Source: Phyto melanocephala
Lineage: Eukaryota > Arthropoda > Insecta > Diptera > Rhinophoridae
NCBI GenBank assembly: GCA_941918925.1
Contig: OW799234.1
Coordinates: 47,336,412 to 47,400,411, forward strand
Reading direction: 5' to 3'
Length of the DNA stretch: 64,000 bases
How positions within the stretch are numbered: the stretch's first letter is position 1; each line of letters begins with the position of its first letter. Made by a program: the position numbers and the translations under genes. The notes below the pieces were generated by a model. It ran no database searches. It saw nothing but the letters and a program-made list of their open reading frames with translations, and had not been told where the DNA came from. Of this stretch, positions 1 to 64,000 are shown in pieces.

Positions 1-2221
1 TTGACATTTCTCAATCTCAAACTTACTCAATTTGATCCGTGGAAAGATATGCAAATGAGCAACGCTTTAAAGTTATTCAGGTTTTTTATAAAAATGGGCG
101 TTCAAATCAAAATGCATTTTGTGCACTTCGTAATTCTTTTGATCAACATAATCGTTCAAATTCGTCCACAATCGGGAGAATTGTAAAAAATATTTAAATT
201 TCTGCAAAACAGGTCTGTATAAAATGTTAGAAAATCTGTGAATGCCTTCTTAGTTCATTGCTGTTTTTTGCGATAGTGTGGCAAAAGAGCAGTCAACCTC
301 GACTCATCATCATGCCCAACAATTGAGCATCAACATTGTCATTGAAAATTGGTACCATCAGATGGAGGAGTGGCGCCAAGGATGGGGGGGTTATTTGGCC
401 GATATTTTGTTAAATACATAATTGAACCATACAATTATTAAAATTACAAAAAGAAATAATAATAATATCCTAAATAATTTGTGTTTTATTTAAAATCAAC
501 ATCGGCCCTTAAAATGTAACCACACTTTATAACTTCGATATGCTACTAAAATACTTTTTTAAATGTAGTCTTTCAATGAAAGTGGGCGTAAAAGTAGGCG
601 TGTCAATAAAGTTTCTGCTAACAAATGAAAGTTAGATATTTCAATATAGTCCTTTATTTTCCCAAAAACTTTGTCAATAGAGAAATTACATGAATTTAAG
701 ATAAACCGTTATAAGGGAGGTAGTCGTTAAAGTGGGTGTGTCACCTAAACTTTTTGGCACAACAATACATTGATTAGAAGGATATACGTAGCAAATTTGA
801 TCATCATACCTCTAATTTTGGCGGTTTTATGAGCTTTGAAATTTCATTAACGGTTTATAACGTGAAAAGTGGGCGTTATAGTAGGCGTGTCAAAGTTATT
901 TTTGCGAATGAGTACAACTTAGGTGTTTCAATATAGCCCTTTGTTATTCCAAAATCTTTATTAATAGAGAAATTATATGAATTGTAGTTAAAACGTTATA
1001 TGGGAGGTGGGCGTAAAAGTGGGCGTGGCACCTTAATTTTCTGGCACAGTAATGACAATGCATAGGGGGATATATGTAGCGAATTTTATCATCATACCTC
1101 TTATTTTGGCGGTTTTATGAGCTTTTAAATTACATTAACGGTTTATAACGTGATAAGTGGGCGTTATAGTAGGCGTATCAAAGCTATTTTTGCGAATGTG
1201 TACAACTTAGGTGTTTCAATATAGCTCTTTGTTATTCCAAAATCTTTATTAATAGAGAAATTATATGAATTTTAGTTAAAACGTTATATGGGAGGTGGGC
1301 GTAAAAGTAAGCGTGGCACCTTAATTTTCCGACACAGTAATGACAATGCCTAGGGGGATATACGTAGCAAATTTTATCATCATACCTCTAATTTTGGCGG
1401 TTTTATAAGCTTTTAAATTTCATTAACGGTAGATAACGTGAAAAGTGGGCGTTATAGTAGGCGTGTCAAAGTTATTTTTGTGAATGAGTACAACTTAGGT
1501 GTTTCAATATAGCCCTTTATAATTCCAAAATCTTTATTAATAGAGAAATTATATGAATTTTGAGTAAAGCGTTATATGGGAGGTGGGCGTAAAAGTGGGC
1601 GTGGCACATTGATTTTCCGTTACAGAAAAGCCTCTCACCAAAAAGCAAAGTATGCAAAATTTCAGAGTCGTACATCCAATTTTGTTGCTTTTATGACGTT
1701 TTTGTTTTTAAATATACCGAAAAGTACACTGTGCGGTATAAATTTTCGTACATTTTGATCGATAACTCCTGTCCTAATGCATAAATTTAAATAATTTTCG
1801 GGGAAAAATATTGTTTTTACTCAGGAAATATATATTCGAAGTTTCATGAGTCTACGTTAATGCGTTTGGACACAATTCCATTTTATTCGATGTTTGAAGG
1901 ACACGGTTTTTTCGACCTACTCTTGCTTTTCGAGCTATAACTCTCTTCCTAATATTCCGATTTAGCCCATTTTCAATACCAAACAAACCTTGTCTATAAG
2001 AAAGATTCTGGCAAAATTTGAGCTCCCTAGCTTTTTCGGTGCGACCTCTATCGTGCTTTCAACAGACGGACAGACGGACGGACATAGCTAGATCGTCATC
2101 AAATCAAACCCTGATTCAGAATATATATACTTTATGGGGTCTAAAATGAATATTTCGATGTGTTACAAACGGAATGACAAAATGAATATACCCCCACCAT
2201 TTTTTTGGTGGCGGGTATAAA
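1..2221 (+). repeat. DINE-1-like interspersed repeat, left end outside window
   Basis: The block ends at 2221 with the signature CCACC, a T tract, then GGTGGCGGGTATAAAA, which closes all plus-oriented copies in this window. It holds about three tandem units of roughly 289 bp, marked by GTGGGCGTTATAGTAGGCGT near 868, 1157 and 1445. The last 500 bp carry phrases shared with copies at 16551-18661, 31677-33650 and 42280-43302, such as ACAGACGGACAGACGGACGG and CTTTATGGGGTCTAAAAT. Short open frames inside it are translations of the repeat, not genes. The DINE-1/Helitron relationship is inference from the hairpin seen at the other end in complete copies. Confidence 0.75.
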
Positions 2222-2705
2222 AACATAAAGTAAAGCAAAAGTTTTGTTTTCATTTTTTTTAACCACTAAAAGTGTCATAATTCGATGCCCACGAGACGTC
2301 TGAATCATTTGCAAAAGAGAGTTTGCAGTTAGATATCAACCAGTTCAGCTTTACAGCAACAGAAAGAAGGAAGGATTAGAAGTAAAAGTACGTATGCACG
2401 TTTGAAAGTAAAGTTACTAATACCAAGTACTTTTACAAGAAACAGTGAGTGGCAAACACCAGTTAGTGGTAACAGAAGAAATGTTTTAAAGTATGACACA
2501 TAGTATACACGGTGGAGCGAAAAAAATTTTGTCTTCAGTATTTTTAAGAGCTAAAAATAAAAAATATCTCTTCATTGTAATATAACAATTTTTTTCGCTA
2601 CTCTTAAGCGAAAAGCATTCTAAATTGTATTTAAAAATTAATAAAAATTAATTTTTATAGATTTTTTTTCAATAAAAAATTATTTATTTCCATTTTTATA
2701 AAATA
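2222..2705. other. Intergenic, no gene seen
   Basis: AT-rich sequence between the DINE-like repeat and the first short Helitron. The stretch 2290-2500 is less AT-rich and lacks stops over short distances, but I recognise no family in it. The phrase near 2513-2545 (CACGGTGGAGCGAAAAAAAT) loosely resembles CACTGCGCAACAAAA-type sequence inside the Transib insert at 44938. Confidence 0.4.
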
Positions 2706-3198
2706 CTAGAAAAGCCCGGCGCGTATTGCTACGCCCCTTAGTGAATAAAAATGCATGAATTTACATTGAATATCAATTTAAAAAACTAAAAATTAAAAAT
2801 TTTTTTTTTATGGGCGTGGGACTGCTAACTTTTCTAATCAAGAAATTGTATAGTCATGACAACTCAATATGTGTGCAAAGTTTTAGAAAAATCGGTGAAG
2901 TTTAAGTAGCTGAAAGAGATAACTTTTTTATGGGCGTGGCACTGCCCACTTTTTTAATTACGAAATTATCATGACAGATCAATATTTGTGCAAAGTTTCA
3001 GAAAAATCGGTCAAGTGAAAGTAGCTAAAACTGATAACTAATTTTTTATGGGCGTAGCCCCGCCCACTTTTTGCCACCCATAGACACTCCCTGAAATGTG
3101 TACAACAACTTTCCAAAGTTGGAGTCCGATCAGTTTTACAGTTTCGGAGTCTATAGCTAACACACACACACACAGAGTTTCACTTTTATATATATAGA
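2706..3198 (-). mobile_element. Short non-autonomous Helitron, copy 1
   Basis: Read on the minus strand, the element starts TCTATATATATAAAAGTGAA and ends in a GC-rich hairpin region (GGCGTAGCAATACGCGCC) followed by CTAG. It is flanked by A on the 5' side and T on the 3' side, the expected AT-dinucleotide insertion. The interior has three units of roughly 120 bp, each with a GGGCGTGGC...GCCCAC box, and a (GT)n tract near the 5' end. No protein is encoded. Three more copies lie at 10923-11326, 19951-20455 and 21242-22856, differing in unit number. Confidence 0.85.
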
Positions 3199-3528
3199 TG
3201 TAGATACCAAAAGTTTTCTTTGTTGAATATTTTTGGAAAAATTTTATATTATTAGTTCAATTCCTAAAATAAGATTTCAAACTATTTAAGTATTTGTATT
3301 ATTTTTCTATAATTCTCAAATACAATTTTGAATAATTTCGTAAAAAACTGAAAATATTCTAACAAAATAAAATGAAAAGCCTATTGGTATACACCCAAGT
3401 ATCGTCATAATTTCTATAAAAAAAATTTAAAAATTAGTGAAAAATATTGTATTTATATTGTAAACATTTTTAGGCCAATTAACAATTTTAAAAATTATGA
3501 CATTTCGATACTTAGAAATCCTTGTGAA
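3199..3528. other. Intergenic, AT-rich, no gene seen
   Basis: Very AT-rich spacer with poly-T and poly-A runs and no coding signal I can support. Confidence 0.5.
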
Positions 3529-4585
3529 TAGGGTTTTTTTGAGTTATTTAATCATCATTATTTTTCGGGATCCCAGGAAGTGAATCGAAAGCATTTGTTT
3601 ATATTGTGACATTTCTTTTTCATAAAAATATTTTCTTCAAGGTTTTTTTAACTTTTTGTTTAAAAATATTTTTACCTATACTTTTTGTGTTAATATTTGT
3701 AAACTTATTTTTTTAATATTAAAAGAAACGAAACTGTTTTAGATGGAAAGTGCAATTGTATGGAAGTTTTTTGAAAAGAAGGCTGATGACTCTGCTGTGC
3801 AAAGATAATTTCATGTAAAGGCCGAAGCACCAGCGGATTAATGCGTCATTTGAGATCACTGCATAAAGCTATCTGGGAGAAAAAGTTAGCTGATATGAAA
3901 AATCAGAAAGAACTGCCGTCAAAAATTAAAAAAACTCAGCCCACGTTACCAATACTTCAAAATATCCATAAAGAAAGAGTTTAAATTTTTAAGAGAAGTT
4001 GTCAAAAAACTCAAAATATTGTGCATTTGTTAAATGCACTTTTAACTATTCGTCCAACATCGATATAAAGTGAACGAGTGTTTTCTGTAACAGTGCAATT
4101 TGTCAATAAAATCAGAAATAGACGTTCTGACCAGTCAATAAACGCTTTGAGCATATTAAAAGATTATTTCCTAAGTATTAACATGTTTTTGGAATTGAAT
4201 TCTAATGATTTTATTTTTGATCTCATAGCTGAATTTCCTGTATTTTTGTTTTTTGTGCTCATATTTGATCTCGTATCTAGAGAATAAAATTTTTTTCAAT
4301 AAAACATATTTTTACTCAAATTTATGTATATTTTAAATTCAATTCAATTCTTATTGAATTCAATTTAATTCTTTAATTTTATTCAAATTAATTTTTATAG
4401 TTTTGAAGTATTTCTTTTACATTATAAACTATTTTATGCTTTTTAATAACAAGTTTTTTATTAATTATTTATTATTTTATTTATTAATAAATTTACTTCT
4501 TATTGATTATGCTGCGGGATCCCGGGAAATTAAAAAAAATCTTGCATTCCCGAGAAACGAAAAATTCCGAGGAATAAAAACTCTA
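3529..4585 (+). mobile_element. hAT transposon, internally deleted
   Basis: The ends are inverted: TAGGGTTTTT at the left and AAAAACTCTA at the right. The 8-bp sequence CTTGTGAA lies immediately outside both (3521-3528 and 4586-4593), an exact target duplication of hAT length. Palindromic CGGGATCCC-type sequence lies inside both ends. At 1,057 bp it is far shorter than a full hAT element of about 3 kb. It keeps only the first and last parts of the transposase gene, so it is a deletion derivative that could move only if supplied with transposase. Confidence 0.85.
3743..4287 (+). pseudogene. hAT transposase remnant: BED finger joined to C-terminal dimerisation region
   Basis: The reading starts at ATG 3743 with an IVWKFFEK block typical of BED fingers. 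After a frame break near 3800 it continues as ISCKGRSTSGLMRHLRSLH, giving the second cysteine and paired histidines of a BED zinc finger. The sequence then jumps to a block around 4020-4190 containing SERVFS and a following helix (KIRNRRSDQSINALSILKDY), the usual C-terminal hAT dimerisation segment. An in-frame TAA sits just before SERVFS. The whole catalytic middle is missing. The family is assigned from these motifs and the 8-bp duplication; the protein cannot be active. Confidence 0.8.
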
Positions 4586-4593
4586 CTTGTGAA

Positions 4594-5579
4594 TTCAACA
4601 TATGTATCAATAGAAAATTAAAAATAAAAAAGTTTGGCAAACTTATAGCTAAAAAATTATTGTGTTATATTGAATTCACTTAGGATCATAAATTGTATAT
4701 AAATATTGTGCTTGCTTTTAACCAATTAAATGCAACTCTGATGGGGCAACCGTGTGACCACTTTAAATACAACAGCGCGGCAATAAAAATGTCAAAAGTG
4801 TGCCAATATACGCACAAAAATTTTAATTTTTTTGCGTACTTCAATTCTTTGTGATAAAAGGTTTTTCTCTTATTCATAATTATACTTTTTAATTATATTT
4901 AGTTAAGCCAGTTAAGCTTTGCGTACCCCTCTTAACTATACGACTCGTTTTTTAAACTTCCTTTATTTTTTATTTTTGTTTGTGCTTTTGATAAATATAA
5001 AACAAAAAAAAAAAGCAGCCGAATACTTCTTTTTTTTTTAAGAAAACATTTTATTCACAAAAACAAGCAAAAACCGAAATCTGTAAAATATATTTGCTGG
5101 AAACTACAACAGCAGACTGTTGGTGTTGCCGCATGTTTTAACAATTGTATAAATGACCGGCAGCATTTATTGCCACAAAATTATAATTCGCCAACTTGTA
5201 CCAATAAAATTTTTATAAAATGGGGCAATCATGTGACTGCAGAAAATTTGATTGGAAACATTTTATTATTGTGCACAATATCAGCACTATAAAAATTGGA
5301 ACAATTCGGTGCAATACGGCAATCGTGTGATATTACCGTAAGCGACAGACAAAAATTACAATACAAATAATTTAAAAATTGTAGGATGAACCGTTACATA
5401 AAAAGGATTTTGTATTTCTTTAGAATTTTTTTGTGGCTACCAGCTCGGCTAATCTGGATAGTAATTGGTCAGCTTAGCTGTTATGAAAGCATAATATTCA
5501 TACCACATAGCCGTAATATTATTTTATAACCACTTTCTGCTTGAAAAGAAAAAGCAATATACTTTTATGCTATTGTGAA
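4594..5579. other. Intergenic, no gene seen
   Basis: AT-rich spacer. Phrases such as GGGGCAACCGTGTGAC (4742) and GGGGCAATCATGTGAC (5222) recur, hinting at an old duplicated repeat, but I cannot delimit it. No open frame here looks like a protein. Confidence 0.4.
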
Positions 5580-6540
5580 ATTTAAAAGCATTATGATAGC
5601 TTCTGCTGTATTGTCGCCTAAGGTCCAGGCAAAAGTTGGATATAGTTCAGATGGAGAATGGGTATATGTGGTATGAATCGTAACACACTAACGCATTTAA
5701 CTTGAAGCATCGGGGAACCCTGGACCGCGTGAGTAAAGAGATTAGGGAGACCTAGATATCGATGGAGCATAGAGTCAAGTGAAATTGGAAAAAAAGCTAC
5801 ATCGCAAGCTCACAGCGGATGGATCCATAAACAGTGAGTGATCGGAGGATGATATCAGTATCTTTCCAAAGAGTCCTGTACGGACGGGAGGACAGGTGCT
5901 GAAGTACGCTGCACGCTTTTAGGAAAATTATCATTGCACGAATTGGTGCAATTGGTTATAAAACTCGTGAGCTGAATGGATCTGAACTTCTCTTTGGTGT
6001 TTGAGTGTGTTCTTAAGCTTAATAAGTGTGCCTTAACAAATGAGTTGAAGCTGATACAGGACATTGCTGTGATTAAGGCAGCTGACGAACTCGAGAAGAG
6101 GGGATCTGCAACTACATTCTATAGGCAAAGGTCTTTCAATAGGTGAACTATATAAATTAGCGCAGGTGAATGAAGGAGATTACTAGTAGACAGGCTCGTA
6201 TGGTGCTCAAGGAGCCTCTTTGCAGGAGGCACTAAAGGTACTCGGTTTTGATTACCGGACATGTAAACTTCAAATACCATCTGATGATGTAGAATGTGCC
6301 TGGAGAATGCAGAGTCAGCAGCGCATGTATTATGAAGAATAGGCGATCGAAGGGTGAGGATCACAGCCAGAATACATGAAATGTGGCCAGAACACAGTGT
6401 GGATGCTGTGGGGGATCTCAGTCTGAAGGAAATATTGGTAATTTTAAGAGACTGGAGATAAGGAAATCGCTTTTCAAGTCTAGAGCAGACGCCGGTTGAG
6501 ACGCGAAACTTATTTAAGGAAGGCACACCTATTTATAGTC
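5580..6540. other. Unidentified higher-GC block, possible decayed coding sequence
   Basis: This stretch is clearly less AT-rich than its surroundings and has longer readable stretches on both strands. On the minus strand 6119-6526 is open for 135 codons. On the plus strand protein-like fragments occur near 5930-6110 (LGKLSLHELVQLVIKLV, then NELKLIQDIAVIKAADELEK) and 6239-6330, each broken by stops. I recognise no domain. It may be a decayed retroelement or host gene fragment. Confidence 0.35.
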
Positions 6541-9500
6541 TAGATACAATTAATCCAAAATTTGTATAAAAGTCAACTACACCTGAATTTACACTAAAAT
6601 GAAACTGGGCTAAGCTAAAGTTAAACTGCGTTCTAGTCCAAAGCTAAATTATTTGTTCATCTATTCACGCCCACAGTACAAAAACAACACAATAACATTC
6701 TCATTTCGAAAACTTTTACGCAAATGTTTACAAAAGTGCAAAACTTTGCAATAATATATATGCAACCAAATTCATTCCTTTGCCATTTCATATCCTTTCA
6801 CATCAAGAGAATTGTACTGTAGAAGTATTAGTAGTAGTAAAGTTTTTTATCCATTTTTTTATTTTGCATCTTGTGGTTTCTTGTAGTTTATTCTTAAAAA
6901 TGTTGTTTCAGTTTCGATATTCTGCTATTTTTTTTATTTTTTTTTTGGGAAAGGCCGAGTTCAAAAAACATCTGCATGCCATATTATCATCCCAACCATT
7001 ATGGGCATGCAATTGAGTTTCTATTATTTACTCTAATAATAATTTAAAGGCAGTGTATAAAGTTTTAAAATTTTTTTTATTTCATTAAGTTGTTTTACTA
7101 TCTTCCTCAGCTGACGACAGTATATACATACATACACATATACAGATACATTTATATGTATGTATGATATACAATATGATTACGTTTTTAGTATAAACAT
7201 TATTAACCAAAAAATGATACTTTGGAAATATTTAAAAATCACCTTTTGCTTTAATAAAATTTCAAAATTTTCAAATTTAGCGCAACTTAAACATCAATCA
7301 AATCATTTATAACTGTGTATTTGAGAGAAAATCTACACCAAGTAAAATTTTTTAAGAACCTTACATGTTACATATCTCTGTATTAAGAATTTGCCTTAGC
7401 AGAATATGTTGTAAAAATTTCAAATTATTTATTCTTTTTATTATATGCTTACCAAATTACATCATAAAATGATTCTGTTACTTGTTAAAGTGGATATGCT
7501 TAACTACTACGATTGTATTGGTACATACAGCACCAAGGCCAAAAGCAAAAGGTCGAATATTTTCCAAAAATAATACAGGATGTCACAGCATGATTTTATA
7601 TGAGAGTTGTCACATGAATACAGGAAAGTATTCAAATTAGCAACTTTTAGTTTTTGTAAAAACTTGAAAAATTATTTGTCTTGAAAAATCAAAGTTAGTT
7701 TAATAATGCTCGAACACGATCATAATTTCACAGCGGTGAGCAAGGCTTGATTTCTTGTAACAATAGAACGAACTTTGCAAATGCAGATCTTTTACCAAAA
7801 CTTGGCGAAAAATTTCTTGCATTCTCAGCCACACTATGTATCTCTTACTTTTTCTATTTTTCTAATTTTGTAATAAAATGCCTCATTATTTTTTCGTATT
7901 CTTAAATAGCTCAGTCTGTACGTAACAACCGTCAAAGCAATCATCCTTCAACCGATATAAATCTTCTGAAAAAATTTTTTTATCTGACTTTGTAAAAATA
8001 ACAATAAAAGTAACAAATTTGAAGTCAATGAATTGCCATTCAACTTGAACAATAGAACCTTTTGTATTAGACCGTTAACTTGGTGCCAAGGTTTTAAGTA
8101 TTAAAATTCTATCACTTCACATTGGCTAGCTTAAAAATAAGCAAAATTTTATGGCTTTTATTAGCAAAAACTGGAATTGTTAACAATATCAACTCTTCCC
8201 GGCTTTCTTTTTTTTTTTTTTAACAGCTTGAACTTGGTGTTGTTTTCAACATTTTTATCTCTAAAACTAAATTAGTATGTAAATCCAAAAAAAAGTTTTG
8301 ATTCCAAAAACAAAAACTGTACAGGGTCATCCAACCAAAATTTAGGATACTTATTGTAAATACAACAAGAAGTTAAAAAAGAATCATCTTAATATTTTTT
8401 ATTGTGATAGAAGGATCTATGGTAGATACATATGTTTGTCAAACTTCATATAAATAATAAAGAGATTTGAGTCCAAAGAACTCCATATTTAAAAAAGAGA
8501 GTCAAAAATAATCTTTCTCTGCACTAACACCTTATATGTATGTATATTTATTACACTGATCTTATGCAACACTATTTATTTTAAATTTTTATTTTTTAAA
8601 TATTCAGCCTACATATAGGCAATTGAAACAAATAAAACCGACAATGAAAATGTTGCCAGATTTACTTTTTTATGTAAATTTCAGTTCTATATTCTGTTAA
8701 TAAATTATCCTTGAAATTACTGAAACCTCAATATTCACAACATATTTAAACAGTATAACAAAATTATGCCTTTGAACATTTTTCAAAATTTGAATATTTT
8801 AGACTTAGACAAAAGCTTAAAATAGGCTATTCTTAAAAATCTAAAATTATCTAAAATAATCTCCCATTTTCATTAAAAAAATTTAAATCTCAAAACAGGC
8901 AAAATAGTTGAAAATAAAAGTGTAAAAACCTGGTTACAATTTATTATCCCCACATTTGTCAATTTGGAAATATTCTCTTTCTATTCTATAATAATCAGTT
9001 TTCGGTACTTTAACTGTTTCATACCTAATTCAGCTCTGCTCGGATCAAGAGCTCTCGCGTCATTATCATTAACGTTTAAGGGCAATTTACAACTCATTCT
9101 TGCGTGGTTAATTGTGTTGCGTCGCGTGACTGTGCTTTGGATACAGTTTCCAGACTATTCTACAATTAAGCGCGTGCTTTTCTTTTAATTGGATTATCTG
9201 GAGGTTTACTAGCTATACTCAAATATTTACAACTGCAAGAGAACCAACTAGACTCTTATATTTTTTAACCGGAAGAGTACCATTTAAACTTATTGCCTTT
9301 AATTGTTCAGATGTCTCCGACTCAATATGCAATGGAGTAGGTCGGCTTGCGGTGACTGAACGAATGTTTTGTGTAATTAGAAGAGAACCAAACAACTAAG
9401 TTTTATTTATTGTTAAAGTATCTCCGACTTCCTATACAGAGCTTTAGGTCGATTTACGGAGAATAAACCAACATTGGATACCCTGGCTATTTGGTTACGT

Positions 9501-9666
9501 ACTCCTATTTTAGAATCCAAAAAAAAAACATAATCATAAGCTTAAATCTTAAGAGAATTTCTGTATTCAGAAGAACCTGAATTTTGAAGTGTACTGCATA
9601 AAAAAAAATCAACGAATGAAATATGTTCTAGTACGGTTAGCATCTCATTAATAGTTTTGTTGTTTT
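6541..9666. other. Long AT-rich intergenic stretch, no gene seen
   Basis: About 3.1 kb without a supported gene. Short open frames at 6780-7016 and 8964-9188 have low-complexity, AT-driven composition and no recognisable domain. ACATACATATGTATG-type microsatellite sequence lies near 7120-7170. The phrase near 6575-6650 (CTAAACTG/ACTGAATT words) resembles 11640-11750, suggesting a shared old repeat. Confidence 0.5.
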
Positions 9667-10760
9667 TTATACCCTTCACCTGTGACGCACAAGCGTATAT
9701 AAAGCTTTGTCATTCCGTATGTAATTTCTACAATTTTTATTTCCGACCCAAAAAAGTATATATTTTCTGAAAGCTTATGAATAGAGAAGTCGATTAAAAC
9801 CTGACCGTCTGTCCGTGTGTTGGTTAAAATTAACTTTTAGAAGCAACTATATGTTCCCCAGATCTGTGTATGGTATCAATCAATCTCTTGGAAATATCCG
9901 GGAATAAATCGCTATTGAAATTCAGCACAATCGCCCTATAACTTTCTGAGATATGAGCAAATAAAAACGACTGCCAATGTTTTTTGTCCCATATACATAC
10001 AAAAATGTGCATAGACAAAATGATTACTTATACGTATATACTTATTACATGTACACAGACATTTTTTATAAATTCTGTTTCATTACACTTATTTATAAAT
10101 GAAATACTACTACTTTTGAAATTAGGAATTAAAAGTACAGAAATTTTTTTTGTTTCTTTCTAAATACTACTGCGATATGCATACAAATTATCAAATGTAT
10201 CTATGAATATTTGATTAAAAAACCTTTAGGAAAACTTTGTTAATTTTTATGCATACGGCAGTTAAACTATATATTACTTACTTAGATTAAAATTGAAATA
10301 TTATTGGTCTATTTATTTTATTTAAAAATTGATAACCTTTTTTTAGAAAATGACACTATTTGCAAATCACAGATCTATTTTTATAACTGAAGGCACATAC
10401 AATAAACATTATTATTTTATTCGTACAGAATTTCACATTTTAATTGGAACATTGATTTTTTTAAAAGAAATTTATAGTATTTATTTTTATAAATTTAGTG
10501 AATATGCATGCTCTCACCTTTTTAACCCTTAACCGAATATCTCTATGATTCGGTTTTTAATTTCTACAATACTGATTTCCAAATTCATAACGCATGTTGG
10601 TGGAAATCAACTTTTAGTAGCCCCCACATATTGAACAGATCTGTTTGTGGCATCAGTCTTTTGCAAATATCCGGGATATTGTTATTAATATCCAGCACAG
10701 ACGTTCTATAACTATCTTAGGAATTAAATATAGTCAGAACAAAATGCGAAAAATAAAAGA
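9667..10760 (-). repeat. DINE-like repeat, second subfamily, fragmentary
   Basis: Starts with TTATACCCTTCACCTGTGAC, the closing signature (reverse complemented) of the subfamily seen whole at 57993-59642 and 62237-63767. It continues with matching phrases (CCGTCTGTCCGTGTGTTGG, GAGATATGAGCAAATAAA) to about 10020. A second weaker match runs about 10540-10760. AT-rich unrelated sequence lies between, so the copy is broken or two fragments are present. No coding capacity. Confidence 0.6.
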
Positions 10761-10922
10761 ACTGGCAACTGGCGGGAATAAACATATCTAAAGAGGCTTA
10801 GCCTCTAACAAATTTTCTTTAGACCACCTCAAATGTTTTTATTGTATAGCTACAATAAATAGTATCCGAAAAAGTACAAGGTTCACAATTAATTTATTAC
10901 TTCGATCTCTTTTATATAATCA

Positions 10923-11326
10923 CTAGAAAAGCCCGGCGCAAGTGCAAAAAGCTAAAAATTATAAATTTTTTTAATGGGCGTGGCCCTGCCCACTTTTCTA
11001 ATCATGAAACTGTATAGTCGTGACAGCTCAATATGTGTTCAAAGTTTTAGAAAAATCGGTGAAGTTCAAGTAGCTGAAAATGATAACTTATTTCTTAAAG
11101 GCGTAACACTGCCCACTTTTTTAATAACGAAATTGTATAATCATGAGAGCTTAATATGTGTGCAAGGTTTCAGAAAAATCGGTCAAGTACCTAAAAAATA
11201 TAACAAATTTTTTATGGGCGTGGCCCCGCCCACTTTTTCCGCCCATAAACACTCCCTCCGGTTTTACAGTTTCGCAGTCTATAGCTAACACACACACACA
11301 CAGAGTTTCACTTTTATATATATAGA
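10923..11326 (-). mobile_element. Short non-autonomous Helitron, copy 2
   Basis: Same family as 2706-3198: plus-strand CTAGAAAAGCCCGGCGC at one end and TATATATATAGA at the other, flanked so that the minus-strand copy sits between A and T. It is the shortest copy (404 bp), with three GGCGT-box units, the middle one diverged, and a (CA)n tract before the 5' end. Part of the hairpin-proximal sequence is deleted. Confidence 0.8.
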
Positions 11327-12329
11327 TGATGTGGCAGCACGAGAACTTGAAGTTTGTATAAAGATAGATTATATGTTTTACAAGATTTAATGGCCAGACA
11401 GTAGAAGATAGCAGATTCCTATACATAAATATATACAGACAAATGTACACGAGGTCAAGTTTAATGAAATAATTTAAAATACAATAATATAAAACAAAAA
11501 TTTGTATTTTAAAATCAAACATATACATACATATATCTTCCCGTTGGTATATTCGGCAACTAATTGGGTAGTTTTAATTTTAGTTAAAATTTTCTGTGAA
11601 TATTTAAAAAAATATATATAACTTGAATTGCACAGCTAATGAGCTAAAAATCAGCTTAAACTAATTTAGAACTCAAACACAACTGAATTCAAACTAAAAT
11701 GGAACTGAAAATGAATTAAACTGGAGATAAAATGCAAACTGCACTAGATCTTATACAATTCTCCCTTTTACGCTCAATGTAAAATAGCAACACACTAAAA
11801 CTCTTTCAAAAATATCTGTATCAAACATATTACAATACGATGCATTCTTAACTTGTAAGTAACTTAAGTGCAGAGTTTCATAAATTATTCTGCAACTAAT
11901 GCACAAAAGATTATATCGTTTCAACTTGGGCGAAAAAATTTAAACAATAAGCCTTCGAATATATTTATATATATTTTTTGCAAGGAAAGTTATAAAAATA
12001 AGTTTTCTCTATAGCTCTGTAGTGTTTGCGGTTTCAAACAAAATAGAATATCAGAACAAAAGGCGACAACGAAATAAATAAACGGTAAATCATAGCAAAA
12101 CCATCAAGTACAATATGAACGAACACATTTAAAAAAACTTAAAAAATATTAAAAAGCAGCATTACTTAATAATTATATTAAGAGTAGTTTAAAAGAAATC
12201 ACTTTCCTTTTTTATTTCATCTTTCATCTGATTCAGCTCCATATTATACCAACATTGTTCTGCTAATGAAGATGATTAAACGAAAAGCCAAAAAAAAAAT
12301 GTTGTCCATATAAAAATAATATGAATTAA
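11327..12329. other. Intergenic, AT-rich, no gene seen
   Basis: No supported gene. Low-complexity stretches rich in AACTGAA and AAACTG words at 11640-11760 resemble 6575-6650. Confidence 0.45.
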
Positions 12330-12828
12330 AGATATAGCGCTATATGGGAAGTCCGCGTTAAAGTGCGCTTCTGGCCTTTATTTTCTGGCCAGTAAGCTAT
12401 ATATGCGAAATTAACAGTTAATTAACAGTTAATTAACAGAAAATTACGTTATAAGTGGGTGTTAAAGTAGGCGCGACAAAGTAGTCTCAGTTAATAAATT
12501 CATCTTAGATATATATTTTATTTTATTCAAAGTCCTTGACCATAGAGAAATTATATGTATTTAAAATAAAGCGTTATATGGGTGGTAGGCGTTTTAAATT
12601 ATAAATAGACCGAAAAAGACATTTTACGGTATAAATTTTCGAACATTTTGATCTGTAACTCCTTTAACGGACAGACAGACGGACGGACATAACTAGATCG
12701 TCCTAACATGAAACCAGGACTCAGAAAATATATACTTTATGGGGTCTAAAATGAATATTTCGATATGTTACAAACGGACTGACAAAATGAATATACCCCA
12801 CACCATTTTTTTGGTGGCGGGTATAAAA
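12330..12828 (+). repeat. DINE-1-like repeat fragment
   Basis: Carries the 3' portion of the family at 1-2221: CGTTATATGGG, GGACGGACATAACTAGATCG, CTTTATGGGGTCTAAAAT, then CCACC, a T tract and GGTGGCGGGTATAAAA. The interior is deleted relative to longer copies. Confidence 0.7.
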
Positions 12829-13439
12829 AAAGATTGTATATCGGGCAGTAAGTGTGCAGTTGTTGTTTTTGACTTATACAAAGATCTTTGCCGCCTATAG
12901 TTTATACAACAATCATACATGTATGCAGTATTTGATGTCATCAAAATGATGCTTTTTTGATTCATAAGTAAACGAAGATTCAAACGAATATTAATAGTAA
13001 ATTTAGTAGAATTTCTTTACGTAGCAGCTGAATAAATAAAAAACATGTTATTGTTTATCTAATATCTATCGCAACCTTATGTGACGTAGAAATCTATAGA
13101 AAATATATTCCTACGTTAAGAATATAAAAATAGATTGAAAAAATGTCTAAAGAGGTAAAGAGATAACAGAACATGTTTAATAAAACGCACATACACACAC
13201 ACAATCTTAAGCGATACCGATAGTTGTAGAATTAAAAAAAAATAAAAAAAAACTGCTAATTCTATATCATCAGACATAATTTCAGTACAATTGAAGGGAT
13301 TTGAAAAAGTTCAAAGGTGCATATAAAATCACTTTAATATACTAAGTACATATGTATAAGTATACAGAAAAATATATAAATTCAATTTCAATTACGAAAT
13401 TAATATTGTTAATTAGAAACTTTTTAAATTTTGCTTCAA
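12829..13439. other. Intergenic, no gene seen
   Basis: AT-rich spacer with an ACACACACAC tract near 13193. No coding or RNA gene signal recognised. Confidence 0.45.
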
Positions 13440-14070
13440 TAATCATTAAATTTTATTATTAAATGAAAACTAATATTAGGAAATTATTGTCATTTATTAT
13501 TAATTATTATGATAATATTTGTATGGTTCAATTATGTATGGAACAAAATATCGGCCAAATGGCCACCGCGATCGCGGCGGCACACCACCATCTGATGGTC
13601 CAAAATTTGAATGACAATGTTGATGTTCAATTGTTGGGCACGATGATGAGTCGAAGTAAATTGCTCTTTTGCCACACTATCACGAAAAACAGCAATGATT
13701 TCCGTTCAACGAACTAAGAAGGCATTCACAAATGTTTTCACATATCATACAGACCTGGGGCTCAATTCTCGTTCTGTGAAACTGTGAAATGAAAAAGTTT
13801 TTGTATAGCAAAGGGTATGGTGGCACCATATGATATTACACACAAAAACTTTTCATTTCATAGTTTCATAGAACGAGAATTGATACTCTCGTTTGCTAAA
13901 ATTTAAATATTTTTCACAATTCTCCCGATTGTTGGCGAATTTGTTGACCAAAAGAATCATGAGTGCACGAAATGCATTGTGATATGAACGGCCATTTTCT
14001 TAATAAGCCTGATTAACTTTAACGCGTTGCTCAAGTGTGTATCTTCCACTTTGTATCTTACCATTTGTTG
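13440..14070 (-). repeat. DINE-1-like repeat fragment, minus orientation
   Basis: Contains the family's 5'-half phrases in reverse: ATGTATGGAACAAAATATCG, TTGTTGGGCACGATGATGAG, AATTCTCCCGATTGTTGG. It is interrupted at 13757-13889 by a miniature inverted-repeat element placed right after CAGACCTG. The open frame at 13463-13717 is a translation of the repeat. Confidence 0.65.
13757..13889. mobile_element. Miniature inverted-repeat element (GGGGCTCAATTCTCG ends)
   Basis: The left arm begins GGGGCTCAATTCTCGTTC and the right arm, reverse complemented, begins GAGAGTATCAATTCTCGTTC. The arms pair for most of 60 bp each (CAATTCTCGTTC, GAAACT, TGAAATGAAAA, TTTTTGT), so the whole 133 bp could fold into a hairpin. 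It sits in a DINE-like repeat directly after CAGACCTG. A different miniature element occupies the same spot in the copy at 31008-31132. No coding capacity; the transposase family is not clear. Confidence 0.7.
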
Positions 14071-14397
14071 TAACGAACACTCATATTTATAAGCATTCAA
14101 CTTAATCATGTAATCTATTCTGAACTGATATCAGTGACTGATTACACTGCTCTGCAAAAAATAGTTTTTTGTCTTCCCATTTAATAAAACTATGTGGACT
14201 ATATGGATTTTGAAGCGCTGAACTCAAATCCGTTGTCGGTTTTTTTTCCATCAGATCGGAATTTTTTTTATGGGCGTGGCAAATTTTTCCCCCTAAATTA
14301 GTCAGGTACGGAGACTTATTTCCTCCTAACTGGAGAACCAGTCATCTGATTTCTTCGGTCTGAATAAAGTTTTCCAGCAGCCCTAAATAACTGCTCA
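14071..14397. other. Intergenic, repeat debris
   Basis: No gene. The part at 14147-14300 (CACTGCTCTGCAAAAAATAG, then ATGTGGACTATATGGA) matches phrases inside the Transib insert at 44938-45000, suggesting a shared non-coding repeat. A stray GGGCGTGGCAAATTTTT lies near 14272. Confidence 0.4.
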
Positions 14398-14709
14398 CTA
14401 GCAAGATTCCAAAGTGTCAATATTCTTTGACACTTTGGAATATTCCGCCCACATTTCTTTTCTAGCTTTTTTCAAAAATTTCGCCAAAGATGGTTGATTT
14501 TCTACAGGTTTTATAAATCTGTTTTCCTTTTGGTGCTTCAATACCTGTATATTAAATTCTTGTGCGTGTATTTTCTCTAAGTGGCGTTTTATGTTGGTGG
14601 TAGTTTGTTTGCTTGGTAATAAACTTCCCATTGACATTTGTTTGGTGCAACATTTGCATTGAGCGCTTGGTCCATTTTTCTCAAAAAAATTCCCAATTGG
14701 ATTAGACAT
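14398..14709 (-). CDS. BED zinc-finger protein, N-terminal part of a hAT transposase
   Basis: A 103-residue open frame starting at ATG 14709. Residues 3-50 form a BED finger: an IGNFFEK start, paired cysteines in CKCC, then HLEKIH supplying the two histidines. BED fingers bind DNA and commonly begin hAT transposases. Here the frame ends soon after the finger, without any catalytic domain. The last 15 codons overlap an inverted repeat (14406-14420 and 14427-14441) that supplies the stop. The transposon 5' end lies upstream at 15125. This is probably a truncated transposase, not a host gene, although the frame itself is undamaged. Confidence 0.65.
   Translation of the reverse strand: MSNPIGNFFEKNGPSAQCKCCTKQMSMGSLLPSKQTTTNIKRHLEKIHAQEFNIQVLKHQKENRFIKPVENQPSLAKFLKKARKEMWAEYSKVSKNIDTLESC
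14406..14441. repeat. Perfect 15-bp inverted repeat
   Basis: ATTCCAAAGTGTCAA at 14406-14420 pairs with TTGACACTTTGGAAT at 14427-14441 across a 6-base loop. It overlaps the end of the BED-finger frame and may be part of a lost element's end or a break-repair product. Confidence 0.6.
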
Positions 14710-15125
14710 TTTATTTATTATAAAGTTAACCCAAAACTATAGATTAACTTAAAATTCACAGAATAAGCACTTATGTATGTTTGAGAAATGCGAGTTTTTT
14801 TTATAAATATGTAATATTTAGTATGTATTATTGCCCAAATAAAATTCAACGTTTTTACAAAAATTCAAAAATTACTACACACACAAAATTTCTCACATTT
14901 AAGAATTTTTTTTGTCATCGTTGTATTTTTTCGTACTAATAATCATATAGAAGCATGGTTGTATTGCTTTCGAATTATTTTCATATACACACATGATAAT
15001 GAATATCAGATTTCATAAAAATGTTGGGTGTTAGGTAAGAATTTCGTCGAACACAGAACTTAGGCCGAACATACTTTTTTGCCGAACTCCGTAACCGAAC
15101 ACGAACGTTCGGTCGGACACTACTG

Positions 15126-15444
15126 ATTATAAATAAAATATTTGGCCAAGCCACCAAAACAATATCGATATTTATTTACGTGTAGTCATGCGCTTTTTTT
15201 GTTAAAACTCTACGTTTCAGCAAACATATTTGCGCACAACCACATATTGTATTCTGTATCGTCTATTGAAATACAGGTTTATTTTATTTACTTGGAAATA
15301 CAATTTCTGTTTTATCGTTTGTATTGTTAAACTTCAATTCTTATTAAGTGAAAGGCAAATAAAAAATCTGGAGTAGGAAAGTTTAGTAAAAAATTTTAAC
15401 AAATGTAAATAAAACATTTGATTTAAAAAATATTATATTTATTA
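15126..15444. other. Intergenic, no gene seen
   Basis: AT-rich spacer between the hAT fragment and the Helitron that starts at 15445. The open frame 15142-15330 has no recognisable feature. Confidence 0.45.
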
Positions 15445-16550
15445 TCTATATATATAAAAATCAATGTCACTTTTCGTTGTAATTTTATAACTCAAGAACG
15501 GGCTGACCTAACCGAACCAAATGCTTAGGCTTCGTTCGGACTATTAAGTAGATGGTTTATGTTAAGTTTGCTTAAAATCTATCTAGCGGTTTACAGGTAA
15601 AAAAGAGTAAAATCGGTAACTCAGTATCTCCAGGCTTAATAAAGATATCACAAAAATTCAGAAAGGACCAAAGAGCCTGTTAAAAATAACACTGTGCAAG
15701 AAATTGACACTTTTTTTTCGTGACAAGCTAGGCACCTGGCGTTTTAACATAACTCGGGTACGCTGAATCTAGTGGTGCCCTCAGTTTTTTAAGAGTGGCT
15801 CTGGTTTTCGAGATATACCGTTATTTCAAAAATGGAGGAGGTTTCACAATATATGTTCGCGTAACTCAAAAACGCTTTAGCATATTGAAAAAATTTAAAA
15901 AACCGAAATTCCGCAATAAAATTTCGTTTAAGAAAAGTAAAACCTCTTTCTAATATCCGCAGTTTTAGAAACATGATTTTTTGTTTGAAAAAAAAATTAA
16001 TTTTTTTATCGAAATTTCGAAATTTTTGTTTTTTAAAAATTCATAAAAAATTAAAAAATGCAGCTAGGCTTCTAATTTTTCGCAGACATATAAAAAACGA
16101 AGCTGATATTATTATTAATGATGCGAAATTTTTCCAAAAATCAAAATATAAAAACTATTAAATTTTCTTCCAGATTAATGTAAGAAATTTATTTGTTGTT
16201 TAAAAAACAAATCTAAAATAAGAAAAATGATTCAGCTTAAATATAAGTTTTTGTACAGGATATAAACCTCACGTTAAAAGCTAAAGGAAATTGAAGCAAA
16301 AACTTAGCTGATCGATCACTTTAAGGTAAAAAGTGAAGTTATATTAAAGAAAAACCAATAATCTCTTCTTTCAGTTCCTTATTTTAATTAATGGCATCGA
16401 GTGTCTGTTAACTTTGTATGTCTGTCAGGGTTATAAAAAAGAATTTTATAAATAAAATTTTAAAGATTTTAAAATGTATATCAAATTACATAAATTATTT
16501 CAAACAAAATACGTTAGTGAATTTTAGTTTAAAAGATCTATTTAACATTA

Positions 16551-18661
16551 AAACAAGTAAGAGCACTATATTCGGCTGTGCCGAATCTTTTATACCCACC
16601 ACCAATTTTGTGTACATTTAAAGCACAATATTAATTATTTTGTTAATCGCTATGGAATAATCTCTTTATAATATGTAATATGTATCACTTTCTTTGTAGA
16701 GGGTGGTTAAATTTTCAGGGCCCATTTTGAAGGTGAACTACACCTAGTCTTTAAATCTGTTTTCTGCATTTCATTTGACATTTCTTAATCTCAAACTTAC
16801 TTAATTTTATCCGTGGAAAGATACGCAAATGAGCAACGCTTTAAAGTTATTCAGGTTTTTTATAAAAATGGGCGTTCAAATAAAAATGCAATTCGTAATT
16901 CTTTTGATCAACATAATCGTTCAAATTCGTCCACAATCGGGAGAATTGTAAAAAATATTTAAATTTCTGCAAAACAGGTCTGTATAAAATGTTAGAAAAT
17001 CTGTGAATGCCTTCTTAGTTCGTTGAATGGGAACCATTGCTGTTTTTTGTGATGGTGTGGCAAAAGAGCAGTCAACCTCGACTCATCATCATGCCCAATA
17101 ATTGAGCATCAACATTGTCATTGAAAATTTGCACTATCAGATAGAGGAGTGGCGCCAAGGATGAGGGGGCATTTGGCCGATATTTTGTTCCATACATAAT
17201 TGAACCATACAAATATTATCATCAAAAAAGAAATGATAATAAATTCTTAAATAATTTGTGTTTTATTTAAAATCAACATCGGCCCTCAAAATTTAACCAC
17301 AATTAATAACTTCGATATGATAGTAAAATGTTTTCGTAAATTTAGTCTTTTAGTGAAAGCGGGCGTTAAAGTAGGCGTGTCAATAAAGTTTCTGCTAATA
17401 AATACAACTTAGATATTTTAATATAGTTCTTTATTTGCCCAAAAACTTTGTCAATAGAGAAACTACATGAATTTAAGATAAACCATTATATGGGGGGTAG
17501 GCGTTAAAGTGGGCGTATCACCTAAATTTTTTGGCACAACAATAACATTGATTAGGAGGATAAATGTAGCAAATTTCGTTTTATGAGCTTTTAAATTTCA
17601 TTAACGGTAGAAAACGTGAAAAGTGGGCGTTATAGTAGGCGTGTCAAAGTTGTTTTTGCTAATGAGTACAACTTAGATGTTTCAATATAGTCCTTTATTA
17701 TTCCAAAATCTTTATTAATAGAGAAATTATATGAATTTTAGTTAAAACGTTTTATGGGAGGTGGGCGTAAAAGTGAGCGTGGCACCTTAATTTTTTAGCA
17801 CAGTAATGACATTGCCTAGGGGGATATACGTAGCGAATTTTATCATCATACCTGTAATTTTGGCGGTTTTATGAGCTTTTAATTTTTATTAACGGTAGAT
17901 AACGTGAAAAGTGGGCGTTTAGTAGGCGTGTCAAAGTTGCTTTTGCTAATGAGTATAACTTAGATGTTTCAATATAGTCCTTTATTATTCCAAAAGCTTT
18001 ATTAATAGAGAAATTATATGAATTTTAGGTAAAACGTTATATGGGAGGTGGGCGTAAAAGTGGGCGTGGCACATTGATTTTCCGTTTACAGAAAAGCGTC
18101 TCACCAAAAAGCACAGTGTGCAAAATTTCAGAATCGTACATCTAATTTTGTCCGTTTTATTAGGTTTTAAATATAAAATATACTGAAAAATACACTGCGC
18201 GGTATAAATTTTCGTACATTTTTATCTATAACTCCTTTCCTAATGCATAGATTTAGATAATTTTCGGGGAAAAATATTGCTTTAACTCAGGAAATATATA
18301 TTCGTAGTTTCATGAGTCTACGTTAATGCCTTTGAACACAATTCCATTTTATTCGATGTTCGAAGGACACGGTTTTTTCGACCTACTCTTGCATTACGAG
18401 CTATAACTCACTTCCTAATATTCCGATTTAGCCCATTTTCAATACCAAACAAAACTTGTCTATAAGAAAGCTTTTTCGGTGCGACCTCTATCGTGCTTTC
18501 AACAGACGGGCAGACGGACGGACATAGCTAGATCGTCATCAAATCAAACCCTGATTAAGATTATATGTACTTTATGGGGTCTAAAATGGATATTTCGATG
18601 TGTTTCAAACGGAATGACAAAATGAATATACCCCCACCATTTTTTTGGTGGCGGGTATAAA
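16551..18661 (+). repeat. DINE-1-like repeat, near complete
   Basis: Starts AAACAAGTAAGAGCACTATA, then the palindrome ATTCGGCTGTGCCGAAT, then ACCCACCACCAATTTTGTG. It ends CCACC, T tract, GGTGGCGGGTATAAAA at 18661. The interior has tandem units marked GTGGGCGT...GTAGGCGTGTCAAAG. It lies inside the Helitron at 15445-18891, so it is younger than that element. Confidence 0.8.
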
Positions 18662-18750
18662 AATTTCATATTTAGATATTATTTTTATTATAATCTTTTT
18701 TTTTGTTAAATTATTGTTAATTTTTTCTTAAAATATTATATTTTATATAT

Positions 18751-18870
18751 TCGAACCGGTTAACCGGTTTTTTCTCAATTTTCAAAACCGGTTTTTTTTA
18801 AGTTCTAAATTTTAAACTATTTGAAAACCGGTTACTTAAAAAAGTCGAATAATCAATCACCCTAGTAGCA
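18751..18870. repeat. ACCGGTT-rich block ending TAGGGTGATTGATTATTCGA on minus strand
   Basis: Contains a palindrome of two ACCGGTT copies (GAACCGGTTAACCGGTT) and three further AACCGGTT words in about 100 bp. On the minus strand the block begins TAGGGTGATTGATTATTCGA, like a hAT terminus followed by subterminal transposase sites. No matching left end was found, so it may be an orphan terminus. Confidence 0.45.
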
Positions 18871-18891
18871 AAGCACGTACCGGGCGGCTAG

Positions 18892-19325
18892 TATTTATAT
18901 ATATTATTTTGTAAGAAAAAAAAAACTATAAAAAAATTTTTTTACGCAAAAATTTTAATTTCCCATCCCTGTATAAATCCAATACTTAAAACATATAAAT
19001 TGAAAATGTATTCTTATACAAAATGTTTCAACCAAGGCATATCCATAAGGTATATGCAATGGCGAATTGATACAACAAAGCAACTTTTCATGGGATGTTT
19101 TATGTCAAGGCCAATTCGTATATCAGGGATGGAAAAGTTTTTTTTACATATTAAATATAATAAAATTTGATAAAAAAAAAGGATATAAATTGTTGAAACA
19201 CATTATTAATGATGCAAAAGCAATAAATATACGTAAATTAAGCACATTTATTATCACAAAAGTACACTCAAGTTAATTGTTTAATACCGAAACCAAAATC
19301 ACATTTCCTATCCCTGCATTAATAA
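18892..19325. other. Intergenic, no gene seen
   Basis: AT-rich. Contains GGCGAATTGATAC (19062), related to the ends of the small element at 19326-19417. Confidence 0.4.
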
Positions 19326-19417
19326 ATGAAATCAAGGCGAATTAAACCAATTTTGACAAAAAGTTTCCCCATCAGCTGGGCTGACAATTTCACCTGTATG
19401 AATTCGCCTTGGTTTCA
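19326..19417. mobile_element. 92-bp inverted-repeat miniature element
   Basis: Left end TGAAATCAAGGCGAATT and right end (reverse complement) TGAAACCAAGGCGAATT match at 16 of 17 positions around a 58-bp centre. No coding capacity. Related CAAGGC/GGCGAATT words occur at 19034 and 19062, so a second decayed copy probably lies just upstream. Confidence 0.55.
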
Positions 19418-19484
19418 ATGGAAATTACCAACAACAAGCATACAATACTGTAAACAACATACATACAGTACCAATAATAGACAC

Positions 19485-21168
19485 CAGTGATCGGCATTGA
19501 GTCGTTTTTTCAATATTCATAGTGAGTCATAAAATTTGAGTATAAGTGCGTATAAATCATTGAAATTTAACTGAGTTGACGTACGCATACCCACAACAAC
19601 CTTGATTTATAAGTAAACATACAATGAACATAAGTACTACGTCGTACTTATATTTTTAGCGTCCCATATTTTATTTGATTTGTAAGACTACTCATGTTGA
19701 TTCATATTTTTAAGAAACTACTTATCCTCATAGAATGATGCAAGTTGACTTAACAACAAAAACATCAACAGCTCTCATTTGTATGAAGAATAAACAATGT
19801 TGCCAGGTCGGAGAGTGCAAGATATTTTTTGGCCGCCAGAAAATTTGCAATGCTACAATGTGTAATATACAATTTTTTCAAGTATCACTAGCGGAAATCA
19901 CAGTTCGTTGTAAACATGTTGCAGATCTTGCAAGTCTTTTTTATATTCTACTAGAAAAGCACGGCGCGGGTTGCTACGCCCCTTAATGAATAAAAATGCA
20001 TTCTGAATTTAAATTGAATATCAAGTACAAAAAACTAAAAATTATAACTTTTTTTAATAGGCGTGGCATTGCCCAATTTTCTAATCACGAAATTGTAAAG
20101 TCATGACAACTCAATATGTGTGCAAAGTTTCACAAAAATCGGTCCAGTGCAAGTACCTCAAAATTAAAATTTTTTTAGGGGCGTGGCTCCGCCGACTTTT
20201 CTTATCACAAAATTATTTAGTCATGACAGCACAATATGTGTGCAAAGTTTCAGAAAAATCGGTCAAGTGCAAGTAGCTAAAACTGATAACTAATTTTTAT
20301 GGGCGTGGCCCCGCCCACTTTTGTCCACCCATAAACACTTCCTGGTATGTGTACAACAACTTGCCAAAGTTTGAGTCCGATCTGTTTTACAGTTTCGGAG
20401 TCTATAGCTAACACACACACACACACACACAGAGTTTCACTTTTATATATACAGATTACAAACGTTGCTTTTAAAAATATCCAACTGTTTTTAGTATTTG
20501 AAATAAGTGCTTGTGTGGGAAATGTAATTTTAGCGTATATTGTTTTTGTGTTGTTGCAAACTTAAGAATACATATACTAGACTTGCAAGATCTGCAACAT
20601 TTGCATGATCTGTTTGCAACTAAGGGTGATTTCCGATACTATTTAATTTTTAAATAAATGCAATTGATTATGGCCTTTAGGCTAAGTTTTGGTTGGCATC
20701 TATAATAAGAGGTAAACAATAACAGTTATTTTGTGTTTTTTATTTTCATGTTAAAATTTTTTCAGCAAATTAAAAAACTGCGTACTTAGGTGCTCACTTA
20801 AATTTGAAAGATAATACGCAAAAATAAAATCAAAAAGCAAGCACTTTATTTTTGCTTGTTGGTTATTTTGTTAAATTTAAATTGTCTATGTTTTTAACAA
20901 TCCACAATTATTATGGTGAATGCCAAATTGTTATATGGCAAGCATAGTTAAAACACACAATTTTATATTATATTATATCTGGCATGAACGACAATAGCAA
21001 TCAACTGAGTCATACGTGTTGATGAATATGAGTACTGTAAGTACCTTCATTTAAAAGTGCGTATAAGTAGTGAAGACTTTTCAATAAGTTTGAATGCGTA
21101 TAAATCAACGAAATAATGAACCATGATTCAAGTTGACTTACTTGATGAGTATTCATTCCAGATCTCTG
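19485..21168. mobile_element. Non-autonomous hAT-like element with a Helitron inside
   Basis: Left end CAGTGATCGGCATTGAGTCG and right end (reverse complement) CAGAGATCTGGAATGAATAC are imperfect inverted repeats. The flanks are ATAGACAC (19477-19484) and GTAGACAC (21169-21176), an 8-bp duplication with one mismatch, as for hAT elements. Inner inverted repeats (GTTGCAGATCTTGCAAGTCT at 19919 and its complement at about 20580) bracket the Helitron at 19951-20455, so the original element was a long hairpin of about 1.2 kb. No transposase remains. Confidence 0.6.
19951..20455 (-). mobile_element. Short non-autonomous Helitron, copy 3
   Basis: Minus-strand element ending in CTAG (plus-strand CTAGAAAAGCACGGCGCGGG at 19951) and starting TCTGTATATATAAAAGTGAA at 20455, flanked by A and T. 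Three GGGCGTGGC-box units and a (CA)n tract. It sits between the inner inverted repeats of the hAT-like element 19485-21168. Confidence 0.8.
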
Positions 21169-21941
21169 GTAGACACAATACAACTAGGGTTGTGAATTTA
21201 ATTATTATTCGTTTGCTTATTTTTTTTTTTTTATTTATAAACTAGCCAAACCCGGCGCGCGTTGCTACGCCCCTTAATGAATCGAAATGCATTCTGAATT
21301 TTAATTGAATATCAAGTGCAAAAACCTAAAAATTATAATTTTTTTATGGGCGTGGCATTTCCCACTTTTCTAGTCACGAAATTATAAAGTCATAACAGCT
21401 CAATATGTGTGCAAAGTTTCAGAAGAATCGGTTGAGTGCAAGTACCTCAAAATGATACCTTTTTTTTATGGGCGTGGCACTGCCCACTTTTCTAATCTTG
21501 AAATTATTTAGTCATGACAGCTCAATATGTGTGCAAAGTTTTAGAAAAATCGGTCTGATGCAAGTACCTCAAAATTATAGCCTTTTTTTATGGGCGTGGC
21601 CCCGCCCACTTTTTTAATCACGAAGTTATAAAGTCACGACAGCTTAATATGTGTGCACAGTTTCAGAAAAATCGGTCCAGTGCAAGTACCTCAAAGTTAA
21701 AACTTTTTTAGGGGCGTGGCCCCGCCCACTTTTCTTATCACGAAATTATTTAGTCATGACAGCTCGATATGTGTGCAAAGTTTCAGAAAAATCGGTCAAG
21801 TGCAAGTAGCTAAAAATGATAACTCTTTTTTATGGGCGTGGCCCCGCCCACTTTTTTTCATCCATAAACACTCCCCGGTATGTGTACAACAACTTACCAA
21901 AGTTTGAGCCCGATCGGTTTTACAGTTTCAGAGTCTATAGC

Positions 21942-21942
<1 letters not shown>

Positions 21943-21990
<48 letters not shown>
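21943..21990. repeat. (CA)n microsatellite
   Basis: Uninterrupted CA repeat, longer than in the other Helitron copies, and the apparent landing site of the adjacent non-LTR retroelement. Confidence 0.9.
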
Positions 21991-21994
<4 letters not shown>

Positions 21995-22815
21995 GTCCCT
22001 GTTTGGGCACAGGCTCTGAAGATAAAGGAGTATAGAAGAAAAATGTCCTCGGTTCATAGACTATGCGCGCTCAGGACAATAAGTGCCTTTAAGACGGTAT
22101 CGGACGACGCGGCTTGTGTCATAGCGGCAATGATTCCAATAGACATACTGGCGGCGGAGATCCAGAGAATCTACAATAGGCGAACGACAGGCCAGGCAGT
22201 AATAAATTTAGCTGCAGTTAAGAGAGAGGAAAGATCGTTTTCAATCAGAGAATGGCAGAGAAGGTGGGATACATCGACTAAAGGGCGATGGACATATAAA
22301 CTCATCCCTAATATTGCGGTATGGATGGATAGGAAGGCTGGGGATGTGAACTTCTACTTGACACAGTATATGACAAACCATGGCGCTTTTAGGCAATATC
22401 TGCACAGGGTTGGCCATGAAAATTCCCAAACCTGCCCAGAATGCCCAGAAGAGGCGGAAAATGCGGAACATGTCGTATTCCGATGCCCTAGATACTTGGG
22501 GTGGACTTCGGGTATGACGAATCCATCGGAGTTTCTTCGGCATATGTGTCAGGACGTGGAAAACTGGGAGGTCTTTAGTGGAGTGTGCTCCCGGATAATT
22601 AAGGACCTAAGAAGGCTGGAAAGGGCTAGACGGTCCGACGAGGAGGAGGCGTAAATGCCAACGGCCCCCGCGAAGTAATACCTAGCGGCAGTCCCGTGGG
22701 GATGCCCGTTGATGATCGAGGGGGTGTGGTTTAGTACGTAGGCGCTACGGCGAATCGTACATGCTTGTGGCACGGGCCACTAGTATCTATGAAGATTCCA
22801 CACCACCGGCTCGAA

Positions 22816-22846
<31 letters not shown>
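21991..22846 (+). mobile_element. 5'-truncated R1-clade (Waldo/TRAS-like) non-LTR retrotransposon
   Basis: Only the 3' end is present: the last roughly 220 codons of the reverse-transcriptase ORF, about 165 bp of 3' UTR and a poly-A tail (about 22819-22846). The 5' edge abuts a CA microsatellite. Waldo-type R1-clade elements are known to insert into AC-rich simple repeats, so the position fits. 5' truncation and poly-A are typical of target-primed reverse transcription. Confidence 0.75.
21994..22654 (+). pseudogene. R1-clade reverse transcriptase ORF2, C-terminal fragment
   Basis: The frame is open from the truncation point through ATG 22043 to the stop at 22654. The first residues (PVWAQAL, then ALRTISAFKTVS) match the post-RT region of R1-clade ORF2. 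Further on come an EWQRRWD block, FYLTQYMTNHGAFRQYLHR, and a zinc-knuckle-like CPEC...H...C motif (spacing C-2-C-8-H-4-C) characteristic of this clade. No RT catalytic domain or endonuclease remains because of 5' truncation. The frame has no internal stops, so the insertion is probably fairly recent. Confidence 0.8.
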
Positions 22847-22850
<4 letters not shown>

Positions 22851-22963
22851 TATAGATAAACTGTTTCTAATTATTTATTTGTACATTTTTAATACATTAT
22901 ATAAAAAGAAAAATTTTAAATTATTTTAATAAGTTAAAAAATAATTAAAATTTTTAAATTACT

Positions 22964-23209
22964 TGTTGGGGATTGACCATATATTTTGGTTAAGTGTAAA
23001 GTGACGTAGTACTCCGATTAATAAAATAAAAACCCAGGTAACTTTAATATTCAACGTATTTATAGTTTAATTCAATTTCTATTATATTACATGTTATTTT
23101 ATCGAGTACAGAAAAAAGAAGAAAGTAATAATTGTCATGTTCTGACTGTTATACAAAAAAACATAGTTGTATCCAGTTGGGTTGTAAAGAAAGGTTGTAT
23201 TTTCTAACA
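22964..23209 (-). repeat. Copia 3' LTR
   Basis: On the minus strand the LTR runs from TGTTAGAAAATAC to CCCCAACA, giving TGTT...AACA ends over 246 bp. It follows a polypurine tract (GAGGGGGAGAT) that lies just after the pol stop. A TATA-like ACTATAAATAC lies within it. The matching 5' LTR was not found. Confidence 0.8.
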
Positions 23210-23253
23210 ATCTCCCCCTCAAGCCAAATGCATTTACAATATTTCAAAATAAA

Positions 23254-25344
23254 TTACAATTTGAGTTTTAATAAACTACAACAATACAAATGTTTCTGTT
23301 TAGTTAGAATTTTCGTTAAAATATCCGCAGCATTTTCATTCGATGCTACATACTTAACATCTATACATTTTTGTTCATATTTTTCTCTTATATAGTGGTA
23401 GCGAATGTCGATATGTTTGCTTTTCTTTTGGACTGTTGGATTTTTAACCATAAATGCTGCACTTTGATTGTCGCAGAAGACAGAAGTAGATGATGACGTA
23501 TACTCTTCAAAACCTAATTCATTTAAAAGGCATCGATGAAAAATGACTTCCTTTGTGCCTTGACATAAAGCGATATACTCGGCTTCCATCGTACTTAGCG
23601 CCACCACGGATTGTTTTCGGGATTCCCATGCTATAGGACCACCAGCCATAAAAATTACAAACCCTGAATAAGACTTTCTATCAATGCAATCACTTCCCCA
23701 ATCAGAATCTGTGAAACATTCAAAGTTGTTTAAATTATTAGAAAAACTTAATTTGCCTGTTGGATTTTTCTTTAGGTATCTGAGGACGTATTTTGCAGTT
23801 GCAAAATGGACTTCATGTGGGTGTGTATTAAATTGGGCTAGTTTTGATACTACGTGCATCAAATCTGGTCTCGATATTACGGCCAAGTACATCAATGCGC
23901 CAATTAAACTTTGATAGCCTGTAGTTTCTAAATTTTTACATTGTTTTTCACATTTTCTTAATGTCGTACCACTAGGCCATGGAGTAGCCGCAGATTTACA
24001 ATTTGACATACCCCATCTTTCCAACAATTCTTCTGTATATTGTTTCTGATGAACTGTGATGTCACCTCTTGTACCATCTCGACTTATCTCCATCCCCAAA
24101 TAAAATGAAATGGTGCCTTTATTAACAGCTTTTACCTCTTTGTTTAAACCTTCAATTATTTCATGCATATCTTGCTCATTTTTACACGCCATTAATATAT
24201 CGTCGACGTAAATTGCAATAAAACAAAATTTTGTTTCGTTTCGTTTTACGTAAACACAAGTGTCGGACTTACATCTTTGAAAACCAATACTTATTAGAAT
24301 GTCGTTAACCTTTTTGTTCCATTCTCGACCCGCCTGTTTTAAACCGTATAGTGCTTTATTAAGCTTACACACTCTGTTAGGATGCTGCTTGCTCTCGAAC
24401 ATTTTTGGCTGTATCATGTAAACATCGTCTGTTAATTCTCCATTTAAGTAAGCTGATTCTATGTCAATGTGGTTTACTAGTAACTTGTGCCTTGCGGCCA
24501 ATGCCAACAATAAACGTATAGTAGAATGCCTTACTACTGGAGCAAACGTTTCTTGATAGTCAGATTTAAATTTTTGCGAACACCCTTGTGCAACAAGTCT
24601 TGCTTTATATTTTTCTATTTCTCCATTCGGCAAACGTTTTACAACAAACACCCATTTACACCCTATTACATTTTTTCCATTTGGCCTCTCAACTAATGTC
24701 CAAGTTTTATTATTAATTAAAGAATTGAATTCTGTCTTCATAGCTAATTTCCAGTTCTCACTGTCTTCTGAGTTTAATGCTTCATTAACAGAAGTTGGGT
24801 TTTCAATAATAGAATTTAACATTTCAGGGCCATTTTGAGTAACATACACTTTGCGTGGTCTCCCTTTTCCACCTGATTTAACTATTTTAGGCCTACCTCT
24901 TTTTCTTTTGTTGTTTTCTGCAGTTATGTTTTCATTTTCAGTTTCGCTACTAGATTCACTCACATCTTCTTCAGATTCACCAGATTGTACAATTCCTTTA
25001 ATAAGCTGTTTACTATTACTAATATTTTTGACACCTACCTCAGAATGAATATTATTGTTTGGGTTTTCGTTAAATATATCTACACAAAACATTTCTTGTT
25101 CATTGTTAAATTCAATTTTTTCAAAAGATTTTTCGAAAAATATGACGTCTCGAGCAACAACGATTTTTCTCGTTTTAGGGTTATATAAACGGTAACCTTT
25201 AGTGTGTAACTGGTATCCAACAAATTTCATTTTTAAACCTTTTGGTAAAAATTTACTGAATTTTGGTTTTATGCGTTTGTCTAACACGACGGCATCACAT
25301 CCGAACGTTTTTAAATGAAACACCGATGGTTTTTGCCTACCCAT
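23254..25344 (-). pseudogene. Copia pol, reverse transcriptase and RNase H part
   Basis: An open frame of 696 residues. Its first part is the integrase C-terminal region (VFHLKTFGCDAVV). The RT follows with NKTWTLVERP, CKWVFVVKRLPNGEIEKYKA and QGCSQKF; the catalytic YVDD is about halfway along. RNase H at the end shows CFTDSDWGSD, SGFVIFMAG, STMEAEYIAL and KHIDIRYHYIRE, all Copia-type. The frame is shifted by one base from the upstream integrase frame around 25325-25344, in an A-rich run. Translation of the true polyprotein would stop there. Confidence 0.9.
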
Positions 25345-26500
25345 TTTTCGTAAGGTGTAACATCACCAAGTACTTTTGTAGGTGATCTGTTACGTAAATA
25401 CGTGGACGTATATACTGCCTCGGCCCATAAGTATTTTGGCAAACGTGATTGTTCTAATAAACAACGCGCCATCTCGACTAGGGTCCTGTTGGCCCTTTCC
25501 GCAACACCATTTTGTTGCGGTGAATAGCTAACCGTTGTCTGGTGCACTATTCCCTTTTTTGAAAAAAATTCTTTAAACCTAGAATTTAAAAATTCCGTTC
25601 CATTGTCACTTCGTACGACTTTTATTTGGCGGCCTGTCTGCTTCTCCGCAATCGCAGCAAAATTAGTAAATGCTTCAAATGCATCACTTTTATGTTTAAG
25701 AAAAAAGGTTGATACGTATCGAGAGTAGTCATCTATAATTGTCATAAAATATAATGATCCACCAATACTATTAACGCCAATTGGCCCACATAGATCTGTA
25801 TGCACCACCTCTAATAAATCAGATGTTTGCACACTGCCATAATTTGTGTATGGTTTTGCAGAAATTTTGTTCACTGCACACGTCACACAATCTATTTTGT
25901 GAGGTATTTTTATATTTAAGCCATTTACCATCTTTTTATTTGATAATTTAAATAAATCTTTTACGTTAATGTGTCCATATCTTTCATGCCATTTTCTACC
26001 TTCAATTTCATCACAAACGGAATTAACAATTTCAATTTCTTTCATTACCTTTACTTTTGCAATAAAAACTCCTTCATTTAATACAGCTGTCAAAATATTT
26101 TCGTTTTCTTTACTTTTCATAAAAGCTCTATTGTTTACGAAATTAACAGAATGGCCTGCTTTTAAAATTTTGTTTATAGAAATAAAATTGGAGTGTAATT
26201 TTGGGACGTACCAAACATTATGTAAAGTGAGCTTACAAAAATCTGTTTTAATTCGAACTTCACCAATACCTTCGGCATTAACACTCTCACCAGATGCTAA
26301 TATTATACTTTGTTTTGATTCTTTTAACTTTGAAAAGCTCTCTTTTGTTCTGCACATATGTGATGTTGCGCCGCTGTCTAATATAAACGGCTCTGTTAAC
26401 TGCAAGAAACTTTCATGTAAAGAACACGCAAACTCGTTTTCGTTATCTTTACATTGCGAACGAATGTGCCCTTTTTTTCCACAACGATAACATTTAATGT
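25311..26500 (-). pseudogene. Copia Gag end, protease and integrase part
   Basis: The open frame begins upstream of ATG 26405 and reads a CCHC knuckle (CYRCGKKGHIRSQC) near 26490-26450, then the aspartic protease motif LDSGATSHM. The GAG-pre-integrase HH-CC segment (HERYGHIN ... CVTCAV) follows. The integrase core is next, with HTDLCGP (first Asp), SDNGTEF (second Asp) and SPQQNGVAERANRTL (Glu). It ends by frameshift at YEKWVG. The N-terminal Gag is absent. Confidence 0.9.
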
Positions 26501-26520
26501 TGTTAACATTAAAATCGTTT

Positions 26521-28286
26521 AACTTACCTAATTAATTGAACACTTTTTTAGCAATTTTTTTTTTTCTTTGTACGTATACATATTTAAGCTTCTATTTAAA
26601 GGCATGTAACAAAAATTCAAAAATAACCAAACATAAACATATATTAAGAGCATAAATAGTTTAAGTTAAGAGTGAATTTAAGCATCTAAATATTTAAAAA
26701 AAATCAACAGTTTTTGCTATCAGTAGAGGTATACACACTCATATTTACAAAATTTCCATTGTATAAATAATTATTAAATTATTTATGAAAAATTCTCACA
26801 ATACAACAATTACGAATACTCTAAAATAATTATTAAAATATATTTTTTTTATTTATAGTTAATTTTCTTTTCTCCAAAAGTGACCAATATATAGATAAAT
26901 ATTTAAGGAAAACAGCTATTTATTTAATTTGAGAAATACATGCAGTCATGCATGATGATGAGTCATGCTGATTTTGGAATAGTTGATATTAAAAAAACAG
27001 GCTGTTTTTTTTTTTTTAATTGACAAAAAAAACCCAAATAGTGGAGTTTTTTATAAAATCATATTCTATATTTTATTATGATATTTCTGTCGTAATTGAA
27101 GAACTGAAATTAAATTGGACTTAATGCATTTGAAGTTCTAAAAATCATAAACAAAAAATTTGTAACTTTAACTTACTTCCCAGTTTTATAATTGGAAACC
27201 CCTTTTTTGTTATGTTATTGGTTTTATTAAATAAAAGTGTTAATATAGTATTTTGCGTTTTAAAACTATTGGGAGATTCACAGTAGTGTCATAAAGTCAT
27301 ATGTCCTATAATAATAACATGAAAAATTAAGACTATTGTGAACAACCCCTCATAATTAAGTGTGCTATTTTGAATTTAAATCAGCTGATGTAAAACAATT
27401 ATAAAAATAAATATTTTCTTTCATAGTGCCAAAAACAAGTAAAAAAAACAAAATAATAGCCGGTTTGTTTGTGCGAAAAGTACATTTTAGATGTTGTAAT
27501 GGCAAACTCAAGTAAATAAATTACAAATAAATTTAATTTTGTTTGATAAACAAAAACAACAGAGTCCTTAGCCGATCTTATTTGACGCCACCAGTGATTT
27601 GTTATCAAAAATTAGCAACTGCGCGCAAATTTGGATCTCGGCCCGATAAAATTATACAATGAACGGCGACAGCTTACAAAAACTGTTGCGGCTTGGCTTA
27701 GCCGTTTAGCACAGGTCTCTGCTTATTAAATACGACAGCACAATAAACATAGCGTACAAAGTTCTATTGTTACCTACCGTTGCCACATGCAAGTGCAAGT
27801 GAAAAAAAACCAATACACTAACACTTTTTTACTAATACAACCACACTTTGGCAACCTGCGACTCAGCTTGCGAAGAAATTTTTAAGCAAGTAGATTTTTA
27901 AGTTACGGCAACTGAAGTGACAAGCCGAAAAACAGTGTTGTCTAATACTGAGTTTTTTGTTAACTCACTAATATATCATACAGTTGTGGTAAATAATTCA
28001 GCTTGTTTTTTTAATAAATATGTATATATTTATATGAAGAATATTAAGAAAAAAATATAAATATTCATTTAAAATGTAAGTTTTAATATAAATATCAATT
28101 TTTAATAAAAAAAAATATATTAAAAAGTTATATGCCTAAAGGTAACGGTAAATGTGGCTATTGACAACACTTAATTACGAATTGAAGCAGCTCGATTTGT
28201 TTTAAATTTGTTTGAAGTTTATCTGTTGACGACATTTTAAAAATGAACTTGCACTGTCCTGTGTAGCCACTCAAAAAATTTATTTG
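26521..28286. other. Intergenic, no gene seen
   Basis: AT-rich sequence beyond the truncated Copia element. No Gag-like frame continues here. The open frame 27399-27608 (minus) lacks recognisable features. The part 27640-27960 is somewhat less AT-rich but unassigned. Confidence 0.45.
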
Positions 28287-29343
28287 TTTTTATACCCGCC
28301 ACCAAAAAAATGGTGGGGGTATATTCATTTTGTCATTCCGTTTGTAACACATCGAAATATCCATTTTAGACCCCATAAAGTATATATATTCTGAATCAGG
28401 GTTTGATTTGATGACGATCTAGCTATGTCCGTCCGTCTGTCCGTCTGTCCGTCTGTTGAAAGCACGATAGAGGTCGCACCGAAAAAGCTAGTGGGCTCAA
28501 ATTTTGCCAGAATCTTTCTTATAGACAAGGTTTGTTTGGTATTGAAAATGGGCTAAATCGGAATATTAGGCAGAGAGTTATAGCTCGTAAAGCAAGAATA
28601 GGTCGAAAAAACCGTGTCCTGCTAACATCGAATAAAATGGAATTGTGTCCAAACGGATGAACGTAGAGTCATGAAACTTCGAATATATATATATATATAT
28701 TATATATATATATATATATATTGCTTAAATCTGTGCATTAGAAAAGGAGTTATAGGTCAAAATGTACGAAAATTTATACCGCTCAGTGTATATTTGAAGT
28801 TTAAAACGTAATAAAACTGACAAAACTATATGTACGGTTCTGAAATTTTGCAAACATGGTTTTTTGGTCAAAGTCTTCGTTATAACGGAAAATAAATGTG
28901 CCACGCCCACTTTTTTTTTAAATTTGTATAAAAATATATTAGTCATATTCATTAGCATTTATTCATTGCAGATGGCGACATCTGTTGAAGGCGCCACTAC
29001 ATTTTGCAAACACTGAGGATGATGTCTTTGCTAAACATCACGTAGAACACTAGATGACTCTAGTAACATTTTTTTGCACAAACTACAAAGGAATTTTATA
29101 GGGGTTTGTGAAAACGAAAATGACCGAAGTTTGTTGACAAAAATTAACTAGAGTAATGATTTGTGCCCAACTTTACATATAGTTAGTTGTACACACAGTT
29201 TTATGAGGTTTAAGATTTAAAAATATTAACAAAAAATGTGCATCAGCAGATTTAAAATAAGTATTTGAATATTTAAAATACATTTTTTAACTAAATTATT
29301 TTTATCTATTCTTTTGTAAAGGGTGGTTAAATTTTAAGGGCCA
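28287..29343 (-). repeat. DINE-1-like repeat, 3' part, minus orientation
   Basis: Starts TTTTTATACCCGCCACC and carries the shared phrases in reverse (CATTTTAGACCCCATAAAGT, CCGTCCGTCTGTCCGTCTGT). An (AT)n tract lies at about 28686-28721. It is interrupted at 29344 by sequence with the CAGGGTGATTCAAAAT end. Confidence 0.7.
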
Positions 29344-29590
29344 CAGGGTGATTCAAAATAGACATGCTCAGCATTTTGCTAAAACAGGAAATTTATTAGT
29401 AAGATTTTGATTTTTAAAGTTCTATAACATTTTACTTTTAGAAGATTTTCAAACGAAATAAGTTTTGTATAATTTTAAAATTTGTTAGCCATTAATACAT
29501 GAAAATAAATTGTTTATAATGTTTAGAAATAATTTTTTTTTTATCTCTAAATTTTCCTAAATTCCTTTTTTTAATACACCATAACTTCTA
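29344..29590 (+). mobile_element. TIR element fragment (CAGGGTGATTCAAAAT end)
   Basis: Begins CAGGGTGATTCAAAATAGAC and matches 41203-41460 over about 240 bp. The opposite inverted end is not present here. It is non-coding; the superfamily is not clear, though the end sequence is mariner-like. Confidence 0.55.
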
Positions 29591-29795
29591 GAAAACATAA
29601 GATCACAAAAAGAAATTAGCACCATTTAGTAGATAAAACTCTCCTCTATACCCCTTTACCCCATTTTATACCCGTTACGATCCGACCGTGATCAGCAGAC
29701 CAATTTTTGTGACACAAGGTCAAATAGTTTTTGCAAAATTTTAGTAAAAGAGCTAAACAAATTTTTTTGTAATGTGTTTTTTTGAAGTATTTGAG

Positions 29796-31305
29796 TTTTT
29801 ATATCCGCCACCAAAAAAATGGTATGTATATTCTTAATCGGGGTTTTATTTGATGACGATCTAGCTATGTCCGTCCGTCTGTCCGTCTGTTAAAAGCACG
29901 ATAGAGGTCCCATCGAAAAAGCTAGTGGGTTCAAATTTTGCCAGAATATGTCTTATACACAAGGTTTGTTTGGAATAGAAAATTGGCTAAATCGGAGTAT
30001 AAGGAAGAAAGAAAAATTGCCTAAATGCATGTATTAGGAAGGGAGTTAGAGATCAAAATGTACGAAAATTTATACCGCGCAGTGTATTTTCCAATATGTT
30101 AAAAATTTTAAACCTAATAAGAGTGACAAATTTAGATCTACGATTCTGAAATTTTGCAGGAATTGCTTTTTGGTCAAAGGCTTTCTTCTGATGGAAAATA
30201 AATGTGACACGCCAACAACAACGTTCCCATACGACGTTTTCTCTCAAATTCTTATAATTTCTCTATAAATCGAATAATAAAGGACTTTATTGAAATATCT
30301 AAGTTGTATTTATTAGCATAAATAACTTCGACACACCTACTATAACGCTCACTTTCCACGTTATTTACTGTTAATGAAATTTAAATTTATAAAACCGACA
30401 AAATTAGAGGTATGATGATAAAATTTGCTACGGAAATCCTTCTAGTCAATGTTATTGTTATGCCAGAAAATTTAGGTGACACGCCCACTCTTACGCCCAC
30501 ATCCTATATAATGCTTTATTTCAAATTCATATAATTTCTCAATGAATAAATATTTTGGAAGAATTACGGACTATATTGAAATATCTAAGTTGTATTTATT
30601 AGCAGAAATTTTATTGACACGCTTACTTTAACGCCCATTTTCACTGAAACACTTAATTTACGAAAACATTAAATTAAATTTTAAGGTTAAATTTTAAGGG
30701 CCGATGTTGATTTTGAATAAAGCACAAATTATTTAGGAAATTATTATCATTTCTTTTTTAATGATAATATTTGTATGGTTCAATTATGTATGGAACAAAA
30801 TATCGGCCAAATGGCCCCGCGACCTCAACGGCACACCTCGATCCGATAGTCCAAATTTTAAATAACATTGCTGATGCTCAATTGTTTCGCACGATGATGA
30901 GTCGAAGTTGACTGTTTTTTTGCCACACTATCGCGATAAACAGCAATGCTTCTCATTTAACGAATTTAGAAGGCATTCATAGATGTTCTAACATTTTATA
31001 CAGACCTGGGGCCGAATTACGGCATTCGATATCGATCGAAATTTTACTCGAACGATCGAGTATGCTTTAGGTATATAGATTCTAATAAGAGTTTTCAAAT
31101 TTCGATCACGTTCGAGTGCCGTAATTCGGCCTCTGTTTTAAATTTAAAATTTAACCATCCTTTACAAAGAAAGAGATGTATATTTTATTATAAAGAGATT
31201 ATTCCAAGCGATTAACAAAATAATAATTATTGTGCTTTAAATGTACACAAAATTGGTGGTGGGTATAAAAGATTCGGCACAGCCGAATATAGTGCTCTTA
31301 CTTGT
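29796..31305 (-). repeat. DINE-1-like repeat, near complete, minus orientation
   Basis: Runs from TTTTATATCCGCCACC to the palindrome ATTCGGCACAGCCGAAT and GTGCTCTTACTTG at 31305. Tandem unit phrases occur in reverse (CACGCCCAC, CTCATATAATTTCTC). Interrupted by a miniature element at 31008-31132. Confidence 0.75.
31008..31132. mobile_element. Miniature inverted-repeat element (GGGGCCGAATTACGG ends)
   Basis: Left end GGGGCCGAATTACGGCATTC; right end, reverse complemented, GAGGCCGAATTACGGCACTC. A 125-bp hairpin-forming insert with ATCGATCGAAATTT and its partner AAATTTCGATCACG inside. It lies directly after CAGACCTG in a DINE-like repeat, the same position as the different element at 13757-13889. 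Confidence 0.7.
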
Positions 31306-31676
31306 TTTTTTTGGCATTTCTCCTGATTTTCGTTAGTAATACGTATACACTACTTGCAAGTAAATACTTGCTTGTGGCAACGTAGGGTTATAAGACACTT
31401 TTTGTTTGAAAAGCAACAACAACATTTTTAAACCATTGTAAAATTTTAGAACAATAGGACAATATGACATGATAAGATACCTTGTGAATCACCCATATGT
31501 ATGTATGAGATTAACAACATTTTTAAAGCAAATAATAATATGAAACGCTTACGTAACTTACACGCAATGCTATACAAGCCTGCTTACGTATTATATTTAT
31601 TTTCAAAGTCAGACTTTAGGTCGCTTCACACTATTCTATAGATTAACATTGGATTTTGTCAGAGCAAAATAAAATG
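31306..31676. other. Intergenic, no gene seen
   Basis: Short AT-rich spacer between two DINE-like copies of opposite orientation. No signal recognised. Confidence 0.45.
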
Positions 31677-33650
31677 AAAACAAGTAAGAGCACTATATTC
31701 GGCTGTGCCGAATTTTTTATACCCACCACGAATTTTGTGTACATTTAAAGCACAATATTTATTATTGTGTTAATCGCTATAGAATAATCTCTTTATAATA
31801 AAATATGTATCACTTTCTTTGTAGAGGGTGGTTAAATTTTAAGGACCCATGTTTAAGGTGAACCACATCTAAACTTCAACTTTTTTCTTGTATTTCATTT
31901 GACATTTCTCAATCTCAGACTAACTCAATTTGAACCGTAGAAAGATACGCAATCGAGCAACGCTTTTAAATATTAAATATTTTTATAAAAATGGGCGTTC
32001 AAATCAAAATGCATTTTTTGCACTTCGTGATTATTTTGGTCAACAAAATCGTTCGAATTCGTCCACTATCGTGAGAATTGTAAAAAATATTTAAATGTCT
32101 GCAAAGCAGGTCTGTATGAAATGTGAAAACATCTGTGAATGCCATCTTAGTTCGTTGAATGGGAAACATTGCTGTTTTTTACGATAACGTGGCAAAAGAG
32201 CAAGCAACGTGCCCAACATCATCGTGCCCAACAATTGAGCATCAACATTGTCATTGAAAATTTGGACTATCAGATAGAGGAGTGGTGCCAAGGATGGGGG
32301 GGACCATTTGGCCGATATTTTGTTCAATACTTAATTGAACCATACAAATATTATCACTATAAAAATAAATGATAATAATTTCCTAAATAATTTGTGTTTT
32401 ATTCAAAATCACCAAAATCGACCCTAAAATTTAGCCACCTTTTACAAAAGAGTAGATAGATAAAATACGTGATATTTAGCAAAGACATCATCCTCATTGT
32501 TTGCAAAATGTAGTGGCGCCTTCAACAGATTTTGCCGTCTGCAATGAATAAATGCTAATGAAAATGACTAATATATTTTTATAAAAATTTAAGGAAAAAA
32601 GTGTGCGTGGCACATCTATTTTCCGTTATAACGAAGACTTTGACCAAAAAGCCATGTTTGCAAAATTTCAGAATCGTACATATAGTTTTGTCAGTTTAGT
32701 TACGCTTTAAATTTGAAATATACACTGTGCGGTATAAATTTTCGTACATTTTTATCTATAACTCTTTTCCTAATTCATAGATTTAAGCGATTTTCAGGGA
32801 AAAATATTCTTTTGACTCGATAAATATATATTCGAAGTTTCATGACTACGTTTATGCGTCTGGACACAATTCAAAAGTGAAAGTGGGCGTTATAGTAGGC
32901 GTGTCAAAGTTGTTTTTGCTAATGAGTACAACTTATGTGTTTCAATATAGTCCTTTATTATTCCAAAATCTTTATTAATAGAGAAATTATATGAATTTTA
33001 GTTAAAACGCTATATGGGAGGTGGGCGTAAAAGTGGGCGTGGCACATTGATTTGCCGATACAAGAAAGCGTCTCACCAAAAAGCAAAGTGTGCAAAATTT
33101 CAGAGTCGTACATCCAATTATGTTGCTTTTATGACGTTTTTGTTTTTAAATATACCGACAAATACACTGTGCGGTATAAATTTTCGTACATTTTGATCGA
33201 TAACTCCTCTCCTAATGCATAGCTTAAGACAATTTTCGGGGAAAAATATTTTCTTTACCCAGGAAATATATATTCGAAGTTTCATGAGTCTACGTTAAGG
33301 TGTTTGGACACAATTCCATTTTATTCGATGTTCGAAGGACACGGTTTTTTCGACCTACTCTTGCTTTTCGAGCTATAACTCTCTTCCTAATATTCCGATT
33401 TAGCCCATTTTCAATACCAAACAAACCTCTACAAGAAAGATTCTGGCAAAATTTGAGCCCCCTAGCTTTTTCGGTACGACCTCTATCGTGCTTTCAACAG
33501 ACGGACGGACATAGCTAGATCGTCATAAAATCAAACCCCGATTCAGAATATATATACTTTATGGGGTCTAAAATGGATATTTCGATGTGTTACAAACGGA
33601 ATGACAAAATGAATATACCCCCACCATTTTTTTGGTGGCGGGTATAAAAA
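31677..33650 (+). repeat. DINE-1-like repeat, near complete
   Basis: Starts AACAAGTAAGAGCACTATAT with palindrome ATTCGGCTGTGCCGAAT and ends CCACC, T tract, GGTGGCGGGTATAAAA. Around 32450-32900 its interior matches 42550-42960, so these two copies belong to one sub-version. Open frames 33014-33196 and 32169-32372 are repeat translations. Confidence 0.8.
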
Positions 33651-34175
33651 TATAAAATTTTCTCTGTACAATTTGTGTCTACACTATCACACTTGAAACA
33701 AAAACAAATCTGCGTAGTATATAAACAGCTGTTTTTTATTATTTTCATCACAGATGGAAAATTTAATACAATCGTCATTTTTTATACTGATTCTAATAGT
33801 ATTTCATTAATTACTTTTTTATCTTATATGTTAATAGGCAAATCGATTTTTTGTTACACAAAACTGTAAAACTTACATGGGTCGCTTTAATAAATCGTAT
33901 CAAAATTAAATAAATAAAAAAATAAAATATTTCTTATAAAAATATTTAAGTTTTATATAATTTTTAGTTAGAATTTTATTTATTTTTAATACATCACAGT
34001 CTAAAAATTATTTTAATGAAATATATATTAATATCGACAAAATTTTAATTTTCCTTACCTGATTTTGTCTATATGCTTCCGTAAAAACACAATTCTGATA
34101 AAATGAAAAATCATAGTGATTAGAGAAATTTCTTAAAATGTACAGAGCTGAACGACTGTCAAATATTCCGTTTAC
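33651..34175. other. Intergenic, no gene seen
   Basis: AT-rich spacer between inverted DINE-like copies. No supported gene. Confidence 0.45.
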
Positions 34176-36307
34176 ATTTTTATACCCGCCACCAAAAAAA
34201 TGGTGGGGGCATATTCATTTTGTCATTCCGTTTGTAACACATCGAAATATCCATTTTAAACCCCATAACGTATATATGTATGTTCTGAATCGGTGTTTCA
34301 TTTTATGACCATCTAGCTAGGTCCGTCCGTCTGTCCGTCTGTTGAAAGCACGATAGAGGACGCACGGAAAAAGCTAGGGGTGTAAAATTTTGCCAAATTC
34401 TTTCTTATTCACAAGGTTTGAAAATGGGCTAAATCGGAATATTAGGAAGAGAGTTATAACGCGCAATGCAAGAGTAGGTTGAAAATACCGTGTCCTTTGA
34501 ACATCGAATAAAATGCAACTATGTCCAAACGCATTAGCGTACAGTCATAAAACTTCGAATATATATTTCTCGAGTTAAAACAATATTTCTCCCTAAAAAT
34601 TTCTTAAATCTCTGCATTAGGAAATAGTTATAGATCAAAATGTACGAAAATTTGTACCGCGCAGTTTATTTTTCAGTATATTTAAAATTTAAAACCTAAT
34701 AAAACGGACATAATTAGATGTCCGATCCTGAAATTTTGCACACTTTGCTTTTTGGTGAGGGGCTTTGTTTTAACGGAAAATCAATGTGACACGTTCATTT
34801 TTACGCCCACCTCCCATATAACGTTTTACCAAATATTCATATAATTTCTCTATGAATAAAGATTTTGGAATAATAAAGTACTATATTGAAATACCTAAGT
34901 TTATTTATTTGCAGAAATAACTTTGACGCGCCTACTATAACACCCACTTTTCACGTTATCTACCGTTAATGAAAATTAAAAGCTCATAAAACCGACAAAA
35001 TTAGAGCTATGACGATGAAATTTGCTACGTATATCCTTCCAGTCAAAGTCATTACTATGCCAGAAAATTAAGGTGACACGCCCACTTTTACGCCCACCTC
35101 CCATATAATGCTTTATCTCAAATTCATATAATTTCTCAATGAATAAGGATGGAATACTAAAGGACTATATTGAAATATCTAAGTTGTATTCATTAGTTGA
35201 AATATTTTTGACACGCCTACTATAACGCCCACTTTTCACGTTATCTACCGGTATTGAAATTTAAAAGCTCACAAAACCGATAATATTAGAGGTATGATGA
35301 GAAATTTGCTACGTATATTTTTCTAATCAATGTTATTATTATGCCTTAAAATTTAGGTGACACACCCACTTTAACGCCAACCTCCCAAATAACGGCTTAT
35401 CTTAAATTCATGTAATTTTTCTATTGACAAAGTTTTTGCAAAAAATAAAGGATTATATTGAAATATCTAAGTTGTATTTATTAGCAGAAACTTTATTGAC
35501 ACGCCTAATTTAACGCCTACTTTCGTTGAAAGACTAAATTTACAAAACCATTTTACTATCATATCGAAGGGTGGTTAAATTTTAAGGGCCGATGTTGATT
35601 TAAAATAAAACACAAATTATTTAAGAAATTATTATCATTTCTTTTTATAGTGATAATATTTGTATGGTTCAATTAAGTATTGAACAAAATATCGGCCAAA
35701 TGGTCCCCCCCATCCTTGGCGACACTCCTCATCTGATGGTCCAAATTTTCAATGACAATGTTGATGCTCAATTGTTGGGCATGATGATGAGTCGAGGTTG
35801 ACTGCTGTTTTGCCACACTATCGCAAAAAACAGCAATGGTTCCCATTCAACGAACTAAGAAGGCGTTCACAGATTTTCTAACATTTTATACAGACCTGTT
35901 TTGCAGACATTTAAATATTTTTTACAATTCTCCCGATTGTGGACGAATTTGAACGATTATGTTGATCAAAAGAATTACGAAGTGCACAAAATGCATTTTG
36001 TTTTGAACGCCCATTTTTTTAAAAAACCTGAATAACTTTAAAGCGTTGCTCATTTGCGTATCTTTCCACGGATCAAAATGAGTAAATTTGAGATTGAGAA
36101 ATGTCAAGTGAAATGCAGAAAACAAACTACTAGGTGTAGTTCACCTTCAACATGGGCCCTTAAAATTTAACCACCCTATACAAAGAAAGTGATACGTATT
36201 TTATTATAAAGAGATTATTCCATAAATATTGTGCTTTAAATGTACACAAAATTGGTGGTGGGTATAAAATATTCGGCACAGCCGAATATAGTGCTCTTAC
36301 ATGTTTT
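34176..36307 (-). repeat. DINE-1-like repeat, near complete, minus orientation
   Basis: Runs from TTTTTATACCCGCCACC to ATTCGGCACAGCCGAAT and GTGCTCTTACATG. Together with 31677-33650 it forms a large inverted pair with a 525-bp spacer, a possible long hairpin in RNA. Three tandem units of about 290 bp carry CACGCCCAC...CTCCCATATAA phrases. Confidence 0.8.
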
Positions 36308-38477
36308 TAAATTAATTTTTTATTTAATAAATAACTTAATCTTTAAAAAACACTTAAGTATATAAATTCACTTTTAAAAAACTGTTAACTTAAAAAGAAA
36401 TTAAATTTTGGCAACAATACCGCAGATATACCATACATATTTAATTTATTTTTAATCAAAAACTGTTAATAAATTATATGGCAGCACTATATTGTCAGAA
36501 AAAGTTTAAAAAGAAACAAAAAGACACATATACCTTTAGTTCAATTCGTACATATAGTTTATTTTGTTGTATAGTTCAACAACTGAACTTAGAGCATAAT
36601 TGAATTAAAAGATTGAACTAGGTCATTTAGATTAATCAACTGATTCGTTCATTTGAACTAGGTCTTTGATAAACTAGACTTAAGCCACTTTAACTAGCAT
36701 TTTCTCTAAAGAGCTTATTTTTGCACGATAGATATGTAGTGAAAATTGGTGAATATTGCGTCGCGTTTGTTCGTTTCTTGTCGCTTCGTTGATAATTTTT
36801 ACTCTCCGCCAAACACACGCAATGAAAATATATGATACTCGTATAATTATGATTAAAACTTATAATAACAATTACAAATTATCGGTATTAAGTTTAATTA
36901 AATTATTATGTAAATATCATAATATGGCTACAAATGAAATAGATTATCACTGTTCTTTTCTAAATTGTCCTATGGTATTACTTATATTGATTGTATTTAC
37001 CTTCTGATTCACAACTTTGTATACCAATATTTTATTAACATTTTATCGTTTATGTTTACCATTTCTTTAAATTTTTGTTTAATTTATATATACTGTTTTC
37101 ACATGCTTATCAAACTTTTAAAATAACAAAAAATTTATTCAACAAAAACAAGAACAACATATGGTAAAAAGATATCATAGGCTGCTTGATTTCACCTATA
37201 CTGTGCTTTCGTCTAACATACATATTAAGTTTTGTATATTTTTGTAGCTTCAAATTATTTTAAATATAATGTTATTATTACAACATTTTTTTTTTGTTAC
37301 AACAATTTTCTATATAATACTAGTTTTAAAAGGCAGCCATATCGAAGTTTTAATAAAAAGTAAATTCAAACAAACACTTGATTATCGTCACAAAATATAT
37401 GATAAGACATAAATAACTGCAACTTATTTTCTATGACCAAAAACTGTTGTAGAGAATAAAATATGATTGTCGTGATCATGTCGTAATCATGGTCTTTCAG
37501 TGGGAATGTGTAATCACTAAACGGATTTCTTTAAATGTATGACATTTGAACACTAAAAATTAAATTTTTTCTTAGAACATATTAGTTAACTTATTTAAAT
37601 GTATGTAAATATTTTTTATGTAGGGTTAACAGACAAAAAAATGATCTTTAAATAGTGAGGTTGTCATGCCCAAAATTCTAATTTCAATTCTATTGCCCAT
37701 GAACAGAAAGCCTAATGCACTAGTTAATTAAATTATAATTCACGTTAACAATAAAGAGTTGTTTCGACAAAACAAAAGAAAAATAATTTTATATTTGTCA
37801 TTGTGTTCAAATTATGTTGATACGATTAGACAAATAATCTATAAATTTAATAGTCGTTGGTGTATTAAAATGAAAAATAAGTAAAAATTTAAAACAAATA
37901 AAATTTTCAAATAATAATGTTAAATATTTAATTAAATTGTAAGTGATTGTATATAAGATAACTGCATGTAAACAAGTTTTTAAATAAACACTTGCTTAGA
38001 ACTAATAGACTTTGTTCTTTATTTAAATAATCAACTTTGAAATATAGAACACTTTCTTTAGACAAGTGCAATTTTATTACAATATGATGTAAAGGTATAT
38101 AAATACATAGAAAAGTATGCTCCATTCATTAGTTAAATATTTTTCAACAATTTCGAAGAAGGGCAGCAATACAAAGATAGGCGAGAGATTTCACTTTATT
38201 ATTACGAGTCAATAGAAATATATTATATCAAGTTTTTGTGAGTAATGGTATATATATTCATTACAAAATTAACATTTTTATAAAATAATTATAATTAAAA
38301 ATCTAAATATAGAGTATGAACCGTATGAGAAAATTGGTATTGATATTTCCTATCACATTTAGTTCAAATATTCCTTTTTTCGATCACGTAACGTGCATTT
38401 TTTGTTTCAGATAATTGTTGGGATTTCGCCGGTACTTGAGAAATTATTGAATATAAAATCAAAATAACGAAATTCTT
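36308..38477. other. Intergenic, AT-rich, no gene seen
   Basis: About 2.2 kb without a supported gene. Open frames at 36756-37007 and 37928-38125 are AT-driven and show no domain. Words such as TTGAACTAGGTC recur at 36620-36680. Confidence 0.5.
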
Positions 38478-39638
38478 TTTATACCGTTCACCTGTGATGC
38501 CAAGGATATACATATATAGCTTTTTCATTACGTTTGTAATTGCTACAATATTAATTTCCGTCCCCATAAAGCCCATTACTAGGGAAGTCAATTAAATAAT
38601 GTCCAACTGTCCGTGTGCTAGTAGAAATCAACATGTCGCCAGACAACTTTCTGAGATATGAGTAAATAAACACGACTGTCTCTGTTTTTCCCCATATTTT
38701 CAACGTACAAACCAAACAAATTAATTGCCACTATTTATATAATATACACAATATACCTCTATAGATATTCGTAAAATTGTGGACAAATCTGTCAGTAATC
38801 GGAAAAGTTATATTAAAAAATTATTTTGACAATTATTTATATATTTTGATATAAGTATTATAAAAATATAAATTTCTCAAGCTCCTTAATAGTTCCTGGG
38901 CACTATAAAGACGCTAGATCACAAGTGCTAGGCTCGAAAATTATTACTGAAAAAAAAACAAAGAGTATGAAACTTATTGAGGTAAAAACATTGAAATACA
39001 ATTGCTTCGTGGCTTTTCCTATCTTTCCATCTTCTAGATAACTGACAGAGTAAATATGGGGTCTTGACTATCGTAGATTAAAAAAATGTTTAAAATCTAT
39101 ACTACAAAATGGCGTTAAATAAATTTATAAATTGATCGATTGATAACGATCGTCCCATAACTTTCTGAAATATGAGCAAATGAACACGTCTGCCTCTGTC
39201 TTTTCCCAAATTTTGCCAAAACAACTAAAATTTTTTAAAGTAAGGGTAATTTATAGAGACTGATGATACTATTTATAATTACGATATACCTTTAAGTAGA
39301 GATATTCTTGATTGATTTTGAATAAATCGATGATTAACCGACAAAGTTATAGGGAAAGAATTTTGTAAAATATATACATATATTTTTTAATATGTTAAGT
39401 TATTAAAGTTTCTGATTATTAATATTTAAAGATGTTACAGACACCTGAATAAAAGCTAAAGTCCCGAAAATTACTTCTAAGAAAATCTGACAAATCAATT
39501 TAAAACTAACTCAGATAAATGCACAAAAATACAAAAGATTCAATGTTATTCCTAAAATTTACAAACAAAAAACGATTTTTTTTCAACATGAAGGAACGAT
39601 GTAGGTATTAAAAGCAAGAGTTTTACTAGCAAAACATA

Positions 39639-40044
39639 CACACAGAAAAAAATCGCAATGTAAAATTAACATGAAAAAATGTTAATTTTAAGTCATTGTA
39701 AATTTTTGCAAAAAAATAACAAAAAAAATTTTATATTTACGTTGTTTCATATAAAATTAACAGTTAAACATGTTAATTTAAAATTGTTAACGTAAAAATG
39801 AAATTGTGCACATTAGTTTTAACCTTTTCCAAGGTAAAAATAACATTGGCTCATGTTAAATTTTTAAAATTAAATTTTTGTAGTAAAAATCAAAGTTTTT
39901 CAAGTAAAATTAACATTGGTTCATTTAAAAACAACATTAACCACTGTAAAATCAACACTACAATCAAATAAAAATAACAACTAAGAAGTGTAAAAATAAC
40001 ATGAAAAATGTAAAAATTAAATGAATTCATGTAAATAAATAAAA
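39639..40044. repeat. Left terminal and subterminal repeats of the 10.2-kb transposon
   Basis: After the CACACAGAAAAAAATC terminus, the motif TTAACATG and its complement CATGTTAA recur several times in about 400 bp, spaced irregularly among poly-A and poly-T. The same words fill 49480-49861. Clustered short motifs at both ends are usual for transposase binding sites; that role here is inference. Confidence 0.6.
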
Positions 40045-43000
40045 AACAAGTAAGAGCACTATATTCGGCTGTGCCGAATCTTTTATACCCACCACCAATT
40101 TTGTGTACATTTAAAGCACAATATTTATTATTTTGTTAATCGCTATGGAATAATCTCTTTATAATAAAATATGTATCACTTTCTTTGTAGAGGGTGGTTA
40201 AATTTTAAGGGCCCATGTTGAAGGTGAACCACACCTAAACTTCAACTTTTTTCATTTGACATTTCTCAATCTCAGACTAACTCAATTTGAACCGTGGAAA
40301 GATACGCAATCGATAGACGCTTTTAAATATTAAAGATTTTTATAAAAATGGGCGTTCAAATCAAAAAACATTTTGTGCACTTCGTGATTATTTTGGTCAA
40401 CAAAATCGTTCGAATTCGTCCACCATCGTGAGAATTGTAAAAAATATTTAAATGTCTGCAAAGCAGGTCTGTATGAAATGTGAAAGCATCTGTGAATGCC
40501 ATCTTAGTTCGTTGAATAGGAAACATTGCTGTTTTTCACGATAACGTGGCAAAAGAGCAAGCAACCTCGACTCATCATCGTGCCCAACAATTGAGCATCA
40601 ACAGAGTCATTGAAAATATGAACTATCGGATCGAAGTGTGCCGCCTAGGTTGGGGGGCTATTCGGCCGATATTTTGTTCCATACATAATTGAAGCATACA
40701 AATATTATCATTATAAAAATGAATGATAATAATTTCATAATAATTTTATTCAAAATCAACATAGTCCCTTAAAATTAAACCACCCATTATAACTTCGGTA
40801 TGCTAGTAAAATGTTTTCGTAAATTTAGTCTTTCAATGAAAGTGGCCGTTAAAATACGCGTGTCAATAAAGTTTCTGCTAGTAAACATAACTTAGATATT
40901 TCAATATAGTCCTTTAGTATTCCAAAATCGTTATTCATAGAGAAATTACATGAATTTAAGAGGCAAGTTTTATCTACGAAATAGTGCTAATTTATTTTTG
41001 TTATCTTATGTTCTCCTGAAGTTATGTTCTATTAAAAATGGGAATTTAGGAAAATTTTGACCTAAGTAAAAAAAATTATCCCTAAACATTATAAACAATT
41101 TATTTTAATGTACTGAGAATGTATATTTTGAATCACCGTATGATAATAATATAAAAATATGTATCACTTTCTTTGTAGAGGGTGGTTAAATTGTAAAGGT
41201 CACAGGGTGATTCAAAATATACATTCTCAGCATTTTTCTAAAACGGGAAATTTATTAGTAAGATTTTAATTTTTAAACTTCTATAACATTTTGTTTTTAA
41301 AAGATTTTCAAACGAAATAAGTTTTGTATAATTTTAAAATTTGTTAGCCATTAGTACATGAAAATAAATTGTTTATAATGTTTAGAGATATTTTTTTTTA
41401 CTTAGGTCAAAATTTTCCTAAATTCCCATTTTTAATAGAGCATAACTTCAGGAGAACATAAGCATAAGTTGTTAGCGTGCCATTTAGTAGTTGGTAGTAG
41501 AGTCATCTATCATATCACCTTTATCTTATATTTAGCTACAGTACAATAAATGGCGCAGTGTAAAATGAATAAATGCTAATGAATATGACTAATATATTTT
41601 TATAAAAATTTAAAGAAAAAAATGGGCGTGGCACATTTATCTTCCGTTATAATGAAGACTTTGACTAAAAAGCCATGTTTGCAAAATTTCAGAATCGTAC
41701 ATATAGTTTTGTCAGTTTTATTACGTTTTAAATTTCAAATATACACTGTGCGGTATAAATTTTCGTACATTTTTATAATTCATAGATTATAATTCATAGA
41801 TTTAAGCGATTTTCAGTTATATTCTTTTGACTCGATAAATATATATTCGAAGTTTCATGACTCTACGTTTATGCGTCTGGACACAATTCAATTTTATTCG
41901 ATGTGCGAAGGAAACGGTTTTTTCGACCTAGTCTTGCTTTACGAGCTATAGCTCTCTTCCTAATATTCCGATTTAGCCCACCACCATTTTTTTGGTGGCG
42001 GGTATAATTATTTCTAAACATTATAAACAATTTATTTTCATGTACTAATGGCTAACAAATTTTAAAATTATACAAAACTAGAAGCTAAAAAATCAAAATC
42101 TTACTAATAAATTTCCCGTTTTAGTAAAATACTTTAAATTTTTATTTTGAATCACCCTGTTCTCGGTAATATATGTATGTGAAATAAAGTTTCAATTTTT
42201 TCGCTCACGAGGTACACTAGTGTCTACATTCGAATGAAAAAATTAGTTTTGGCCACCTTCTCGTAGAATGGTCCACTGTGCGGCGGCCATTTCGCCGATA
42301 TTTTATTTCATACATAATTAAACCATACAAATATTATCATTATAAAAAGATATGATAATAATTTCCTAAATAATTTGTGTTTTATTTAAAATCACCAAAA
42401 TCGACCCTAAAATTTAGCCACCTTTTACAAAAGAGTAGATAGATAAAAATATAATTTAGTTAAAAAATGTATTTTAAATATTCAAATACATATTTTAAAT
42501 CTACTGATGCACATTTTTAGGATGTTATCAAAAATATTACTAGAGTCATCTAGTGTTCTACGTGATATTTAGCAAAGACATCATCCTCATTGTTTGCAAA
42601 ATGTAGTGGCGCCTTCAACAGATGTTGCCGTCTGGAATGAATAAATGCTAATGAAAATGACTAATATATTTTTATAAAAATTTAAAGAAAAAAATGGGCG
42701 TGGCACATTTATCTTCCGTTATAATGAAGACTTTGACTAAAAAGCCATGTTTGCAAAATTTCAGAATCGTACATATAGTTTTGTCAGTTTTATTACGTTT
42801 TAAATTTCAAATATACACTGTGCGGTATAAATTTTCGTACATTTTGATCTATAACTCCTTTTCTAATGCAGAGATTTAAGCAATGTTTGGGGAGAAATAT
42901 TCTTTTGACTCGAGAAAAATATATACGAAGTTTCATGACTCTACGTTTATGCGTCTGGACACAATTCCATTTTATTCGATGTTAGCAGGACACGGTTTTT

Positions 43001-43302
43001 TTGACCTATTTTTGCTTTACGAGCTATAACTCTCTTTCTAATATTCCGATTTTGCCCATTTTCAATACCAAACAAACCTAGTCTATAAGAAAGATTCTGG
43101 CAAAATTCGAGCCTTCTAGCTTTTTCGGTGCGACCTCTATCGTGCTTTCAACAGACGGACGGACATAGCTAGATCGTCATCAAATCAAACCCCGATTCAG
43201 AATATATATAATTTATGGGGTCTAAAATGTGTATTTCGATGTGTTACAAACGGAATGACAAAATGAATATACCCCACCATTTTTTTGGTGGCGGGTATAA
43301 AA
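40045..43302 (+). repeat. Composite of DINE-1-like copies nested in the transposon
   Basis: Begins ACAAGTAAGAGCACTATATT with palindrome ATTCGGCTGTGCCGAAT. GGTGGCGGGTATAA occurs twice, at about 42006 and 43302, so at least two copies or a partial duplication are present. A TIR element (41203-42159) is mixed in, and 41560-41800 is repeated nearly exactly at 42640-42860. Open frame 42694-42879 is repeat sequence. Confidence 0.7.
41203..42159. mobile_element. TIR element with CAGGGTGATTCAAAAT ends, containing DINE-like sequence
   Basis: Left end CAGGGTGATTCAAAATATAC and right end (reverse complement) CAGGGTGATTCAAAATAAAA are inverted. After each, the sequences read toward CGGGAAATTTATTAGTAAG in both arms. 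DINE-like sequence (about 41500-42006) fills the centre. A partial inverted copy lies at 40965-41145 and another fragment at 29344. No coding region; the superfamily is uncertain. Confidence 0.55.
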
Positions 43303-45419
43303 ACAAAAAGTGCCGCTTGTTCTAGAACAAAAAAAAAACAAACATTCTTATTGTGTGGTTAACAAAGTGAACAAATTTTATTCTTAAAAGTGTAATAATG
43401 GCTTACAATAATAACATAAATTTAGAAAATTTAGTGCAAAACCTTGGCTCTCTAGGAGAAACTATTAATTTCGAGAGCAACGTAGACGGAAATTCAATTT
43501 TAAATATTCCGGTGGCACAACATCAAACCTCCCAATTAGACGAGTTGTTGAAAACTTTTGATTTAAGTGAAGTTAAGCCTTATTTGACAAGTAAGTATAT
43601 TTTAATTTTTTTTTGTTTATTTCTCTAACAAAAACTAAATTATTGCTAAGGAGCTGAAATTACATTTGAAAGCCTTAAATACTTATCAAAAGAGGACATA
43701 AAGGAAGCTATACCACCCATTGGCCTTCGTGCTTGTTTCCGAGAAAAACTATTTATTTGGAGGAAAAGTGAGGTGAAGACAGATATTTAAATAATGTATT
43801 AATTTATTTTTGGCTAAATTTTCAATAATTTTTCTACAGTATGGCATTGATGACGATACCTTGTCTGAAACGATTGCCAATAAAGTAGTTTCTTGGTTAC
43901 AAAATCAATCTACTGTTAGCACAGCAAACACTCCGACTTCATCTTTTTGCACATCAGATGGGAGTTCCAAGCTATCTAAGGTAATTTAAAAGTTCAAGTT
44001 TTTGCTTACCATTATCAATCATTATTATTTTTTTCAGAGCCTTAAACTTATTTTAAAAAACAGCCTTAAAAGGAATGCTGTAACAAGTTTTTATGAAAAA
44101 AATTGTCAATTAACCGACTCGTTTCGTGGAGATTTAATAAATATTATATTGGAAGACATTTTTTATCGTGATGTTAAATTGTCCCCAAAAGATTTGCCAG
44201 CAATAGTAGATGAAATAATAGAAAACTTTTCTTGTGAAGTAAGAGTACGTATATAATATTTTCTAATTAACTACACACATTTTTTAAATATTACATATAA
44301 TCTTTCAGGAATACTACTTTATACCAAGAGGTAAGAAAGCGAGTCCTGCTGGTAAACTTTGGGACAAATATGTAAACCAAAGGGCAAAGCGTATGCGTTC
44401 ATCAGTAAAAATCCAAAATTGTGCAAAAGAATCAGATACGATTTCCCATAAAGATTGTTCTGAATTTGATGAATCAGTTTTGCTAGCCTTAAAAGCTTCT
44501 CTCTCAAGGGAGTTTTCTAACTGGGAAGAAGTAAAAGATAAGTGGCAAAGGACTTTTTTACGTAGACAAAGGAACTGAAGACATCTAAAAGTAATTATGA
44601 GTTTCTTAGCAATTGGCCACTTTATAAAAACAGCAAATCTGATCAGTTTTGGTTAACTGACCGAAGTAAGTATTGTAGCATTACTTTATTTTTATTCATT
44701 GCTAATTTAATTGATAACCCTTTTTACTAGGCTCTTAAGATTGTATACATGCTATTCTACTAAATGCAGTAATTCTACCAACGCACAGAGGAGTATTTGG
44801 CCTGAAAAGCTGACCAAAATTATTAAACGTGTTTTTTAAGTTAAAAGTTCTAGTTTTTTTATAGTTTTAGGTATAGTATGATATAGGAAACCTAGTAGCA
44901 GATTTTGAAAAAATTACACTGCGCAACAAAAGTACACTGCGCAACAAAAAAAAATTTTGTCTACCCTAGATATAAAAGTATGTGGACTATATGGACTCAT
45001 GCTCTCAATTCAAATCTGTTTTCCGTTTTTCTCTAGTACGTAAGGATTTCCTTTTAAAGGCGTGGCATATTTCACCCCCGAAATCGTTGGGTTGCCTAAA
45101 ATATTTTGTAATAACAGGAGGATTTTAATAACAGGAGGATTAAAAGATGCACCAGAAAATTCTCCTTAAACTAACGAAACCCATTTCTTTTCTATCTATT
45201 ACTATTTCGGAGTTATTAAAAATTTAATGGCGAAAAAAACAAATTTTCCTGCAAAATTCGTCAAATTTTTTGTTTTCAAAATACAATAAAAAAAAATTAA
45301 AAAATCAAAAAGTTTAAATTTTTAAGATTTTTTCAAAAGCCACATTCCCAAGGAATAAAAGACGGTATAGATAGTAAAACTCAATTAACAAATGTTGATT
45401 TTAAAGGTTTAATCTGCTG

Positions 45420-46168
45420 AAAACCCTTTTCAAGGTATATACATAAACGTGTTGCTGTGTGGTCGAGAAGAGCTTGGAGCTTCACTTCCGCTAATGGTTA
45501 AGTAACGGTTATGGCATCTTCATGGATAACATTTTTTTTTGCATTTTTAGTAATGAATAACATGGATACACATTTTTATTGGCATTGTATAAATTTCATA
45601 TTGCCTTTTCGTGAGCTCTGCATTTACAAAGAGTGCTAAAGCTCCTTCCGCTGAAAGTTTATTCACAGTGTTGACTTCAGAAGTTGTTAATGTAACTTGC
45701 GAATTCTTGCTTTTCTTGGGGATCTCGTTATATCCATTATTAATTTAGCCGCATCATTATGTCCTGCTGCTCTTTGACTCATGGATGCAGTAAATGTGAT
45801 CTTCTCTGTTGTTAATTGGTGACGAACATCTTCCGTTTTTCTCCGATTTGTTCTTTCATTAGCTTCATTAAATTCTTTTCGTGGTCGCCCTGAAGACGAA
45901 CTGTCAAATACTGGTATTGTTACAGTTCCTTTCAGCCATTTAGCGTTTGTGCTTAAAAAGCGGTCCCCTTTTCGTTGTGCCAAAATCTTTTAAAACAATT
46001 TTTGAAATTTTTTAAACACTGCTTCAGTAATAATATGTCACCATCCCCTTGACATTTTGAAATTTCGCTCAATTTTCTGACCAAAAAATTCAATTTCTCG
46101 TCAATGGTTCCAGCATTAGATTTAATCACTATTTGGAATAGCTGTAATCTTGTGTAAACTTGTTCCAT
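45420..46168 (-). pseudogene. Transib transposase remnant (RAG1 core relative)
   Basis: Two overlapping minus-strand frames (45953-46168 and 45687-45983) plus a third below them read as the N-terminal half of a Transib transposase. The order is FKRFWHNEK, SSGRPRKEFNEANERTNRRK, ITFTASMSQRAAGHNDAAKL, SAEGALALFVNAELTKRQYE, KKCYP, and AEVKLQALLDHTATRL. Frames break near 45965, after 45690 and around 45520. The catalytic DDE region downstream is absent. Transib transposases share ancestry with RAG1. The assignment rests on these blocks and the 5-bp target duplication. Confidence 0.75.
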
Positions 46169-46730
46169 GTAGACTCTAGAAGTTACAAAACGGTTTTGAT
46201 AAAGATTGTGTGCAATAACCCTTTATAAGTATTTTCAAGCGCAAGCTCTTATGCGTTAATTGGATGGTAGCCTGATATCTGCGTGCCCATAAATTTTTAT
46301 GTATGTACCTGTATTTATATTTTGTAAACTTATTTTAGTGATAAATGCTTGTAATAGTTATTCTTTTTAGGTGCCTATATTTATTTTTTTAACAAATAAT
46401 ATTTTGTAGAGCAGGTATATAAAAATATCCTTTATGGGGATGTGTGGGACATTCCCTTATAACTATTATCGATAATAAGTAATTTTTCAAATTTATAATA
46501 TAGGCACATATTAACATTGTAAAGTGTTTAAAGTGATGTGAATAGCAGTTGAAATCAATAATTCAAAATACATAAAACTTAATGACGATATAAATGTATA
46601 AGAAAAAGTGCCTGATGAGCAAAAATAGAAAAAATGTGAAAATTTAAAAAAATCGTCAAAAAAATTGGCGCAAACTTGCGCACACTTTTTTTTTGTTTCT
46701 AAAATTAGAGATTCCAAATTTTTTTGTGGT

Positions 46731-46776
46731 GTCAAACCAAAGACAATAGACTATAGTCTATTGTCTTTGGTCAAAC
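46731..46776. repeat. 32-bp perfect palindrome between 7-bp direct repeats
   Basis: The palindrome fills 46738-46769 with arms CAAAGACAATAGACTA and its exact complement, no loop. The heptamer GTCAAAC lies directly on each side (46731-46737 and 46770-46776). It sits inside the Transib insert. It looks like a minimal inverted-repeat insert with a 7-bp target duplication, or a fill-in product. Confidence 0.75.
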
Positions 46777-47438
46777 ATAATTCGTAGAGATGCTAACCTC
46801 ACTTTTAAAAACCTCATATAAAATCTCATATAACTTTCTTCCTGACTTTAGCAGGGTCTCAGAGCTACAAATCGCAACTTAAAGTCTTCAAAATTTACAA
46901 TATAATGTAGAATATTGTTGTCTGTCGAGCTGCGTACTTAGTTCTTAAGATTTCCTAAAATTCAGTTTTGCCTTTTTGGCCAGCTTTTCAGGTCAAATAC
47001 TCCTCTGTGCAACGGCACGATTTTCAGATAAAATTGGAAAAAACTCGAGGAAAATTTCTATAGCAGATGCTATCGAAGGCTTTATTGTACATCTTATTTC
47101 AATAAATAATTATGAAAAGGTAATATCTGAACTTCGTGAAAAGTATTACAATAGTGGCTTGACTGTTCAGCCTCTCTTAATAGTTGTAGGCCACAGTATA
47201 TATAATCTTGAGAAATTTTATGTCTATTTTGATAATACACTTTTAAAATTTGGATCGTTTTTACAATGCTTAGATACTTGCTTTAAAATTATTCACACAC
47301 TATCTTCGGAATACCCAAAATGTTGTCAAGGTCCATGGCTTTTTATACAAGAGTACTTTTATGAAATAAAACTAGCCATAAATTTCCAAGCATTTGCGCT
47401 TTACTTAACTTTTTAAATTTAAAATAATTATATACAAA

Positions 47439-49352
47439 ATGTTTACTTGCTTCGTATGTAATAAAAAACTACCACTTCTAAAAGACTTAATACAACATTA
47501 TCAAATTTATCACTTTCTGAATTCTACAAGTACCATACAGTGCAAACAAGACAGTTGTTCTCAAAAGTTTTCGTGTTTCAAGTCATTGAAAGCTCACATT
47601 AATCGCAAGCATTTAAATACTAATTCAAATCAAAATGTGGATAGCTTTAAACCCTTAACTACCTTGAGTTCTGCTAGCGTTCATAATATGTCTATTGATG
47701 ATAAAGATGCTACTTTAAATAGTACCTTCGTCACTGAATCTGAAGTAGTTTCAAAGATTGCTTACCTTAAAAACCAAGCATTTAATTTTTCATTATATTT
47801 GCACTCAGAACCAATGATGCCAAGAAAAGAAGTTGAGACTATTCAAAGTTTATTGTGCAACATATTTTCCAATGTCGAAGAATGCATTAGAGCAGTTTTA
47901 GGTAATAGAAATGTAAGCCCAAATTTAAATAATATTTTAAAGTTTTTAAAGAATCTATTCGCAGACATTTCGACAGAGTTTTTTAAACAAATAAAAGAAA
48001 AACAAATATATGAGGAACCCATGTCTTTCACCATTTCAAATCAAATTTCAGAACGCATTACGCATGGATATCCTGAATTAGACGTAAAAGAATTTACCTG
48101 CTGCTTTATGCCACTTAAATTTCAATTAAAAAAACTTTTTGAAATACCTGGGATCTTAGAAATAGCTTTTAATAATATAAAAGAGTCACTTTAGGGGAAA
48201 ATATTGACGAATTTTTTCAACGGAGATATTTTTAAATTACAAAAAACTCAATTCGAAAATAAACAAATTATTCCACTGTTTATATATTTTGATGGTCATG
48301 GAATAAATAATCCTTTAGGATCACATTCAAAATCTGTTTTAGCAGGATATTATAATTTGCCTTCTTTGCCACTGCAAGTTTTATCAAAGCTAGACTTCAT
48401 TTTCCATTTATGCTACATAAACTGTGCTGATATTAAAAAGTTTGGAAACGAACAGATATTCTATTCTTTAATTCAAGAATTAAAGTCTCTTGAAGATGAA
48501 GGACTCGAAATAAAAACTCCACTTAAAACACATAGAATATATATCACAGAAAGCACTTCAAACATTTAGCTTAAAAATGACGGCTCGAGAATTATGGACG
48601 TTAACAGATTTCATACTTCTCATAATTGGGGACTTAGTTCCTGAAACTAATCCGCATTGGAAGCTATTAATTTCTCTTGTAAAAATTATGGACAGACAGA
48701 GATTTAGATATGCTTAAATCAGTAGTCTATGAGCATAATCAAATCTATGTTGAACTCTATGAACCACTCAAACCAAAAGCTCATTTTTTACTGCACTATG
48801 TAACCTTTATATGGAGTTTAAGGTTTGAGGCAAAACATAAGGACACAAAAAGATATTGTAATAATATGAACTCTAGAGTTAATGTCCCTTTAACACTATG
48901 TAAAAAGCAGGAGTAAGATTTGCTCAACTTCTTTTGGGGGTTATGAAAATGTAATTCCAGAAACCCTTATATTAAATGATATTAATAAAATTAAACCCAT
49001 TCATGAATTTAGATATATTTTTGACCATTCGAAAATTATTTTTGATAATGTTGTATTTTATGATAAAATCATTTTCTCAGGAAGAGTGTATAAAAAAAAT
49101 TGTTACGTAACAATCCAGAGAGAATATTTAAGTTTGTACAAAATTTCCTATTTTGTAAAAGTTCAATCTAAAATTTATGTTTTATGTTATAAAGTTGAAA
49201 CTAGCAACTTTGATGATCATTTCCAATCATATGTAGTAGGCAACTTAAAGGATGAATTGATTTTAAAAGAATTCCATGAATTTACAAGCCCACGTTTATA
49301 TCTTTTCCCACTTAATAATGGTAAATTATATTTAAGAAATAAATTATTGTAA
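47439..49352 (+). pseudogene. Two-C2H2-finger transposon protein (NPLGS / LKPKAHFLLHY family), broken
   Basis: Begins 22 bp after the SAM gene. Two C2H2 fingers lie in the first 60 residues: C-x2-C-x12-H-x4-H, then C-x4-C-x12-H-x4-H. About 250 residues on come IPLFIYFDGHGINNPLGSHS and FGNEQIFYSLIQELKSLE, and later ELWTLTDFILLIIGDLVPE, LKPKAHFLLHY and LRFEAKHKDTK. I recall these blocks from repeated, unannotated proteins in animal genomes, but no enzyme family is assigned. Lesions: TAG at 48192-48194, stop and shift near 48567 with a probable deletion, TAA at 48715 with another shift, and a shift near 48915. The LHY-to-LRFEAKH segment looks internally deleted. An AATAAA lies at 49395. Confidence 0.75.
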
Positions 49353-49479
49353 ACTTTATTAAATGTATGTAAAATAACAAAATAATAAAAAATTAATAAA
49401 TAAGTAAAAAATAAAATATAAAGTGTTTTTACTAAACCAACAAGTTTTAACGTTTTTTTTAATATAGAAATCATTTCAA

Positions 49480-49861
49480 ATTAACATGAAATTTCATGTT
49501 ATTTCAACAGGGTTTCATGTTAATTCAATATTGCCATCACTTTAATACTAAATGATTTAATAGTAAATTTTAAAGTAAGTTCGTGTTGATTTAACATGAA
49601 ATTCATGTTATTTTTACATTTTATACTGTTATTTTTAAAGGATTTAAACATACTTTTTACATGATTATCCCTTAAATTTTACTAGAATAAAATGTTAATT
49701 CAACAACGTTTCCATTTGTTTTTACTTGAAAAAATATTAAGTTTTGTTTTATTGTACAATCATGTTAAATTAACATGAAACGCTAATGAAGCAAAATCAT
49801 TATTAAAAAATGTTAAATTAATCTTGTTTTAGTTGATTTTACAATGATTTTTTTTTGTGTG
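49480..49861. repeat. Right subterminal and terminal repeats of the 10.2-kb transposon
   Basis: Repeated CATGTTAAT, TTAACATGAAA and CATGTTATTT words occur about ten times, ending ACAATGATTTTTTTTTGTGT. The motif set mirrors 39639-40044 in inverted arrangement. Confidence 0.6.
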
Positions 49862-50242
49862 TAGGATAAAAAAAAATATAAAACCCAAGATGGCCGCGGC
49901 TATAAAATGGCATACAATTAGGTTATATATGGGCCAGGTCTATTAATTAAGAATATACCCACATCAATCACCACAATATTGGATATATGGCTTTTCCACA
50001 CAAACACAAAAATTGTAATTACAGCCATGCCCCTTCAACTTCCACAGTAAGGGTATCAAATGAAAGGGCTTGACTAGTAGAATACATCCAATAATATAAA
50101 AATTCAAAATCAAATATGGCAACACAAATAATAGAACAGAACAAAATCTTGGCTAAGCCACAATGTGGTCAGTATACCTACGTAGAACGTACATGATGGT
50201 GTTATCAGATTCGGCACGGCCGAAAATAGCATTCTCACCTGT

Positions 50243-50525
50243 TTATCCCAAGTTTCTGACAAAATAAAAATTTTTGTTCAGTAAATACCATTTACAGTCA
50301 ACATTGAAAGTACATATATTTAATTTTTTTTTAATTTTATTATACATGAACTATCTTATTTATAAAAATTATTAAAGATTAAAACAGGGCTTATAAAACT
50401 GATTTTTCTTGGAAGTTTGATTTCATATAGTAAATATGTTTTATAATTTTTACAATTATTTTTTTGACTGACTTATTAAAAAATACATGCTTAAAAATGC
50501 ACAGAATAAGATTATTATATTATTT
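50243..50525. other. 3' flank of the desaturase gene
   Basis: AT-rich 3' flank of the minus-strand gene, presumably containing its 3' UTR. I see no exact AATAAA on the minus strand close to the stop that I would trust. Confidence 0.4.
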
Positions 50526-52206
50526 TCAATCCTTTGGATGACGTTTAATACGGGCATAGGGACCAATTGAAGGATCCATTATAAATTCATAAATCACACG
50601 CATCCAACTTGTATGTTGGGGCATGGTCTCATAAAACTCTGGTGCTATCTTTTTCACTTGCGGCAAACGGGAGCCTGGCACAGCAGGAAAGTCATGATGT
50701 TCGTTGTGGTAGCCTAAATTAAATGAAATCCAATTCAAGGGACCATAATAGGAATACGTCTCAAATCCCTTAGCAAACATGAAGTGTTCGGATATCATAT
50801 GCGCGGCCATTGGATGCAAGCCCAATCCCAACATCGTACCTAATATTAAATACGTCATTGCTTTCCAACCGATAAAGTATACAACCAAAGCATCAAAAGT
50901 TATCTGAATTATGATATTGATAACTTCTAAACGTGTTAGTGGTTTTGAATTTACAATAAGAGGACGCAACGGAATATTAAAACATTGCAGACAAAGCCAA
51001 ATAAATTTGCCAAAACTTGTTTTAAACAATTTCGCCTCCAGCAATGTCGGTAAATCAACGTCAAACACATCATATCCTAAATATCTAAAAAATAAAAATA
51101 TTTATATTTTTGTTTATAGTATGATTTATACAAAATTAAAACAACTTATAAAAAATCAAAAAACTTAGTGCATTTATGTTTAAAAGCTGTCGTTTGTTTT
51201 TTTTAGCTTTTGAACATTTATAAACATTTGTAAACATTTCTGTGGCAAAAAGGAGTAACTGCTTAAATCGATATAAGCTAAAATTAAAATACAACTACTA
51301 TTATTATACCACAATTGCAATTTGAAACTTTATAGGAAGAAGCTATATCGCAAACACAATAAATCAATATTTTTTCAACAAACAATACCATTTGGAATAA
51401 TAATTTTTTTTAACCTAAAATTTAACTCATTATACGAAATCCGATATGCTCGATAATTAATACAGTAAGGCAGTAAAAAGGTTGTACAACAATAACTAGT
51501 ATATAAACTAGTATAAAAATATATACAATGAACTACTTTGGCGACCAGGCCCACCGAATATTAAAATCAAAAGTTTGAGATATGAGACAAAAGAACAGAT
51601 ATGTAACTTTTAACCCTACAGATAACGTATCTAGTACATGGTTAGAAATATACTAGTCTCTTTTAACTGGTATAGTTTTATACTAGTTAAAATACTATGA
51701 CTAACAGGTATCAAGAACTAGTTACAACACTTTCATTCAGTGGTTAGACAACACCCTTAAATTAAACACATTAAAATAATCTATTTATTAAGTTTTCTTT
51801 TTGCATACCTGTGATGTTCCAAATGATATTTTCGAAAAGATATTGACATGGGAATGCCAATCGGTAAATTGAATATAAAGCCTAATATACGATTGTGTCT
51901 TGGCCGACTGTGTCCAAAGGCCATATTATGTGAAGTTTCGTGAAGTGCAAACATCAGGCTAGAATTTAGGGTGCCACCAAAGAAATAAGCCATCCCTATT
52001 AACCAGGGCCATGAAAACTTCTTCACAATAAACAACACCAACATTTGTGCTAGCACCATCAATCCAGCTACCCACTTTAATTTAGGATCATGCCCAAAAA
52101 GTTTTTTGATTTGTGGATACTTTTTCAGAATAATTTTTCTGCGAGATTCATGTGATTGCTGCTTTTTATCCCATTCAAAGTCAGTTCTTGATACTCTCTT
52201 ATCCAT
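50526..52206 (-). CDS. ifc: Sphingolipid (dihydroceramide) delta-4 desaturase, infertile crescent ortholog
   Basis: The enzyme introduces the 4,5-trans double bond that turns dihydroceramide into ceramide, in the endoplasmic reticulum membrane; in Drosophila the gene is infertile crescent. Two exons: 52206-51809 and 51084-50526, with donor GTATGC and acceptor TTTTAG, summing to 957 nt, or 318 residues. I choose the ATG at 52206 (MDKRVSRTDFEW) because family members begin at this N-terminal motif; an in-frame ATG 10 codons upstream is less likely. The three histidine boxes of membrane desaturases are present: HETSH, HLEHH (just before the intron) and HNEHH. Hydrophobic segments lie between. 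The C-terminus ends KRHPKD. The gene is intact and not nested in any repeat. Confidence 0.97.
51085..51808 (-). other. Intron of the desaturase gene
   Basis: A 724-bp AT-rich intron splitting the codon for the arginine just after HLEHH (phase 2). It contains no gene or repeat I recognise; TAGTATAT and ACTAGT words recur at 51495-51720. Confidence 0.85.
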
Positions 52207-54130
52207 CGTTAAGAAAAAGAGGATAAATAATACCAAACAAACAAATTTCAGTGCAGGTTTTTTTTTATTTCTTTATAATACCACAAACATTTTCTAATGT
52301 TGTCAGAATATAGAATTAAACTAATTTTTTTTGAATAAATTTAAGGTGAATAAAATGTTTAATAGCAAACTTTATATTTAATAAAATTCAATTTATTTGC
52401 TGGTATTGTCGTTTGAATGGTCAAACTCTGATTAATTTTAAAAGTACACACAAGTACATATATGTATGTATGGAATTTAAAATTTTCGGTAGCCATTTAC
52501 CTGCAATCGATATTACAGTTAATAAGCAAATATTATGCAATGTACGAATGTATATGTTACAAAGAAATTTGTATACGTTTTAAAATCATCTAACATAAAC
52601 AAGAGTAATAAGCAATCCAGTAGAACATTAAGCTATGGTGGCCAGGGACTGACAACATGCGGTAGAAAATAGTTCTAACACTCTTATGTTAAGTTTTATT
52701 TGTTAAATATATGGACATGTTACATTGGCGAGTGTCAATCTAAATACAAAAAAAATAAATAAAAAATAATAAGATTTTTAAATAAATTTATTTTTTTTTT
52801 TAATTTTTTTTTAAATCAATTATTTTATTATTAATTATGCCCTTAATAATTACATTATTAATTATTAAAAAATAAAAATTAAATGAGTTTATCAGTTTTA
52901 AACTGAAATAGTTTAATGTGATTTTCAGAATGTTGTAAAAAATTTACCATTTATAAATGTTTGTCATTTCAAAATGGTGTAGCTTAATAGCTTTTAAATA
53001 TTTGGTTTATTAGTTTTTTAAAAATTTGGTAACGACAGTAATGACAACGACTGCAACACGTATTTCTGAGCACTTATAAAAATAGGACCATTACACATGT
53101 TTTCATTATATGAAAATCGATTGGTTTTATTTTGATTGTGAAAAAACTAAATATGAATTTTAATTTAAATTTAATATTTTAAGTCAAAAATTTATTTGAT
53201 AAAAGAGTACTGTTATTTAAATAAAATTTAATAGTTATAATTAAAAAATAATTAAAATTTTTATTACTTCTAAATAGTTCTAATTAATTTGATCACTTTT
53301 ATAATTAAAATTTGAAACTATTTTAATAAAGTATGTATTATATATTAATAACTCTAGTATTATGTATGTATATATAGTATTATCTAGCATCCAAAAGATG
53401 AAGTTCCTGTAAATTCAACAATATAATAGGTTTCGTAAGACGGCTTTAAATGACTCTAAATTTTACAAAGTGGAAGACTAAAAATACGTGGAACTATTAG
53501 AATATCTCCAATGTATACGACCCCACATTGCTACAGATTTACAAAAATATTTTATGAACCTTACGGTGATAATAAAAATGGCTTATTCTTTACTTTTTAT
53601 TAATAAGTATTCATAAATAACTTTACATTAATTATTGTTTCTTTCTGGTCTTGTCATTTAGATAATTTTGAAAATGTTGTAAGTCAATTCGACCTTCGAA
53701 AACAACATTTCCGTATGAGATGCACACAAAATTTGAAATCTATAATAAATTTTCATTAACTAAGATAAATTAAATCTAAAACATTAAATATTTTGAAACA
53801 AAAAACATATGATTTAGACTACTTTTATTGTTAAGGGCACATATGCAACTTGAGAATTCAAAAGCCATCTAAAATAAAGTTGAATATATTTACTAAAATC
53901 TTATAAAATTTTTTTTACTAAATGCCAACTAAAGGTCAATTTTGTGAATACCGTCAATAAAACCTCTTTATAATTAGAAAATCCGAAAAAAAAATTGCTC
54001 TTCAATTGAGGGTCTGTCTTGATGGACGCATAAGGCGTCCAAGTGTCTTAAGCATACTGGTGTAATAATGAGAAAAAATATGTTAAAGCTTAATTGCAAG
54101 TAAAAGTATTAATTTTTATTTTATTTAATA
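52207..54130. other. 5' flank of the desaturase gene, no further gene seen
   Basis: AT-rich sequence that should hold the desaturase promoter and 5' UTR, but I cannot identify a convincing TATA box or initiator. Short open frames have no domain. Confidence 0.5.
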
Positions 54131-57100
54131 CTAGCATTTAACCCGCTACTTCGATATGAATATGAATATGAGTTTTAATTACGAAATTAATACTATTAAT
54201 TAAAATATTATTTGATTTTGCTCCAATCATCAAAATGATACTATTAATTAAATGAAAATTAATATTTTTAATTGAAAATATGTTGTGCAAAATATCAATT
54301 AAAACAGTATTAAAAAATTAATTAATATTTAAAAATAATTTTAATTAATTTAATCACTCCTGTAACTGGAATTTGGGATTAATTTAAATAATGTATTAAC
54401 TGTGCCAATAATATAATTTATTGGACCTGCTTAAAAAAAGAATCCGGAAGAAATAGACATATTTTTTTTTTAAATATTTATTTTTAACATACATCAATAT
54501 ATATGTAGGTACATACATTTTGAATTACACTGCATATGTACAATATTAAAAGTATACGAAAAATACAAAGCATAATACAACATTTAGAAACTGGTGGCAT
54601 AACCAAACATCATATTATTAAAAATAAAGGAGGTGCATCCTAGACCTAAGCGCAAAGAAATTTTACCCATTAAAAAGAAAGAAAGCAAGAAACTCAAATA
54701 ATTACTTACATATTAAGGTTAGAATCCAACAGAATATATCGGACTGCAAGATATATTGACTTTAGTCCCATCTGCAATAAAGTTCTGTTCTGTTTTCTGT
54801 TAATATCCACTTAGTAGAATTTTAATCTGCTAATTCACCATTTTTTTAAATATTACCCACCTTATTAACCAAAATAATATTAAGATTTTCCTTCAAAAAG
54901 AATTCTTGACAAAAAATTTTTTTTCCTATTTTATTTTTCAATATACTTTTTTCAACTGAGAGAAATCTCTAAGTTCTTTGAAAAAATTGTACATCAATAA
55001 AAAAAATAGTTTAAATTAATTAAAAATATAATCCAAATTTAAGAAAAAATCAATAAGTCAATTAATTAAAAAAATTTAAGCAGTAATTTTTTCTGTGCAT
55101 TTATAATTATTAAATATTTTTGGTTAAATTTATGAAAATTTGTATCTCTCATTGAACTTACTTAGAAAAATAAAAAGTAGAGTAAGGATATACCGGGCAT
55201 ATATCTTCTTACTAAAAGCAAGATCAATGCTACTTAGTTTCAAAAATTACGATTTATAATTTGCAAAAATTACTCTAAAATTAATAAAAATAAAATTTCT
55301 TCCTTCACTAAAACTTCCACTTGGTTTACTCTTACCTACATTCAGAATTCTATGTATACAAAATATAAAAAAAATGAGGAAAAGTTATTTTGGTCGTCCA
55401 TCATACTAGGAGTTAGACCTTGGATCAAAAAACACTAATTCTAAGAATCTATGTTTACAAACGTAAAAATACAATGAGTACAATTAAAATGCGAAAACGC
55501 TTTTTTGTGTCTCCAATATCATTTTAGCTCTCAACTTGAATCAGTAATATTTATTTACAATATTAACTTTATAAACGTAGAAAATACAAAAAGTCACATT
55601 CCAGAACTCAGAAAAACACCTTCTTGGTCGCCCATAACATTTTCAGTCCCACCTTGTATCAATAGTCACAAATTTCGAAATTCTTGCTTCGCAAACGTTG
55701 AAAATACAAAATTTTCAGTCTCACCTGGAATCAAAAGTCCTTGATTGTACAATTCTACCTTCATAATTGTACAATCCTACCTTCATTAACGTAGAAAATA
55801 CAAAAAGTACCATACAAATTAAAAAAAGTACCTTTCTGGTCGCCCATAACATTTATAGTCTCACATGGAATCAAAAGTCCTTGATTGTACAATCCTACCT
55901 TCATTAACGTAGAAAATACAAAAACTACCATAAATATTCAGAAAAGTACATTTTTGGTCGCCCATAACATTTTTAGTCTCACCTTTAATCAATAGTCCTT
56001 GATTGTACAATCCTACCTTCATAAACGTAGAAATTACAAAAAGTACCATACAAATTCAAAAAGTACCTTTTTGGTCACCCATAACATTTTTAGTCTCAGC
56101 TGGAATCAATACTCCTTTATATTACAATACTACCTTTATAAACGTAGAAAATACAAAAAGTACCATAGAAATACGAAAAAATACATATTTGGTCCAAGTT
56201 CCAAATTCAAAGCTTAAAATATTCAAATATCTATGTAGCATACTATTTTAGTAGACATGATTTAAAGTCAGTAAATCTACTCCTTTTTGCATAAAAGTAA
56301 TTGTGTTATAAAAAGTAGCAAACTCTTACCCTTTATAGATGTGAGTTTGAAAAAAGTGCCGAATTCCTATTAATATTTTTTCGCAGATACAATTACATTT
56401 TTTTCCTAGCTATGTAAACAGAAAAAATTATCGTTAAAGTATTTTCAAACAAACGTTTGTCAAAATTTAATTGTGATTTCTATTAATATTTTAATTGTTT
56501 CAAATAATTTTTTTTTTTGATTATTTCCTTGGATTAACACATATTAAGTTTACTTACAGTTAGTGTACGTTTTCGTTGTCGGTTATTTTTATAGTTTATT
56601 TTACAATTCTTATTAAGTTTAATATACTGTAGACTTACATAAATATTTTAGTTTGATACAACACTTTAAAGAACCTTTTTCCTTGTCTATTTTCATTAAT
56701 TAAATAATTCGCTTTGATTAAAGTATTTCTTTGCGATTTTAACTGATTTTTTAAATAGCTTGTCATTGATTCTCTGAGATTTTTGTCTGAATTAAACAAT
56801 TATTTTTTTAAATATTCTTGAACTAATATTTAAATAATTTTTAAATAAACGTTTTATTTGTTTCTGTTAATAATTTTTTTAAAAGTCGGAAATATTTTAT
56901 TAAAAATTTTACAGATTCAAACATAGAATTGTATTGAAAAAAATTAATTTTTTTTTGTTTGAATTTACAAATTAAGTGATAGGTCCTCATTCATTGTATG
57001 TTTGGAAGTTACATAGGGTACCAAAAAAATACCAAATTATAGTTTTTATCCGTTTTTTTCCGCTTAGGGATTGAAAATTAAAAAAAGGCCAGACACCTGT

Positions 57101-57298
57101 CAGCTTATTTTTTGTGCAAGTTACAATACTTTTTATTAAATTTTATTTGTATCATTTTTAGTTAAGCAGATATAAGATTACCGATGGAGCTACACATTAA
57201 AGGAGGAACCGATTGTCCATCTCTAGCTCTTTGCGTTTGGGCTGTCCGATGATGAATCAGTTAGTCAGTCAGTCACGTTACTCTTTTATATATATAGA
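54131..57298 (-). mobile_element. Helitron, non-coding, with internal minisatellite
   Basis: On the minus strand it starts TCTATATATATAAAAGAGTA then ACGTGACTGACTGACTAACT, a widespread insect Helitron start. It ends CGAAGTAGCGGGTTAAATGC then CTAG. The flanks are A at the 5' side and T at the 3' side. The 3.17-kb interior has no Rep/helicase frame and carries a tandem array at 55500-56200. It differs in sequence from the four short Helitrons. Confidence 0.7.
55500..56200. repeat. Minisatellite, about 117-bp unit, six copies
   Basis: Units are marked by AACGTAGAAAATACAAAAAG near 55575, 55695, 55789, 55906, 56024 and 56140, followed by TTGGTCGCCCATAACATTTT and GTCTCACCTGGAATCAA. Spacing is 116-120 bp except one shortened 94-bp unit. 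Open frames at 55505-55744, 55861-56049 and 55999-56251 are translations of the array. Confidence 0.85.
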
Positions 57299-57483
57299 TA
57301 AAAAATGCTATCCTTTGCATATAAAAATAATCAAAAATTACTTTTGAAGTGAGCAAAATTGTACTTCTACACCTAGAGCTTTAAATTTTTTTAAATTTCT
57401 AAAATACTTCAAAGTAATATATGTAAGTAAAACATAATAAAAAATTCACTTAGAGAAATTTTTTAAATAACATTTTATTAAAA

Positions 57484-57912
57484 AACAAGTAAGAGCTCTA
57501 TATTTGGCTATGCCGAATCTTTTATACCCACCACCAATTTTGTGTACATTTAAAGCACAATATTTATTATTTTGTTAATCGCTATGGAATAATCTCTTTA
57601 TAATAAAAAAACAGAGGCAGTCGTGTTAATTTGCTCACATCTCAAAAGTAATGGCGCGATTGTGCTGAAATTCAATAGCGATTTATTCCCGGGTATTTCC
57701 AAAATTTTGGAGCCATACACAGATCTTAGGAACAAATAATTAATGGTAAAAGTTGATTTCAACCAACACACGGACGGACAGACGTTGCTTAATCGACTCC
57801 TCTTTTCATAAGCTTTCAGAAAAAAAACTTTATGGAAATGAAAATTGTAGAAATTTGAAACTGAAGAGAAAGCTATATATGCACTTGTACACCACAGGTG
57901 ATGGGTATAAAA
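57484..57912 (+). repeat. Short chimeric DINE-like repeat
   Basis: Begins like the first subfamily (ACAAGTAAGAGCTCTATATT, ACCCACCACCAATTTTGTG) but continues and closes like the second (GAGGCAGTCGTG, CCACAGGTGATGGGTAT). The switch is near 57605. The open frame 57598-58002 is repeat sequence. Confidence 0.65.
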
Positions 57913-57992
57913 AAGGATCTTGTATCCCTTGTTCATTAAGCGTGTCAAACAAACAATTCTCGCAGCAAAAGATTTAAAAAAACTTAATTCAA

Positions 57993-59642
57993 AAATTAAC
58001 AAGCAAGAGTGCTATATTCGGCCGTGCCGAATCTGGTAATACCCTTAGCCAACATGTACATATGTAGGTATAATCTCACATCATAGCTTAACCTATATTC
58101 CATGTTATACGCCACGTATTTTTAAGTAGTTAACTGTACTCTACTAGCCCTTTTATTTGATACCCATATTGATGGGGTTAAAAAAATTTTATCCGCCATT
58201 TTGTGTTAGACGCCATATTGGATTTTACATTTTTTAATAATTTACTGTATTCTACTTTCTTTCTTTCAGCTGATACCAATATTGAGGGAGTTCTAGAAAT
58301 TACATTTTAAAATACCAGATTTGACCCAATTGTAAATGTATTGTTATTTGTAGTGACGGCCAACATGAATTTAAATTTTTTGTATAGTGTTTATATTGCG
58401 CTAGTCAAGTCCTTTCAGATGATACCAATATTGACTATCTCGGTTGTCTAGAAGATGACAAAATTTTATTTTAGTTTGTAAATTTTTGGAATATATGTAT
58501 ATTAAAAAAAAAAAATTTTGCCAATAACTTAACCGATTAGAGCCCGCTTTATCCAAAAATTTTCACGAATATCTCTATATCTACAAATAGTAGCAAAGGT
58601 ACCTATAAATTATTCTATTGCCGAAAAATTTTAATTTTGGCGTTAAAAATATGGGACAAAAAAACATTGGCAGTCGTATTTATTTGCTCATATCTCAGAA
58701 AGTTATGGGGCGATTGTGCTGAATTTCAATAGCGATTCATTCCCGGATATTTCCAAAATATTGGTATCATACACTGATCTGAGGAACATTTGGTTGCTTC
58801 TTAAAGTTGATTTCAACCTACACGTGGGTAGACAGTCAGGGCTTAATCGACACCGCTATTCATAAGCTATCAGAAAATATATACTTTATGGGGTCGGAAA
58901 TGAAAATTGTAGAAATTAAAAACGGAATGACAAAGCTATATACACTCAATCCTGTTTTCGCACGATCTTTTTTTATACGGTTTTGAAATAACACGGTTAA
59001 CAAAAATAATTCTTTCCTGTTTTTACACGTCTTCTTTTACACGGGTAAAAATATTTTTGGTGAATTTTAAGTTTATGTAGTACACAGTATATAAACTAGA
59101 GCTGCCACATACATACTTCTTATAACTTTCATAACTTGATTAAACATACTTTAAAAAACTTATCATGTGGTAAGATAATTCTTTTGTATTCACAGTTAGG
59201 GGATTTACAAATAATGTGCTTGTCTTTCCAAACAAGTCTTCTCAGACATTTTTTGTTACTTTGTATTAAGTGTTGAAGTGGATTGTTACAATTGTACCTA
59301 CGTTGTGAATTTATTAGTTCCTTAAAAACGTGATTCTTTTTAAAAAAAATAATTTTAGGAAAACGTGTGAATAATTTTTTGTTTTTTTTGTCTTAAAATC
59401 ATAAAATTAAAATAAAAGTAACCTGTATGAATAAAAAGAAATGAAGCTTTTGTGTTCCATAAAAATATTAATCTTTTAGACCACCTTTAAGGTTTAATTA
59501 ACTAAATATATTCCTATGAATATGTACTGTTTTTTTTTTTTTTGCACGATTTTTTTTACACGGTGTTCCCTGGAACGTATGTACCGTGTAAAAACAGGAT
59601 TGGGTGTATACCCTTGTCCACCACAGGTGAAGGGTATAAAAA
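57993..59642 (+). repeat. DINE-like repeat, second subfamily
   Basis: Starts AACAAGCAAGAGTGCTATAT with palindrome TTCGGCCGTGCCGAA and ends CCACCACAGGTGAAGGGTAT. Interrupted at 58941-59608 by a TA-flanked inverted-repeat element. Non-coding. Confidence 0.7.
58941..59608. mobile_element. TA-flanked TIR element (Tc1/mariner/pogo type), non-autonomous
   Basis: Left end TACACTCAATCCTGTTTTCG and right end, reverse complemented, TACACCCAATCCTGTTTTTA. Second inner inverted words include ACACGG and GCACGAT near both ends. TA lies on each side (58939-58940 and 59609-59610). The repeat it interrupts reads continuously once it is removed (AAGCTATACCCTTG). At 668 bp with no transposase frame it is non-autonomous. 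Confidence 0.75.
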
Positions 59643-60193
59643 CCTATTTGTGAAGCAATAAATAAAATTGAGATTTGCGGTAATCAAATATGTTCTTATC
59701 TCTCTATGTAAACAAATATATATGTATTATGCGTATATGTATAACATATTTACATACATAGGCTTGATAAGCGATATAGGCTTTTACTATACTTATGTGT
59801 ACAATGAAAAATTTTAATGCAATATTATTGCTTTGTTTCATTATAAAAGAGCACAAAGCAAGGCGCATTCATAATGTTAATGCAACAGGCGTTTAAGTTT
59901 GTGCCAACTGATTTAACTGCAGCCCCAGATATTTGTAAGCAGCGAATAATTAATAAAAAAAATAATTGTTGGAAAGTAATTTACTGTAAAAAAATTTATT
60001 TATCAATTTTTGTTTTTCACAAACTAATAATTTTTTTATTAAACTTCATGTTTGCGTATAAAGAAAAAAGTAAATAATAAACAGCATTCGGTAATAAACA
60101 AATAAATATAATAAAACAACAAATCACTATAATTAATAATTTACTTTAAAACTACAACAGCAGCAAAAACAGTATTTAAAACATAGTCGCTGT
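59643..60193. other. Intergenic, no gene seen
   Basis: AT-rich spacer. The open frame 59874-60077 has no recognisable domain and AT-driven composition. Confidence 0.45.
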
Positions 60194-61007
60194 CAGCGAT
60201 GCCAGTTTAGCGCTTTTTGCGCGAGAATTAGCGAGTTTTAACAACCCAAAAGGCGCTTTTTTGTTGGTCAGTGGCTATTTATAAAAATGCGCTAGATTTG
60301 CGCGATTTACTCAAAAATTAAATGCATGTTGATGATGATAAATGCTGAAAGTTGATGACTGATTGATGAGACGGAGAACATGTGGTTTCAACAGAATGAT
60401 GTCACTTGCCACACATCAAAAAAATTTAAAATCGCATAATTTCTCGTAGAAGACAAGTGAATTGGCCACCATGAACTATTTTTTGTAAAATTTTTTAAGT
60501 CGAGAGTGCACAGAAATATTTCCAAAACAGTTCAAGAGTATGAAAACGACATTATTGAGAAGATATCAACCATTAACAGCTTATTGAAAAATGTGTTTGA
60601 GAATTTTTTAACAGATTGGGAGCCTGGCGAGCTATACATATATCCCTGTATTTTTAACCGGAACCTATTTAAATTAAACTGAAGTAAAAAGATTTTTATC
60701 TAAAAAAACATTTTTTCATTTAAAATAATTTAATATCTACCGCACATTTGGACACATTTTATTCATATTTATTATTTCTGCTTTATTATTACGAAAATTA
60801 AACTACGAAAAGCATTTACAAGAAATCACATTAACCCATGCTTAATTCACAAAACTATCTTAAATTAAATTATTAAAATTAATTCATACAAATAATAGAT
60901 TTAAAAAAAAAGTTAACGAAAATTAAAGCAAAATGAAATTTAGCGCTTTTTAGCACATTTTGCGCTAATGACTAGCGGCTTTTGGTAATAAATAGTCGAC
61001 AATGCTG
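60194..61007. mobile_element. hAT-like element, internally deleted
   Basis: Left end CAGCGATGCCAGTTTAGCGC and right end, reverse complemented, CAGCATTGTCGACTATTTAT. The flanks are GTCGCTGT (60186-60193) and GTCACTGT (61008-61015), an 8-bp duplication with one mismatch. AGCGCTTTTT and TTGCGC words cluster inside both ends as subterminal repeats. A short readable segment near 60535-60640 (ENDIIEKISTINSLLKNVF) may be a transposase remnant, but I cannot place it. Confidence 0.55.
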
Positions 61008-61366
61008 GTCACTGTCTTATTATTGAAACCGGTTTTGTTAGTCAGAAAAAAAACAAAGTTCTGCTATTATTATTTTATTTTTTTTTTCACAACAATAACT
61101 TCTAGCCAATGTCAGCAAGTTTAACTTACACACTTTAAACAACATATGAGATACATACTACATTACAAATTATTTCAAACACAACTATATGCTATAATTT
61201 TTTTGCTACATAGTAATTGCTCTCTTTTTAAAGGTAATAAATGAAAATTCATTATTGAGCTCAAAACACAATTATGCACATTTCGACAACACTTTATTTT
61301 GAATCGCAAAATTATTTTATATAAAAAAAAAACAATAAAACAAAAATTTATATGTACATATTGGTA
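61008..61366. other. 3' flank of the secreted-protein gene
   Basis: Contains the minus-strand polyadenylation signal AATAAA (plus-strand TTTATT at 61293-61298), about 70 nt past the stop codon of the gene at 61367-61897. Nothing else recognised. Confidence 0.6.
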
Positions 61367-61897
61367 TCAAACAGCAATACGGCAACGTTTTCTCGTATAA
61401 TCTAAAGCTTGGCCATACGGACAGGGATTATTATTCTGCAAAAGGAAACGATCATCAAAACTTTCTGGTTCAACAATTCGCATATCGTTGTAGTTTTGCT
61501 CACCTGTTGTTGGTTTAGGATCAATCTGTCCGGGTAGAGGTGCTAGCGGTACCTTTTCAGTTGGTTCATGTACAAAATCCCTTTGTTTATCATCAATTGG
61601 CACATTATCATCTGTTAGTTTGTGCTTGACTTCATCGTATTTCTTTGCCACTGTATTGCCAAAATCTTTAGCAGATGAGGCAATTTTTTCTCCAAGAGGT
61701 TTGACAGCTTCATAGCCATCTTCTGCCCCCTTTTTCACCGTTTGATAGGTATCTTCAGCGCCCTTTTTAATTTGGCAGCCCACTTTTCTGAACCAGCTAT
61801 CATCCTCTTTTATGTCATCTTCGCAGTCAGCCCTAACACTTGTTGTTACGGACAAAGCAATCAAAAAAGCCAAAAATGTCCAAATCATATATTTCAT
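61367..61897 (-). CDS. Small secreted protein with C-terminal two-cysteine motif
   Basis: A single-exon frame of 176 residues starting at ATG 61897. Residues 1-23 form a clear signal peptide (hydrophobic WTFLAFLIALSV, likely cut after VRA). The mature protein has an N-terminal part with two cysteines, then an imperfect repeat of KKGAEDTYQTV / KKGAEDGYEAV and a lysine-rich amphipathic helix to about residue 95. A proline-rich acidic stretch follows. The last 20 residues hold CPYGQALDYTRKRCR, giving C-x2-G-x10-C-R. This tail recalls the C-terminal cysteine loop of insect cytokine-like peptides (growth-blocking-peptide type) released from precursors; that is a resemblance, not an identification. 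An AATAAA follows the stop. I do not recognise the gene by name. Confidence 0.85.
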   Translation of the reverse strand: MKYMIWTFLAFLIALSVTTSVRADCEDDIKEDDSWFRKVGCQIKKGAEDTYQTVKKGAEDGYEAVKPLGEKIASSAKDFGNTVAKKYDEVKHKLTDDNVPIDDKQRDFVHEPTEKVPLAPLPGQIDPKPTTGEQNYNDMRIVEPESFDDRFLLQNNNPCPYGQALDYTRKRCRIAV

Positions 61898-62236
61898 GTT
61901 AGTTTTTAAAATTTATTTTAATTTTTCTAAATTTCTCTTTATTCTAGAGATTTCTTTGCAGATAATATTACTTTTTAGCTGTTTTCAGTATCACTGTCGA
62001 ATTTAAACTGTATTTTAAAATTTGCTGTGAGCAAAATTATAGTTGTTCAAATTGACTGTTTCTTTGTTTTTAAAACAAATTTAGTAGCTGTGTATTCGAA
62101 TGTGCAAATTAAGAGAATTAATTAAAATTGTTCTCTATGTTAGCAAAACACGTTTATTAAGATCTCTTAAGCTCAAACTTCTCGAAGTCAGATGTATAAA
62201 TGAGTTGAATCGTAGTTTTTTTCAGTTTTTGCTGTC
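61898..62236. other. 5' flank of the secreted-protein gene
   Basis: AT-rich. The promoter of the minus-strand secreted-protein gene should lie here. TATA-like and initiator-like words exist but none stands out from the background. Confidence 0.4.
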
Positions 62237-63185
62237 TTTTTATAACCTTCACAGTATATGTAAGGGTATATATGTATAACATACATATGAATATACATTG
62301 TATGTATACATAGATCTGTTATTCTGAGTTAAGTTTTTACAATATTAATTTCCGAACCCATAAGGTATATGAATGTATATACTTTCTGAAAGATTATAAA
62401 CAAGTGAGCCAATTAAGCATTGTCCATCTGACCGACTGTCCGTATGTATGTTAAAATCAACTTTTTGAAGTCCCCAATATATCAGAAATATTCGGGAGCA
62501 GATCGGCTTTGGAAATCAGCATAATCGCCTCATAAAGGTCTGAGATATGAGCAAATAACTCGACTGTCTCTGTTTTACGCTTATTTTACCATAGAAAATA
62601 AAAGTTTTCATCTCTAGGATAATTTATATACACAATTGTTACTATTTGTAGATTTGGTATGGCCCTGAAGATATTTATCAAAAATTTTGGACAAATTAGT
62701 CACTAATCGGCAATGTTATAGGCAAAAATTATTTGATAAAATACATATATATTTTTTTGTATATATTAAAACTTTTTTAATTTAATATTTAAATTTTTTT
62801 TTAATTTTTGAATACGCTTAAGATACCAGCTTATAAGTCATAATCTCAAAAATTACTTTTAAGAAGAACTAGCAAATCGGTTTGAAGCCAACTGAGACAT
62901 AAGCACCAAAGTACCATTGCTTCAATGTTTTTTTCAAAAAAAACGGAAATAGATATTTTGTAGTTACTTTACAATCGAGACGGCCAATATGGGGATTAAA
63001 TAAAAGGGCTTGAGTATTAAAAAAAATCTAAGATAGCATCTAAGATTAAAATCCGAAAACATGAGTCAAATATAATAGTTAAGTATTTATCCCCTTTAAC
63101 TCCAACAATCAAATAAAAGGGCTTGACCAGTACAATGTAGTAAACTATTGTAAAAGAGTGAAGTCCAAGATGGCGTCGGAAATAA

Positions 63186-63217
<32 letters not shown>

Positions 63218-63767
63218 AAATCTTTAATGGACTCCATTACAAAATGGGGTACTAAAAATTTATAAATGGATAAAGTCTAGTTATTAAAAATATACGCACT
63301 CTAACCGCCTCAATAATGATATCAAACGAAACGGATGGAGCAGAATAATAGAGTAAACAATGAAAAAGTGAAAATTCAATACGGCATCTGAAATAAAGTG
63401 GTGGATACATGAGTAAAATATTGTAATTATGGCTTTGCCCTCTTCAACTCCCACAATATTGGTAGAGAATACAGTAAACTGTAAAAAATTTAAAATCTTA
63501 GATGACACACTAAACAAAATTGCGGATAAGTTTTTCTCTCAAACACATAAATATTGGTATCAAATGAAAGAGCTTGACTTGTAGAATGCAACCAACTATG
63601 TAAAAATTTTACCTCAAGGAAGACGTTGAAAATAAAACAAAAAAGCATATAATATTAAATCTGAAACGTAGGCTAAGCTACGAAGTGGTCATTATATATA
63701 CATGATCGTAATAGTAGACAGTGATAAATAATAGATTCCGCACGGGCGAATATAGCATTCTTGCTTG
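62237..63767 (-). repeat. DINE-like repeat, second subfamily, near complete
   Basis: Runs from TTTTTATAACCTTCAC to GATTCCGCACGGGCGAATAT and GCATTCTTGCTTG. It includes CAAGATGGCGTCGGAAATAA and AAGGGCTTGACCAGTA phrases matched in 49880-50110, and an (AT)n tract at about 63188-63212. It is the best uninterrupted reference for the copy split at 39638/49862. Confidence 0.65.
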
Positions 63768-64000
63768 AATTTTATTTAATTTTTATTATATTACAGACAA
63801 CAGCAAAATGTAATTCATAAGACCGTTTCACCATCTCTTTTTAAAATCCTCCATATTCTCTTTTCACAAGACCCAATATGCACTGTTTTTGTCAAAAATA
63901 ACTGGACACATTGTGATCTCTTATGAAAGAAAGAAGGTATTTTTGTTAACATTCTTTGATGTATATTTTGTTATTTATAGAGTTTACTGCTTGCTACTTT
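63768..64000. other. Intergenic to window end, nothing seen
   Basis: AT-rich sequence without a supported feature. Confidence 0.4.

Follow-up and report, generated by a model that had tools for sequence, protein, structure and literature searches.

A very probable two-gene cut-and-paste transposon in Phyto melanocephala, pairing a RAG1/CACTA-type transposase gene with a SAM-domain gene

CACTA elements carry subterminal repeats and two genes; Transib and RAG have CAC ends and 5-bp target duplications, cutting through hairpins is known from both, and the partner of RAG1, RAG2, is composed of Kelch and PHD domains. The CACTA-Transib-RAG1 (CMCT) clade was defined by Kojima in 2025 using motifs that are also found in the element described here, and in the available part of that paper its members are given CA..TG ends and target duplications of 2-5 bp (PMC12730594). 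The same part of the source describes ESTA as fungal EnSpm-like elements with TA duplications and similarity to RAG1, and gives the Plavaka termini as TGT..ACA or CATCA..TGATG (PMC12730594). Transposase_21 has been linked to CACTA and DUF1258 (PF06869) to Mirage, according to the available portion of a further source (PMC3985635).

The window analyzed here is a stretch of 64,000 nucleotides (C2:47336412-47400411) of a genome that was searched over 740 Mb in 9 contigs. A first-pass annotation had outlined in it a mobile unit with two genes, and we confirmed a DNA transposon at 39639-49861, its ends defined and its borders placed exactly to the base:

39639..49861, + strand: entire element in its present state, 10,223 bp, two later insertions included
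39637..39638, no strand: target duplication, left copy (TA), flanks compared among copies
49862..49863, no strand: target duplication, right copy (TA), flanks compared among copies
39639..39672, + strand: left terminal inverted repeat, CACACAGAAAAAAAT..., from the end comparison
49830..49861, - strand: right terminal inverted repeat, from the end comparison
39673..40046, no strand: left subterminal region, ATGTAAAATTAACATG-type repeats in both orientations
49353..49861, no strand: right untranslated and subterminal region

The bounded unit is laid out as TA, CACACA...TGTGTG, TA. Its left border is TA followed by CACACAGAAAAAAATCGCAATGTAAAATTAACAT and its right border, as the reverse complement, TA followed by CACACAAAAAAAAATCATTGTAAAATCAACT, both base-exact; the forward strand therefore reads TA-CACACAGAAAAAAATCGCAATG... 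at the left and ...TACAATGATTTTTTTTTGTGTG-TA at the right. The inverted CACACA-type ends that had been proposed were upheld by a gapped terminal alignment with a score of 19, which was equalled or exceeded by 1 of 20,000 random window pairs, and the subterminal repeats said to be common to the left and right ends were found to be of the ATGTAAAATTAACATG type, in either orientation.

A host repeat does continue on both sides of the unit, as had been noted; its diverged copies at 62524-63761 (+) and 58724-57995 (-) align piecewise to both flanks. An unfilled junction was also found in a host-repeat copy, where a single-TA alignment crosses the joined flanks (58493-58273, 60% over 227 columns). 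This diverged repeat has several copies in the window (39149-39638, 49864-50236, 57995-58724 and 62524-63761) and terminates in a ATTCGGCACGGCCGAA-type palindrome. The neighboring host gene (50526-52272, - strand) resembles, in frames read by eye, a fatty-acid/sphingolipid delta-4 desaturase.

When the first 412 bases of the element (left end) were used as a genome query, 27 matches were obtained and 20 of these places were fetched, corresponding to 19 separate DNA pieces since L031 and L032 overlap; co-occurrence was assessed on the copies that the left-end and ORF2 searches returned. In 16 of the 20 loci the right end was detected as well, complete or partial and oriented alike (E<=1e-8), the match in L033 being partial and that in L027 split in three. 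Sixteen end pairs, window included, were tabulated, and L023, L026, L027, L028 and L039 were left out on account of a terminus missing or off, leaving 11 pairs; in these, hardly any variation is seen over the first dozen bases at either end, and the flanks are unrelated. Equal 2-bp flanks were seen in 10 of these 11 copies with both exact termini: TA in eight (window, L021, L030, L032, L034, L035, L036 and L038), TG in L024 and AA in L037; only L022 has unequal flanks (AA/TA). Two dinucleotides match by chance with a probability of 0.09 given the composition, so that at least 10 equal pairs out of 11 would be expected at ~4e-10, and in none of the ten equal-flank copies are three flanking bases equal. 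As TG and AA are direct copies, these flanks arose by target duplication (2 bp) rather than by the ends extending as a palindrome. The ends co-occur elsewhere in the genome, mostly with the TA flanks that had been predicted. Most end-sharing copies carry internal deletions, and a complete copy combining both exact ends with two intact genes was recovered neither in the window nor among the 20 left-end loci or three further loci, L041-L043, described below.

The extent of the 10.2-kb unit was correctly drawn in the first-pass annotation, although its size is inflated by two insertions:

40047..43298, no strand: host repeats from one or more later insertions, missing in the other copies compared
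44784..47009, no strand: nested, presumably Transib-like element, CACAGAGG...CCTCTGTG, with 37-bp inverted ends and a 5-bp duplication

Six of the 20 fetched copies were compared here (L021, L022, L024, L025, L028 and L029), and in all of them homology stops at 40030-40051; because all six pass directly from ~40046 to ~43299, the ~3.25 kb in between is a later insertion. Nested host repeats fill 40047-43298, in the 5' region of the element; two 233-bp copies among them are 96% identical, and inverted copies reach 110 bp. The second insertion (2.2 kb) splits the last ORF1 exon, has 37-bp inverted ends CACAGAGGAGTATTTGGCC and is flanked by a CAACG duplication (44779-44783 and 47010-47014); it may be Transib-like, judging from the 5-bp duplications and CAC ends of that group. 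Minus-strand frames are seen within it at 45687-46222. The 10.2 kb therefore resolve into a remnant of ~4.7 kb plus insertions of 3.25 and 2.2 kb.

The two adjacent same-strand genes that had been described are both there and both broken, ORF1 being the upstream one:

43398..47416, + strand: ORF1, broken SAM-domain gene, from ORF lists, frames, relatives P0048-P0056 and tblastn
43398-43590, 43651-43772, 43840-43980 and 44038-44238, + strand: first four ORF1 exons, approximate
44309-44610 and 44730-44783 plus 47015-47416, + strand: remaining ORF1 exons, approximate

Exon ends were set by eye from splice-like GT/AG. The nine ORF1 relatives (P0048-P0056) are fly proteins and one distant moth protein, the best coming from the flies Cochliomyia, Eupeodes, Lucilia, Eurosta and Drosophila; a profile search for further relatives, scored over the 7,996 candidates with most words in common, gained two proteins. 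A SAM domain is likely in ORF1. SAM_2 matched P0050 at 7.6e-4, just under the cut-off, and P0051 at 0.12, DUF4769 matched three relatives (two of them above cut-off), and a PDB profile search placed SAM domains first, at weak values (5 of 7 rows, best E 0.13). The predicted model of ORF1 was poor (pLDDT 58.6), and Foldseek returned with it many weak SAM-fold rows and nothing at E<=0.001. The first-pass annotation had proposed a resemblance to SAMD3-like proteins, and a link to vertebrate SAMD3 is conceivable. No catalytic domain was found in the nine relatives, which gave only SAM_1/SAM_2, DUF4769 and weak scattered Pfam rows, and neither Kelch nor PHD matched them at E<=1. The ORF1-like protein P0048 (Cochliomyia hominivorax) is extended by ~200 residues at its N-terminus and may reflect either a fused gene model or the uptake of ORF1 by a host gene.

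The downstream gene, ORF2, shows the following features:

47439..49352, + strand: ORF2, broken DDE transposase gene with 1 stop, frameshifts and an internal deletion
47439..47618, + strand: two C2H2 fingers, weak zf-C2H2 matches under cut-off
48291..48293, + strand: first catalytic Asp (FIYFDGHGINNPLGSH), D in 47 of 47 relatives
48540..48549, + strand: deletion junction, the lost part being P0001 residues 365-511 (second Asp, C(2)C, MHD)
48782..48829, + strand: H(3)H and catalytic Glu (KAHFLLHY ... RFEAKH), 40 of 40 relatives
48894..49352, + strand: C-terminal BAH-like domain

ORF2 of the window is 36% identical to its relative P0001 over residues 1-364. The relatives' columns are as uniform for the second Asp (47 of 47) as for the first, and likewise for C(2)C (46 of 46) and for H(3)H and Glu, where the 46 and the 40 are those relatives with residues at these columns. 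The predicted model of P0001 displays a RAG1-core fold, RNase H-like. Judged by this model, the ORF2 relatives are RAG1/CACTA-type DDE transposases, harboring the hidden RNase H-like nuclease that had been suspected, with conserved D, D and E. The earlier statement that the unit encloses no known transposase fails, because ORF2 itself is related to CACTA/Plavaka/RAG1-type DDE transposases. The window copy is inactivated, its ORF2 being without the second Asp and C(2)C.

Pfam comparisons gave matches to Transposase_21 and DUF4218 among the ORF2 relatives. At E<=0.1, zf-C2H2 matched 12 of the 47 and Plavaka (PF18759) 7, the other 40 having no match to the latter, which was above its curated cut-off in one of ten relatives scanned singly. 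P0001 did not match any of three Pfam transposase families, and DUF1258 (PF06869) was not among the 24 families listed for the 47 relatives at E<=0.1. Pfam rows such as 'IL22' and 'FOXP-CC' were judged to be chance or finger-composition matches; PDB sequence searches with ORF2 gave C2H2 proteins, among the best 60 of 161 matches in one search and three in another. No relatives were found in viral contigs (queries P0001 and P0041) or in phage records (query P0001), and ORF2-type proteins of several animals are annotated as 'uncharacterized' or 'C2H2-type'.

The Transposase_21 and DUF4218 matches, together with CAC...GTG ends, subterminal repeats and a second gene, would suit an animal EnSpm/CACTA family in which ORF1 is a TNPA-like second product, possibly filed under that name in Repbase. 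We find this rather unlikely, as the duplication is of 2 bp and not the 3 bp of EnSpm/CACTA in all ten equal-flank copies, and C2H2 or BAH-like domains or a SAM partner are, to our knowledge, not known in EnSpm.

ORF1 sequence was detected in 18 of the 20 fetched left-end loci and ORF2 sequence, with P0001 as query, in 8 of them (7 separate DNA pieces); the result did not change when all relatives served as queries. These eight bear out the suggestion that the SAM gene and the C2H2 gene recur as a pair: all of them hold ORF1, in the order left end, ORF1, ORF2 on one strand, the right end follows except in L031, where the stretch stops earlier, and their ends are 68-97% alike to those of the window. 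The constant presence of a same-strand ORF1 upstream of ORF2 (8 of 8) speaks against a SAM protein outside the transposition machinery, acting as a regulator or silencing antagonist that aids persistence of the element. This is a real possibility that we do not favor, to which the nine ORF1 relatives devoid of a catalytic domain lend some weight, as does the fact that SAM domains commonly oligomerise. In L031/L032 (same DNA) and L037, a SAM exon is followed within ~50 bp by the H(3)H/Glu region of ORF2, with stops, apparently a shared internal deletion and perhaps once a repressor-like derivative.

The genome search with P0001 yielded at least 59 ORF2 matches (57 of 194 candidates scored), and among the matches listed 9 stop-free rows span P0001 from residue <=37 to >=775. 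Three of these nine, L041-L043, located on two contigs, are 99.1-99.8% identical over 5.4-6.5 kb and have open 849-codon ORF2 frames, 1-3 residues apart and with all catalytic residues kept, directly preceded by ORF1 exon sequence. Identity among them breaks off abruptly at ...TTTTTTTGAGTG, with CA, TA and CA as the next bases; this right end, CACTCA... (GAGTG), is related to that of the window, but different, and a left end was not reached within ~9.8-11.7 kb upstream of it. These sister elements stand further from the window copy and indicate recent movement of the group. L042 has ~2.06 kb extra in the ORF1 region (~308-2371, reversed locus), absent from L041 and L043, which is a later insertion.

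The sister copies bear on whether the element is non-autonomous, with ends taken from another transposon and the SAM/C2H2 pair as captured passengers mobilised in trans. Neither the window copy nor the 20 end-sharing loci hold a whole ORF2, as this would have it, yet the ORF2 relatives have a RAG1-type predicted fold and a conserved triad, the order left end-ORF1-ORF2 is kept in 8 of 20 loci with similar ends, and the gene pair is found again, together with a CAC-type right end, in the sisters whose ORF2 is open; we consider captured passengers very improbable.

Relying on the ends, the 2-bp duplication, the gene pair, the transposase family, the predicted fold, the catalytic residues and the open-frame sisters, we conclude that the unit is very probably an inactivated copy of a two-gene cut-and-paste transposon with ORF2 as its RAG1-type transposase. 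The pair of C2H2 fingers at the N-terminus, with the N-terminal domain, would most likely recognise both terminal and subterminal repeats. Cutting at the CAC...GTG ends would fall to an RNase H core of RAG1 type, which has a helical insertion and bears D, D and E plus the C(2)C/H(3)H zinc site, and the cut ends would be joined to the target, usually at TA, with a stagger of 2 bp; the transposase may bind zinc and dimerise, and a hairpin step may take part. The C-terminal BAH-like domain probably reads chromatin. Catalytic features are found in ORF2 only, and linkage to ORF2 suggests for the ORF1 SAM protein a role that is most likely that of an accessory factor, assembling on the ends or on the transposase.

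Somewhat short of even confidence, we further propose a distinct, recently mobile animal lineage combining a RAG1-fold transposase, its own C2H2 and BAH-like reader domains and an obligatory SAM partner. If true, insects would have a second RAG-type system of two proteins, independent of the first and extending, via ORF2, to a fish and a sea cucumber; it would account for multi-copy SAM-domain and C2H2 proteins that stand unassigned in animal genomes. Unannotated animal proteins would gain an identity, those of ORF2 type as RAG1/CACTA-type transposases and those of ORF1 type as their genomic neighbors in this fly. Two-protein RAG-type recombination would become open to study outside the RAG1-RAG2 line, with a RAG1-fold transposase that has a chromatin-reader-like domain, a partner other than RAG2 and near-identical copies in a living fly. 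The ends, the 2-bp duplication rule and the motifs can be used to annotate and mask the family.

In the open literature searched, we found no transposon with a SAM-domain partner and no BAH-bearing RAG1-fold transposase. The element displays the CMCT features, namely D, D, C(2)C, H(3)H and E, CACACA..TGTGTG ends and a 2-bp duplication, the motifs having been tallied in the ORF2 relatives; from the window ORF2 a deletion has removed D2 and C(2)C. ESTA resembles it in belonging to the CMCT clade, in similarity to RAG1, in TA duplications, seen here in 8 of 10 equal-flank copies with TG and AA in the other two, and in C(2)C and H(3-4)H; it differs, by description and not by sequence, in being from rust fungi and in its TET/JBP genes, the available text mentioning no SAM partner (PMC12730594). 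For Plavaka, PF18759 matches 7 of the 47 ORF2 relatives at E<=0.1 and 2-bp duplications occur, whereas its termini, as given in that text, are TGT..ACA or CATCA..TGATG. EnSpm/CACTA shares Transposase_21 and DUF4218 matches, subterminal repeats, the presence of two genes and CAC..GTG termini, the right end of the sisters being GAGTG, and differs from the element in the latter's 2-bp duplication, C2H2 N-terminus, BAH-like C-terminus and SAM partner. Transib, RAG1-RAG2 and ProtoRAG are alike in the predicted fold of the transposase core, found in the P0001 model, in the C(2)C/H(3-4)H site and in CAC ends, RAG and ProtoRAG also having a partner gene; they are unlike in a 5-bp as opposed to a 2-bp duplication and, for RAG and ProtoRAG, in a Kelch/PHD RAG2 partner as opposed to a SAM protein. 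Since the element agrees with CMCT and departs from EnSpm, Plavaka and Transib, we call it, by features and not by sequence comparison to ESTA or Lanisha, a new variant within the CACTA-Transib-RAG1 clade.
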